DNA of 40,136 bases, from the NCBI GenBank assembly GCA_009787345.1, contig WRGF01000211.1, positions 1 to 40,136 on the forward strand. Reading direction: 5' to 3'. Each line of letters opens with the position of its first letter. Position 1 is the stretch's first letter. The position numbers were made by a program, and so were the translations under genes. The notes beneath the pieces are model-generated. The model made no database searches and was not told the origin of the DNA. It was given only the letters and a program-made list of their open reading frames with translations. This stretch comes from Turicibacter sp. Lineage in GTDB: Bacteria > Bacillota_I > Bacilli_A > MOL361 > Turicibacteraceae. Below, piece by piece: positions 1-40,136 of this stretch.

Positions 1-1
1 C

Positions 2-280
2 CTCCCCCACCTCGCCCCCTTCGTAGCATCCGCCTTATCCACAGCCTTCGGGGCGGCATTTCGGACGGCCATCGGCTCGGAGGTCATCGCCCGTCCCCCA
101 CACTCCATGGGGCGGATGATTTATGACGCACGGATTTATTTGCAGACGGTGAACCTGTTCGCCTGGACCGCCACGGTGCTTATGGTCAGTGTCCTGATGA
201 TTAAAGGAATCAATGCCCTCCTTGGGCTGATGGCTAAAAAACTAACTGGAGAGATGGGAGGCAGCAACGTTGAAATGTGA
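2..280 (+). CDS. ABC transporter permease, NitT/TauT type (C-terminal part)
   Basis: Partial: the window opens inside the gene, and about 92 codons are read to the TGA at 278-280. The visible part contains the stretch GAAFRTAIGSEVIARPPHSM, which fits the conserved cytoplasmic loop of nitrate/sulfonate/pyrimidine-type permeases that contacts the ATPase, followed by one last membrane helix (LFAWTATVLMVSVLMI). The ATPase gene starts 11 bases before this stop, so the two are translationally coupled subunits of one importer. The substrate cannot be told; the binding protein lies outside the window. Confidence 0.8.
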   Translation, partial: LPHLAPFVASALSTAFGAAFRTAIGSEVIARPPHSMGRMIYDARIYLQTVNLFAWTATVLMVSVLMIKGINALLGLMAKKLTGEMGGSNVEM

Positions 281-884
281 GAATATTTGCAAAGCGTTCG
301 GTGACCGGGTCGTCCTAAAAGATTTCAACCTGACCCTTCCCTCCAAGGGCGTCGTTGCCTTTATGGCACCGTCCGGCTCTGGGAAAACCACGCTGATACG
401 GATGATGGCGCAGTTGGAGTCCCCGGACAATGGTTGTTTCCGCTGTGATAAAAACCGGCTCTCCGTCGTGTTCCAAGAGGACCGGCTGATTCCCGGGGTC
501 AGCGTGTTTCAAAACATCATGGCTGTCCTGAAAAAAGGAGAAGAAGCCAAGGCGATGGAATGGCTCGAAAAAATGGAGTTGGTCCATGCGAAGGATTTAT
601 TGCCCCAACAATTAAGCGGAGGCATGAGGCGGCGGGCAGCCATTGCCCGTGCCATGGCCTATGGTGGGGACTTCCTCATCCTCGACGAGCCCTTTTCTGG
701 GCTTGACCCCAAAACCCGCCAAAACATCATCCCCCATATTTTTAACACAGACCAGGATGACCGTTTAATCCTACTGATTACCCACGACCGCCAAGAAGCC
801 GAAAGCCTTGCCGACCGATTGATAGTGATGGAAGGGCCTGTGCTTCATGTGGTGGAGGATGTTTCAAAATCGGATAATCCCTAA
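270..884 (+). CDS. ABC transporter ATP-binding protein, NitT/TauT type
   Basis: A 204-residue nucleotide-binding subunit that powers the importer whose permease precedes it. Seen: Walker A APSGSGKTT (about residues 33-41), signature LSGGMRRRAAIARA, Walker B LILDEPFSGLD and the switch histidine in LITHDR. It is shorter than the usual 240-260 residues of this family, with little sequence between Walker A and the Q-loop, but all catalytic motifs are present. The start is TTG at 270, set by GGGAGG eight bases upstream and overlapping the permease end. A GATAATCCC/GGGATTATC hairpin at 873-900 spans the stop codon. Substrate unknown. Confidence 0.88.
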   Translation: MKCENICKAFGDRVVLKDFNLTLPSKGVVAFMAPSGSGKTTLIRMMAQLESPDNGCFRCDKNRLSVVFQEDRLIPGVSVFQNIMAVLKKGEEAKAMEWLEKMELVHAKDLLPQQLSGGMRRRAAIARAMAYGGDFLILDEPFSGLDPKTRQNIIPHIFNTDQDDRLILLITHDRQEAESLADRLIVMEGPVLHVVEDVSKSDNP

Positions 885-987
885 AACCGTTGGGATTATC
901 TGGTTTAACAAGAAAAATCCACGTAAAAAATGAGAGTTGGCTAGGAATACTTTAATAATTTACGTCGTATGCCGATGTTGCCATTAC

Positions 988-1035
988 AAAAGATTGGAGC
1001 CCTGAAGTGGTTTTCTTCAGGGCTCCAATCTTTTT
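988..1035. terminator. Bidirectional rho-independent terminator
   Basis: A 19-bp perfect stem (988-1006 with 1015-1033) around an 8-base loop, with T-runs on both sides. It lies between the convergent ABC operon (+) and the FNT gene (-) and overlaps the FNT stop codon. Confidence 0.9.
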
Positions 1036-1816
1036 ATATCCGAACTTCCGACTTATGGGTACTCAGTACATAATAAGCCCCTGCAATAATAATCCCCCCA
1101 ACCAAGTTCCCAATGGTAACGGGAATCAGATTGTAAAAGACTTGCCCTAAGGTGATGTGGTCGCTTAGCAGGTAGGTGATGGGAATGACGAACATATTGG
1201 CAACAACGTGCTCAAATCCGGTTAGGACGAACACCCAGATTGGCAATATCGTGCAAAGTACCTTCCCAGGAACCGAACGGGAAGCATAGGTCATATAGGC
1301 CGTCCCCGCCACCAAGAAGTTACAAAGGATGGCCCGGAAAAACATCTCGCCGATGCCCAGGTGGACTTTGTATTCCCCTAAGTGGGTGGTGTAATGGTAA
1401 AGCCCCTCGTTGTTGACACTTGAGAACAGGCCGCTGAAGTAAATCAGGAAAACGAAAATCAGGGAGCCGGTCAAGTTGCCAAGCCACACGATGCCAAGGT
1501 TCTTAAGTACTTTCCCGACGCTGATTTTTTTCTTGAACAAGGCCATGTGGATGAGGACGTTTGAGGTGAACAGGTCCGCGCCCGCAATAAGGATCAGCAT
1601 TAACCCGATGGGGAAGGCAAGGGCCCCTACGATGCGCCCGATGTTGGTATTTTCAAATAGCCCGGTGATGGACAGGTAGCCCACGTAGCCCAATGCAATG
1701 AACATACCCGCCAAGATGGCGGATAAAAACACTTTCCCGGAACTTTTTCCCGTTTTATAAACCCCAAGGGTAATGGTGGCGTCGGACAATTCCTGGGCTG
1801 TTAGCATATCATTCAT
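1034..1816 (-). CDS. Formate/nitrite transporter family (FNT) channel
   Basis: A 260-residue integral membrane protein with about six hydrophobic helices, the normal size for the pentameric FNT family (FocA, NirC, HSC). Family-typical segments include AGADLFTSNVLIH near the end of the second half-helix and GFEHVVANMF in the second repeat, which carries the pore histidine. These channels move formate, nitrite or hydrosulfide across the cytoplasmic membrane. Sequence alone does not separate FocA from NirC here, and no pyruvate-formate lyase or nitrite reductase gene is adjacent. The gene is monocistronic, with its own promoter and a terminator overlapping the stop. Confidence 0.9.
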   Translation of the reverse strand: MNDMLTAQELSDATITLGVYKTGKSSGKVFLSAILAGMFIALGYVGYLSITGLFENTNIGRIVGALAFPIGLMLILIAGADLFTSNVLIHMALFKKKISVGKVLKNLGIVWLGNLTGSLIFVFLIYFSGLFSSVNNEGLYHYTTHLGEYKVHLGIGEMFFRAILCNFLVAGTAYMTYASRSVPGKVLCTILPIWVFVLTGFEHVVANMFVIPITYLLSDHITLGQVFYNLIPVTIGNLVGGIIIAGAYYVLSTHKSEVRI

Positions 1817-1849
1817 GATTCATTCCTCCAAAATCTTATTCGGTGAAAA

Positions 1850-1879
1850 ATTATACAAACTTCCCATAATCCCTCACAA
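1850..1879 (-). promoter_or_regulatory. Sigma-A promoter of the FNT gene
   Basis: On the minus strand TTGTGA (1874-1879) and TATAAT (1850-1855) are separated by 18 bases, 34 bases upstream of the start codon. The -35 hexamer lies in CCTCACAAT (1872-1880), whose inverted copy ATTGTGAGG is at about 1928-1936. Confidence 0.6.
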
Positions 1880-2098
1880 TAGTTTCCTACATTTAATGGT
1901 ATAATGAAAGGAAGGAAAATCCATAAAATTGTGAGGATATTTAGGCTTTTGATACCCATTGTAGCATATCTTTCCCCAATTTGCATCCTGAATTGCCAGT
2001 GGGTGCGTTTTCTTTTACAGTTTTTATAAATTTAGTGGAAGCCGACCTATTTTGGGTCGCTTTAGTCATAATATGTTTTCGCAAAGGAGGCTACACGA

Positions 2099-3394
2099 TT
2101 GAACGACGAAACGAATTTTAAAATCTGGGAGCCTCGTCAAAAGATGTGGGTGCTTGCTGCATTCAGTGCCCTCCTCATCGGCTTCGGGGTACTTTACGAC
2201 CCTTCCATCAACCTATTTCGGGGGCTTTGGGAAATCATCATCCATCCCGACGTCCTCATTATCGACTACATCGCCATCGGGGGGCTGGGCGCGGCCTTCC
2301 TCAACGCCGGTATCCTCACCGCCGCCTGCACCTTCATCCTATCCAAGTCCAAGCAGCCCTTTAATGGGATTGCCTTCGCAGCGGTGTTTACCATCGCCGG
2401 CTTCTCCTTTTTAGGGAAGAACCTCCTGAACATTTGGCCTATCCTTGCCGGTTCTACGCTGTATGCCCTTCTCAAAAAGGAGCGGGCAACCACTTACATT
2501 TACATTAGCCTCTTCGGGACCGCCATGTCGCCTATCATTACGGAAGTCCTGTTCCATCTTGACTTTCCCTGGACCATCAGCCTTTTGGCAGGTATACTTC
2601 TCGGCATGGGCATCGGGTTCATCCTGCCTCCACTGGCCGCCCATTTCACCAAAGCCCATCAAGGGTTCAACCTTTATAACGTGGGCTTCGTCTCTGGGCT
2701 CTTGCTGACCGGGCTTGCTGCCATTTTCCAGACCTTTGGGTACGTGGCAACGCCAAATTCCATTTTCGCCGATAGCTACCACACGAAGTTGATTATTTTT
2801 TCCTATACCCTCAACCTTTTATTTGTGGTGGCCGGCCTGGCGACCGATGCTAAAGCCTTCCACTATTTGAAACGGGCTTATAAACGCAGTGGGCAAGCCC
2901 CGACGGATTTCATCCAACTGGATGGGTTCAGCACCACGTTGCTCAATATTGGGATTTCTGGGGCCGTCGCTACCAGCTACATCCTCTTAGTAGGAGGCAG
3001 CATGAACGGGGTGCTCCTTGGCGCCGTCTTTACCGTCATGGGATTCTCGGCCTTTGGGAAAACCGCTAGCAACATCACCCCCATCATGGCAGGGATTTAC
3101 CTCGGCGGCCTCATCGGGGTTTGGGACACACAGGCACCTGGCATGATTATGGCCGCACTGTTTGGGACCGCCCTTAGCCCCATCGCCGGAACTTACGGGA
3201 TATTCTGGGGGATTGTGGCAGGCTTCTTCCATGGGGCACTGGTCCGCCAGACAGGAAGCTTCCATGCCGGGCTCAACCTTTACAACAATGGTTTCGCCGC
3301 TGGTATTGTCGCTATGATTATGATTCCCGTCTTGCAAGCCATTATCAAACCAAGGAATGAAAAAAGCATAAAAAAACCGTTGGTGGCGAAATAA
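2099..3394 (+). CDS. DUF1576 family multi-pass membrane protein
   Basis: A 431-residue protein made almost wholly of hydrophobic helices, matching the DUF1576 family of uncharacterised membrane proteins. Two homologous halves are visible. The first has GFSFLGKNLLNIWPILAG, FGTAMSPI and GFNLYNVGFVSGLL; the second has GFSAFGKTASNITPIMAG, FGTALSPI and GLNLYNNGFAAGIV, in the same order. This is the inverted- or direct-repeat architecture of secondary transporters and channels, so a transport role is a reasonable inference, but no substrate is known. The start is TTG at 2099, chosen for AAAGGAGG eight bases upstream. It ends within a bidirectional terminator. Confidence 0.8.
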   Translation: MNDETNFKIWEPRQKMWVLAAFSALLIGFGVLYDPSINLFRGLWEIIIHPDVLIIDYIAIGGLGAAFLNAGILTAACTFILSKSKQPFNGIAFAAVFTIAGFSFLGKNLLNIWPILAGSTLYALLKKERATTYIYISLFGTAMSPIITEVLFHLDFPWTISLLAGILLGMGIGFILPPLAAHFTKAHQGFNLYNVGFVSGLLLTGLAAIFQTFGYVATPNSIFADSYHTKLIIFSYTLNLLFVVAGLATDAKAFHYLKRAYKRSGQAPTDFIQLDGFSTTLLNIGISGAVATSYILLVGGSMNGVLLGAVFTVMGFSAFGKTASNITPIMAGIYLGGLIGVWDTQAPGMIMAALFGTALSPIAGTYGIFWGIVAGFFHGALVRQTGSFHAGLNLYNNGFAAGIVAMIMIPVLQAIIKPRNEKSIKKPLVAK

Positions 3395-3417
3395 AATTCG
3401 CCGCCAACGGTTTTTTT
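3371..3417. terminator. Bidirectional rho-independent terminator
   Basis: Arms 3371-3390 and 3397-3417 pair almost perfectly, with an A-run on the left and seven Ts on the right. It ends the DUF1576 gene (+), whose stop lies inside it, and the small minus-strand gene that stops at 3416. Confidence 0.9.
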
Positions 3418-3724
3418 ACACCTGGTGACCTTCGTAAATCTGGGCTGTATGGTCAAGTGGAAGCAGCAATTCCCCTTGCGTGTGGGGGGTCTCATGGTGA
3501 TATGTATTCCCAAAATAAGCAATGATGGCAACAAATAGCCCAAGGGTACCAAGCATGAACCACTTCGTCCGAGGGGAGCGCTTAGGGGGCAGCTGGCGGC
3601 GGTCGAACGCATCATCCAAATAATCCACCTCGACACCCATCTGATAAAGTTTCTCCCGCGACCATTCGTGGATCCCATCAAGATAATCCCCGGCACCAAT
3701 AGGGGTACGTTTTCCCATATCCAT
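3416..3724 (-). CDS. Small single-pass membrane protein, function unknown
   Basis: About 102 residues. I do not recognise the family. A charged N-terminal half with many Asp, Lys and Arg (positive near PPKRSPRTK) is followed by one hydrophobic helix (WFMLGTLGLFVAIIAYF) and a short outside tail. This predicts a protein with its N-terminus in the cytoplasm and one membrane span. The start is placed at the third in-frame ATG region (3722-3724) because AAAGGAG lies nine bases before it, while the upstream ATG at 3733 abuts that site. It is convergent with DUF1576 and shares its terminator. Confidence 0.6.
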   Translation of the reverse strand: MDMGKRTPIGAGDYLDGIHEWSREKLYQMGVEVDYLDDAFDRRQLPPKRSPRTKWFMLGTLGLFVAIIAYFGNTYHHETPHTQGELLLPLDHTAQIYEGHQV

Positions 3725-3807
3725 ATCGACCATCTCCTTTCTACAGTATACTAGAAGGTGGCGGAATTGATTCCAAAAAGTGACAGGTTAAAGAAATCCC
3801 ATACAAA

Positions 3808-3831
3808 ATAAAAAAACACCCCGAAGGATGT
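3808..3831 (-). terminator. Terminator of the tRNA operon
   Basis: Minus-strand ACATCC-TTCG-GGGTGT hairpin with a UUCG tetraloop followed by seven Ts, 14 bases after the tRNA-Trp CCA end. Confidence 0.85.
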
Positions 3832-3844
3832 TGGATGTCTTATT

Positions 3845-3918
3845 TGGCAGGGGATGCCGGAATCGAACCGACCCTAGCGGTTTTGGAGACCGCCGCACTA
3901 CCGATATACTAATCCCCT
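3845..3918 (-). tRNA. tRNA-Trp (CCA)
   Basis: Cloverleaf on the minus strand: acceptor AGGGGAT/ATCCCCT, anticodon loop CTCCAAA giving anticodon CCA, T-loop GGTTCGATTCC, discriminator G and an encoded CCA at 3845-3847. Last gene of the tRNA operon. Confidence 0.95.
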
Positions 3919-3924
3919 ACAAAA

Positions 3925-4000
<76 letters not shown>

Positions 4001-4127
4001 AGTTTGGATATAACATTGAAGTTTGATACAGTTGTCGCTACAGTGCTCGCTTTGCTGTCGCTCGCTGTGCGCTTCGCGACAAAGTCACCTGCGGTGCCTT
4101 TGCTCTACCAATTGAGCTATTCCGGCA
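4001..4127 (-). repeat. Duplicated 5' part of tRNA-Thr with GC-rich palindromic spacer
   Basis: Bases 4100-4127 are identical to 3974-4001, meaning the acceptor 5' strand and D-arm of tRNA-Thr up to position 27, without the anticodon arm or 3' half. Between the fragment and the intact tRNA lies about 100 bp rich in short palindromes: GTCGC...GCGAC around 4056-4080, and AAAGTCACC/GGTGCCTTT at 4081-4101. The fragment cannot fold as a tRNA. It may be the scar of a tandem duplication or of a small palindromic element that recombined at the tRNA. Confidence 0.75.
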
Positions 4128-4135
4128 AGAATAAA

Positions 4136-4212
4136 TGGCGCCCACACTAGGACTCGAACCTAGGACCCCTTGATTAACAGTCAAGTGCTCTAACCAACTG
4201 AGCTATGTAGGC
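4136..4212 (-). tRNA. tRNA-Asn (GTT)
   Basis: Acceptor GCCTACA/TGTGGGC (one G-T pair), anticodon loop CTGTTAA giving GTT, discriminator G and encoded CCA at 4136-4138. Confidence 0.94.
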
Positions 4213-4226
4213 AATAATTAAATAAA

Positions 4227-4301
4227 TGGCTGGCCTAACAGGATTCGAACCTGTGAATGACGGAGTCAAAGTCCGTTGCCTTACCGCTTGGCGATAGGCC
4301 A
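4227..4301 (-). tRNA. tRNA-Gln (TTG)
   Basis: Acceptor TGGCCTA/TAGGCCA, anticodon loop CTTTGAC giving TTG, discriminator G and encoded CCA at 4227-4229. It is followed upstream by a 144-bp spacer (4302-4445) in which I see only a weak hairpin near 4421-4442. Confidence 0.95.
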
Positions 4302-4445
4302 ATATGGGTTATGGAAGTCAATCTAGCTACTCAAGCCAGTCGGACCAATATTTTTTCCATGAAAGCCAACAGGGAAATGCACCCTTTATGCCTTTCATTC
4401 CAAAAATTTGGACATTCCTAAGCGGGCTTGCTCCGCTTTTTAGAG

Positions 4446-4530
4446 TGGTGGTGGGGGACGGATTCGAACCGCCGAACTCGGAGAGAGCGGATTTACAGTC
4501 CGCCGCGTTTAGCCACTTCGCTACCCCACC
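4446..4530 (-). tRNA. tRNA-Tyr (GTA)
   Basis: A class II tRNA of 85 bases with a long variable arm, acceptor GGTGGGG/CCCCACC, anticodon loop CTGTAAA giving GTA and encoded CCA at 4446-4448. First gene of the tRNA operon. Confidence 0.95.
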
Positions 4531-4564
4531 TGGTATCAGCTACAGCATCGTTTCCGACTTAAAT

Positions 4565-4594
4565 AGTTTATCATTTCGAGGCATATTTTGTCAA
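4565..4594 (-). promoter_or_regulatory. Promoter of the tRNA operon
   Basis: On the minus strand a consensus -35 TTGACA (4589-4594) and a -10 TAAACT (4565-4570) are 18 bases apart, 34 bases before tRNA-Tyr. Confidence 0.65.
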
Positions 4595-4612
4595 CCCTTA
4601 CCGTTTATTTTT

Positions 4613-4671
4613 TGCAAAAAAAACAGCTGTGGGACCGTCAAGGCATTTCTCGACAATTCCACAGCTGTTTT
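4613..4671 (-). terminator. Terminator after the CBM9 pseudogene
   Basis: A 13-bp perfect stem (4620-4632 with 4659-4671) with an eight-base T-run on the minus strand. It shows the pseudogene was once the end of a transcription unit. Confidence 0.85.
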
Positions 4672-4672
4672 G

Positions 4673-5145
4673 GTTATTTCCTCTTTTTACGACACCGAAG
4701 GCGGCTATGGCTGCCACGACAGCAAGGGCCCCCCAGTGATGAGATATGGCAGGATTTCATTGCCTGCCTCATTATTCGGGTCGGCCAAGACAAGCATCCC
4801 CCAACCTTGCGGGCTTGCGGTGTGGTTGGCATCAACACCTGAATTTCAGGTCACAACCCCACGGCGCTCCCCGTCACGGGCGTAATTCACTTGAAAATCA
4901 ATGCCAAGCGCCCGTCCATCAAAGGCTCTTTCCACTAATGGGATGCGGATTTCCACCATGTACCCCTCAGCAGTTTCTATGGTGGCTACGCTTAATCGAG
5001 TTATGTCACCCTCCATTTCCCAGGAAATATTACACTCAGTATTCACACGAAAATGGACGTCAGTTTCTTCGAAGATTCCTGTAAAATTCGTGGTTTGGCT
5101 TAAAAAGATTTTTCGGGGCTCGTTGACCATGTATCTGACAACCAT
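4673..5145 (-). pseudogene. Decayed surface protein: CBM9 fragment plus C-terminal membrane anchor
   Basis: The minus-strand frame from 5145 reads like the second half of a carbohydrate-binding module family 9 domain: KIFLSQ...TG...HFRVN, then GYMVEIRIPL, LGIDFQVN and ARDGERRGVVT. It then meets TGA at 4846-4848. The same frame continues after the stop with NSGVDANHTASPQGWGMLVL, the expected CBM9 ending, and the stop sits where the family has Trp (VTW), so TGG became TGA. Further on, at a run of six Gs (4729-4734), one missing base shifts the frame; repairing it gives ITGGALAVVAAIAAFGVVKR, a hydrophobic helix with a basic tail typical of Gram-positive surface anchors. The 5' end has no ribosome-binding site and begins mid-domain, so the N-terminus and any catalytic domain are lost. 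Confidence 0.8.
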
Positions 5146-5203
5146 GGTTTTTGCGCTGATTTACACCATTTTTATACAACTTGTGAGGTCAGGGGAAAGC
5201 GAC

Positions 5204-5242
5204 AAAAAAAGGCTTCCCCTAATTGATTAGGGTCAAGCCTTT
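5204..5242 (-). terminator. Terminator of the cold-shock gene
   Basis: Arms 5208-5222 and 5227-5242 pair (AAAGGCTT..CCCTAA) and are followed by a T-run on the minus strand. Confidence 0.85.
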
Positions 5243-5250
5243 CATTCGCC

Positions 5251-5451
5251 TTATGCTTTAACAACGTTAGAAGCCTGTGGTCCGCGGCTTCCTTCAGTTA
5301 CTTCGTATTCAACTTTTTGGCCTTCGTCCAATGTTTTGAATCCGTCTCCTTGGATTTCGGAGAAATGAACGAAAACTTCTTTGCCATCTTCACCTGTTAA
5401 GAATCCGTAACCTTTTTCTGCGTTAAACCATTTTACTGTACCTGCTGCCAT
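5251..5451 (-). CDS. csp: Cold-shock protein (CspA/CspB family)
   Basis: A 66-residue single cold-shock domain, the standard length. The RNA-binding motifs KGYGFL (RNP1) and VFVHF (RNP2) are intact, as is the N-terminal [11 protein letters not shown]. These proteins bind single-stranded RNA and DNA in the cytoplasm and melt mRNA structure. GGAGG lies nine bases before the ATG. The 143 bp up to the next gene would allow the long 5' untranslated region usual for csp genes; I see no clearly conserved cold-shock box. Monocistronic with its own terminator. Confidence 0.96.
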
Positions 5452-5594
5452 GTTCGAAAAACCTCCAAAACTAATTCGCTTTAATATGTGGACCGATGTT
5501 TCAAAATCTAAAGTCTTTGCTATTAAATCTTAAACTTATGGTTCCAACAAAAGTATTATGGATCAACGCCTCAGGCTTTATACATCAAATACAG

Positions 5595-6788
5595 TTAATT
5601 TGCATTTTTTTCTTCAAGAGACGCAGCTGCTGCTTCTGCACTCTTGCGCGCCGCCCGCATTTTTTGCCTTAAATCGTTGTCCAAGTATTGGTAATAACGG
5701 GTCAGGATGCGCCCATTGTAAAGTTTTCGATTCTTATCGGATGCCTTCCCGAAGGCTTTCTCGAAATTGGAAAAGGACGTGAACACGTTAAAGTCCCAAG
5801 TATCCAATTTCTTTTTCATGATTCCCAGCTGGCGGTTAAGCTTGAACACTTCCTCTTCCTCCCCGATCCGTTCCCCATATGGCGGGTTGGTGATGAGGTA
5901 GCCATATTTGTTTTTGGATGAAAAATCGTAAAAATCCAGCTCATGGAATTCAATAAACTCGGCAACCCCAGCGTTTTCAGCATTGACCCGCGCTTTTTTC
6001 AATACCCAGCCATCGATGTCATAGCCCATAAGGCGGAGATTCCTGTCCTTGATGGCTTTTTTAGCCGAATCGCGGACTTGTTGGAATACTTCCGGCTCCA
6101 TGCTTGGCCAGTCCTCGCAAACGAAATGCCGGTTAAGCCCCGGTGCCATATTCCTGCCAATCATGGCCGCTTCAATAAGGATGGTCCCTGAACCGCAAAA
6201 TGGATCAACCAAAACGCGCTCATAATTCCATTGGGCCAGCATGACAAGGGAGGCCGCCAGGGTTTCTTTAAGGGGCGCTTCCCCTGCATCGGTCCGGTAT
6301 CCGCGTTTATGAAGCCCCGGCCCAGAGGTATCAATGCTTAACGTCACCACATCTTTAAGCAGCGCCACCTCGATTTTGTATTTAGGCCCATCCTCTGGGA
6401 ACATTTCTTGATTATAAGTGCGCTGCATGCTTTTTACTACCGCTTTTTTGACAATGGCTTGGCAGGCAGGCACGCTGAACAAGGCTGACTTGATGGATTT
6501 ACCCGTGATATGCATCTCGCCATTGCGGGGGATGTAGTCGCTCCAGTCAACAGCTTTCGTCTGCTCGAATAAATCATCGAAGGTGGTGGCCTTGAACTCG
6601 GCTACTTTGATCAAGACCCGTTCTGCGGTGCGAAGCCAAGTATTGGCAATGGCAATGTCCATCTCATCCCCTTCAAATTCTACCTTCCCGTTCTCAACCT
6701 TCAAATCCTCATAGCCCAGGGCTTTCAGTTCCCGTGCCGTCACGGCTTCTATGCCAAAAGTGGTTGTTGCAATCAATTGATAGTCCAT
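5595..6788 (-). CDS. ypsC: THUMP-domain class I SAM-dependent RNA methyltransferase (YpsC/RlmL type)
   Basis: A 397-residue protein: an N-terminal ferredoxin-like plus THUMP region (about 1-155) for RNA binding, then a Rossmann methyltransferase. Visible motifs are VDPFCGSGTILIEAA (SAM site) and ITNPPYGERIGEE, the NPPY signature of N-methylation of purines. Related proteins methylate a guanine N2 in 23S rRNA (RlmL, G2445). The length matches Bacillus YpsC and lacks the second methyltransferase domain of the E. coli RlmL/K fusion. A clear GAAGGAG site precedes the ATG. The C-terminal tail is Ala/Lys/Glu rich. Confidence 0.92.
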   Translation of the reverse strand: MDYQLIATTTFGIEAVTARELKALGYEDLKVENGKVEFEGDEMDIAIANTWLRTAERVLIKVAEFKATTFDDLFEQTKAVDWSDYIPRNGEMHITGKSIKSALFSVPACQAIVKKAVVKSMQRTYNQEMFPEDGPKYKIEVALLKDVVTLSIDTSGPGLHKRGYRTDAGEAPLKETLAASLVMLAQWNYERVLVDPFCGSGTILIEAAMIGRNMAPGLNRHFVCEDWPSMEPEVFQQVRDSAKKAIKDRNLRLMGYDIDGWVLKKARVNAENAGVAEFIEFHELDFYDFSSKNKYGYLITNPPYGERIGEEEEVFKLNRQLGIMKKKLDTWDFNVFTSFSNFEKAFGKASDKNRKLYNGRILTRYYQYLDNDLRQKMRAARKSAEAAAASLEEKNAN

Positions 6789-6867
6789 AAATATCTCCTT
6801 CGTTTAGCGAAAAATTACTCATTCACATCTTATCACTATTCCTTCCAACTAGCAAGCCAATTCATCC

Positions 6868-6902
6868 AAAAAGCCACCAAAGGCTTTTCTTTGATGGCTT
6901 TT
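6868..6902 (-). terminator. Terminator after the 6907-7797 gene
   Basis: Arms AAAGCCACCAAAG and CTTTGATGGCTTT pair with one G-U mismatch; the minus strand continues in a T-run. Confidence 0.75.
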
Positions 6903-6906
6903 ATGA

Positions 6907-7797
6907 TTATCTGATGGAAATCCCGCCCCCTGGAAGCTGGGTGAATGGGATGTTGTTGTCTGTTAAAACTTCTGAAAGCGCACGGGTCAGTTCGTCGCCG
7001 ATGTCATTTTGATCGGCTACAAACTGGTTGTACGTATCGATGACGCTGTTGTTGACCTGTTGATAGGCGTTGATTGCCCCCATCATCTGCCCTAGGCTTT
7101 GCAGCTTTAAGGACCAGGGCCTGGTCAATGACGGCTGCCCCTCGTTTTGGGCGATAAAGGCTTCCACATTTGCCTGGAGCAAGGTGTAATCCCCTTGCAA
7201 CTGGGCTGCGGTCTCAGGACTTAGGGTGCCCCCGGTAATATGGGAGGCTATTTGCTGGTTGAAGCTGTTGAAGTCCTCCATCAGCTGGCTATGGGCCTGG
7301 GTAGTGGCGACCACAACGGGATCGTCCCCCATTAAGAAGCGGTTGACGGCGGCTTGCGGGATGAAGTCGAAGGCATACAGGATGACCAGCAGCAATAGCA
7401 CGATGGGAAGTCCCATCAACAGGCCTTTGCCAATGTCTTGAAGCTGGCGGCTCTGCCTTTTGGATAGCATTTTTTTGCTGCCTTGGCTTTGCCTCCTGTA
7501 ATTTTGATACGCCAGTTCATCGGCATCCATTTCAACCCCTTGTTGCCCGAATTGCCCCGGATTGAAATTATCGTAATGCCCTTGCGGTTCACCGAAGCCT
7601 GCCTCAGCATAACCTCCGGCCACCTTTTGGAAGATTTGCCCTTGGCGGCTGTAGAGCTGGCTTTCCCCTTCCCCTTGACCCACCATCACTCCCATCTCGG
7701 AGAAATACTTCATGGCCTGGTCCTTCTCTTCTAACTTTTTTTCTTCTTGCCATTGCTGATACCAATTCCGGTAATAATTGCGCTTTGGTGCGTTCAT
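6907..7797 (-). CDS. Single-pass membrane protein, function unknown
   Basis: 296 residues; I do not recognise the family. Residues 1-120 are hydrophilic, rich in Gln, Gly and Tyr and begin with a Tyr/Trp/Arg-rich segment (NYYRNWYQQWQ). One strong membrane helix lies at about 126-146 (LPIVLLLLVILYAF), preceded by basic residues, which predicts cytoplasmic N-terminus and external C-terminus. The outer part (about 150-296) is predicted mostly helical and ends with PGGGISIR. CAGGGGG precedes the ATG. It lies 81 bp downstream of the LysM protein gene on the same strand, so the two may be co-transcribed and may both act at the envelope. Their Gln/Tyr-rich composition is similar. Confidence 0.7.
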   Translation of the reverse strand: MNAPKRNYYRNWYQQWQEEKKLEEKDQAMKYFSEMGVMVGQGEGESQLYSRQGQIFQKVAGGYAEAGFGEPQGHYDNFNPGQFGQQGVEMDADELAYQNYRRQSQGSKKMLSKRQSRQLQDIGKGLLMGLPIVLLLLVILYAFDFIPQAAVNRFLMGDDPVVVATTQAHSQLMEDFNSFNQQIASHITGGTLSPETAAQLQGDYTLLQANVEAFIAQNEGQPSLTRPWSLKLQSLGQMMGAINAYQQVNNSVIDTYNQFVADQNDIGDELTRALSEVLTDNNIPFTQLPGGGISIR

Positions 7798-7878
7798 GGA
7801 TTTTCCCCCTGTCTAAATAAAGTGAGTTACTTCCATAATACGCGAGTTATCAAAGCTTTATGACCGGTTGGTAGAAAA

Positions 7879-8877
7879 TTAAACGATTCCCCATGGAAAC
7901 GCTGCCCAGTAGGAGGCTTCGTCGGGATAATAAAAGGAAAGGTAGTCCATGGGATTATAGCCGTTACCTGTACAGGGCGATGCGCCCCTTGCGGGATAGC
8001 CATAACCGCCCGGGTAAACAATGGGGAAATCACCGAAATCAGGCAATTCCTGGCGCGCTTCCCATCCGCGGGGGTCAACGCCATGATAAATGATAGTGGC
8101 AGGTCCCGGGATATAAGCAGAGTATGGATTAAGCCCTGGTGGCCGGTCGTAATAACCTTGCTGGGCCATAGGCGCCTGCTGATAGGCATAAGGATAATTG
8201 AAAGGCTGCCCCAGTGGCGCTTCCCCTAAATAAGTCGTCTGCTGATGGGTCTGCACATGGGAATACGGCTCCGACTGGTTATGGGAATGCTGGTAAGGCG
8301 TCTGGTTCACCGTCACCCCCGATTCCCCCACTGCCGCCTGGCTTCCCCCATTATTTTCCCAATAGGCAGCCCCTTGCTGGGTCATCCCCTGGCTTTGCGA
8401 CACACCTGGAACTGAAAACTGCTGGGCGAGGGACGGGTGCGCTGCCTGGTTATTGGAAGTTTGGCTGATGTGGGGTTGCGGGATATCCACCTTGATGCCA
8501 TCTGCAACGATGCTATCCTCGACTTGCTTTAATGGGACTTGCTTGGCCTCCTCAACGTTCCCCTCGTTATGGGAAACAGAAGTTTGGTGGGAAGCAGTGG
8601 TTTCTTGCAAAGGCGCTGGTTGTTCCGGCTGGTCGGTGCTTCCGGAATGGAGGTCAACGGCCTGAGTATCCACTTTCGGGAAGTGGGTCTGTACTTTTTC
8701 CTCGAAGCTCAAGCCATCTTTTCGGTTAATGTCCGGCAACTTGATTTTAAGCCCGGGGACAAGCCCTGCCAAATAATTAATGTGGGTATTCATCCCAATC
8801 AGGTCCTGCAAGCTCACCCCGTATTGGTGGGCAATGGATTCAAAAGTGTCGTTTCGCTTGGCAATGTGAACTTTCAT
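7879..8877 (-). CDS. LysM-domain protein with Tyr/Pro/Gly/Gln-rich tail, SafA-like
   Basis: 332 residues. One LysM domain at the very N-terminus (about 3-48: IAKRNDTFESIAHQYGVSLQDLI..N) has no signal peptide before it. The rest is low complexity: a Ser/Gln/Glu-rich middle and a Tyr-, Pro- and Gly-rich C-terminal third ending YYPDEASYWAAFPWG. An N-terminal LysM without export signal plus a Tyr-rich tail is the layout of spore-coat assembly proteins such as SafA, which bind peptidoglycan at the forespore surface and are cross-linked. That assignment is inferred from architecture and not from full-length similarity. AGGAGG precedes the ATG by nine bases. Confidence 0.72.
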   Translation of the reverse strand: MKVHIAKRNDTFESIAHQYGVSLQDLIGMNTHINYLAGLVPGLKIKLPDINRKDGLSFEEKVQTHFPKVDTQAVDLHSGSTDQPEQPAPLQETTASHQTSVSHNEGNVEEAKQVPLKQVEDSIVADGIKVDIPQPHISQTSNNQAAHPSLAQQFSVPGVSQSQGMTQQGAAYWENNGGSQAAVGESGVTVNQTPYQHSHNQSEPYSHVQTHQQTTYLGEAPLGQPFNYPYAYQQAPMAQQGYYDRPPGLNPYSAYIPGPATIIYHGVDPRGWEARQELPDFGDFPIVYPGGYGYPARGASPCTGNGYNPMDYLSFYYPDEASYWAAFPWGIV

Positions 8878-9000
8878 CGTATAGGTCCTCCTCGTCTAAA
8901 GCTTAGGCTAATTTAATTATATGACCCCCACATTCCTAATATAACTTACATAAATATTTTAACAAAGGAGAACAATAGGTGTGGATTGAGAGGTGTGGCC

Positions 9001-9126
9001 ATGAAAACTTACAATCGCTTCGAACTGCTCATCGAAGATGAGGGGCAAAATGGCAAGGTCAGCAAATTATTGCGGGATCGCCGCACAGGCCAAGTGGTAC
9101 TTTATATGTCTAAAACAGGAAAATGA
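9001..9126 (+). CDS. Small protein of 41 residues, possibly DUF6440-like
   Basis: Reads MKTYNRFELLIEDEGQNGKV then SKLLRDRRTGQVVLYMSKTGK. The pattern RFE...KLLRDRRTGQVVLY resembles the first part of DUF6440-type small cytoplasmic proteins, but the usual GGLTPL ending is absent before the TGA, so this is either a short variant or a truncated copy. GAGAGGTG lies just before the ATG; an AAAGGAG at 8964-8970 could instead serve a TTG at 8986. It is the only plus-strand gene in a long minus-strand stretch and ends at a bidirectional terminator. Function unknown. Confidence 0.5.
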   Translation: MKTYNRFELLIEDEGQNGKVSKLLRDRRTGQVVLYMSKTGK

Positions 9127-9159
9127 AGGGGAAATCCCCCTGGCTGCTTTGCGTTTATA

Positions 9160-9202
9160 AAAAACGTCATCACCCCTTGAATAGGGATGATGACGTTTCT
9201 TT
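9160..9202. terminator. Bidirectional terminator between the small gene and obg
   Basis: Arms 9162-9178 and 9181-9198 form a long stem (AAACGTCATCA..CCC) flanked by A-run and T-run. Confidence 0.9.
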
Positions 9203-9206
9203 TCAG

Positions 9207-10490
9207 TTATTCTTTAAATTCAAATTCAAAATCCATTACCCTTACCAAATCGCCATCTTCCACGCCTAATTCCCTTAAGGCCTGGTCTACACCTAACTGG
9301 CGAAGCTGACGGGCAAATCGTTGGACGGATGCTTCGCGGTTGAAGTCCGTCTGGTGAAGGATTTTCTCTACGCGTTCACCTGTAACCACGTAAACGCCTG
9401 CGTCATCCTGATCGATGGCAAAAGGAGCTTCTTCTGGCGTAAATTTATAAACGACAGATTGCTCAGTCTCATCCTCGTCATAAAGCGGGAATTGAGGGGT
9501 ATTGGCAAGGAGATCCGCCGTTTTATATAACAGCTGGTCAAGGTTTTGGCGGGTGAAGGCTGAAATTTCAACTACTTCCACTTCTTCACCGACTTGATCC
9601 TTGAATTTTTTCAGGTTATCCTCGGCACCTTCCATGTCCATTTTATTGGCCACAACAATCTGCGGGCGTTCAAGGAGCTTGTACCGGTATTGGCCCAGTT
9701 CATTATTGATGGTCATAAAGTCTTCATACGGATCCCGGCCTTCTGAACCTGCCATGTCAATGACGTGTAGGATAACCCGGGTCCGTTCGATGTGACGCAG
9801 GAATTGATGCCCAAGGCCTGCACCTTCTGCTGCTCCCTGAATAAGCCCTGGCAAGTCGGCCATGATGAAGGAACGCCCATCAGGTGCACGCACTACACCT
9901 AAGTTGGGAACCAACGTCGTGAAATGATAGGCTGCAATTTTAGGTTTGGCAGCTGATACGACAGAAATCAACGTGGATTTCCCAACGCTTGGAAAGCCCA
10001 CCAGGCCCACGTCTGCCAATACTTTAAGTTCCACCCTGATCTCACGTTTTTGGCCAATGCCTCCGTTTTCAGCAAGTTCCGGTGCCGTATTCCTCGGGGT
10101 TGCAAAATGAATGTTCCCCCGTCCCCCGCGACCGCCTTTGGCAATAATGGCGCGTTGGTTGTTCTCTGTCAAGTCAGCGACGATCAAATTAGTATCTTGG
10201 TCGTAAACAATGGTCCCAACCGGGACTTTGACAATTAAATCGTCTGAATTTTTCCCGTGCATCCCTTTCCCCATGCCATTTTCACCTGGCTTGGCTGTCA
10301 GGACACGGTTGAAGCGAAGGTCGATGAGGGTCGTCAAACCTTCATCGGCTACAAATATGATGCTCCCGCCATGGCCACCGTCGCCACCAGCTGGCCCTCC
10401 ATTGGAGATATATTTCTCCCGGCGCCAGGCAACAGCACCGTTTCCGCCATCACCGGCAGCAATTTTTATTTTAACCTGATCGATAAACAC
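9207..10490 (-). CDS. obg: Obg/CgtA GTPase
   Basis: A ribosome-associated GTPase needed for 50S assembly and stress signalling. Domains in order: the glycine-rich Obg fold ([27 protein letters not shown]), the G domain with the P-loop [10 protein letters not shown]3 [12 protein letters not shown] and G4 NKMD, then the C-terminal OCT domain (about the last 75 residues). The true start is GTG at 10488-10490 ([13 protein letters not shown]), preceded by CAAGGGG; a longer frame running up to 10535 would begin inside a hairpin stem and add residues absent from the family. About 427 residues, the normal length. Its ribosome-binding site lies in an arm of the alternative hairpin described at 10495-10560. 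Confidence 0.97.
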
Positions 10491-10494
10491 ATTT

Positions 10495-10560
10495 AACAAC
10501 CCCTTGGAGATATGAAATAAAAGGGGTTGTAACACACGAAACCATGTGATACAACCCCTT
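10495..10560 (-). promoter_or_regulatory. Alternative-pairing RNA leader between rpmA and obg
   Basis: Read on the minus strand there are three arms. A (10545-10560) is AAGGGGTTGTATCACA. B (10521-10536) is TGTGTTACAACCCCTT. C (10495-10505) is AAGGGGTTGTT and holds the obg Shine-Dalgarno. B pairs with A over 16 positions (one mismatch, 8-base loop, then TTTTATTT, terminator-like), or with C over 10 bp (15-base loop), which would hide the obg ribosome-binding site. The two pairings exclude each other. The arms are directly visible; a switching function is inference. Confidence 0.6.
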
Positions 10561-10577
10561 GTCGTCTTTAGTTTTGA

Positions 10578-10862
10578 CTATTCAGCTGCTGCGTATACAG
10601 AAACTTGTTTTTTGTCGCGACCTTTACGCTCAAATTTAACGATTCCGTCGATTTTAGCGAATAAAGTGTGGTCAACACCGATTCCAACGTTTGTACCAGG
10701 ATAGATTTTAGTCCCGCGTTGACGGTAGATGATAGAACCTGCGGAAGCGTATTGCCCGTCAGCTTTCTTAGCACCTAAACGTTTAGACTCAGAGTCACGT
10801 CCGTTTTTTGTTGAACCTACCCCTTTTTTCGATGCGAAAAATTGTAAATTTAATTTTAACAT
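10578..10862 (-). CDS. rpmA: 50S ribosomal protein L27
   Basis: 94 residues. Starts [20 protein letters not shown], carrying the Bacillota-specific N-terminal extension that the protease Prp removes after LQFFA so that the mature N-terminus can reach the peptidyl-transferase centre. The start at 10862 is set by GGAGGTGG; a 14-codon longer reading frame is not used. Encoded 28 bases after prp, in the usual rplU-prp-rpmA order. Confidence 0.98.
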
Positions 10863-10890
10863 GAAGTCCACCTCCGTTTGTAAAGTCTTA

Positions 10891-11202
10891 TTATTTATTT
10901 TCAATGACCGTGAGGTACTGAAAACTATCTTCTTCGATTGTCTGCAAAGATATGATCATTCCTTTGGCGAGGGTTTGGGCCGCATCGCTTTGGGGAATAT
11001 TTTCAACCTGTAAATACCCATCGTCCATTTTTACCGCCAGCTCTGATTCGTCTAAGGCAATCATGGCATTTGTCAACCCAAAAGCAACAGCGCTCACTGC
11101 TGCGCACACCAAGTCTTCACCTGGTTCGCCGGCATAGGCATGCCCATCCATTTCAAAGGTTGCAACCTTATGGTTATTATAGTTAAAGTTTGCCGTAATC
11201 AT
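10891..11202 (-). CDS. prp: Ribosomal-processing cysteine protease Prp
   Basis: 103 residues. The catalytic pair is visible in [18 protein letters not shown]: His21 and Cys33. Prp cleaves the N-terminal extension of L27, whose gene follows and carries the LQFFA site. No Shine-Dalgarno stands out before the ATG, which is 11 bases after the rplU stop, so translation probably depends on coupling to rplU. Confidence 0.95.
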
Positions 11203-11213
11203 ACGTGGGCTGA

Positions 11214-11522
11214 TTAAGCGTTGATCGCTTCGATAACAACCTTAGTGTATGGCTGACGGTGACCTTGTTTCTTTTTGTAACCTTTTTTCGGCTTGTACTT
11301 GAAGACGATGATTTTTTCGCCTTTTCCGTGACGTTCTACCTTACCTGTTACAGTTGCACCTGCTACTAATGGGGCTCCTACTTTAGTTTCTTCCCCACCA
11401 ACGAATAATACTTCGTCGAAAGTTACAGTTTCACCTTCAGTAAGGTTTAACTTTTCGATGTAGATTTCTTGTCCAGCTTCAACGCGGATTTGTTTTCCGC
11501 CTGTTTTGATAATTGCGTACAT
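11214..11522 (-). CDS. rplU: 50S ribosomal protein L21
   Basis: 102 residues starting [20 protein letters not shown] and containing the L21 signature around [20 protein letters not shown]. Start fixed by AAGGAGG nine bases upstream of 11522. First gene of the rplU-prp-rpmA-obg block, with a structured leader and a near-consensus promoter upstream. Confidence 0.98.
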
Positions 11523-11534
11523 AGACTGCACCTC

Positions 11535-11632
11535 CTTGATTTTTTGACTCAGACTCGCCATCATAGGTATTGCCGGCTGGCACATTTAAACCTTATCCGA
11601 GCGGTTGCAGTACCCCAAAGGGTGCTTACAAC
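11535..11632 (-). promoter_or_regulatory. L21 leader RNA
   Basis: The transcript between the rplU promoter and its ribosome-binding site contains the segments GTACTGCAACCGCTCGGATA, AGGTTTAAATGTGCCAGCCG, GCAATACCTATGATGGCG and AGTCTGA, which fit my memory of the ribosomal protein L21 leader of Bacillota. That element is thought to mediate autoregulation by L21. Covariance-model scoring with the Rfam L21 leader would confirm it. Confidence 0.75.
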
Positions 11633-11639
11633 ATTAAAT

Positions 11640-11668
11640 ATTATATCGCAGGGAAGAGGAATTGTCAA
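11640..11668 (-). promoter_or_regulatory. Sigma-A promoter of the rplU operon
   Basis: TTGACA (11663-11668), 17 bases, TATAAT (11640-11645) on the minus strand: perfect consensus, as expected for a ribosomal protein operon. Confidence 0.92.
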
Positions 11669-11713
11669 GAAAAAATAGCGGTTTTTGCGCCGGCTATCAA
11701 TTCGCCTGTTTTT

Positions 11714-13216
11714 TCAGGGATTGATGGCTGGTTTTTGGGGTTGGCGTTTCCGCAGGCGCTTCCCCCCGAAGCCCTCGAATCCGAAGGCATCCGCCCGTGG
11801 GACATATTTCTCACCGGCAAAATAGCCTTTGAGCAATTTGACGCTCGTGCTGCTTAAGAGCAATGCGGCAATAATGTTGGGAAGTGCCATGAAGGCATTC
11901 ATCACGTCAGCAATGGCCCAAATCAACGAGGCGCCCCCGACTGCCCCAAAGACAGCTGCCGGCAAGACGATGAAACGGTAAAGCCCGCGAAGCCTTAGCC
12001 CCCAAGTCGGTCCCAGCAAGTATTCAAAGCACTTTTCACCTACATATGACCAGCCGATGACCGTTGTAAAACCAAAAGTAGCCATTAAAAACGCCATGGT
12101 CCAGCCACCTGCTACCGGCCCGAAGAATGAATTTTGGAAGGACTGGATAACAAGGGGTGCCCCTGTCATTCCCAGGCTTTGGTCTACGAAACTAGGTTGG
12201 ATAACGTCCATTGGCACTTGGGTTAAAATAACGAGGGCGATCAGGGTACACATGACATGGGTATCCATAAACACTTCGAAGCAGCCCCAAAATGCAGATT
12301 TGACGGGATGGTCTGTTTTAGATGCCGAATATGCAATCGGCCCTGAGCCAAGGCCAGCCTCATTAGAGAAAATCCCCCGTTGAAGCCCTAAGCGCACGGC
12401 ATACATGACTGCCACTCCTCCGACACCGCCTGTGAGGCTTTGCGCCGTAAAGGCACCCCTGAAAATCAAGCCAAAAGCATAAGGGATTTGTCCCATGCTC
12501 CCGATGATGATTGCAATGGATGACAAAATGGCAACGAGGGCAAGGAAAGGAATCAACTTATCCACAACGTTTGCAATGCTTTTTAGGCCCCCTAGGATAA
12601 CCAAGCCAATCAGTACCGCAGCAATGACCCCGATGGTGAACCTATCCCATTCGGGAAAAACGTGGATCAGGGCGCTGGTCGCCGCATTGGCCTGGACCAT
12701 GTTCCCAATCCCGAAAGTGGCAATCGCCCCAAAGAAAGCAAAAACCAAAGCTAGCCATTTCTTGCCCAGCCCTTTTTCCATGTAAGCAAAAGGACCGGAT
12801 AAAACTTCTCCTTTTTGGTTTTGGCTCCTAAAGTGGATGGCAAGGACAATTTCGTTTAACTTCGTGGCTAAACCGAAAAAGCCGACAATCCACATCCAAA
12901 AAACGGCACCGGGCCCGCCCCAACCAATGGCTGTTGCTGTGCCTGCCAACGTCCCGACACCCATGGTGGCTGAAAAAGAGGTCGTGACTGCCTGCCATGG
13001 GGAAATATCCCCTTCACCTGATGGCGGGTTCTTTTTATTTTCAGGCTTTCTAAACATGTCGACGATGGTGCGGTCCAGGATGTGGCCAAAATGACGGATT
13101 TGGAATCCTTTAAAGCGCCAGGTTAAAATAATCCCGGCTCCAAGCAAAACGCTCCAAGCGGCTGGGCCCCAAACAATGTTTTGGATGCCCCTGAAAAAGT
13201 TCTCGATTCCTTGCAT
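11714..13216 (-). CDS. Alanine/glycine:cation symporter (AGCS family)
   Basis: 500 residues with about ten or eleven hydrophobic helices. AGCS family marks: GVGTLAGTATAIGWGGPGAV in the first third and QRGIFSNEAGLGSGPIA in the middle. These carriers import alanine or glycine with sodium or protons. A second member of the family is encoded at 23283-24719, with about the same topology but clearly divergent sequence. The C-terminus is basic (FGGKRLRKRQPQK). GGGAG precedes the ATG. Monocistronic by spacing. Confidence 0.94.
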   Translation of the reverse strand: MQGIENFFRGIQNIVWGPAAWSVLLGAGIILTWRFKGFQIRHFGHILDRTIVDMFRKPENKKNPPSGEGDISPWQAVTTSFSATMGVGTLAGTATAIGWGGPGAVFWMWIVGFFGLATKLNEIVLAIHFRSQNQKGEVLSGPFAYMEKGLGKKWLALVFAFFGAIATFGIGNMVQANAATSALIHVFPEWDRFTIGVIAAVLIGLVILGGLKSIANVVDKLIPFLALVAILSSIAIIIGSMGQIPYAFGLIFRGAFTAQSLTGGVGGVAVMYAVRLGLQRGIFSNEAGLGSGPIAYSASKTDHPVKSAFWGCFEVFMDTHVMCTLIALVILTQVPMDVIQPSFVDQSLGMTGAPLVIQSFQNSFFGPVAGGWTMAFLMATFGFTTVIGWSYVGEKCFEYLLGPTWGLRLRGLYRFIVLPAAVFGAVGGASLIWAIADVMNAFMALPNIIAALLLSSTSVKLLKGYFAGEKYVPRADAFGFEGFGGKRLRKRQPQKPAINP

Positions 13217-13315
13217 AAAATCAGCTCCCCATTTTATAAATTAAGTTATTCTACCATGAATCATGCGAGTCAACAAGGGGTTGGTAATTTTTAACATCCG
13301 CTTTCATGAAATTAT

Positions 13316-13352
13316 AAAAGGCTTTAAGCAGGAAAGGTCTGCTTAAAGCCAT
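13316..13352 (-). terminator. Terminator after the response regulator gene
   Basis: Perfect 12-bp stem GGCTTTAAGCAG/CTGCTTAAAGCC with a 7-base loop, followed by TTTT on the minus strand. Confidence 0.88.
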
Positions 13353-13374
13353 TGAGTGGAGGCAAAGTGCCAAA

Positions 13375-13752
13375 TTATGAGGTTTTTTTCCCTATAAGCG
13401 CCTGGTACAGCAACTCGATGTCGATGGGCTTGACGAGGATGCCATCCAAGCCGCTTTTTTTGTAGTTCGCCCCGTGAGGGGAAATCTGGGTGGCTGTCAG
13501 TGCCAAAATCCGTCCCCCATAACCACGTTCCCGAATTTTTTGAGTCGTTTCATAGCCGTCCATTTCCGGCATGCTGATGTCCATTAGCACCAGGTCAAAA
13601 GACTGTCTGCTTACAGTGTCGATGGCCATTCTTCCATTGGAGGCTGTGTGGATATGCATCACCCCGAGCGCTTCCAACAGCTCTTCCATCATATATAAGT
13701 TAATCGCATTGTCATCCACAATCAACACAGACATTTCACCTTTAAGTTGCAA
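13375..13752 (-). CDS. Receiver-only response regulator (CheY/Spo0F-like)
   Basis: 125 residues, a lone receiver domain. Acidic pocket D13-D14, phosphoacceptor D58 (LVLMDISMPEMDG), T86 (ALTA) and K108 (LVKP) are all present, so it should be phosphorylatable. There is no output domain and no kinase nearby. The longer form of the motif (VDDN..N, MD..MPEMDG) is that of receivers split from hybrid histidine kinases. Start TTG at 13752, with GGAGG at proper spacing. It follows the M50 protease gene by 53 bases and could be its last co-transcribed gene. Partner unknown. Confidence 0.88.
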   Translation of the reverse strand: MQLKGEMSVLIVDDNAINLYMMEELLEALGVMHIHTASNGRMAIDTVSRQSFDLVLMDISMPEMDGYETTQKIRERGYGGRILALTATQISPHGANYKKSGLDGILVKPIDIELLYQALIGKKTS

Positions 13753-13805
13753 TTATCCGTCCTCCACCAAGTGTTCTTAATCCTTTAATTGTACAAAAAT
13801 TTCCC

Positions 13806-14609
13806 TTATTTGTCAAATTTTTGGGCCTCCCGATGCTGACCGTATTTGATGTCAAGCCAGCAGATTTCATCGCTATCGCCAAGGCCCGTACAAAAATAAT
13901 TGACGTGCCCCCGGAATAACCGGTTTTCCCAGTTGCCTTCGGTGATGCTGATTTTCTTAGGCGGAAGGGCAGTATTTCGGCAAAATTCCTTTTGCAACAG
14001 GAAGCGTTCAAACAAATAGGAAGATTCTTTCCTGAATTTGATGGTGGAATAAACCAAAAATCCTTCAATGAGCAAAAATTGGCGCCAGTCAAACCATAAA
14101 GTCAGAAGGACCAGTATCCCCAAAAGCACAACGTTAAACCCGTTGACCAGGTCCAAAACCTTTTTATAGGGCAGGTTCATGGACAACAGCGCCATCAATA
14201 TCCTTGACCCATCCAAAGGCGGGAGCGGCATCAAGTTGAACACAATCATGAACAGCTGTGAAAAGATGAGATAATAATGCCGGTTCAGGATAACAGAGGA
14301 TAAAGCATCGGTATCGACCAAAAGCAAAAGCATTAAAAATAAGCCATTGGACATAATGCCGCCAAGGCTCACCCATAAATCAGCCAGGTTGGACTTATTC
14401 AGTTCGCCACGAAAGCGCATCACCCCGCCAAAGCCGAAAAGACGCAATTCCTCAAGCTCCCATTTAAATAACCGCGCCATAAAAAAGTGGCCGAGTTCGT
14501 GGACGACAAGGGTCATCCCAAAAATAACAAACTGCGTGAAATGGCCCAGGAGGATGGCCAAAACTGTCATGACGTAAAAAGTAGGTTCAAACTTAATCAG
14601 CCTGCTCAT
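13806..14609 (-). CDS. M50 family intramembrane zinc metalloprotease (SpoIVFB-like)
   Basis: 267 residues. Zinc-binding HELGH at 37-41 in a membrane helix, and the third ligand in FNLMPLPPLDGSRI (Asp131), the M50 pattern. Four to five further hydrophobic segments. The site and partner match spoIVFA-spoIVFB of Bacillus, between mreD and rplU, where SpoIVFB cleaves pro-sigma-K. The start lies inside the end of the upstream M23-like gene (17-bp overlap), so the pair is translationally coupled. No sigma-K gene is visible, so the substrate is inferred from locus only; another regulated-proteolysis role is possible. Confidence 0.88.
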   Translation of the reverse strand: MSRLIKFEPTFYVMTVLAILLGHFTQFVIFGMTLVVHELGHFFMARLFKWELEELRLFGFGGVMRFRGELNKSNLADLWVSLGGIMSNGLFLMLLLLVDTDALSSVILNRHYYLIFSQLFMIVFNLMPLPPLDGSRILMALLSMNLPYKKVLDLVNGFNVVLLGILVLLTLWFDWRQFLLIEGFLVYSTIKFRKESSYLFERFLLQKEFCRNTALPPKKISITEGNWENRLFRGHVNYFCTGLGDSDEICWLDIKYGQHREAQKFDK

Positions 14610-15339
14610 GATTCACAAGGCCATTTAAAAACGTTAGGGTATCTTGCTGCTGGCCGCTGCTGCTTTGGACTGATAAGTAAAAATAGGAATCCTCCCCGAT
14701 GTCTTCCATAATCGTCCCGCTGCCAAGGGGTGTCCCGACCAACACATGGTCGAGGTAGGCCACCCGGATATTTTGCAAAAAGCCGACGGTCAAGAGCGAG
14801 TCGTCTTGAAGCTGGATGACAATGTAATCGCCAATTTCACGGGTGGCATCCGTCCCCCGCTCCACCACAATCCCTGCCACTGGGGACAAGACGTTTTCTT
14901 CTTGGCGGGTATTGACCACGATCCCGTCTGCATAATAAAGCTCGACCCCATAAGCGATGTCCCGGATCAATGTGGCTGCCAGGTTTTGCGTGGAGGCTCT
15001 GACCCCTTCCCCTTCGCCTTCCCCTAGGACTGCCATGGTCGGCTCAGGCAGGACCCCCGGTGCGATGTAGGAAAACGGGAACAAGTTGACCATAAAATGC
15101 TCGTACCAATAATTGTAGCGGGAAAATGCCATTTCACCCATAACGGTCCGGCGGATATGCTCAAATCCTTCATTTGACGGAAGGCGCTCCATGGTCAGCA
15201 CCCCCATCAAGAGGATGCCGCAAACGAGGAGCTGGTTCCTCAAAAGGTGCCAATAAGATGCCTGGCCGTCGGCTACAACCCGTTTTTTCCTGTTAGTGGG
15301 GTGCTTGGCCCGGTAAATTTTCTTGAAATCATTTTTCAT
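14593..15339 (-). CDS. M23-like membrane protein (SpoIVFA-like)
   Basis: About 248 residues. A basic N-terminus (MKNDFKKIYRAKHPTNRKKR), one membrane helix around residues 35-55 (LLVCGILLMGV), an external linker, then a degenerate LytM/M23-like beta domain: SPVAGIVVERGTD...DYIVIQ...LGSGTIME...YFYLSV. The zinc ligands HxH of active M23 peptidases are not seen, as in SpoIVFA, the non-catalytic regulator that holds SpoIVFB in check. Start at 15339 chosen for AAAGGGG nine bases upstream; an earlier ATG at 15360 is possible. It overlaps the protease gene it presumably controls. Confidence 0.78.
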   Translation of the reverse strand: MKNDFKKIYRAKHPTNRKKRVVADGQASYWHLLRNQLLVCGILLMGVLTMERLPSNEGFEHIRRTVMGEMAFSRYNYWYEHFMVNLFPFSYIAPGVLPEPTMAVLGEGEGEGVRASTQNLAATLIRDIAYGVELYYADGIVVNTRQEENVLSPVAGIVVERGTDATREIGDYIVIQLQDDSLLTVGFLQNIRVAYLDHVLVGTPLGSGTIMEDIGEDSYFYLSVQSSSGQQQDTLTFLNGLVNHEQAD

Positions 15340-15472
15340 CAATTGATTCCCCTTTCCCATGTGTGGGCTGTAATACCACTGTATGAAAGGGAAAAGCCAA
15401 AAAGACAGATTCGCCAAAACATGCTAAAAAGAAGTGAAAAAAATCAGGGAACGTGTTTATCTGTAACCCTTT

Positions 15473-15985
15473 TTAGCCACTGAATTTTTTCTTGTATTTC
15501 CTAAACTGACTCACCAAAAAAGGGTACGTTGCAAGCATGAAGATGCCATTAAAAAGCAGCGCGGGAAACAATAGGTATTGGACGAAGTGCATGAATCCCA
15601 TCCGTGAGGCGGTCATGGTCAGCACCAAAAAATAAATCACCCATTGGTTGACGGCGATGACGCCCCACATCAGGAAAATCATGGAAAACAGGTTGATGGG
15701 GGTAATCCCCACGAAATATTTCCTTAAAATAAAGACTGTCCCTACAAATAGCACAGGATAAAGGCCAAGAAGCCCTGCATAAAAAATATCATATAACAGC
15801 CCAAAAGCGAGGGCCAGCCAATACGGCTTGTTCCCTTTGTCAAAAAAAACGAACATTGCAAGGCACGTCAAAAACACGTTGGGGACAACTTGGTACTGCC
15901 CCACCAAAGGCTGGATGGGCAATAGGAGAACCAAAAAATTGTCCATGAAAAAAAACGTGGTGAAGATTAAAATCAGCTTAATCAT
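15473..15985 (-). CDS. mreD: Rod shape-determining protein MreD
   Basis: 170 residues, about five membrane helices, normal for MreD. Contains the typical LPIQPLVGQYQVVPNVFLTC and, later, YDIFYAGLLGLYPVLF. It is the membrane partner of MreC in the elongasome. The start at 15985 is favoured by GGGGAGG six bases before; this overlaps the mreC stop by 8 bases. Confidence 0.92.
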   Translation of the reverse strand: MIKLILIFTTFFFMDNFLVLLLPIQPLVGQYQVVPNVFLTCLAMFVFFDKGNKPYWLALAFGLLYDIFYAGLLGLYPVLFVGTVFILRKYFVGITPINLFSMIFLMWGVIAVNQWVIYFLVLTMTASRMGFMHFVQYLLFPALLFNGIFMLATYPFLVSQFRKYKKKFSG

Positions 15986-16907
15986 CCGCTTCCTCCCCAT
16001 CCCCACTTTCAGCGATGACGCCTACTTCCTGGTGCCCCCTCGCCAGGCGCTGTACAAGCAGGACAAAGTCCAGTTGGTTGAAATCGGCTTCGTTCCTTAA
16101 ATACAAGGTTTGGGTCAAGCCATCAGCAGAAAGTTCCGTCCGTTCCACATAACCAATAAGGATCCCGGAAGCAGTGACTCCCCCAAGGCCATTGGTCATG
16201 ACCCAGTCCCCTTCCTCGATTTCCACATCCCGCGGGACGAGCGCCATGATCAATTCCCCCGTCGAGGCATCAAATCCTTGGAACAAGCCATTGGCCCCGC
16301 TCACCCGGTTTTGGTCCGATGGATGCCCATTCTCTGGGACCCGGTGGACGGATGCCGCCACATTGCTGGACTGGTTTTGATGATTCATCAGCTGGATGCG
16401 TGAGGAACGCTCATAAACTTCTGTCACCTGGCCCACCAAATACCCTTGGCGGGAAAGGACGGACATGTCCTCAACGACCCCATCGCTTCGCCCTTTATTG
16501 ATGAGCATGAAGTTATGCCAAGTAGTCGGGTCCCTCATAATGACCGTAGCAGTCATCTGGGCCGTTTCAAGCAAGGTCTGCCCAGTATCCGCCAGTTCCC
16601 GAAGCGCCGCATTTTCCTCTTCCAATTGGCTCAACCTGGCATTTTGGCTCTCGTAATTAAATAACTGCCCCCTTAAGATGCGGTTCTCCTCAAACGTATG
16701 GAACAAGTCCCGAACGTTGCCACCAAGCCGCCTAACCGTATCCGTCAGGCTCAAATAACCGTCTTGGACAATGGTCAGGGAATCCCTGATGACGCGTTCA
16801 GGCAGTGTGCTGGTCCGATTGCCCTGCATCGTAAAGCCAATGGTAAAAAGGACCACGAAGATGGCTACGACAATCCCGAATATTTTTAAGTGGTTAATGC
16901 TTTTCAT
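15978..16907 (-). CDS. mreC: Cell shape-determining protein MreC
   Basis: 309 residues. Short cytoplasmic start, one membrane helix (IFGIVVAIFVVLFTIGF), a coiled coil of about 40 residues (LSQLEEENAALRELAD), then the beta-rich periplasm-facing MreC core with VGQVTEVYERSSRIQLMNHQ and GDWVMTNGLGGVTASGILIG. It scaffolds peptidoglycan elongation. The acidic C-terminus (GDGEEADD) overlaps mreD. A promoter lies just upstream, so mreCD can be transcribed apart from radC. No mreB precedes it. Confidence 0.95.
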   Translation of the reverse strand: MKSINHLKIFGIVVAIFVVLFTIGFTMQGNRTSTLPERVIRDSLTIVQDGYLSLTDTVRRLGGNVRDLFHTFEENRILRGQLFNYESQNARLSQLEEENAALRELADTGQTLLETAQMTATVIMRDPTTWHNFMLINKGRSDGVVEDMSVLSRQGYLVGQVTEVYERSSRIQLMNHQNQSSNVAASVHRVPENGHPSDQNRVSGANGLFQGFDASTGELIMALVPRDVEIEEGDWVMTNGLGGVTASGILIGYVERTELSADGLTQTLYLRNEADFNQLDFVLLVQRLARGHQEVGVIAESGDGEEADD

Positions 16908-16944
16908 GAAACGAACACACCCTTGCAACTAAAGTATTACTTCT

Positions 16945-16973
16945 ATTATATAAAAACAAGCGGCTACTTACAA
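16945..16973 (-). promoter_or_regulatory. Sigma-A promoter of mreCD
   Basis: TTGTAA (16968-16973), 17 bases, TATAAT (16945-16950) on the minus strand, 38 bases before the mreC start and immediately after the acetyltransferase gene. Confidence 0.75.
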
Positions 16974-16977
16974 TGTT

Positions 16978-17613
16978 TCATTTGAAAATATTAGGGGAGG
17001 CGCCCATGGCCTTCCATTCTTTTTGCAGGGCACCGCTCCCTTTTTTCAAGTAATCCTTCTTTTTGATTTGGTAGTAATCGCAATCGATCCATTTCCCATC
17101 TCTGCCCCGCTCCGCTTTTTTGACGGATTTCATGTGGGACATGGACAGCTTTTTCATCACACCGCCTGAGGCCGGGTTGCGGTGGTCGTGGCGGGCGACA
17201 ACCAGGTCAACCCCCAGGCACTCAAATGCATAGGAAAGCACTTCTTCCACCGCTTCTGACGCAAAGCCTTTCCCCCACCAGGCCTTACCTAGGCAATAGC
17301 CGACTTCCGCACTGATGCGCCAGGGTGAAAGCAATGGGCGGCGGATGTCAAATAAATTAATGGAGCCGATGGCTTCACCGGTCGTTTCATGGATGATGAC
17401 CCAGTGGTAATAATCCAAGGCAGCGTATTGGCTGACCCAGTCGCTGATGACTTCTTCCGTTTCCGCCACTTCACGGTGGCTGAACCACAAAAGGTACCGG
17501 GTCACCTCGTCATCGCAGGCCCAGTTGTCAAACATCATTTGGGCATCGCTTTGCTGAAAGGGCCTCAGGCATAACCGCTTGGTATTCAGTTTTCCCGTCC
17601 CTGCGTGCTTCAT
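16978..17613 (-). CDS. GNAT N-acetyltransferase (RimJ/RimL type)
   Basis: 211 residues. N-terminal TKRLCLRPFQQSDAQMMFDNW and the acetyl-CoA site EVGYCLGKAWWGKGFASEAV identify the RimJ/RimL branch, which acetylates protein N-termini or small molecules. The end beyond residue 170 is basic and variable (KKKDYLKKG). Its start overlaps the radC stop by 4 bases, so it is co-translated with radC. It occupies the place where mreB stands in Bacillus; substrate unknown. Confidence 0.9.
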   Translation of the reverse strand: MKHAGTGKLNTKRLCLRPFQQSDAQMMFDNWACDDEVTRYLLWFSHREVAETEEVISDWVSQYAALDYYHWVIIHETTGEAIGSINLFDIRRPLLSPWRISAEVGYCLGKAWWGKGFASEAVEEVLSYAFECLGVDLVVARHDHRNPASGGVMKKLSMSHMKSVKKAERGRDGKWIDCDYYQIKKKDYLKKGSGALQKEWKAMGASPNIFK

Positions 17614-18296
17614 CCCAAATACCCCATTTCCCTTAGGCTGGCAAACTGCCCTTCCCCGATAATAATGTGGTCAACCAGCTTGATGCCCACCAATTCCCCC
17701 ACCTCTTCCAAACGGTGTGTCAGCTGGATGTCCTGGGCTGACGGCGTTGGGTCCCCGCTGGGATGGTTGTGGGCACAGACGATGGCCGCCGATGAACGCT
17801 TGATGGCTTCCTTGAACACCTCCCGCGGATGGACGATGGCCTTGTTGAGGGAGCCGATGAACACGGTCTTTTTGCCGATGACGTAGTTTTTTGTATCCAA
17901 AAACAGGACTACGAAATGTTCCTGTGTGAGATGGCGCATTCCCGGACTCAATAACTGGTAACCATCCTCTGGGGACAGGAGCATTTCAGATTTTTGGGAC
18001 TGTGCCTCCATAATCCGCCGCCCCATTTCAAGCCCCGCCAAAATCATGACCGCTTTGGACTGACCGACGCCATCTAGCTTCATGAGTTCTTCCGGCGTCG
18101 CCTCATTGAGTGCCTTCAAGCCGCCGCTTTGATCCAGGATTTCTTGTGCCAACTGCAAAGCACCGTACTGCCTAGTACCCGTCCTTAGCATAATCGCCAA
18201 AAGTTCGGTATTGCTCAAATGGTTCGGACCCAACTTTAAAAAGCGCTCGCGCGGCCTTTCGCTAACTTCCATTTCCTTAATCTTCTTCACTGTCAA
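17610..18296 (-). CDS. radC: RadC family JAB-domain protein
   Basis: 228 residues: an N-terminal helix-hairpin-helix region (LMKLDGVGQSKAVMILAGLE) and a C-terminal JAB/MPN metal-binding domain with HNHPSGDPTPSAQD. Widely conserved, biochemical role unproven despite the historic DNA-repair name. Start TTG at 18296 (MTVKKIKEME) fits the family N-terminus and has AAGGTG six bases upstream; ATG at 18272 is the alternative. The start overlaps the end of the upstream SPOR gene by 20 bases. Confidence 0.95.
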   Translation of the reverse strand: MTVKKIKEMEVSERPRERFLKLGPNHLSNTELLAIMLRTGTRQYGALQLAQEILDQSGGLKALNEATPEELMKLDGVGQSKAVMILAGLEMGRRIMEAQSQKSEMLLSPEDGYQLLSPGMRHLTQEHFVVLFLDTKNYVIGKKTVFIGSLNKAIVHPREVFKEAIKRSSAAIVCAHNHPSGDPTPSAQDIQLTHRLEEVGELVGIKLVDHIIIGEGQFASLREMGYLG

Positions 18297-18906
18297 TTAT
18301 ATCACCTTGCTTCATAGTTAGCCACTCAAAAATTTCCAGCAGCATCTGTTGCCTGGCCATCTCCGAAAAATCCGCCTTGCCTTGGGAGAGGGTCACAAAA
18401 TATCCCCAGATTTCCATGTCGTTGCTGCCAAACTGATCCATAAATTCTTCTTCTACGGTAAAATGCTGCTGATTGGCCGCCTGATAGAAATGTTCCCATG
18501 CCATGCCCCCAGAAGTCGAGGGCTCAAGGATCAATAGCTGATGGCCAATCCCTCCCTGTTCCAATTTCCCCATTGCCCCGCGGGCTTCTTCGGGCTGGGC
18601 CACAATCTGGGTAAAGAGGTGATAGCCGCCATCAACGCTTACAAGGCCCAAAGGCAAATCCAAAAGCCTCAGGGCACCCTCTGCCGCCAAGACATCCGTC
18701 CCCGTTTCAAAGGTGCCCAGCGACAATAAATAAAGTTCACCCGGTTGGGAGGGGACGGTGAAGGTAGCCACCACAGGGTCATCCTCCCCGTCAGATGGCA
18801 GGTTATGGCTGAAGATAAGTGCCAGCATGACCACAATCCCCGTTGCCAATAGTAAATATTGATGCTTGATGACAAGTCGCAAAATCTGTTTCCCTAACAA
18901 ATCCAT
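18277..18906 (-). CDS. SPOR-like membrane protein, copy 2
   Basis: 209 residues. One membrane helix near the start (YLLLATGIVVMLALIF) and an outside SPOR-like domain: ELYLLSLGTFETGTDVLAAE, LDLPLGLVSVDGGYHLFTQI. SPOR domains bind denuded peptidoglycan at septa. The gene is a paralogue of the next one upstream (19008-19670): both keep the helix, a single SPOR-like unit and an unusual C-terminal tail (D-M-E/H-I-W/F-G-F/Y, then W-L). Position between folC and radC is that of spoIIB in Bacillus. Start ATG 18906 is close to AGGGGG; TTG two codons later is possible. Confidence 0.78.
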   Translation of the reverse strand: MDLLGKQILRLVIKHQYLLLATGIVVMLALIFSHNLPSDGEDDPVVATFTVPSQPGELYLLSLGTFETGTDVLAAEGALRLLDLPLGLVSVDGGYHLFTQIVAQPEEARGAMGKLEQGGIGHQLLILEPSTSGGMAWEHFYQAANQQHFTVEEEFMDQFGSNDMEIWGYFVTLSQGKADFSEMARQQMLLEIFEWLTMKQGDIIDSEED

Positions 18907-18953
18907 TCCCCCTTAACATACGCAATTTAGCTGAAATTCCTGCCAGTTTCGTT

Positions 18954-19000
18954 AAAAAAAGTTTGCACAAAAGAAGAAAAACGCTTCCTTTGTGCAATTT
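18954..19000 (-). terminator. Terminator between the two SPOR genes
   Basis: 14-bp arms 18963-18976 and 18984-18997 with one mismatch, followed by a seven-base T-run on the minus strand. The downstream SPOR-radC unit therefore needs read-through or its own promoter, which I could not place. Confidence 0.82.
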
Positions 19001-19007
19001 TTTAATT

Positions 19008-19670
19008 TTAATTGGATTGCAGCCAGTTGTAGATGGCCATGAGCATGTTCTGCCTTTCATCAGATAATGGGTCAAAAGCCGTGTTGGAAAGCACGTTATA
19101 AAAACCGAAAATGTGCATATCGCCATCAAAGCTGTTAATAAAATCCGGTGATAGGGCAAAAGGCTGTTCATTGGCCGCCAACAAGAAATACTGCCAACCC
19201 GGTGCATCGCTGTCAGGCCTTTCCTGCCTCACGAAGTAATCAACGTTGCTGGCCGCCAACAGGTTCTCTGCCTCCCTTAGCTGGGAGCGGCTCCCCACCA
19301 CATGGGAATAAAGCATGAAATTCCCATTCAGGCGGATCACGTCAGCGGGCATCCCCAACTCGCTTAATGTCCTCCGAAGTGCCGCCGCATTGTCAAGGCT
19401 TCCGAAGATGCCTAGCTGAAGCATGTAAAACGTGGTCGGGTCGAATACTTCTTCTGCCACCTCAACCGGTTCCCCCTCCTCTGTGGAGTCATCCGCTACG
19501 GAATCGTTCAAAACAACGGGGGGAAGTTCAGCAGCCGGCACCGACTGGGCCGGTTCCAAAAAGGCTTCCAGCATCCCCCCAAAAAAGTACCCCACCAAAG
19601 TGATGATAACCGTCAGCGTCCCAAAAATCTTGAACGTTTTTATCATCGCCTGTTTGTCCATTCGTTTCAT
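19008..19670 (-). CDS. SPOR-like membrane protein, copy 1
   Basis: About 220 residues. A membrane helix near the start (LTVIITLVGYFFGGMLEAF), an acidic external linker (DDSTEEGEPVEVAEEVFD), then a SPOR-like domain: TTFYMLQLGIFGSLDNAAAL, ELGMPADVIRLNGNFMLYSH. The tail DMHIFGFYNVLSN...YNWLQSN matches the paralogue downstream. Start ATG at 19670 is set by AAGGAG eight bases upstream; the GTG at 19679 overlaps that site. Probable septal peptidoglycan binder, possibly SpoIIB-like by locus. Confidence 0.78.
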   Translation of the reverse strand: MKRMDKQAMIKTFKIFGTLTVIITLVGYFFGGMLEAFLEPAQSVPAAELPPVVLNDSVADDSTEEGEPVEVAEEVFDPTTFYMLQLGIFGSLDNAAALRRTLSELGMPADVIRLNGNFMLYSHVVGSRSQLREAENLLAASNVDYFVRQERPDSDAPGWQYFLLAANEQPFALSPDFINSFDGDMHIFGFYNVLSNTAFDPLSDERQNMLMAIYNWLQSN

Positions 19671-19810
19671 TTTACCCACTCCTTAGTCGAGTTCCCGGCA
19701 CCACTCCATCCGATATTTTCTCCAGTCGCCCCACTCGGGAAGGGCGCCCCACCGTGCCGGCTTCCAAAAATTCGGATTACGTAAACGGTTCCGTCCGCAT
19801 CCTTTGATAC

Positions 19811-19850
19811 AAAAATGCCTTCCCCTTGAGTGTATCAAAGAAAAGGCAAA
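19811..19850 (-). terminator. Terminator of folC
   Basis: TGCCTT/AAGGCA stem (19843-19848 with 19816-19821) followed by TTTTT on the minus strand; an overlapping TTTGATACA/TGTATCAAA pair offers an alternative fold. Confidence 0.65.
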
Positions 19851-19871
19851 AATTCTGTCTATTGGCGGTGG

Positions 19872-21131
19872 CTAGAAAAAATATTTTCGGATCTCAGAGA
19901 TGAAATAAAGGGAGCCTGTCACAATGAGGCAGTCGTTTTCCGCGAGGGATGATTTCAGCTGGGAAAGCAATGCTAACGGATCCTCGTTATAGGAAGCGTT
20001 CGGATAGGGATACGCTTCGAACTGGGCTTTTCCTGATTGGGCCCTGAAAAAATCGAAGGTAGTGAAGTGGATTTCGTCCGCTACTTTGGCGATTTCCCCA
20101 AACATTTCCCCGTAATCCTTGTCCTTTAAAATACTGGTCATAAAAACACAGCGGTGGCCCGCCAACGATTCCTGGATGGTTTTCACCAGGGATTGGACCC
20201 CTTCGATGTTGTGGGCACCATCTAATATAATCAGGGGTTCGTTGCTCACCACTTCAAAGCGCCCTTTCCAGAAGGCACGCTTCATCCCTGTGCGGATAGC
20301 CTCGTCAGAAATCTCAAAATGATGGCGGAGTTCTTTTAGGAGGCTATAAGCCAGGGTCGCATTCTTGACTTGGTGAAGCCCCTTCATAGTAATTTGGACA
20401 TTTGGCATATCCGCCCAGTCAAAGGTGGCCCCGAACTGGTTTAGCTGGACATTTGATAAGGGATTTTCCTGCAAAGACAGCCGGATTTCAGCATATTCGC
20501 GAAAAGTTGCAAGCACTTCCTTATCTTCTGCCGTCGTAAATAAAGGCACTCCTTGCTTGGCAATCCCGATTTTTTCGTAAGCAATTTTAGATAGGGTGTC
20601 CCCGAGGATTTCCTGATGGTCGTGGCCCACGTTGGTAATCCCGGCAACCAGTGGCATGATGACGTTCGTGGAATCATGGCGCCCGCCAAGCCCCACTTCA
20701 TAAAGGGCCATATCCACACCGACACGGTCAAAATGGACAAAGGACAGCAGGGTTATAATCTCGAACTCGGTAAAAGGGCCAATCTCGGACTGATTGATTT
20801 CCTCGATGATGGGATAAATGATATTGGCGGACTGTGCTAAATCACTCCCGATGATTGGAATGTCATTGATGGAAATCCGCTCGCCGAAGGACTCGATGAA
20901 GGGGGACGTAAAAGTACCCACTTTGTAGCCAGCCGCTTCCAGCACAGAGCGAAGGAATGTTACCGTAGACCCTTTCCCGTTCGTACCGCCCACATGGACC
21001 GTTTTGAGTTTCAGATGGGGACTCCCTAGTTTTATCAGGGCCGCTTCCATCCGTTCAAGGCCGGGGCGGATCCCAAATTTTAGTTGACCGGAAATCCAGT
21101 CGATGACTTGTTGTTCTGTATGAAATGTCAT
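19872..21131 (-). CDS. folC: Bifunctional folylpolyglutamate synthase/dihydrofolate synthase
   Basis: 419 residues, family length. ATP P-loop HVGGTNGKGST (about 47-56), the omega-loop TFTSPFIESFGERISIND, the central GGRHDSTNV and ITNVGHDHQEILG, and ILDGAHN in the C-terminal domain. It adds glutamate to folates in the cytoplasm. Its start codon overlaps the stop of the PASTA gene (ATGA). In many Bacilli valS lies just upstream; here about 14.7 kb of other genes separate them. Confidence 0.96.
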   Translation of the reverse strand: MTFHTEQQVIDWISGQLKFGIRPGLERMEAALIKLGSPHLKLKTVHVGGTNGKGSTVTFLRSVLEAAGYKVGTFTSPFIESFGERISINDIPIIGSDLAQSANIIYPIIEEINQSEIGPFTEFEIITLLSFVHFDRVGVDMALYEVGLGGRHDSTNVIMPLVAGITNVGHDHQEILGDTLSKIAYEKIGIAKQGVPLFTTAEDKEVLATFREYAEIRLSLQENPLSNVQLNQFGATFDWADMPNVQITMKGLHQVKNATLAYSLLKELRHHFEISDEAIRTGMKRAFWKGRFEVVSNEPLIILDGAHNIEGVQSLVKTIQESLAGHRCVFMTSILKDKDYGEMFGEIAKVADEIHFTTFDFFRAQSGKAQFEAYPYPNASYNEDPLALLSQLKSSLAENDCLIVTGSLYFISEIRKYFF

Positions 21132-21463
21132 GGTGCAACCTCGCTTCCAAGTGAAATCGTAACGCTGACGACAACCGCCTCGTCGCCAATGACCCGCCCC
21201 GGCTTCAGGGACTGGGAAATGACACGGGTTGGTTCAACGATGTCAGAGTGCTCGTACTCAAAAATAACCGACACATTGGGCCGTTCCCCCAAGTATTCCT
21301 GGACTTCCGATGCCAGCCAGCCATGAAGGTTTGGCATGACACGGGACTGATTGCGGATATCTGCCTGATAAATGATCCCCCCGATAATCAGGCCCATAAA
21401 TATAATAATGAAAAAACGCGGCTGAAGCCTAAGCCTTTTCTTTCGTTTTTTGATTTTCTTCAT
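21128..21463 (-). CDS. Small membrane protein with one PASTA domain
   Basis: 111 residues. A very basic N-terminus (MKKIKKRKKRLRLQPR), one membrane helix (FFIIIFMGLIIGGIIY), and one external PASTA unit: VMPNLHGWLASEVQEYL, then VISQSLKPGRVIGDEAVVVS. PASTA domains sense or bind uncross-linked peptidoglycan, usually as tandem repeats on Ser/Thr kinases or PBPs; a single copy on a short stalk with no catalytic domain is unusual. The start ATG (21463) has GGGAGGG six bases upstream. It overlaps folC by 4 bases. Confidence 0.82.
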   Translation of the reverse strand: MKKIKKRKKRLRLQPRFFIIIFMGLIIGGIIYQADIRNQSRVMPNLHGWLASEVQEYLGERPNVSVIFEYEHSDIVEPTRVISQSLKPGRVIGDEAVVVSVTISLGSEVAP

Positions 21464-21511
21464 CCTCATCCCTCCCGCTAATGATTCCAATTATACCATA
21501 AAAAAGCATAG

Positions 21512-21545
21512 AAAAAAAGGAGCCATTTTCAGATGCGGCTCCCCT
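21512..21545 (-). terminator. Terminator of the DUF3048 gene
   Basis: GGAGCC/GGCTCC stem (21519-21524 with 21537-21542) with a seven-base T-run on the minus strand. Confidence 0.75.
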
Positions 21546-21557
21546 TATTTTTTTTGA

Positions 21558-22625
21558 TTATTCGAAAGTGACGCCTCCATTATGGGTGACGGCGATGTAG
21601 CTATTGCCACGGTTGACAAGGATTTCTTTCCCGCTTTCGTCAAAGAACCGCAGTCCGTCCTGCTGTTCCCAAGCAATCGGTTGGGCAATGCCATTTGAGA
21701 TATAAAAACCGTTGCCGGAAAGGTCAAATTCCATATGGCCGATAGCATTTCCGAACACTGTAGATTCCAGTACGAAGAGATTGGTAAAAGCAAGTTGTCC
21801 GCCTGTAGCATCGTCCATATGAGGGGTGCCATTGAAATCTTTTTCATAAAGCCCCGTTTCTGCGTTGAAAGTGAAATCGGCAGTGGTCCCCCTGAAGTCA
21901 ATATGGATTGTTTCAGCAGATTCACCTGTCGGGACCGCCACTTCGCCAAAGGGATGGAAGTTAAAAGTCGGTTGGTGATTTTCCGCTAGTTCAAGGCGAA
22001 GCCCGAGGTTTTCAGCCGCTTCCTTAAAGCGGGTGCCATCAAAATATGCGGTGTGCTCCAATGGGAACCCTGCATTGAGGCGGTTTTGATCCCTCCCGAA
22101 CAAACCGCCTGTATTGACAGCCCCATCGAAACGGTCGCTTCCCAAAATTTCATAAAGGAAATGGGTAATGTAAGGATCGTTTCCCCAGTGGGCATAAAAA
22201 ATATCAAACCCTTGCGCCATCACCGGAAAAATCGGGCGGGCACTGCGGGTCGGGGCGATCATGGGAATCTGGGTCATGTCGCCAAACATCGCCATCAGAC
22301 GGGTGGCGCCGCTCTCTATGGGCAATTCCACAATCACATCCGCCGAACCAATCCCATATTGCGGCATACTGGCCCGGACATTGCTGACCATCACCGCTAC
22401 TGGCCGAAGCCCGACAGCCTCATCCGTCAAAGTCGGCAATCCCGTCAACAGGTTCTCATTTTCCAAGCGTTCGATTACGGGTTCTTCCTCCTCAGGCTCC
22501 TCGACAACCACTTCCTCTTGGGGCTCTTCCTCTATAACCGGCTCGACACTGGATAGGAAAAAAAAATACCCCCCCAACAAGGCGGCAAGGATAATAGCAA
22601 CGACAATATAAATTCTCTTATTCAT
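21558..22625 (-). CDS. DUF3048 domain protein (YerB-like)
   Basis: 355 residues. An N-terminal membrane anchor (IYIVVAIILAALLGGYFFFL), no lipobox cysteine, then a Glu-rich linker (EEEPQEEVVVEEPEEEEPVI) and the DUF3048 region: LTGLP, RPVAVMVSN, RASMPQYGIGSADVIVELP, SARPIFPVMAQGFDIFYAHW. The C-terminal half is the second DUF3048 domain. B. subtilis YerB is a related putative lipoprotein of unknown role. It should face outside the membrane. Divergent from the next plus-strand gene. Confidence 0.88.
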   Translation of the reverse strand: MNKRIYIVVAIILAALLGGYFFFLSSVEPVIEEEPQEEVVVEEPEEEEPVIERLENENLLTGLPTLTDEAVGLRPVAVMVSNVRASMPQYGIGSADVIVELPIESGATRLMAMFGDMTQIPMIAPTRSARPIFPVMAQGFDIFYAHWGNDPYITHFLYEILGSDRFDGAVNTGGLFGRDQNRLNAGFPLEHTAYFDGTRFKEAAENLGLRLELAENHQPTFNFHPFGEVAVPTGESAETIHIDFRGTTADFTFNAETGLYEKDFNGTPHMDDATGGQLAFTNLFVLESTVFGNAIGHMEFDLSGNGFYISNGIAQPIAWEQQDGLRFFDESGKEILVNRGNSYIAVTHNGGVTFE

Positions 22626-22697
22626 TAAGTTTCTCCTTTGATTCGTACTGACATTGCTTCCATTTTACCACATATCAAAGGGGAAATATGAGGAAAT

Positions 22698-22730
22698 TTG
22701 TAGAATTCAGTTTAGTTAAGTATAAACTGA
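22698..22730 (+). promoter_or_regulatory. Promoter with overlapping inverted repeat, upstream of 22782
   Basis: TTGTAG (22698-22703), 17 bases, TATAAA (22721-22726). TCAGTTTA (22707-22714) and TAAACTGA (22723-22730) form an 8-bp inverted repeat whose right arm covers the -10 box, a possible repressor site. Confidence 0.55.
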
Positions 22731-22781
22731 TACTTGCTGACCCACAATGAAATAAAATCATGGTATCCGGAGGAAATCCTT

Positions 22782-23207
22782 ATGAAAAAATCATTTATCT
22801 TGACTGTATCCCCGTTCCCAGGCTGCTACCGTCATATCCAAATCGATGAGAAAAATACTTTGCACGACTTGCACGACGCCATCATGGACGCATTTGACTT
22901 TGACGATGACCATCTCCACATATTTTTCATGGACAACAAGCCATGGAGCTATCACAACCAGTACATTTGTCCGCGTGTGGATGATCTGGATTCCGCCAAA
23001 GCCTTTACTAATGAAGTGAAACTCTCCCAATTCCACTTGGAGAAAGGAGACAAGTTCCTTTATATTTTTGACTTCGGCGACGAATGGCGTTTCCAGATTA
23101 AAGTCCTACGGGAAGTCGAGGAAGAAACCAAATTAGCTTATGTCAAGAAAAGCGTCGGGAAAGTGAGCCAATACGGCGAAATAGAAGATGAGGACGATTG
23201 GGAGTGA
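22782..23207 (+). CDS. pRiA4b ORF-3-like protein
   Basis: 141 residues. Matches the plasmid pRiA4b ORF-3 / IS1096 passenger family: WRHIQI-like YRHIQIDEKNTLHDLHDAIM, FDFDDDHLHIFFMD, LEKGDKFLYIFDFGDEWRF. The family occurs on plasmids, on IS1096 and on chromosomes, and its function is unknown; the old resolvase label is not supported by any recombinase motif. The start ATG at 22782 follows GGAGG at proper spacing, and its own promoter lies upstream. No transposase is adjacent. Confidence 0.85.
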   Translation: MKKSFILTVSPFPGCYRHIQIDEKNTLHDLHDAIMDAFDFDDDHLHIFFMDNKPWSYHNQYICPRVDDLDSAKAFTNEVKLSQFHLEKGDKFLYIFDFGDEWRFQIKVLREVEEETKLAYVKKSVGKVSQYGEIEDEDDWE

Positions 23208-23212
23208 ATGCT

Positions 23213-23273
23213 AAAAAAATCCCACTATTTGAAACATACCTTAAAGGGTATCTTCAAATGACGGGATTTTTTA
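23213..23273. terminator. Bidirectional terminator
   Basis: Outer arms AATCCCACTATTTGAA and TTCAAATGACGGGATT with inner ATACC/GGGTAT, flanked by A-run and T-run, between the convergent 22782 gene (+) and AGCS gene (-). The left arm closely resembles the element at 24871. Confidence 0.85.
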
Positions 23274-23282
23274 GTCATTCAA

Positions 23283-24719
23283 TTAGTTGCGGTCAGCCTT
23301 CCAATAGGAAGTATTGCCACCAATGGCATCATCATTAAACACTGGGTCGTGGGTTTTTGCCTGTTTTTTATAATCGTCAAGGACTGCCAGGGCAATCTTA
23401 GATAACTTGAAGAGGACAAAGATGTTTAGCGTTGCCAAAGTCCCTGTAAATAAATCGGCAATGTTCCAAACCAGGTTCAGCGGGACAAAGGAGGCGATGA
23501 AAATCAAAACAACTGCCAAAAGCCGCAAGGCTGTAACCGCCGACTTATTTTTGGTGATAAACCGCAGGCAAGTTTCCCCGTAGAAGTAATTTCCTACGAT
23601 TGAAGTAAATGGCAGCAAGAAGAACATGATGTAAAATAACGGCGCCCCTAGCCCACCAGTAAAATGGATCATGGATTCGCGGATCAAGACTACCCCGGTT
23701 AAACCGGAGCCATAAAATGGGGACATTAAAACGATAAATGCCGTTATGGAAGAAATCCATAAAGTATCCAGGAAAACCCCGAAGGCATTGACCACACCTT
23801 GTTTGACAGGGTGGGACGTATCTGCCGTAGCAGCCGCAATCGGTTTTGAGCCAATCCCAGCCTCGTTTGAGAAAATCCCACGGCGAAGCCCTTGCTGAAG
23901 GGCTTGTCCCACCGTAAATCCAATCGCACCACCGGCAATCTGGTTAGCCCCAAAAGCACTTGTTATAATCTGGCCAAATGCCTGGAAGAAATCCGACAGG
24001 TTAAATAAGACAATCCCCGTCCCGGTCAATAGGAAAATAATGACCATAGTAGGAAGGACATACATGGTAATATCCACAATCCGTTTCAAGCCTCCGAAGA
24101 TGATGATGGCAATGATGACCGCTACGATGCCACCGATAATGGCACGATGGGGCACATAAGCCTGGAAGGTATCCACGATGGTATTCGCCTGAACCGAGTT
24201 CCAAACAAACACATATAAGAACATGAGTAAAACAGCGAACACATAAGCTGGCACTTTCGATTTAAAGGCCTTGTTGAAGTAATACATCGGGCCTCCCATA
24301 AAGCGGTCTCCATGGTTTTCCTTGTAGAGCTGCCCAAGTGCTGATTCAATCAAGTTGGTAGAAGCAGAAAACAAAGCCATGGCCCACATCCAAAAAATAG
24401 CGCCTGCCCCACCGGTCACGATGGCAACGGCAACCCCGACAATATTCCCAGTCCCAACACGGGAGGATTCACTAATGGCAAATGCCTGGAAGGCGGACAA
24501 TGAATTTTTAGGCTTGTTTCCATCAACCGAAGCCACTTTTTCCCTGTCCTTCCCCGTAATAATTCCAGGTAAATATTTCATCAATGAAAATTGCGCAAAC
24601 CTCGTTTTAAACGAAAAATAAATCCCCGCAACAATCACAAACGCCCCAAAGACCCAAGTCCACAAAAAGAACCCAAGCGCCTGGATTTCACGCGATACTG
24701 CTAATAAAGTTTCATACAC
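23283..24719 (-). CDS. Alanine/glycine:cation symporter (AGCS family), second copy
   Basis: 478 residues and about ten hydrophobic helices. AGCS marks: SESSRVGTGNIVGVAVAIV, GGAGAIFWMW, LRRGIFSNEAGIGSKPIAAA. Imports alanine, glycine or possibly glutamine with a cation. Only distantly similar to the family member at 11714. Start TTG at 24719 with GGAGGAGG upstream. Flanked on both sides by similar terminator hairpins, so it is its own unit. Confidence 0.94.
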   Translation of the reverse strand: MYETLLAVSREIQALGFFLWTWVFGAFVIVAGIYFSFKTRFAQFSLMKYLPGIITGKDREKVASVDGNKPKNSLSAFQAFAISESSRVGTGNIVGVAVAIVTGGAGAIFWMWAMALFSASTNLIESALGQLYKENHGDRFMGGPMYYFNKAFKSKVPAYVFAVLLMFLYVFVWNSVQANTIVDTFQAYVPHRAIIGGIVAVIIAIIIFGGLKRIVDITMYVLPTMVIIFLLTGTGIVLFNLSDFFQAFGQIITSAFGANQIAGGAIGFTVGQALQQGLRRGIFSNEAGIGSKPIAAATADTSHPVKQGVVNAFGVFLDTLWISSITAFIVLMSPFYGSGLTGVVLIRESMIHFTGGLGAPLFYIMFFLLPFTSIVGNYFYGETCLRFITKNKSAVTALRLLAVVLIFIASFVPLNLVWNIADLFTGTLATLNIFVLFKLSKIALAVLDDYKKQAKTHDPVFNDDAIGGNTSYWKADRN

Positions 24720-24870
24720 AACACATTCCTCCTCCGGTATTTTTCTTTCCCCATCATCTTACCATAATTCCCAGCCCAAAACTTAAGCATATGTTGTTTT
24801 CCCAAGGGATTTTGTCAAAATTTAATGGAATTTGAGGAGGGCTACAACGAAAGCCTTTTCTGAATCATGC

Positions 24871-24932
24871 TAAAAAATCCCGCTATTTGGAAGGTTCCGT
24901 GGAGGGAGTTTCACAAATTGCGAGATTTTTTT
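24871..24932 (-). terminator. Terminator of the dtnK operon
   Basis: Imperfect long stem, AATCCCGCTATTTG with CAAATTGCGAGATT, followed by T-run on the minus strand, 30 bp after the GntP gene. The sequence TGCTAAAAAATCCCGCTATTT is nearly repeated at 23209-23229. Confidence 0.75.
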
Positions 24933-24961
24933 CACGGGTAGCTAGAATTGTTTTTTTAGGG

Positions 24962-26326
24962 TTACATCACCACATTTAACCCTAATATCATGACAAGCCC
25001 AATCGCCCAGGCAATAGTAGTGGTCACGGACCATGCCTTCATTTGTTCTTTCACGTTGTCAATTCCGCACATACGGTTAACGACCCAGAAAAGACTATCG
25101 TTGAAGTAAGAGAAGAAGAGAGAGCCAACACATGCAGCGAAAGCACCAAGCAGTGGATTTCCTCCAGCCGCAATAACAATCGGCGCTGTGATACTTGCCG
25201 CTGTAATCATGGCTACCGTCCCGGATCCTTGTGCGAAACGGATAATGGTAGACACGACAAACGGAAGCAGAATAACTGGGATTGGTGTTTGGGAGATTTG
25301 GTAAGCAATATGCTCTCCCACGCCGCTGTCGGAAAGGACACGCCCCAAGGCTCCGCCAGCGCCGGTGACTAAGATGATAACACCCGCAGATTTGATGCCG
25401 GACTCCATATGGCCTAAAATTTCGTCACGGCCAACTTTTCTGGCCAAGGTGTAAATGGCAATCAACAAGCCAATTCCCAGAGCAATCATTGGCATTCCAA
25501 GGAAGCGTAATACGCCAAAGAATCCAGTGGTCAATCCCATCATACCTAGTGTCGTATTGATTAGGATGAGGAGAATCGTTGTTAGGATAGGCAAGAAGGC
25601 TAAGAATGCGGATGGTAAAGCTTGGGTATCTTCTTCTTGAGAAAGGTCAATTCCCGGAAGCATTGCTGATGGGCGAATCCATCCTTCTCCGTCATCACTT
25701 GGTAATTGATAGATTTTCTTTCCGATGGTTGCGCCGTATAGCGTCGTTCCAATCGCCATAGGTATTGCAATGATGAAACTAAGCAAGAAAAACTCACCAA
25801 CATCAACCCCAAATGCGCCAGCTACACCAAGCGGTCCCGGTGTTGGCGGGATCATGGAGTGGGTAATGACGGCCCCGCCAGCAAGTGGTACAGCGATTGC
25901 TAGGATAGATTTTCTTGACTTCTTAGAAATAGCTTTAACGATGGAGAAAAGCATAATGAAAGCCGAGTCTACAAAGACTGGAATACTGACAATGAACCCT
26001 GTAAGCGCCATGGCAAATTCTTCACGGCCTTTTCCAAACAGCTTTAAGAAAGTTCTGGCCATTCGCTCAGCGGCTCCAGACATTTCAAATACCTGACCGA
26101 GCATGACCCCGAAACCGATGATAATCCCAATCCCACCCAAAGTTCCGCCAAACCCACCCTGGATAGAGGCAATGACTTCGGGCTTATACTGCCCTGCGAT
26201 AAGCCCCACCACGACAGCCGCAATCATTAACGCCAAGAACGTGTGCACCTTTGTTTTTAAAATCAAGAAGATTAAGAAAGAAACCCCAATAACTAAAGCT
26301 GCAACTAACTGAACATCAGTACCCAT
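24962..26326 (-). CDS. GntP family sugar-acid:proton permease
   Basis: 454 residues, 12 or so hydrophobic helices, normal for GntP/DsdX/Ygb permeases. Typical segments: GGFGGTLGGIGIIIGFGVML, SIPVFVDSAFIMLF, HSMIPPTPGPLG and QGSGTVAMITAASI. The family takes up gluconate and related aldonates. As the last gene of the deoR-dtnK-pdxA2 operon, it most likely imports the four-carbon aldonate (D-threonate or D-erythronate) that the two enzymes consume. A 9-bp hairpin lies in the gap before it. Confidence 0.93.
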   Translation of the reverse strand: MGTDVQLVAALVIGVSFLIFLILKTKVHTFLALMIAAVVVGLIAGQYKPEVIASIQGGFGGTLGGIGIIIGFGVMLGQVFEMSGAAERMARTFLKLFGKGREEFAMALTGFIVSIPVFVDSAFIMLFSIVKAISKKSRKSILAIAVPLAGGAVITHSMIPPTPGPLGVAGAFGVDVGEFFLLSFIIAIPMAIGTTLYGATIGKKIYQLPSDDGEGWIRPSAMLPGIDLSQEEDTQALPSAFLAFLPILTTILLILINTTLGMMGLTTGFFGVLRFLGMPMIALGIGLLIAIYTLARKVGRDEILGHMESGIKSAGVIILVTGAGGALGRVLSDSGVGEHIAYQISQTPIPVILLPFVVSTIIRFAQGSGTVAMITAASITAPIVIAAGGNPLLGAFAACVGSLFFSYFNDSLFWVVNRMCGIDNVKEQMKAWSVTTTIAWAIGLVMILGLNVVM

Positions 26327-26395
26327 AAATAATACACCCCATTTTCAATAGTTTCATACCCATCTAATAAAACGCTTACTTTACATCTTCAAGTA

Positions 26396-26417
26396 TAACC
26401 ACCCATTAGGGTGGTTA
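26396..26417 (-). other. Strong hairpin between pdxA2 and the GntP gene
   Basis: TAACCACCC-ATTA-GGGTGGTTA, perfect 9-bp stem and 4-base loop, with no T-run on the minus strand, so not a standard terminator. It sits within the 105-bp operon spacer and may set mRNA processing or differential expression of the permease. Confidence 0.6.
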
Positions 26418-26431
26418 CGTGAGAAAGCCCA

Positions 26432-27463
26432 TTATGCTGTTTTGCTGTATTCCTCAACTTCCCCCGTTTCTGCGAAATGAATGGCATATTTAGCAGCCAC
26501 TAAGATAGCTTCTGTCATGCTCACAGCACTTGCGATGTTTTTACCTGCAATATCAAATGCTGTTCCATGGTCAACGGAGGTTCTTAAAATCGGCATTCCG
26601 TTAGTAATAGAGATGGTTTTTTCAAAATCAAGTGTCTTTGTAGCGATGTGTCCCTGGTCATGATAAAGGGACAAAACGCTATCGTAGCGTCCTTGGAGGC
26701 ATAGGTGGAATACGGAATCTGCGGGTACAGGTCCAACCACATCATAACCCAATGCTTGAAGTTCTTTCACCGCTGGTTCAACATCAGTGACTTCCTCGTC
26801 TCCAAACAATCCATGCTCCCCATTGTGAGGATTAAGGCCGGCAATCGCCATCCGTCCCTTTTTAATTCCTAGCTTCTCCAGCGCCTGAGTACATCTGATG
26901 ACGTAATCAACAATCCGCTCTTTTGTTACCAGTTCAGTGGCACGTCTCAGGGAAACGTGGCGGGTTAAGAAAAAGACACGCATGTTTCGAACTTCAAACA
27001 TCGTCAGCGGATCTTCGGTTCCAGTAAGGTCGCCAAAGATTTCCGTATGCCCAATGTAATCGACTCTCCCTGCTTTTAAGGACTCCTTGTTAATCGGCGT
27101 AGTGGCCACGGCTTGAACCTTTTTCTCATTTGCCCATTCGATAGCCTTAGCGATGTATTCAAAAGCGGCTTTACCGCACATCCCTGAAACTTGTCCCATC
27201 ACCAGTTGCTCCATGTCTACGTTTTGCAGGTCAACCAGATTAAGTACATTTGGCTCGAATATGGCTTCTTCCACATCTTTGATGACCTTTACCAAAAGAT
27301 TAACACCCGTCACCTGGATGGCTTGATTGATAACGTTTAAGTCACCCACCACAATGCAGTTAGAAACGCGGAAAACATTTTCGTCTGCAATGGATTTTAC
27401 TACGATTTCTGGACCTATTCCTGCCGGATCCCCTAGTGGTATTGCAATGATTGGCTTATTCAT
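26432..27463 (-). CDS. pdxA2: 4-phospho-D-threonate/4-phospho-D-erythronate dehydrogenase (PdxA2)
   Basis: 343 residues. PdxA fold: [14 protein letters not shown] at the start, [39 protein letters not shown] and [11 protein letters not shown], with the metal-binding His residues kept. PdxA2 oxidises and decarboxylates 4-phospho-D-threonate or 4-phospho-D-erythronate to dihydroxyacetone phosphate with NAD, as shown for bacterial clusters pairing it with a DUF1537 kinase. The start overlaps the kinase stop (ATGA). A role in pyridoxal phosphate synthesis is unlikely in this context. Confidence 0.9.
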
Positions 27464-28767
27464 TTATTGATTACCCCTTTCAAGTGGTTTACACAAGTTA
27501 TAATTGCATTCTCATCACCGACCATGCCGCCCTTTGTAATGAGACGGATTCCTTCCATTGGCCCGCCTTTTAGCACGCCGTATGAGGCTAAGGGCACGAT
27601 TTCTTCCACCAATTCCAACCCAGCAGCTCGTATGCGTTTACAAACGTGAACCGATATATCGCCTCCCGACGTATACAAACCTTTAAACTCCAGTTTAGCC
27701 GCCAAAATCCTTCCTGTAATTTCGGCGATGGCGTCATTGATGATGATGGAAGCAGCATCTATGTCCACCCCATGTTTCTTAGCGAATTCCTGTAAGTCTA
27801 TGCGATTTTGCGGGTATATTCCAGATCCTACTACCATGCTCGTATCAAACAAATCCGCTTTTTCCAGTACCCGTTCCACGACACGGGATATTTCTTGGTA
27901 CCTGCTCCTCTCGTCTTTTAAGAATTCAGAGATTTCCATGAACACATGATGCGAATTTTGAGTTTGTAGGAACCTCTGAACCTGACCTGCGGCGACTGGA
28001 TTAACACTCCCGACAACGGCTAATACTTTGTTTTTATCTGCCAAAGGATGCACATTCGTAGGAATAATCCGGCTGCACACCACTGACGTAAAAACCCCTG
28101 GATCGACGGTAATGAACGGGTAGCCGGTTTGACGGACTGCATCGGCGATAACTTCCATTTCTGAATCCATCGTCGAGTCAAAAATTAAGGCTCGCTTCCC
28201 TGCACCTTTGAGGATTTTGATGCGCTCACAAAGCCACTCCACACCTTTAGAGACATCCTCGACGTAAAGCGTCCCGATTTCGTATTTTGATTGCTGCCTG
28301 AACACATCGGCAACCACAGGTGTATGTACCGGGTTCTTAGGGTCGGTAGCGACTTCGGTTAAGTTAAGGGGCACGCCATGGACTAGCATCCTCCCGCCAA
28401 TGACTACCCGCCCGGCATGTGGGAATGAGGGAACAATGATAGCCAACGCATCATCGCCAATAGCATCCAGCATAGCATCCATTTCACTGCCAATATTCCC
28501 ACGCAACGTGGAGTCGATCCGTTTGGAATAAAGTTTGATATTCGGCTTTTTCAAACGCAGGGCAGATTCATAAACCCGCATATAGGCCATTTCCTTTGTG
28601 ATGGAACGTGAATCGGTTTGGTGAATAATCACATCACAATCCTCTCCATGCTTAACATCGCCATTGCTATCCATCAGGGTGAACGCCCGGAGGTTTTTCT
28701 TTGTTAACTGTACGCCTGTGGCATTTGCTCCCGTTAGGTCGTCTGCGATGACGGCTACTTGAATCAT
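27460..28767 (-). CDS. dtnK: Four-carbon acid sugar kinase (DtnK/DenK, DUF1537)
   Basis: 435 residues with both halves of the family: N-terminal [18 protein letters not shown] and [13 protein letters not shown]-terminal [16 protein letters not shown] and [15 protein letters not shown], the nucleotide-binding part. Phosphorylates D-threonate or D-erythronate at C4; which of the two cannot be told here. The start at 28767 has GGGAGGAG upstream and overlaps the end of deoR (ATGA), so the operon is tightly coupled. Confidence 0.88.
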
Positions 28768-29537
28768 GAAATCTCCTCCCATTCTGTCATGAGTTGAATA
28801 CTTTGTCTTTCAATGCTTACTAACTCTGAATCTGAAAACACCTTATCGGTGACAACGCCCGTAAAATGCGACAGATGCGTGATTTTAAACAAGGATTGAC
28901 TGTTAAATTTGGTGGCATCTGCGACTAAATAGGCTTTCCCGCATACTTCAAGGATTTTTTTCTTGAAGGATGCTTTCTCGGCTGTTGGTGTAAGCAAATT
29001 GAAATCTTCATCAATGCAGCTTCCGCCTATAAAAGCCACATTGACCCGTAGCCCCGTGAGCATTTCCTCAGCCATATATCCCAAGGCACTTCCGGTTTCG
29101 TTTTGTATCGCCCCCCCACAAAAAATGAGTTTAAGGTTGGTATCCAGCAAGTCGCTGGCGATTTTTAAATCGTTGGTGACAACAACTAGGTCAGGAACTG
29201 AGCGGATGGCCATAGCAATTTCCCGTGTCGTCGTACCGGCATCTAAAAACACAGTATCTCCAGGATGGATGAGCTTCTTCGCCACACTCGCAAGCTTCAG
29301 CTTCTCAGCAGAGTTATAATTCATTTTATCTGCATAGGCCCTTTCGCTATTTAGAATGTTTACCGGTGTTGCCGCCCCGTGTTTTCGGTCAATCAGGCCA
29401 GACTTGGCCAGTTTGTCTAAATCCCTGCGAATGGTCATGGCACTTACCGTAAACAAATCTGCCAGTTGGGAAACTTGAAACTCACCTTGTTCATTAACCA
29501 TCTCTACTATCCTATCTAATCGTTGTTGCGCTTGCAC
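28764..29537 (-). CDS. DeoR-family transcriptional regulator of the sugar-acid operon
   Basis: About 257 residues. Helix-turn-helix at the N-terminus (QLADLFTVSAMTIRRDLDKL, SGLIDRKHGAA) and a DeoRC sugar-phosphate sensor domain with FLDAGTTTREIA, VVTNDLKIA and FIGGSCIDEDF. It probably represses its own operon and is released by a phosphorylated intermediate, as is usual for the family. Start taken as GTG at 29537, about nine bases after AAAGGA; GTG at 29546 lies too close to it. Operator-like repeats lie upstream. Confidence 0.92.
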   Translation of the reverse strand: MQAQQRLDRIVEMVNEQGEFQVSQLADLFTVSAMTIRRDLDKLAKSGLIDRKHGAATPVNILNSERAYADKMNYNSAEKLKLASVAKKLIHPGDTVFLDAGTTTREIAMAIRSVPDLVVVTNDLKIASDLLDTNLKLIFCGGAIQNETGSALGYMAEEMLTGLRVNVAFIGGSCIDEDFNLLTPTAEKASFKKKILEVCGKAYLVADATKFNSQSLFKITHLSHFTGVVTDKVFSDSELVSIERQSIQLMTEWEEIS

Positions 29538-29560
29538 AAAACACACATCCTTTTTGTTCG

Positions 29561-29574
29561 AGTTATCGCTTACA
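29561..29574 (-). promoter_or_regulatory. Candidate cre (CcpA) site
   Basis: TGTAAGCGATAACT on the minus strand matches TGWAANCGNTNWCA at 13 of 14 positions. It covers the likely transcription start of the deoR-dtnK operon, a repressing position. Confidence 0.6.
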
Positions 29575-29579
29575 CGAAC

Positions 29580-29608
29580 ATGATACCATGTTTAAACTAG
29601 TTAATCAA
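29580..29608 (-). promoter_or_regulatory. Sigma-A promoter of deoR-dtnK-pdxA2-GntP
   Basis: TTGATT (29603-29608), 17 bases, TATCAT (29580-29585) on the minus strand; the start codon of deoR is 43 bases downstream of the -10. Confidence 0.78.
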
Positions 29609-29732
29609 GCCAAAATGTGATATTTATTAAAAAAACAATCAATCCGAACACTCAATCCATGTTCAAATGAACATAGAAGCGAGTTCTTGGGTGAAGTTGA
29701 ACACTTGAAGGGTCCATTTTAACCTATCTACG

Positions 29733-29770
29733 CAAAAACCACCGATAGCACTGCCAGCCCATCAGTGGTT
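29733..29770 (-). terminator. Terminator of the LacI-family regulator gene
   Basis: 10-bp stem AACCACTGAT/ATCGGTGGTT (one G-U pair) followed by TTTTTG on the minus strand. Confidence 0.82.
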
Positions 29771-29797
29771 CTCCATCTGTTAACAAATGACTTTTAT

Positions 29798-30787
29798 TTA
29801 CCGCCAACTCGTACTTTCACGTTCCACTAAATGGATGGGAAGCACAACATTCTCAAAGGTATACTGAGCATCCTGCATCATGGCAATGAGATGCGTCGTT
29901 GCTTCTAAGGTAATCGAACGACGGCTTTGGCGGATGGTGGTTAGCTTAGGCTGCATAATTTCGGCGAATGAAATGTCGTCAAATCCGATGATGGATAATT
30001 CCTCAGGGATTTTAATGCCTTTTTGCCGGGCAATTTCATAGAGCCCAACAGCAATCAAGTCATTCCCGCAAAAAACGCCGGTTGCCCCTGAGTCGATTAC
30101 ATCTGCTGCCACAAGACGGCCGCCATCTGTCGTTAATTCCGTTTGAAACACGCTTAATTTGATATCATTATTAGTCAATACATCAGAATAGCCACGATGC
30201 CTGTCCTTGATATTGTCGAACTGACCAGTGCAACCGATGAATGCTAAGTGCTTATGTCCCCTTCCAACTAAGTGGTTAGCGGCAATTTGCCCGCCATCGT
30301 AATCATTGATCTCGATTGATTTTTTTATTTGTTTTATCCGGTTATCCAAAACGATGTAGGGGATGTTCTGTACTTCTAGGTTTCTTAAAACCTCAGCGTT
30401 TCGACTGGATAAGCCACAAATAATTAGACCATCCACGTTCCGGGCAACAAGCTCATCTAAATATTTCTTTTCTAATTGGCCATTTTCATAGGTATTGCAC
30501 AAGAACGTGATGTACCCAGCCCTTGCCAAATTCTTTTCGATTCCTTTGGCCAACTCTGCGAAAAAGGGATTAGTAATATCCGGTATGATAAGCCCCACAC
30601 TTTGGCTCTTAGAAGATACCAAGCTTCGGGCAGCATAGTTGGGCTTGTAATTTAGTTTCTGAATCGCCTTGTTGACCGCCTCCTTAATATGCGGTGAAAC
30701 AAATTTCTCTTTGTTATTGATAATGTTTGAAACAGTGGCGATGGATACGCCTGCTTCTTTTGAAACGTCCTTCAAAGTCACTCCCAC
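29798..30787 (-). CDS. rbsR: LacI-family regulator, probably of ribose use (RbsR-like)
   Basis: 329 residues. HTH and hinge: VTLKDVSKEAGVSIATVSNI, INNKEKFVSPHIKEAVNKAI, LNYKPNYAARSL; then a periplasmic-binding-like sensor domain (VGLIIPDITNPFFAELAKGI, FCGNDLIAVGLYEIA, SIIGFDDISFAEIM). Position right after rbsB makes it the likely repressor of the rbs operon, whose promoter carries four LacI-type sites. Start GTG at 30787 with AAGGAGG seven bases upstream. A terminator precedes it, so it is expressed by read-through or separately. In B. subtilis rbsR is first in the operon; here it is last. Confidence 0.9.
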   Translation of the reverse strand: MGVTLKDVSKEAGVSIATVSNIINNKEKFVSPHIKEAVNKAIQKLNYKPNYAARSLVSSKSQSVGLIIPDITNPFFAELAKGIEKNLARAGYITFLCNTYENGQLEKKYLDELVARNVDGLIICGLSSRNAEVLRNLEVQNIPYIVLDNRIKQIKKSIEINDYDGGQIAANHLVGRGHKHLAFIGCTGQFDNIKDRHRGYSDVLTNNDIKLSVFQTELTTDGGRLVAADVIDSGATGVFCGNDLIAVGLYEIARQKGIKIPEELSIIGFDDISFAEIMQPKLTTIRQSRRSITLEATTHLIAMMQDAQYTFENVVLPIHLVERESTSWR

Positions 30788-30816
30788 GATTTTTCCCTCC
30801 TTCACTTCAATTTTAA

Positions 30817-30867
30817 TAAAAAACAGCCCGCCCCGTCAAATCAAATGATTGGATGGGAGGGGCTGTT
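30817..30867 (-). terminator. Terminator between rbsB and the regulator
   Basis: AACAGCCC/GGGCTGTT arms followed by six Ts on the minus strand, 11 bases after the rbsB stop. Confidence 0.85.
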
Positions 30868-30877
30868 AGAAGTCTTG

Positions 30878-31807
30878 CTATTCAGTGACTAAACGAAGTG
30901 GAGCAGAAATTTGAGCTTGTGGAGTTTCTCCATTGTGGATTTGTAGGGCTGTTTGCACGGCTAATTGTCCCATGACATCTGGTTGTTGAGCAACTGTCGC
31001 CGCCATGCCACCGTTAGAGATAGAAGCCAAAGCATCGTCGTTTCCGTCAAAGCCAATAACCATGATGTCGCGACCAGATGCGTTAATAGCTTCTAAAGCG
31101 CCTAAAGCCATTTCGTCATTGTGTGCAAATACTGCCGCAACATCCGGTTGAGCTTGAAGAATGTTTTCCATGACGTTAAGCCCTTCCCCACGGTCGAAGT
31201 TAGCTGATTGGGAAGCAACGATGTTTAAAGAAGCTGCCAAGTTGTTGAATCCTTGTCCACGTTCACGAGTCGCAGAAGCACCAGGGATCCCTTGAAGCTC
31301 AACAACCGTAGCATTTTCACCTAATTGGTCAATAATGAATTGAGCAGCCTGCTCTCCGCCAGCTACGTTATCAGATGCGATGAAAGTGACAACATCACCA
31401 CCATCAGAAGAACGGTCAAGCGTGATAACAGGGACACCTTGGGCGTTCGCGGATTCAACAGCCGTTGCAATCGCCGCAGAATCCGTCGGGTTAATGATTA
31501 GAATATCAACACCGGCAGTGAGAAGATCTTCCACGTCATTAACTTGCTTCGCTGCATCGTCTTGTGCATCTACGATTTCAACATTGATTCCATTGGCTTC
31601 TGCCTCGGCAATCACGCCATCACGAAGGGCAACGAAGAATGGGTTATTCAGTGTAGAGACGGATAATCCAATGGTCAAGGAATCCGAATCACTGCCGGAA
31701 CCAGAATTTGTACCACCCTGTCCTGGACCTTCTAATGAACAAGCTGCCAAGCTAATGAATAAGAATCCTAAGAAGAATACACTTGCTAATTTTTTTAATT
31801 GTTTCAT
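30878..31807 (-). CDS. rbsB: Ribose ABC transporter substrate-binding lipoprotein
   Basis: 309 residues. Lipoprotein signal peptide with lipobox LAAC (Cys23), a Gly/Ser linker, then the periplasmic-binding fold: LTIGLSVSTLNNPFFVALRD, VDILIINPTDSAAIATAVES, VVTFIASDNVAGG, AVFAHNDEMALGALEAI, the RbsB pattern. Anchored to the outer face of the membrane, it delivers ribose to RbsC. Start at 31807 after TAGGAG; an upstream longer frame is not used. Confidence 0.96.
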   Translation of the reverse strand: MKQLKKLASVFFLGFLFISLAACSLEGPGQGGTNSGSGSDSDSLTIGLSVSTLNNPFFVALRDGVIAEAEANGINVEIVDAQDDAAKQVNDVEDLLTAGVDILIINPTDSAAIATAVESANAQGVPVITLDRSSDGGDVVTFIASDNVAGGEQAAQFIIDQLGENATVVELQGIPGASATRERGQGFNNLAASLNIVASQSANFDRGEGLNVMENILQAQPDVAAVFAHNDEMALGALEAINASGRDIMVIGFDGNDDALASISNGGMAATVAQQPDVMGQLAVQTALQIHNGETPQAQISAPLRLVTE

Positions 31808-31826
31808 TTTCAACACGCTCCTAGTT

Positions 31827-32777
31827 TTAATTTTTTCGATCAAGAAGTACAGCAATCAATATGACAACTCCTTTTACCACTTGCTGATAAAAAGAGGAAA
31901 CACCCAGTAGATTTAAACCATTGTTCAAGACGCCAATGATAAGAACACCAATCAGTGTGCCTAAAATCTTACCTTTTCCACCTGTTAGGGATGTTCCACC
32001 CAAAACAACAGCTGCAATGGCATCCAGTTCAAAAGCATTACCAGCGTTGGGTTGAGCTGAATTTAGTCGGGAGGAAAGTATGATTCCGGCCAGGGCCGAC
32101 AAAGCACCGCTCAAGGAATAAATAATCAGTTTCATCCGGTCCACTTTAATCCCAGAGATGAAGGAAGCCTTTTCGTTCCCACCAATGGCGTATGTTTTGC
32201 GCCCGAAGGGTGTTTTATGAAGCAAGACAAACAGCCCAACAAAGGTGATAAGCACGATGAACACCGGGAATGGAATGAATCCAAAGACGTAGCCACGTCC
32301 CATCATTTGAAACAAGACACTATCGCCAAGCCCAGTAATGGGGTTTCCATCGGTGTAAACCAATGTCAAACCTCTAAACAAGGTCATGGTAGCCAACGTG
32401 GCAATAAAGGGAGCCATTTTACCAACGGTAATCAATAAACCATTAACAGCACCAAGCAAAGCCCCTAAAGCAATTCCTGCTAAAATGGCAACGATGGCTG
32501 GAACCCCTGAAACCATCAAGCCAGCCGATAAAGCACTGGATAGGGCAAGGGTAGCCCCGACAGATAAGTCAATCCCACCGGTAAGGATAACAAACGTCAT
32601 CCCAAATGCAATCAAGGCATTGATGGATACTTGTCGCAACAGGTTCAAAATGTTTTGGGATTGGATGAATCTTGGGTTTAGGATGGAGATAAAGACCACC
32701 AGGACGATCAACCCGACCAATGGCCCCAGGTTTTTTAATACTGAAGGCAAAGAATTCTTTGTTTTGGTTGCTTGCAT
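31827..32777 (-). CDS. rbsC: Ribose ABC transporter permease
   Basis: 316 residues, about eight to ten hydrophobic helices. RbsC marks: GMTFVILTGGIDLSVGATLA, ATMTLFRGLTLVYTDGNPIT, AIAAVVLGGTSLTGGKGKIL. Start at 32777 directly follows the rbsA stop, with GGGAGG inside the end of rbsA. Confidence 0.97.
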   Translation of the reverse strand: MQATKTKNSLPSVLKNLGPLVGLIVLVVFISILNPRFIQSQNILNLLRQVSINALIAFGMTFVILTGGIDLSVGATLALSSALSAGLMVSGVPAIVAILAGIALGALLGAVNGLLITVGKMAPFIATLATMTLFRGLTLVYTDGNPITGLGDSVLFQMMGRGYVFGFIPFPVFIVLITFVGLFVLLHKTPFGRKTYAIGGNEKASFISGIKVDRMKLIIYSLSGALSALAGIILSSRLNSAQPNAGNAFELDAIAAVVLGGTSLTGGKGKILGTLIGVLIIGVLNNGLNLLGVSSFYQQVVKGVVILIAVLLDRKN

Positions 32778-32778
32778 A

Positions 32779-34257
32779 TTAACGACCTCCCGTGGCATAC
32801 GTCATAATTTTTTCTTGCGTTGCCTCTACTTGCATCAATTCCCCATTAATTTTTCCTTCATGAACCACTAAAATGCGATCGCTCATGCCTAATATTTCAG
32901 GGAGTTCTGACGAAACCATCAAAATGGAAACGCCCTGTGCGGTTAACTCATTCATGAGTTGATAAATTTCACGTTTTGCACCTACATCAACGCCCCGAGT
33001 GGGTTCGTCCAAGATGAGGATTTTAGACCCAACCCCAATCCACTTGGCAATAACCACTTTTTGCTGATTGCCACCAGACAGGCTTTTGACAGGAATTTCT
33101 CGTGAAGCCGTTTTAACCGTCAGTTTTTTAATGAGTTCCTCTGAAAAGTCATCTTCTTGTTTACGCTTGAGCAGCCCTTTTCCAGTCAGTGATTTCAACG
33201 AGGGGATGGAGATGTTCTCCCGAACGGAAAAGTCCAAAATCAAACCTTCCGTTTTACGGTCCTCCGTCACAAAGCCAATGCCATGTGCTACTGCTTGTTT
33301 AGGGTTCTTAATGTTAACCTCTTTCCCATTAACAAAAGTTTTCCCTTTATGCTTGGCATCAAGTCCGAAGATGGTACGCATGATTTCAGTTCTTCCCGCG
33401 CCCATTAAACCAGCGACTCCGACAATCTCGCCACGCCTAAGTGAGAAATTAACGTCTTTGAAGCCATTTCCATGTAAATTTTGTGCTTCAAACACTACTT
33501 CACCAATCTTAGGAGACCGCTTAGGGAAGCGGTCGGTAAGTTCACGACCCACCATCTTTTTCACGACTTCTTCAAAACTAGTGTCCGGGATATTTTTGGT
33601 GTCCACGCTTTTCCCGTCACGCATGACGGTGATACGGTCACAAATCCTAAAAATCTCTTCCATTCTGTGAGAGATATAAACAATGGCAACCCCGGAGGCT
33701 TGTAAGGAGTCGATGACAGAAAACAATTTTTCCGTTTCCCTCTCGGTTAGGGCAGCAGTCGGTTCATCCATAATGAGAATTTTACAATCCGTCATGAGCG
33801 CTTTGGCAATCTCAATCATTTGTTGTTCTCCGACCGAACACTTGCCGGCAGGTTTTTCTAATGGTATTGTTATCCCTAACTTTTCAAATTGAAGGGCAGC
33901 CAACCGTTTCATCTCGCGGTTATCAACCAAGCCTGTTTTCTTTTTGATTTCTTTGCCGATAAACAAATTTTCAAGAACGGACATGTCATGCCAGATGTTA
34001 AGTTCTTGATGGATGAAGGTGATGCCCGCCTTTTCAGCTTCCTTCGGGTTAGCGTAAGAGGTTTCCTTGCCATCAATATAAATCGTACCCGAGTTTTTAG
34101 GATGCAGGCCAGTAAGTATGTTCATAAGAGTTGATTTCCCAGCCCCGTTTTCCCCCATCAGGGCATGAATTTCGCCGTCCCGGATTTCAAAGTCAACCCC
34201 TTGGAGCACCTGATTAGAGCCGAATGATTTGTGAATGTCTTTCATGACAACGTTCAT
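32779..34257 (-). CDS. rbsA: Ribose ABC transporter ATPase (two-domain)
   Basis: 492 residues with two nucleotide-binding domains. First: GENGAGKSTLMNILTGL and LIMDEPTAAL. Second: GLMGAGRTEIMRTIFG and LSGGNQQKVVIAKW, LILDEPTRGVDVG. The second Walker A is the degenerate form (AGR) typical of RbsA/AraG. Energises ribose import with RbsC and RbsB. Confidence 0.97.
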   Translation of the reverse strand: MNVVMKDIHKSFGSNQVLQGVDFEIRDGEIHALMGENGAGKSTLMNILTGLHPKNSGTIYIDGKETSYANPKEAEKAGITFIHQELNIWHDMSVLENLFIGKEIKKKTGLVDNREMKRLAALQFEKLGITIPLEKPAGKCSVGEQQMIEIAKALMTDCKILIMDEPTAALTERETEKLFSVIDSLQASGVAIVYISHRMEEIFRICDRITVMRDGKSVDTKNIPDTSFEEVVKKMVGRELTDRFPKRSPKIGEVVFEAQNLHGNGFKDVNFSLRRGEIVGVAGLMGAGRTEIMRTIFGLDAKHKGKTFVNGKEVNIKNPKQAVAHGIGFVTEDRKTEGLILDFSVRENISIPSLKSLTGKGLLKRKQEDDFSEELIKKLTVKTASREIPVKSLSGGNQQKVVIAKWIGVGSKILILDEPTRGVDVGAKREIYQLMNELTAQGVSILMVSSELPEILGMSDRILVVHEGKINGELMQVEATQEKIMTYATGGR

Positions 34258-34274
34258 GCATGATTCCTCCCTTC

Positions 34275-34670
34275 TTAAAAGATAACCCCTGCTTTTAAAA
34301 TGATGTTGGCATACGGCGTGATTTCTCCCGTTCGTATAATAACCTTTGCTTGTTTTGTTTGTTCCTTGAACGATTCATGGCTGACCCATTCAATCTGTTT
34401 TTCACCAATCCGGCCTTCCAATTCATTTAGTACGTTTTCATTTTCAATCCTGATTTCAGAAGCTAAAGTGAATGATTCCACTTCCATATCAGCTAGCACG
34501 GCATCCAGGACTTCCAAAAATGTAGGTGTTCCCAAGGTGAGGGCTAAATCAATTTTAGCCACTCCATCCGGGATAGGCAATCCGCAATCGGCGATGACAA
34601 TTTCATCCGTGTGCCCAAGGTCACTCAAGACTTTAGCGATGTGGCTATTTAAAATTCCATGCTTTTTCAT
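34275..34670 (-). CDS. rbsD: D-ribose pyranase
   Basis: 131 residues. Starts [20 protein letters not shown], then [10 protein letters not shown] and the terminal [16 protein letters not shown], all typical. Converts beta-pyranose ribose towards the furanose form used by RbsK. Starts one base after the rbsK stop, with AGGAGG inside the end of rbsK. Confidence 0.97.
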
Positions 34671-34671
34671 G

Positions 34672-35550
34672 CTACATCGCCTCCTCAACTGTTTCTCTTA
34701 TAGGCATTCCGCCTTGTGCCCCGAAGCCAGTGACAGATAATGAAGCCGCCCGGTTTCCGAACCGAATGCTTTCCTCCAAAGATTTCCCTTCGGCAAGGGC
34801 AACAGCTAAAGCGCCGTTAAATGTATCCCCTGCTCCGGTTGTATCGACAACCTCCACCTTGTACCCAGGGACTAATACTTCCTTTTCCCCATCAAAATAG
34901 CGAACGCCAGCCGCACCTTCAGTAATAAGTGCTTTATTTGGATATTTCTTTAGGGCTTCACGAATGTCCTTGGTCTGGAACAAAATTTCAGCCTCATGTT
35001 CGTTCGGTGTCACATAATCTACTTTTTCCAATAAATCTAAACTGACGGGCCGAGCTGGAGCCGGGTTCAATAAGACTTTTACACCGGCATCGAAGCAGAA
35101 GTTAATCACGGCTTCAACTGTTTCTTTCGGTATTTCTTGTTGGATAAGCACCATGTCAGAATTTTTGAGGATGTCCTCATGTTCCTGAATGTATTCTGGA
35201 GTGATGGAATCGTTGGCTCCTTTAACGACGATGATGCTGTTGTCACCTTCTGCCAAGGTAATGTGAGCAGTTCCTGTTTCAACCTCATCAGTGACATTAA
35301 TAGCTTCGGTGTCAACCTTGTTCATGTTGAAATTTTCCATAATTTCATTTCCAAATGCGTCTTGTCCGACAGCGCCAATCATTTTAACCTCTGCCCCAAG
35401 CCTTGCAGCTGCAACCGCCTGATTTGCCCCTTTGCCACCGGGAACGGTGTTAAATGATTTACCGATGATGGTTTCCCCTTTAATGGGACGTTTATCTGAA
35501 ACAACGACTAAATCTATTGCTGAGCTTCCGACAACAGTAATACGAGCCAT
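34672..35550 (-). CDS. rbsK: Ribokinase
   Basis: 292 residues. PfkB family: N-terminal [40 protein letters not shown], and the C-terminal signature [20 protein letters not shown] with the catalytic Asp. Phosphorylates ribose at C5. First gene of the operon, preceded by AGGAGG and a promoter overlapped by operator repeats. Confidence 0.97.
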
Positions 35551-35567
35551 TGGATTTCCTCCTTTAG

Positions 35568-35702
35568 TTAAACGCTTAACTAAGCGATAAAAATTTAAAG
35601 CGACTTTTCAGTTAAACGCTTAACCAAGCTGTAAAAATAAAAAGTGTATCGCTTTCATGTGTTCATTATACCAGTTAAGCGTTTAATTAGTCAAGCGTTT
35701 TC
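35568..35702 (-). promoter_or_regulatory. Four LacI-type operator repeats before rbsK
   Basis: TTAAACGCTTAA at 35568-35579 and 35612-35623, its complement-like form TTAAGCGTTTAA at 35675-35686 (inside the promoter spacer), and the partial TCAAGCGTTTT at 35691. The central CG and near palindrome are typical of LacI-family repressors. Spacing between the first, second and third is 44 and 63 bp, which would allow looping. Confidence 0.8.
35665..35694 (-). promoter_or_regulatory. Sigma-A promoter of rbsKDACB
   Basis: TTGACT (35689-35694), 18 bases, TATAAT (35665-35670) on the minus strand. The spacer is occupied by one operator. Confidence 0.85.
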
Positions 35703-35759
35703 TTTTAAAATCGCTTACTTTATTTGAATTGCGCCCTAAAACTTCGTTCTACAAAAGTC

Positions 35760-35799
35760 AAAAAAAGAGGTCAGACCTGGTTTTCCGGTCTAACCTCTT
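35760..35799 (-). terminator. Terminator of valS
   Basis: 13-bp stem AAGAGGTTAGACC/GGTCTGACCTCTT with one mismatch or wobble, followed by a T-run on the minus strand, 8 bp after the valS stop. Confidence 0.9.
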
Positions 35800-35806
35800 A
35801 CTCAAC

Positions 35807-38440
35807 TTATTTACTCAACTGCTTCAATTTGCTCTCGACAGTTGCGAATTTTTCTTTGTAGTCTTCTAGCTTTGCCCGTTCCTCTTCCACTAGGTGGGCG
35901 GGGGCTTTGGCGGTGAATTTTTCGTTGGCTAGTTTGGATTCGCCGCGTTTGACTTCGGCGGACAGCTTTTTGAGCTCTGCGCTTAGGCGGGCGATTTCGG
36001 CTTCTACGTTGACGAGACCTTCGATTGGAAGGAGGATGTCTGCCCCTGTAACAACGGCGGTCATGGCTTCTTCAGACAATGTTAATCCTTTTTCGATGCG
36101 AAGTTCTGACGGGTTGCAGAATCTTTCCAAGTATGCCTGGTTAGCTGTCAAATTGTCCAGTACCTCATCGTTTTTGGCATTGATGAAGATGCGGATCTGC
36201 TTGCTGTTTGGTGCGTCCACTTCGGCACGAATGTTCCTTACTGAGCGGATGATGTCCATTAGCAGTGAGAAATCGGTGACTGCTTTTGGATTATCAAACC
36301 CAGGATTAGCCTCTGGCCAGGCGGCGACAGCCAATGCCTTGTCACTGGACGAGATCATCTGGTAGATTTCCTCTGTAACGAATGGCATGAAGGGATGCAA
36401 TAATTTCACGATGGCTTCTAAGACCGTTGCTAATACCATTCGTGTGAAGGTTTTAGCAGCTTCATCCTCAGACTGCATCGGAAGTTTTGCCATTTCAATG
36501 TACCAAGAGCAAAAATCATCCCAGATGAAATTATAGAGATGGCGGCCCACTTCGCCGAATTCAAAGCTCTCGGTGTTGCGATTGATGCCCCTGATGGTTT
36601 CGTTCAAGCGCCCTAGGATCCAAGCATCTGCGACAGACAATGAGCGACCCGTCAAATCCACGTCCTCAACGGTCATGCCATCCAGGTTCATGATAACAAA
36701 ACGGGAAGCATTCCAGATTTTATTGATGAAATTCCAGGTAGACTCCACTTTTTCTTCAATATAGCGGAGGTCTTGCCCCGGTGCGGAGTTGGTGGTCAGG
36801 AAGTAGCGCAGGGCATCGGCCCCATATTTCTCGATGACATCCATGGGGTCAACGCCATTTCCAAGGGATTTGGACATTTTTCGACCGTCTGCATCCCGTA
36901 CCAATCCATGGATAAGGACATTGTTGAATGGCACTTTTTCCGTAAATTCAAGGCTTTGGAAAATCATGCGGGACACCCAGAAGAAGATGATGTCGTAACC
37001 GGTGACAAGGGTGTCGGTGGGGAAGTATTTCTCGAAGTCTGCGTCCCCGCTGTCAGGCCATCCCAACGTTGAAAACGGCCATAAGGCTGAGGAGAACCAA
37101 GTATCGAGGACATCCTCATCCTGGGTCCAGTTCTCTAAATCGGCTGGTGCTTCCATTCCGACATGCATTTCCCCTGTGGTTTTATGATACCAAGCCGGGA
37201 TTTGATGCCCCCACCAAAGTTGGCGGGAAATGCACCAATCATGGACATTTTCCATCCAGCGAAGGAAGGTGTTTTCGAAGCGTTCTGGGATGAAGTTGAC
37301 TTTGTTTTCGGTGGCTTGGTTTTCCACGGAACGCTTGGCCAATTCCTCCATTTTAACGAACCACTGGGTGGACAAATACGGTTCTACCACCACATCGGTG
37401 CGCTCTGAATGCCCGACGGAGTGGACATGCTTATCTATTTTCACAACAAGACCCGCTGCTTGAAGGTCGGCTACTAACTGCTTACGGGCAACAAATCGGT
37501 CCAGCCCATTATATTTTCCTGCACCTTCGTTCATGGTTCCATCCAAATTCATAACGACCGGCCGGGAGAGGTTGTGCCTATTACCCACTTCAAAATCATT
37601 CGGGTCATGAGCAGGCGTGATTTTCACGACCCCCGTCCCAAAATCCATCTCCACATAGTCATCGGCAATGATAGGGATCGCCACGCCGTTTCCGGGAATG
37701 ATAACGTTTTTGCCAATTAGGTGGGTGTAGCGCTCGTCGTCAGGGTGAACGGCAATGGCAACGTCACCGAACATGGTTTCAGGGCGGGTCGTCGCCACCT
37801 CTAGGAAGTCATTGCTCCCCTCAATCTGGTATTTGAAATGGTAGAAAGCGCCTTCGATTTCCTTATGGATGACTTCGATGTCGGACAGGGCAGTGCGGGC
37901 CGCCGGGTCCCAGTTGATGATCCGTTCGCCACGGTAAATCAGCCCTTTTTCGTATAGGCCCACGAATACTTTGCGGACAGCTTCTGAAAGCCCTTCATCT
38001 AAAGTGAAACGCTCGCGGGAGTAATCCAGGGAAAGCCCCAGCTTGTCCCATTGCTGGCGGATGACACCCGCATATTCCTCTTTCCATTCCCATGATTTTT
38101 CAAGGAACTTTTCACGTCCAATGTCATAACGGGAAATCCCCTGCTCTTTTAGGCGGGCATCCACTTTCGCCTGGGTAGCAATCCCCGCATGGTCCATTCC
38201 TGGAAGCCAAAGGGCATCATAGCCTTGCATACGCTTCATGCGGATGATGATGTCTTGAAGGGAAGTATCCCAAGCATGACCGAGGTGAAGTTTGCCGGTA
38301 ACGTTTGGTGGCGGGATGACGATGGTATAGGCTGGTTTTTTTGACGTTGGATCTGCTTTGAACGCGTCTTGATCGTACCAGAACTTATTTTTTCCTGCTT
38401 CTACTTCTTGGTGGTTGTATTTTGGGGCTAGGTTACGCAT
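35807..38440 (-). CDS. valS: Valyl-tRNA synthetase
   Basis: 877 residues, family length. Class I signatures: [14 protein letters not shown] (HIGH motif as HLGH, 52-55) and [11 protein letters not shown] (about residue 520), a CP1 editing domain ([20 protein letters not shown]) and a C-terminal coiled-coil arm. Charges tRNA-Val in the cytoplasm. The ATG at 38440 has AGGAGG ten bases upstream, but that site is buried in a 16-bp inverted repeat. No T-box sequence is visible. Confidence 0.98.
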
Positions 38441-38448
38441 AGGGTTAA

Positions 38449-38551
38449 TTCCTCCTGATTTCGCTTGATTTTTGGGTTAATGTGATTGGTTCTGTTAATT
38501 TTAATTTGGCTTTCCTCGTGATTTGCTTTTTTCCGGCGAAATCAGGAGGAA
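38449..38551 (-). promoter_or_regulatory. Inverted repeat sequestering the valS ribosome-binding site
   Basis: Bases 38449-38464 and 38536-38551 are perfect 16-bp inverted repeats. On the minus strand the first arm is TTCCTCCTGATTTCGC and the second GCGAAATCAGGAGGAA, which contains the whole AGGAGG of valS. The 71-base A-rich segment between contains no obvious further hairpin or start. In the transcript the two arms would close a stem that blocks ribosome entry. Confidence 0.7.
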
Positions 38552-38580
38552 GTTGTATTAATAAAAACATTTTAATGAAA

Positions 38581-39435
38581 TTAAAATTGGATGTCCACTG
38601 AAAAGCCAATATCCGCTGCAATTTTTTCGATTGCTTTCCTAATACTCGCAACACTCATGTGGATGTATAATTCTACTCCTTCTTCAATTGAGGTAGTTAG
38701 CCGCGTCCCACTTGGAGCGATTCTCTTTTTAGTTCCAACATATTTCCCTTGGTTTCCCAAATGACGACTTAACGGCTCACCATCTACCACTATAATTTCC
38801 CGATACTCTGGTGTTTGTAAAATGTGAGTTACAAAATTTACAAATACATTACGTGCAGATATTCCAAGTATAGGCTGCTGCCCCTTAATAATAATGGCAT
38901 AAGTTGTTACCTTATTGTTGAAAATTTGAACTTCACTATACAAGTCTGGTTCGTCTACAGATACCACTTCAAACACGTCAATATTCGCAACCTTCTCTAA
39001 AATGCCAAACGAGGTTGCCCAGAAATTTTCTGCTTTCATTTTTGATGGTAAATCAATGAAACTGGTGTTTCCGCTGGTTTGATTATCCATTTCCAAACCT
39101 TCTTTTTGACATGACTCGATGAGCTTCTTCTCTAAATAGTCTGTTTGATGTTTGCCTAAATCGCCAGCACTCGAAGTAAAGATGACTACTCGATACCACC
39201 AGTCTTTATTTTTTTCATGTTGGGTCAGGCGAGTGTAAACATCCGTGCTTTGTCCCACGTAACGTTTATTCTCTCCCACCAACAAATAAATACCACCTCG
39301 CTTACATTCAGAAAATTCATTAAGGGATGAAAGGTCATCCTTATCAGCAATAACTAATATGACGCTTCCTTCATGAAAAATAGAGATATTATCCTGTTTG
39401 TGTTCTTCAGTGACAATTTGAATATGCCTCGCCAT
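38581..39435 (-). CDS. GIY-YIG domain protein with uncharacterised C-terminal region
   Basis: 284 residues. GIY-YIG nuclease domain at about 46-110: GIYLL (48-50 GIY), RYVGQSTDVYTRL with YVG at 59-61, Arg69, His73 and Glu102 as the metal-binding Glu, so the nuclease core looks complete. The 45 N-terminal residues and the part beyond about 150 are not recognised; the C-terminal segment has NVFVNFVTHILQTPEYREII, HLGNQGKYVGTKKRIAPSGT and ends with a helix SIRKAIEKIAADI. No methyltransferase accompanies it. GGAG lies seven bases before the ATG. It sits next to a broken HipA-like gene, suggesting an accessory or defence-type segment. Confidence 0.78.
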   Translation of the reverse strand: MARHIQIVTEEHKQDNISIFHEGSVILVIADKDDLSSLNEFSECKRGGIYLLVGENKRYVGQSTDVYTRLTQHEKNKDWWYRVVIFTSSAGDLGKHQTDYLEKKLIESCQKEGLEMDNQTSGNTSFIDLPSKMKAENFWATSFGILEKVANIDVFEVVSVDEPDLYSEVQIFNNKVTTYAIIIKGQQPILGISARNVFVNFVTHILQTPEYREIIVVDGEPLSRHLGNQGKYVGTKKRIAPSGTRLTTSIEEGVELYIHMSVASIRKAIEKIAADIGFSVDIQF

Positions 39436-40040
39436 TCGCCCACTCCATTCTTAATTCTTTCACCCTACCTCTTGCCAAGAAAATTCCCATCAAAGCTAAA
39501 AATAACAGGCTCTGTAACTTCCATGGCACTTTTAAGTTTTCTTCCATCATCTCGTCATCTAAGAGGGCACCTAAAGAGGAACCACAATCATAAATGGGAG
39601 CGAAACTAATTTGGACTTCTTTTTCTAGCAACCCCCAATTGCCCAAGTGTCAATCCGGATTCCCAATGAAAGCGTCAATGACAAACATATCCCAAAATCG
39701 GTCTTTAATTTCCTGCTTGTTAAGGATAAGTGCTTGGGTATCTAGGATATAATAAACATCCTCAATCCTAGTTTTCATCCGCTTATCACTATCCGGAGTG
39801 GCATTGGCTAAGCTTTTCATCTCAACGAGCTCATATCCATTTCCTGTAAAGACTTCACAACCGACGACTGTTTTTTTTATTCCCCGCTTCCGTCGTGTAA
39901 TAGCCCAAGACTGTCCTTTGGGTATCAAATCCACAAGCTTCAAATATTTGACATCCGACATGCTCAGAATACTGATTGTTCTTATAACTTATTTCCTTTA
40001 GCAATTTCTTTTCCCTAATCGGGTCTGGCATTTTCACCAT
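39407..40040 (-). pseudogene. HipA-like kinase, broken by frameshifts and a stop
   Basis: Read together, three minus-strand fragments make one HipA-like Ser/Thr kinase. From 40040: VKMPDPIREKKLLKEISYKN, SEHVGCQIFEACG, VLGYY. A frameshift near 39885-39905 (beside a run of eight As) leads to GIKKTVVGCEVF and RFWDMFVIDAFIGNPD. A TGA follows (39650-39652) where the family has Arg in the catalytic GNxDRHxxNWG; the frame goes on with HLGNWGLLEKE and APIYDCGSSLGALLDDEMME (CGA to TGA). Near 39540 another frame continues the protein (SAMEVTEPV). The N-terminus before 40040 is cut by TAG. Three or more lesions mean no active kinase. Confidence 0.82.
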
Positions 40041-40074
40041 ATGGTACTATGTCAATATTTCAGACAACTTAAAT

Positions 40075-40110
40075 TTGAGGATTTCAGCCATAAGAGGCTG
40101 ATTTTTCTTT
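40075..40110 (+). terminator. Plus-strand terminator-like hairpin
   Basis: TCAGCC-ATAAGA-GGCTGA followed by a T-rich run on the plus strand. No plus-strand gene lies before it in the window, so its use is unclear. Confidence 0.45.
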
Positions 40111-40136
40111 TTTCATGATATGTTATCTTCAGATTG

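Follow-up and report, generated by a model that had tools for sequence, protein, structure and literature searches.

The only valyl-tRNA synthetase gene found in this genome (valS; identified by Pfam, with a single match) appears to have been parted from its ancestral T-box by inserted genes and a mobile element, the T-box having been displaced rather than deleted, as far as the contig sequences tell. The explanation that we favour, namely a T-box displaced by insertions together with a valS gene read from a new promoter, with a young stem masking its Shine-Dalgarno (SD) sequence as a brake or a by-product, has as a whole about an even chance of being right. The window (the whole stretch of DNA analysed, 40,136 nt) is the complete contig C211, one of the 221 contigs of a 3.1-Mb draft genome. 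It ends 1.7 kb upstream of valS, so that the window by itself cannot show the loss of a T-box.

Results

The valS gene lies on the minus strand (35807-38440, ATG at 38440), as do all the features of its leader. Read 5' to 3', the mRNA carries the arm TTCCTCCTGATTTCGC (38536-38551; repeat search and fold), an A-rich loop of 71 nt (38465-38535; repeat search and sequence), the arm GCGAAATCAGGAGGAA (38449-38464; repeat search and sequence), TTAACCCT and the ATG. The arms are complementary at 16 of 16 positions, and all six nucleotides of the SD, AGGAGG (38451-38456), fall inside the 3' arm; the perfect 16-bp inverted repeat over the valS SD noted in the preliminary description is thus confirmed. 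Between 37800 and 39200 the repeat search returned this pair and no other inverted repeat of 12 nt or more. Nor did 924 kb of the same genome (some 30% of it, made up of 40 stretches and further loci), which formed the background for the repeat and SD comparisons, contain any other perfect repeat with arms of 16 bp or more and a spacer of 50 nt or more. Perfect repeats of at least 12 nt arose in 0.13% of shuffled leaders, and the chance of a perfect 16-nt repeat should be far below that figure. A multi-copy short element carrying the arms was ruled out, given that the leader sequence occurs once in the genome and that no further copy of the arm sequence was found elsewhere in it with up to one mismatch allowed. 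A second perfect spaced inverted repeat is present between valS and rbsK (35568-35581 and 35673-35686, 14 bp, 91 nt apart); its arms, TTAAACGCTTAACT and AGTTAAGCGTTTAA, are each nearly palindromic and resemble an operator pair of the LacI family (RbsR type).

The leader RNA is predicted to fold at -28.3 kcal/mol, whereas its shuffles average -17.0 (z = -3.67), and none of 200 was as stable. As in SD-sequestering hairpins, the valS SD is paired in the predicted mRNA fold: its probability of being unpaired is 0.0002, against a median of 0.38 over gene starts, which makes it the second most buried among the 332 starts of the same genome with a recognisable SD. This prediction depends on where transcription begins, the value being 0.0002 when the transcript has the whole 5' arm and 0.23-0.37 when it starts at 38545 or later. 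Since the whole 5' arm buries the SD, there are three possibilities: valS translation is strongly throttled, the working mRNA lacks the arm, or something opens the stem; judged from the predicted folding, throttling is the most likely. Heating hardly changes the prediction (0.0002 at 37 C, 0.0018 at 70 C). An RNA thermometer was therefore rejected, and opening of the stem by temperature, which had been put forward earlier, is disfavoured, as the predicted pairing of the SD persists even at 70 C. We also rejected an intrinsic terminator at the leader stem, which has a 71-nt loop, lacks a T-run and is absent from the results of the terminator scan.

Going upstream from valS on its own strand, the first promoter-like site is TGGACA-17-TAAAAT (38597-38569, minus strand), a consensus match at 10 of 12 positions that overlaps the end of the gene for a GIY-YIG nuclease family protein. 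A start near 38562 from this site would transcribe both arms. An open frame of 41 codons (38445-38570, minus strand), which may be due to chance, spans both arms and has its stop 4 nt upstream of the valS ATG, a spacing that would suit translational coupling. It has neither an SD of its own nor a Val codon, and attenuation by a leader peptide with Val codons was rejected on the latter ground. That the frame might be a lost C-terminal extension of the GIY-YIG protein is unsupported, as the plasmid homologues of that protein already align over residues 1-280 of 284.

In the leader (38441-38580) there is no RF00230 match, either at the gathering threshold or up to E = 10, and no other plausible bacterial Rfam family was found there; of a translational T-box, the sequestering stem is present and the T-box core was not found. 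Over its first 200 residues the ValRS shares 89-91% identity with its counterparts in five genomes of Turicibacter, a single genus of the same family (Turicibacteraceae), and in these the order is rplT-...-spoVID-ysxE-T-box-valS, with the T-box 0.27-1.96 kb upstream of valS. The names spoVID and ysxE are presumptive, taken from gene order and from the resemblance to the Bacillus subtilis arrangement. Across 80 named Bacilli loci, a T-box core stands upstream of valS in 75: it is no more than 250 nt away in 61, lies at 439 nt in one, is separated from valS by a single gene in 12 (a GNAT in three, a membrane-type protein in nine) and lies at 1,972 nt in one Turicibacter. No relative with the inverted-repeat valS leader turned up in the genome collections searched, and no second genome of the window's genus was among the genomes searched. 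In Turicibacter the interval between T-box and valS (L062, L064, L065 and L066; 1.3-2.0 kb) is non-coding, lacking long reading frames, and contains hairpin repeats of two families, whose complementary stems vary and which have no Rfam match. The first comprises about 22 units, in which an invariant TCCAGGTGG is flanked by variable stems (mean helix 7.18, versus 5.40 +/- 0.33 with the arms re-dealt; 0 of 2000), and its 16-mer core is absent elsewhere in those Turicibacter genomes; the second type ends in GATTATTCC(A) and has different complementary stems.

A T-box of the expected kind does occur in the genome, on contig C147. Directly behind ysxE, RF00230 matches over its full length with 114.1 bits (gathering score 93); the specifier, as read from the alignment, is GTG, aligned to the GTA of the five Turicibacter valS T-boxes, and a terminator with a 13-pair stem and a T-run lies at 11169-11200. 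From its sequence this Val T-box looks intact, and it now stands ahead of genes for a SEC-C protein and a GNAT. The genome has 13 T-boxes in all (12-19 in Turicibacter); the remaining ones directly precede other genes, and none is at valS. The earlier statement that there is no T-box consequently holds inside the contig and fails for the genome. The suggestion that the old leader had been removed is not borne out, the Val T-box and its terminator surviving behind ysxE, and deletion of the T-box was rejected on the same evidence. Two side observations also concern T-boxes. Contig C142 of genome G000 carries one at 753-1028 (L078) that scores 84.7 bits, under the Rfam cut-off, has a normal core and precedes a 507-aa protein reading like a peptide-transporter substrate-binding lipoprotein. 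A search at E <= 0.001 found no T-box in G001 or in G003 (the latter only 75% complete), both of genus g2 of the family, a genus that may have lost the T-box system.

The order on C147 is spoVID-ysxE-Val T-box with terminator-SEC-C-GNAT-orf93-start of a hipA-like gene, the last broken by the end of an insertion sequence (IS); the GNAT has two domains, and orf93 is a frame of 93 aa. A GNAT between T-box and valS is recurrent among Bacilli, and the second domain of the C147 GNAT matches those proteins at 26-32% identity. On the window, upstream of the valS leader and likewise on the minus strand, lie the GIY-YIG gene (38581-39435; 284 aa, GC 0.38; Pfam, tblastn), whose product shares about 35% identity with proteins from Enterococcus and Lactococcus plasmids (tblastn), and a hipA-like gene remnant (39491-40041) with a frameshift and an in-frame stop, which covers residues ~30-212 of its homologue in the relative G001 (tblastn and translation). 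The right end of a repeated IS (40042-40136, minus strand) then reaches the contig stop. These terminal 95 nt are common to the ends of C14, C117, C38 and C130; the terminal ~96 nt of C147 are common to the ends of C201 and C21, and 60 nt also to C170. The ends of C147 and the window are opposite inverted ends of one repeated IS (TGATGGTAGTATAG... and ...CATAGTACCA), and a short TAT lies beside both, as expected of a target duplication. Compared with the G001 homologue separately and unjoined, the two hipA-like parts supply residues 1-31 on the C147 side and ~30 onward on the window side. The opposite IS ends and the split hipA-like protein together argue that C147 and C211 adjoin each other with a single IS copy between them, which we regard as very probable, the contig ends rather than a spanning read being the ground for it. 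Given this adjacency, about 4.4 kb of known sequence plus the unseen interior of the IS would separate the T-box from valS. GC content is 0.38-0.40 in SEC-C, orf93/hipA and GIY-YIG, and native-like in the GNAT (0.49) and valS. Contig ends, split hipA-like gene and low GC lend good support to the earlier proposal of a GIY-YIG/HipA segment whose arrival parted valS from its former leader. The likely history is an arrangement T-box-GNAT-valS first, into which the low-GC genes and the IS came later. In G001 the hipA-like homologue (L068) lies 5.2-6.1 kb upstream of valS on the opposite strand; its position ~5 kb from valS is either chance or the sign of a recurrent insertion neighbourhood.

Discussion

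The repeat, the T-box behind ysxE, the two IS ends and the two hipA-like parts are facts at the level of sequence; the course of events that we propose to connect them is the following. Gene insertions would have split the ancestral Val T-box from valS, leaving in transcript order spoVID, ysxE, the Val T-box with its terminator, SEC-C, GNAT, orf93, a hipA-like pseudogene split by the IS, GIY-YIG, the inverted-repeat leader and valS. If the consensus site is a guide, valS is most likely driven by a new promoter located where the GIY-YIG gene ends. The resulting leader of ~120 nt would repeat the valS SD region perfectly in inverted orientation, and the 16-bp stem is predicted to cut ribosome access strongly. 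The 5' arm is most likely a young inverted copy of the SD region, made for example by replication template switching: the arms match perfectly over 16 bp although one of them is free to drift, which suggests a recent origin. Template switching is reported to be able to create and maintain RNA hairpins (PMC8794818). The stem would then be a fixed brake or a tolerated by-product, with no dedicated sensor. This is our first choice, with a regulatory switch second; a strong stem on the only valS gene would be costly unless it were opened, or bypassed by the transcription start, and this speaks against a plain permanent brake.

Each component has known parallels. Like the transcriptional T-box of Bacilli valS genes (RF00230), the one in this genome keeps the ancestral place behind ysxE, a Val specifier and a terminator; unlike there, SEC-C, GNAT, orf93, the IS-bearing hipA-like pseudogene and GIY-YIG intervene here. 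The translational T-box of actinobacterial ileS (PMC1262725) also sequesters the SD of an aminoacyl-tRNA synthetase gene in a leader hairpin, yet the valS leader lacks Stem I, specifier and T-box sequence. With SD-sequestering hairpins in general it shares a predicted stem that covers the SD completely, but this stem is uninterrupted over 16 bp, has a 71-nt A-rich loop and is joined to no recognisable sensor domain. As with template-switch hairpins (PMC8794818), the perfect stem could be made in one step from the existing SD region, whereas the valS event is read without an ancestral sequence. SD-sequestering hairpins, T-boxes, insertion sequences and mobile cargo are each familiar; what is unusual is to meet them together at an essential synthetase gene.

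Could the stem instead be the dedicated off-state of an evolved translational switch that took over control of valS after displacement of the T-box? We consider this possible but unlikely. The stem would be opened by a ribosome (through translation of the 41-codon frame or coupling to GIY-YIG), by a protein or by another RNA, and several observations would suit it: the SD sits exactly in an arm and is the second most buried of the 332 starts, the leader frame spans both arms and stops just before valS, and with valS in single copy full repression must be relieved somehow. However, comparable leader frames arise in 3.6% of shuffles with ATG starts and in 8.5% with any start, this one has neither SD nor Val codon, and transcription from the promoter-like site would begin past its ATG. 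The leader, moreover, matches no known RNA family, is predicted not to be heat-labile and was found in this genome alone among those searched. The fuller version, in which the split from the T-box was followed by a new, T-box-independent switch built from the inverted SD copy and opened by leader-frame translation or by coupling to the new gene, is decidedly improbable; if true, it would mean that RNA control was rebuilt in one mutational step.

That transcription starts within the spacer, leaving the 5' arm outside the working valS mRNA and the repeat an effectless feature of chance or history, is quite unlikely. An essential gene should not tolerate an SD buried 2000-fold, and with such a start the SD would be as open as the genome median (0.23-0.37 versus 0.38); but the consensus scan found no promoter-like site of comparable strength in the 71-nt spacer, the best site lies upstream of the arm, and the repeat is too rare for plain chance. 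An assembly or sequencing artefact at the leader is very improbable: the draft does consist of 221 contigs and the leader is seen in one genome of its genus, but the repeat sits inside a 40-kb contig and not at its end, and C147 independently carries the other hipA-like part beside ysxE and the Val T-box, which valS would be expected to adjoin. Flipping of the 71-nt segment by recombination between the 16-bp repeats is scarcely credible, for although perfect inverted repeats around a short intergenic segment are mechanically what such an inverton needs, a flip would alter neither SD nor stem, an essential single gene is unlikely to undergo phase variation, and the arm sequence recurs nowhere else in the genome, even with one mismatch allowed.

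The displaced T-box that we favour also calls for care in reading genomes, since the impression of "no T-box" arose from the position of a contig end. Should the buried SD be part of the working mRNA, this gene would offer a direct test of how a cell copes with, or turns to use, the strong sequestration of the SD of an essential aminoacyl-tRNA synthetase gene. Overall, the locus suggests that mobile DNA can uncouple an essential gene from the riboswitch that controlled it, while the riboswitch stays in place, now before new client genes.
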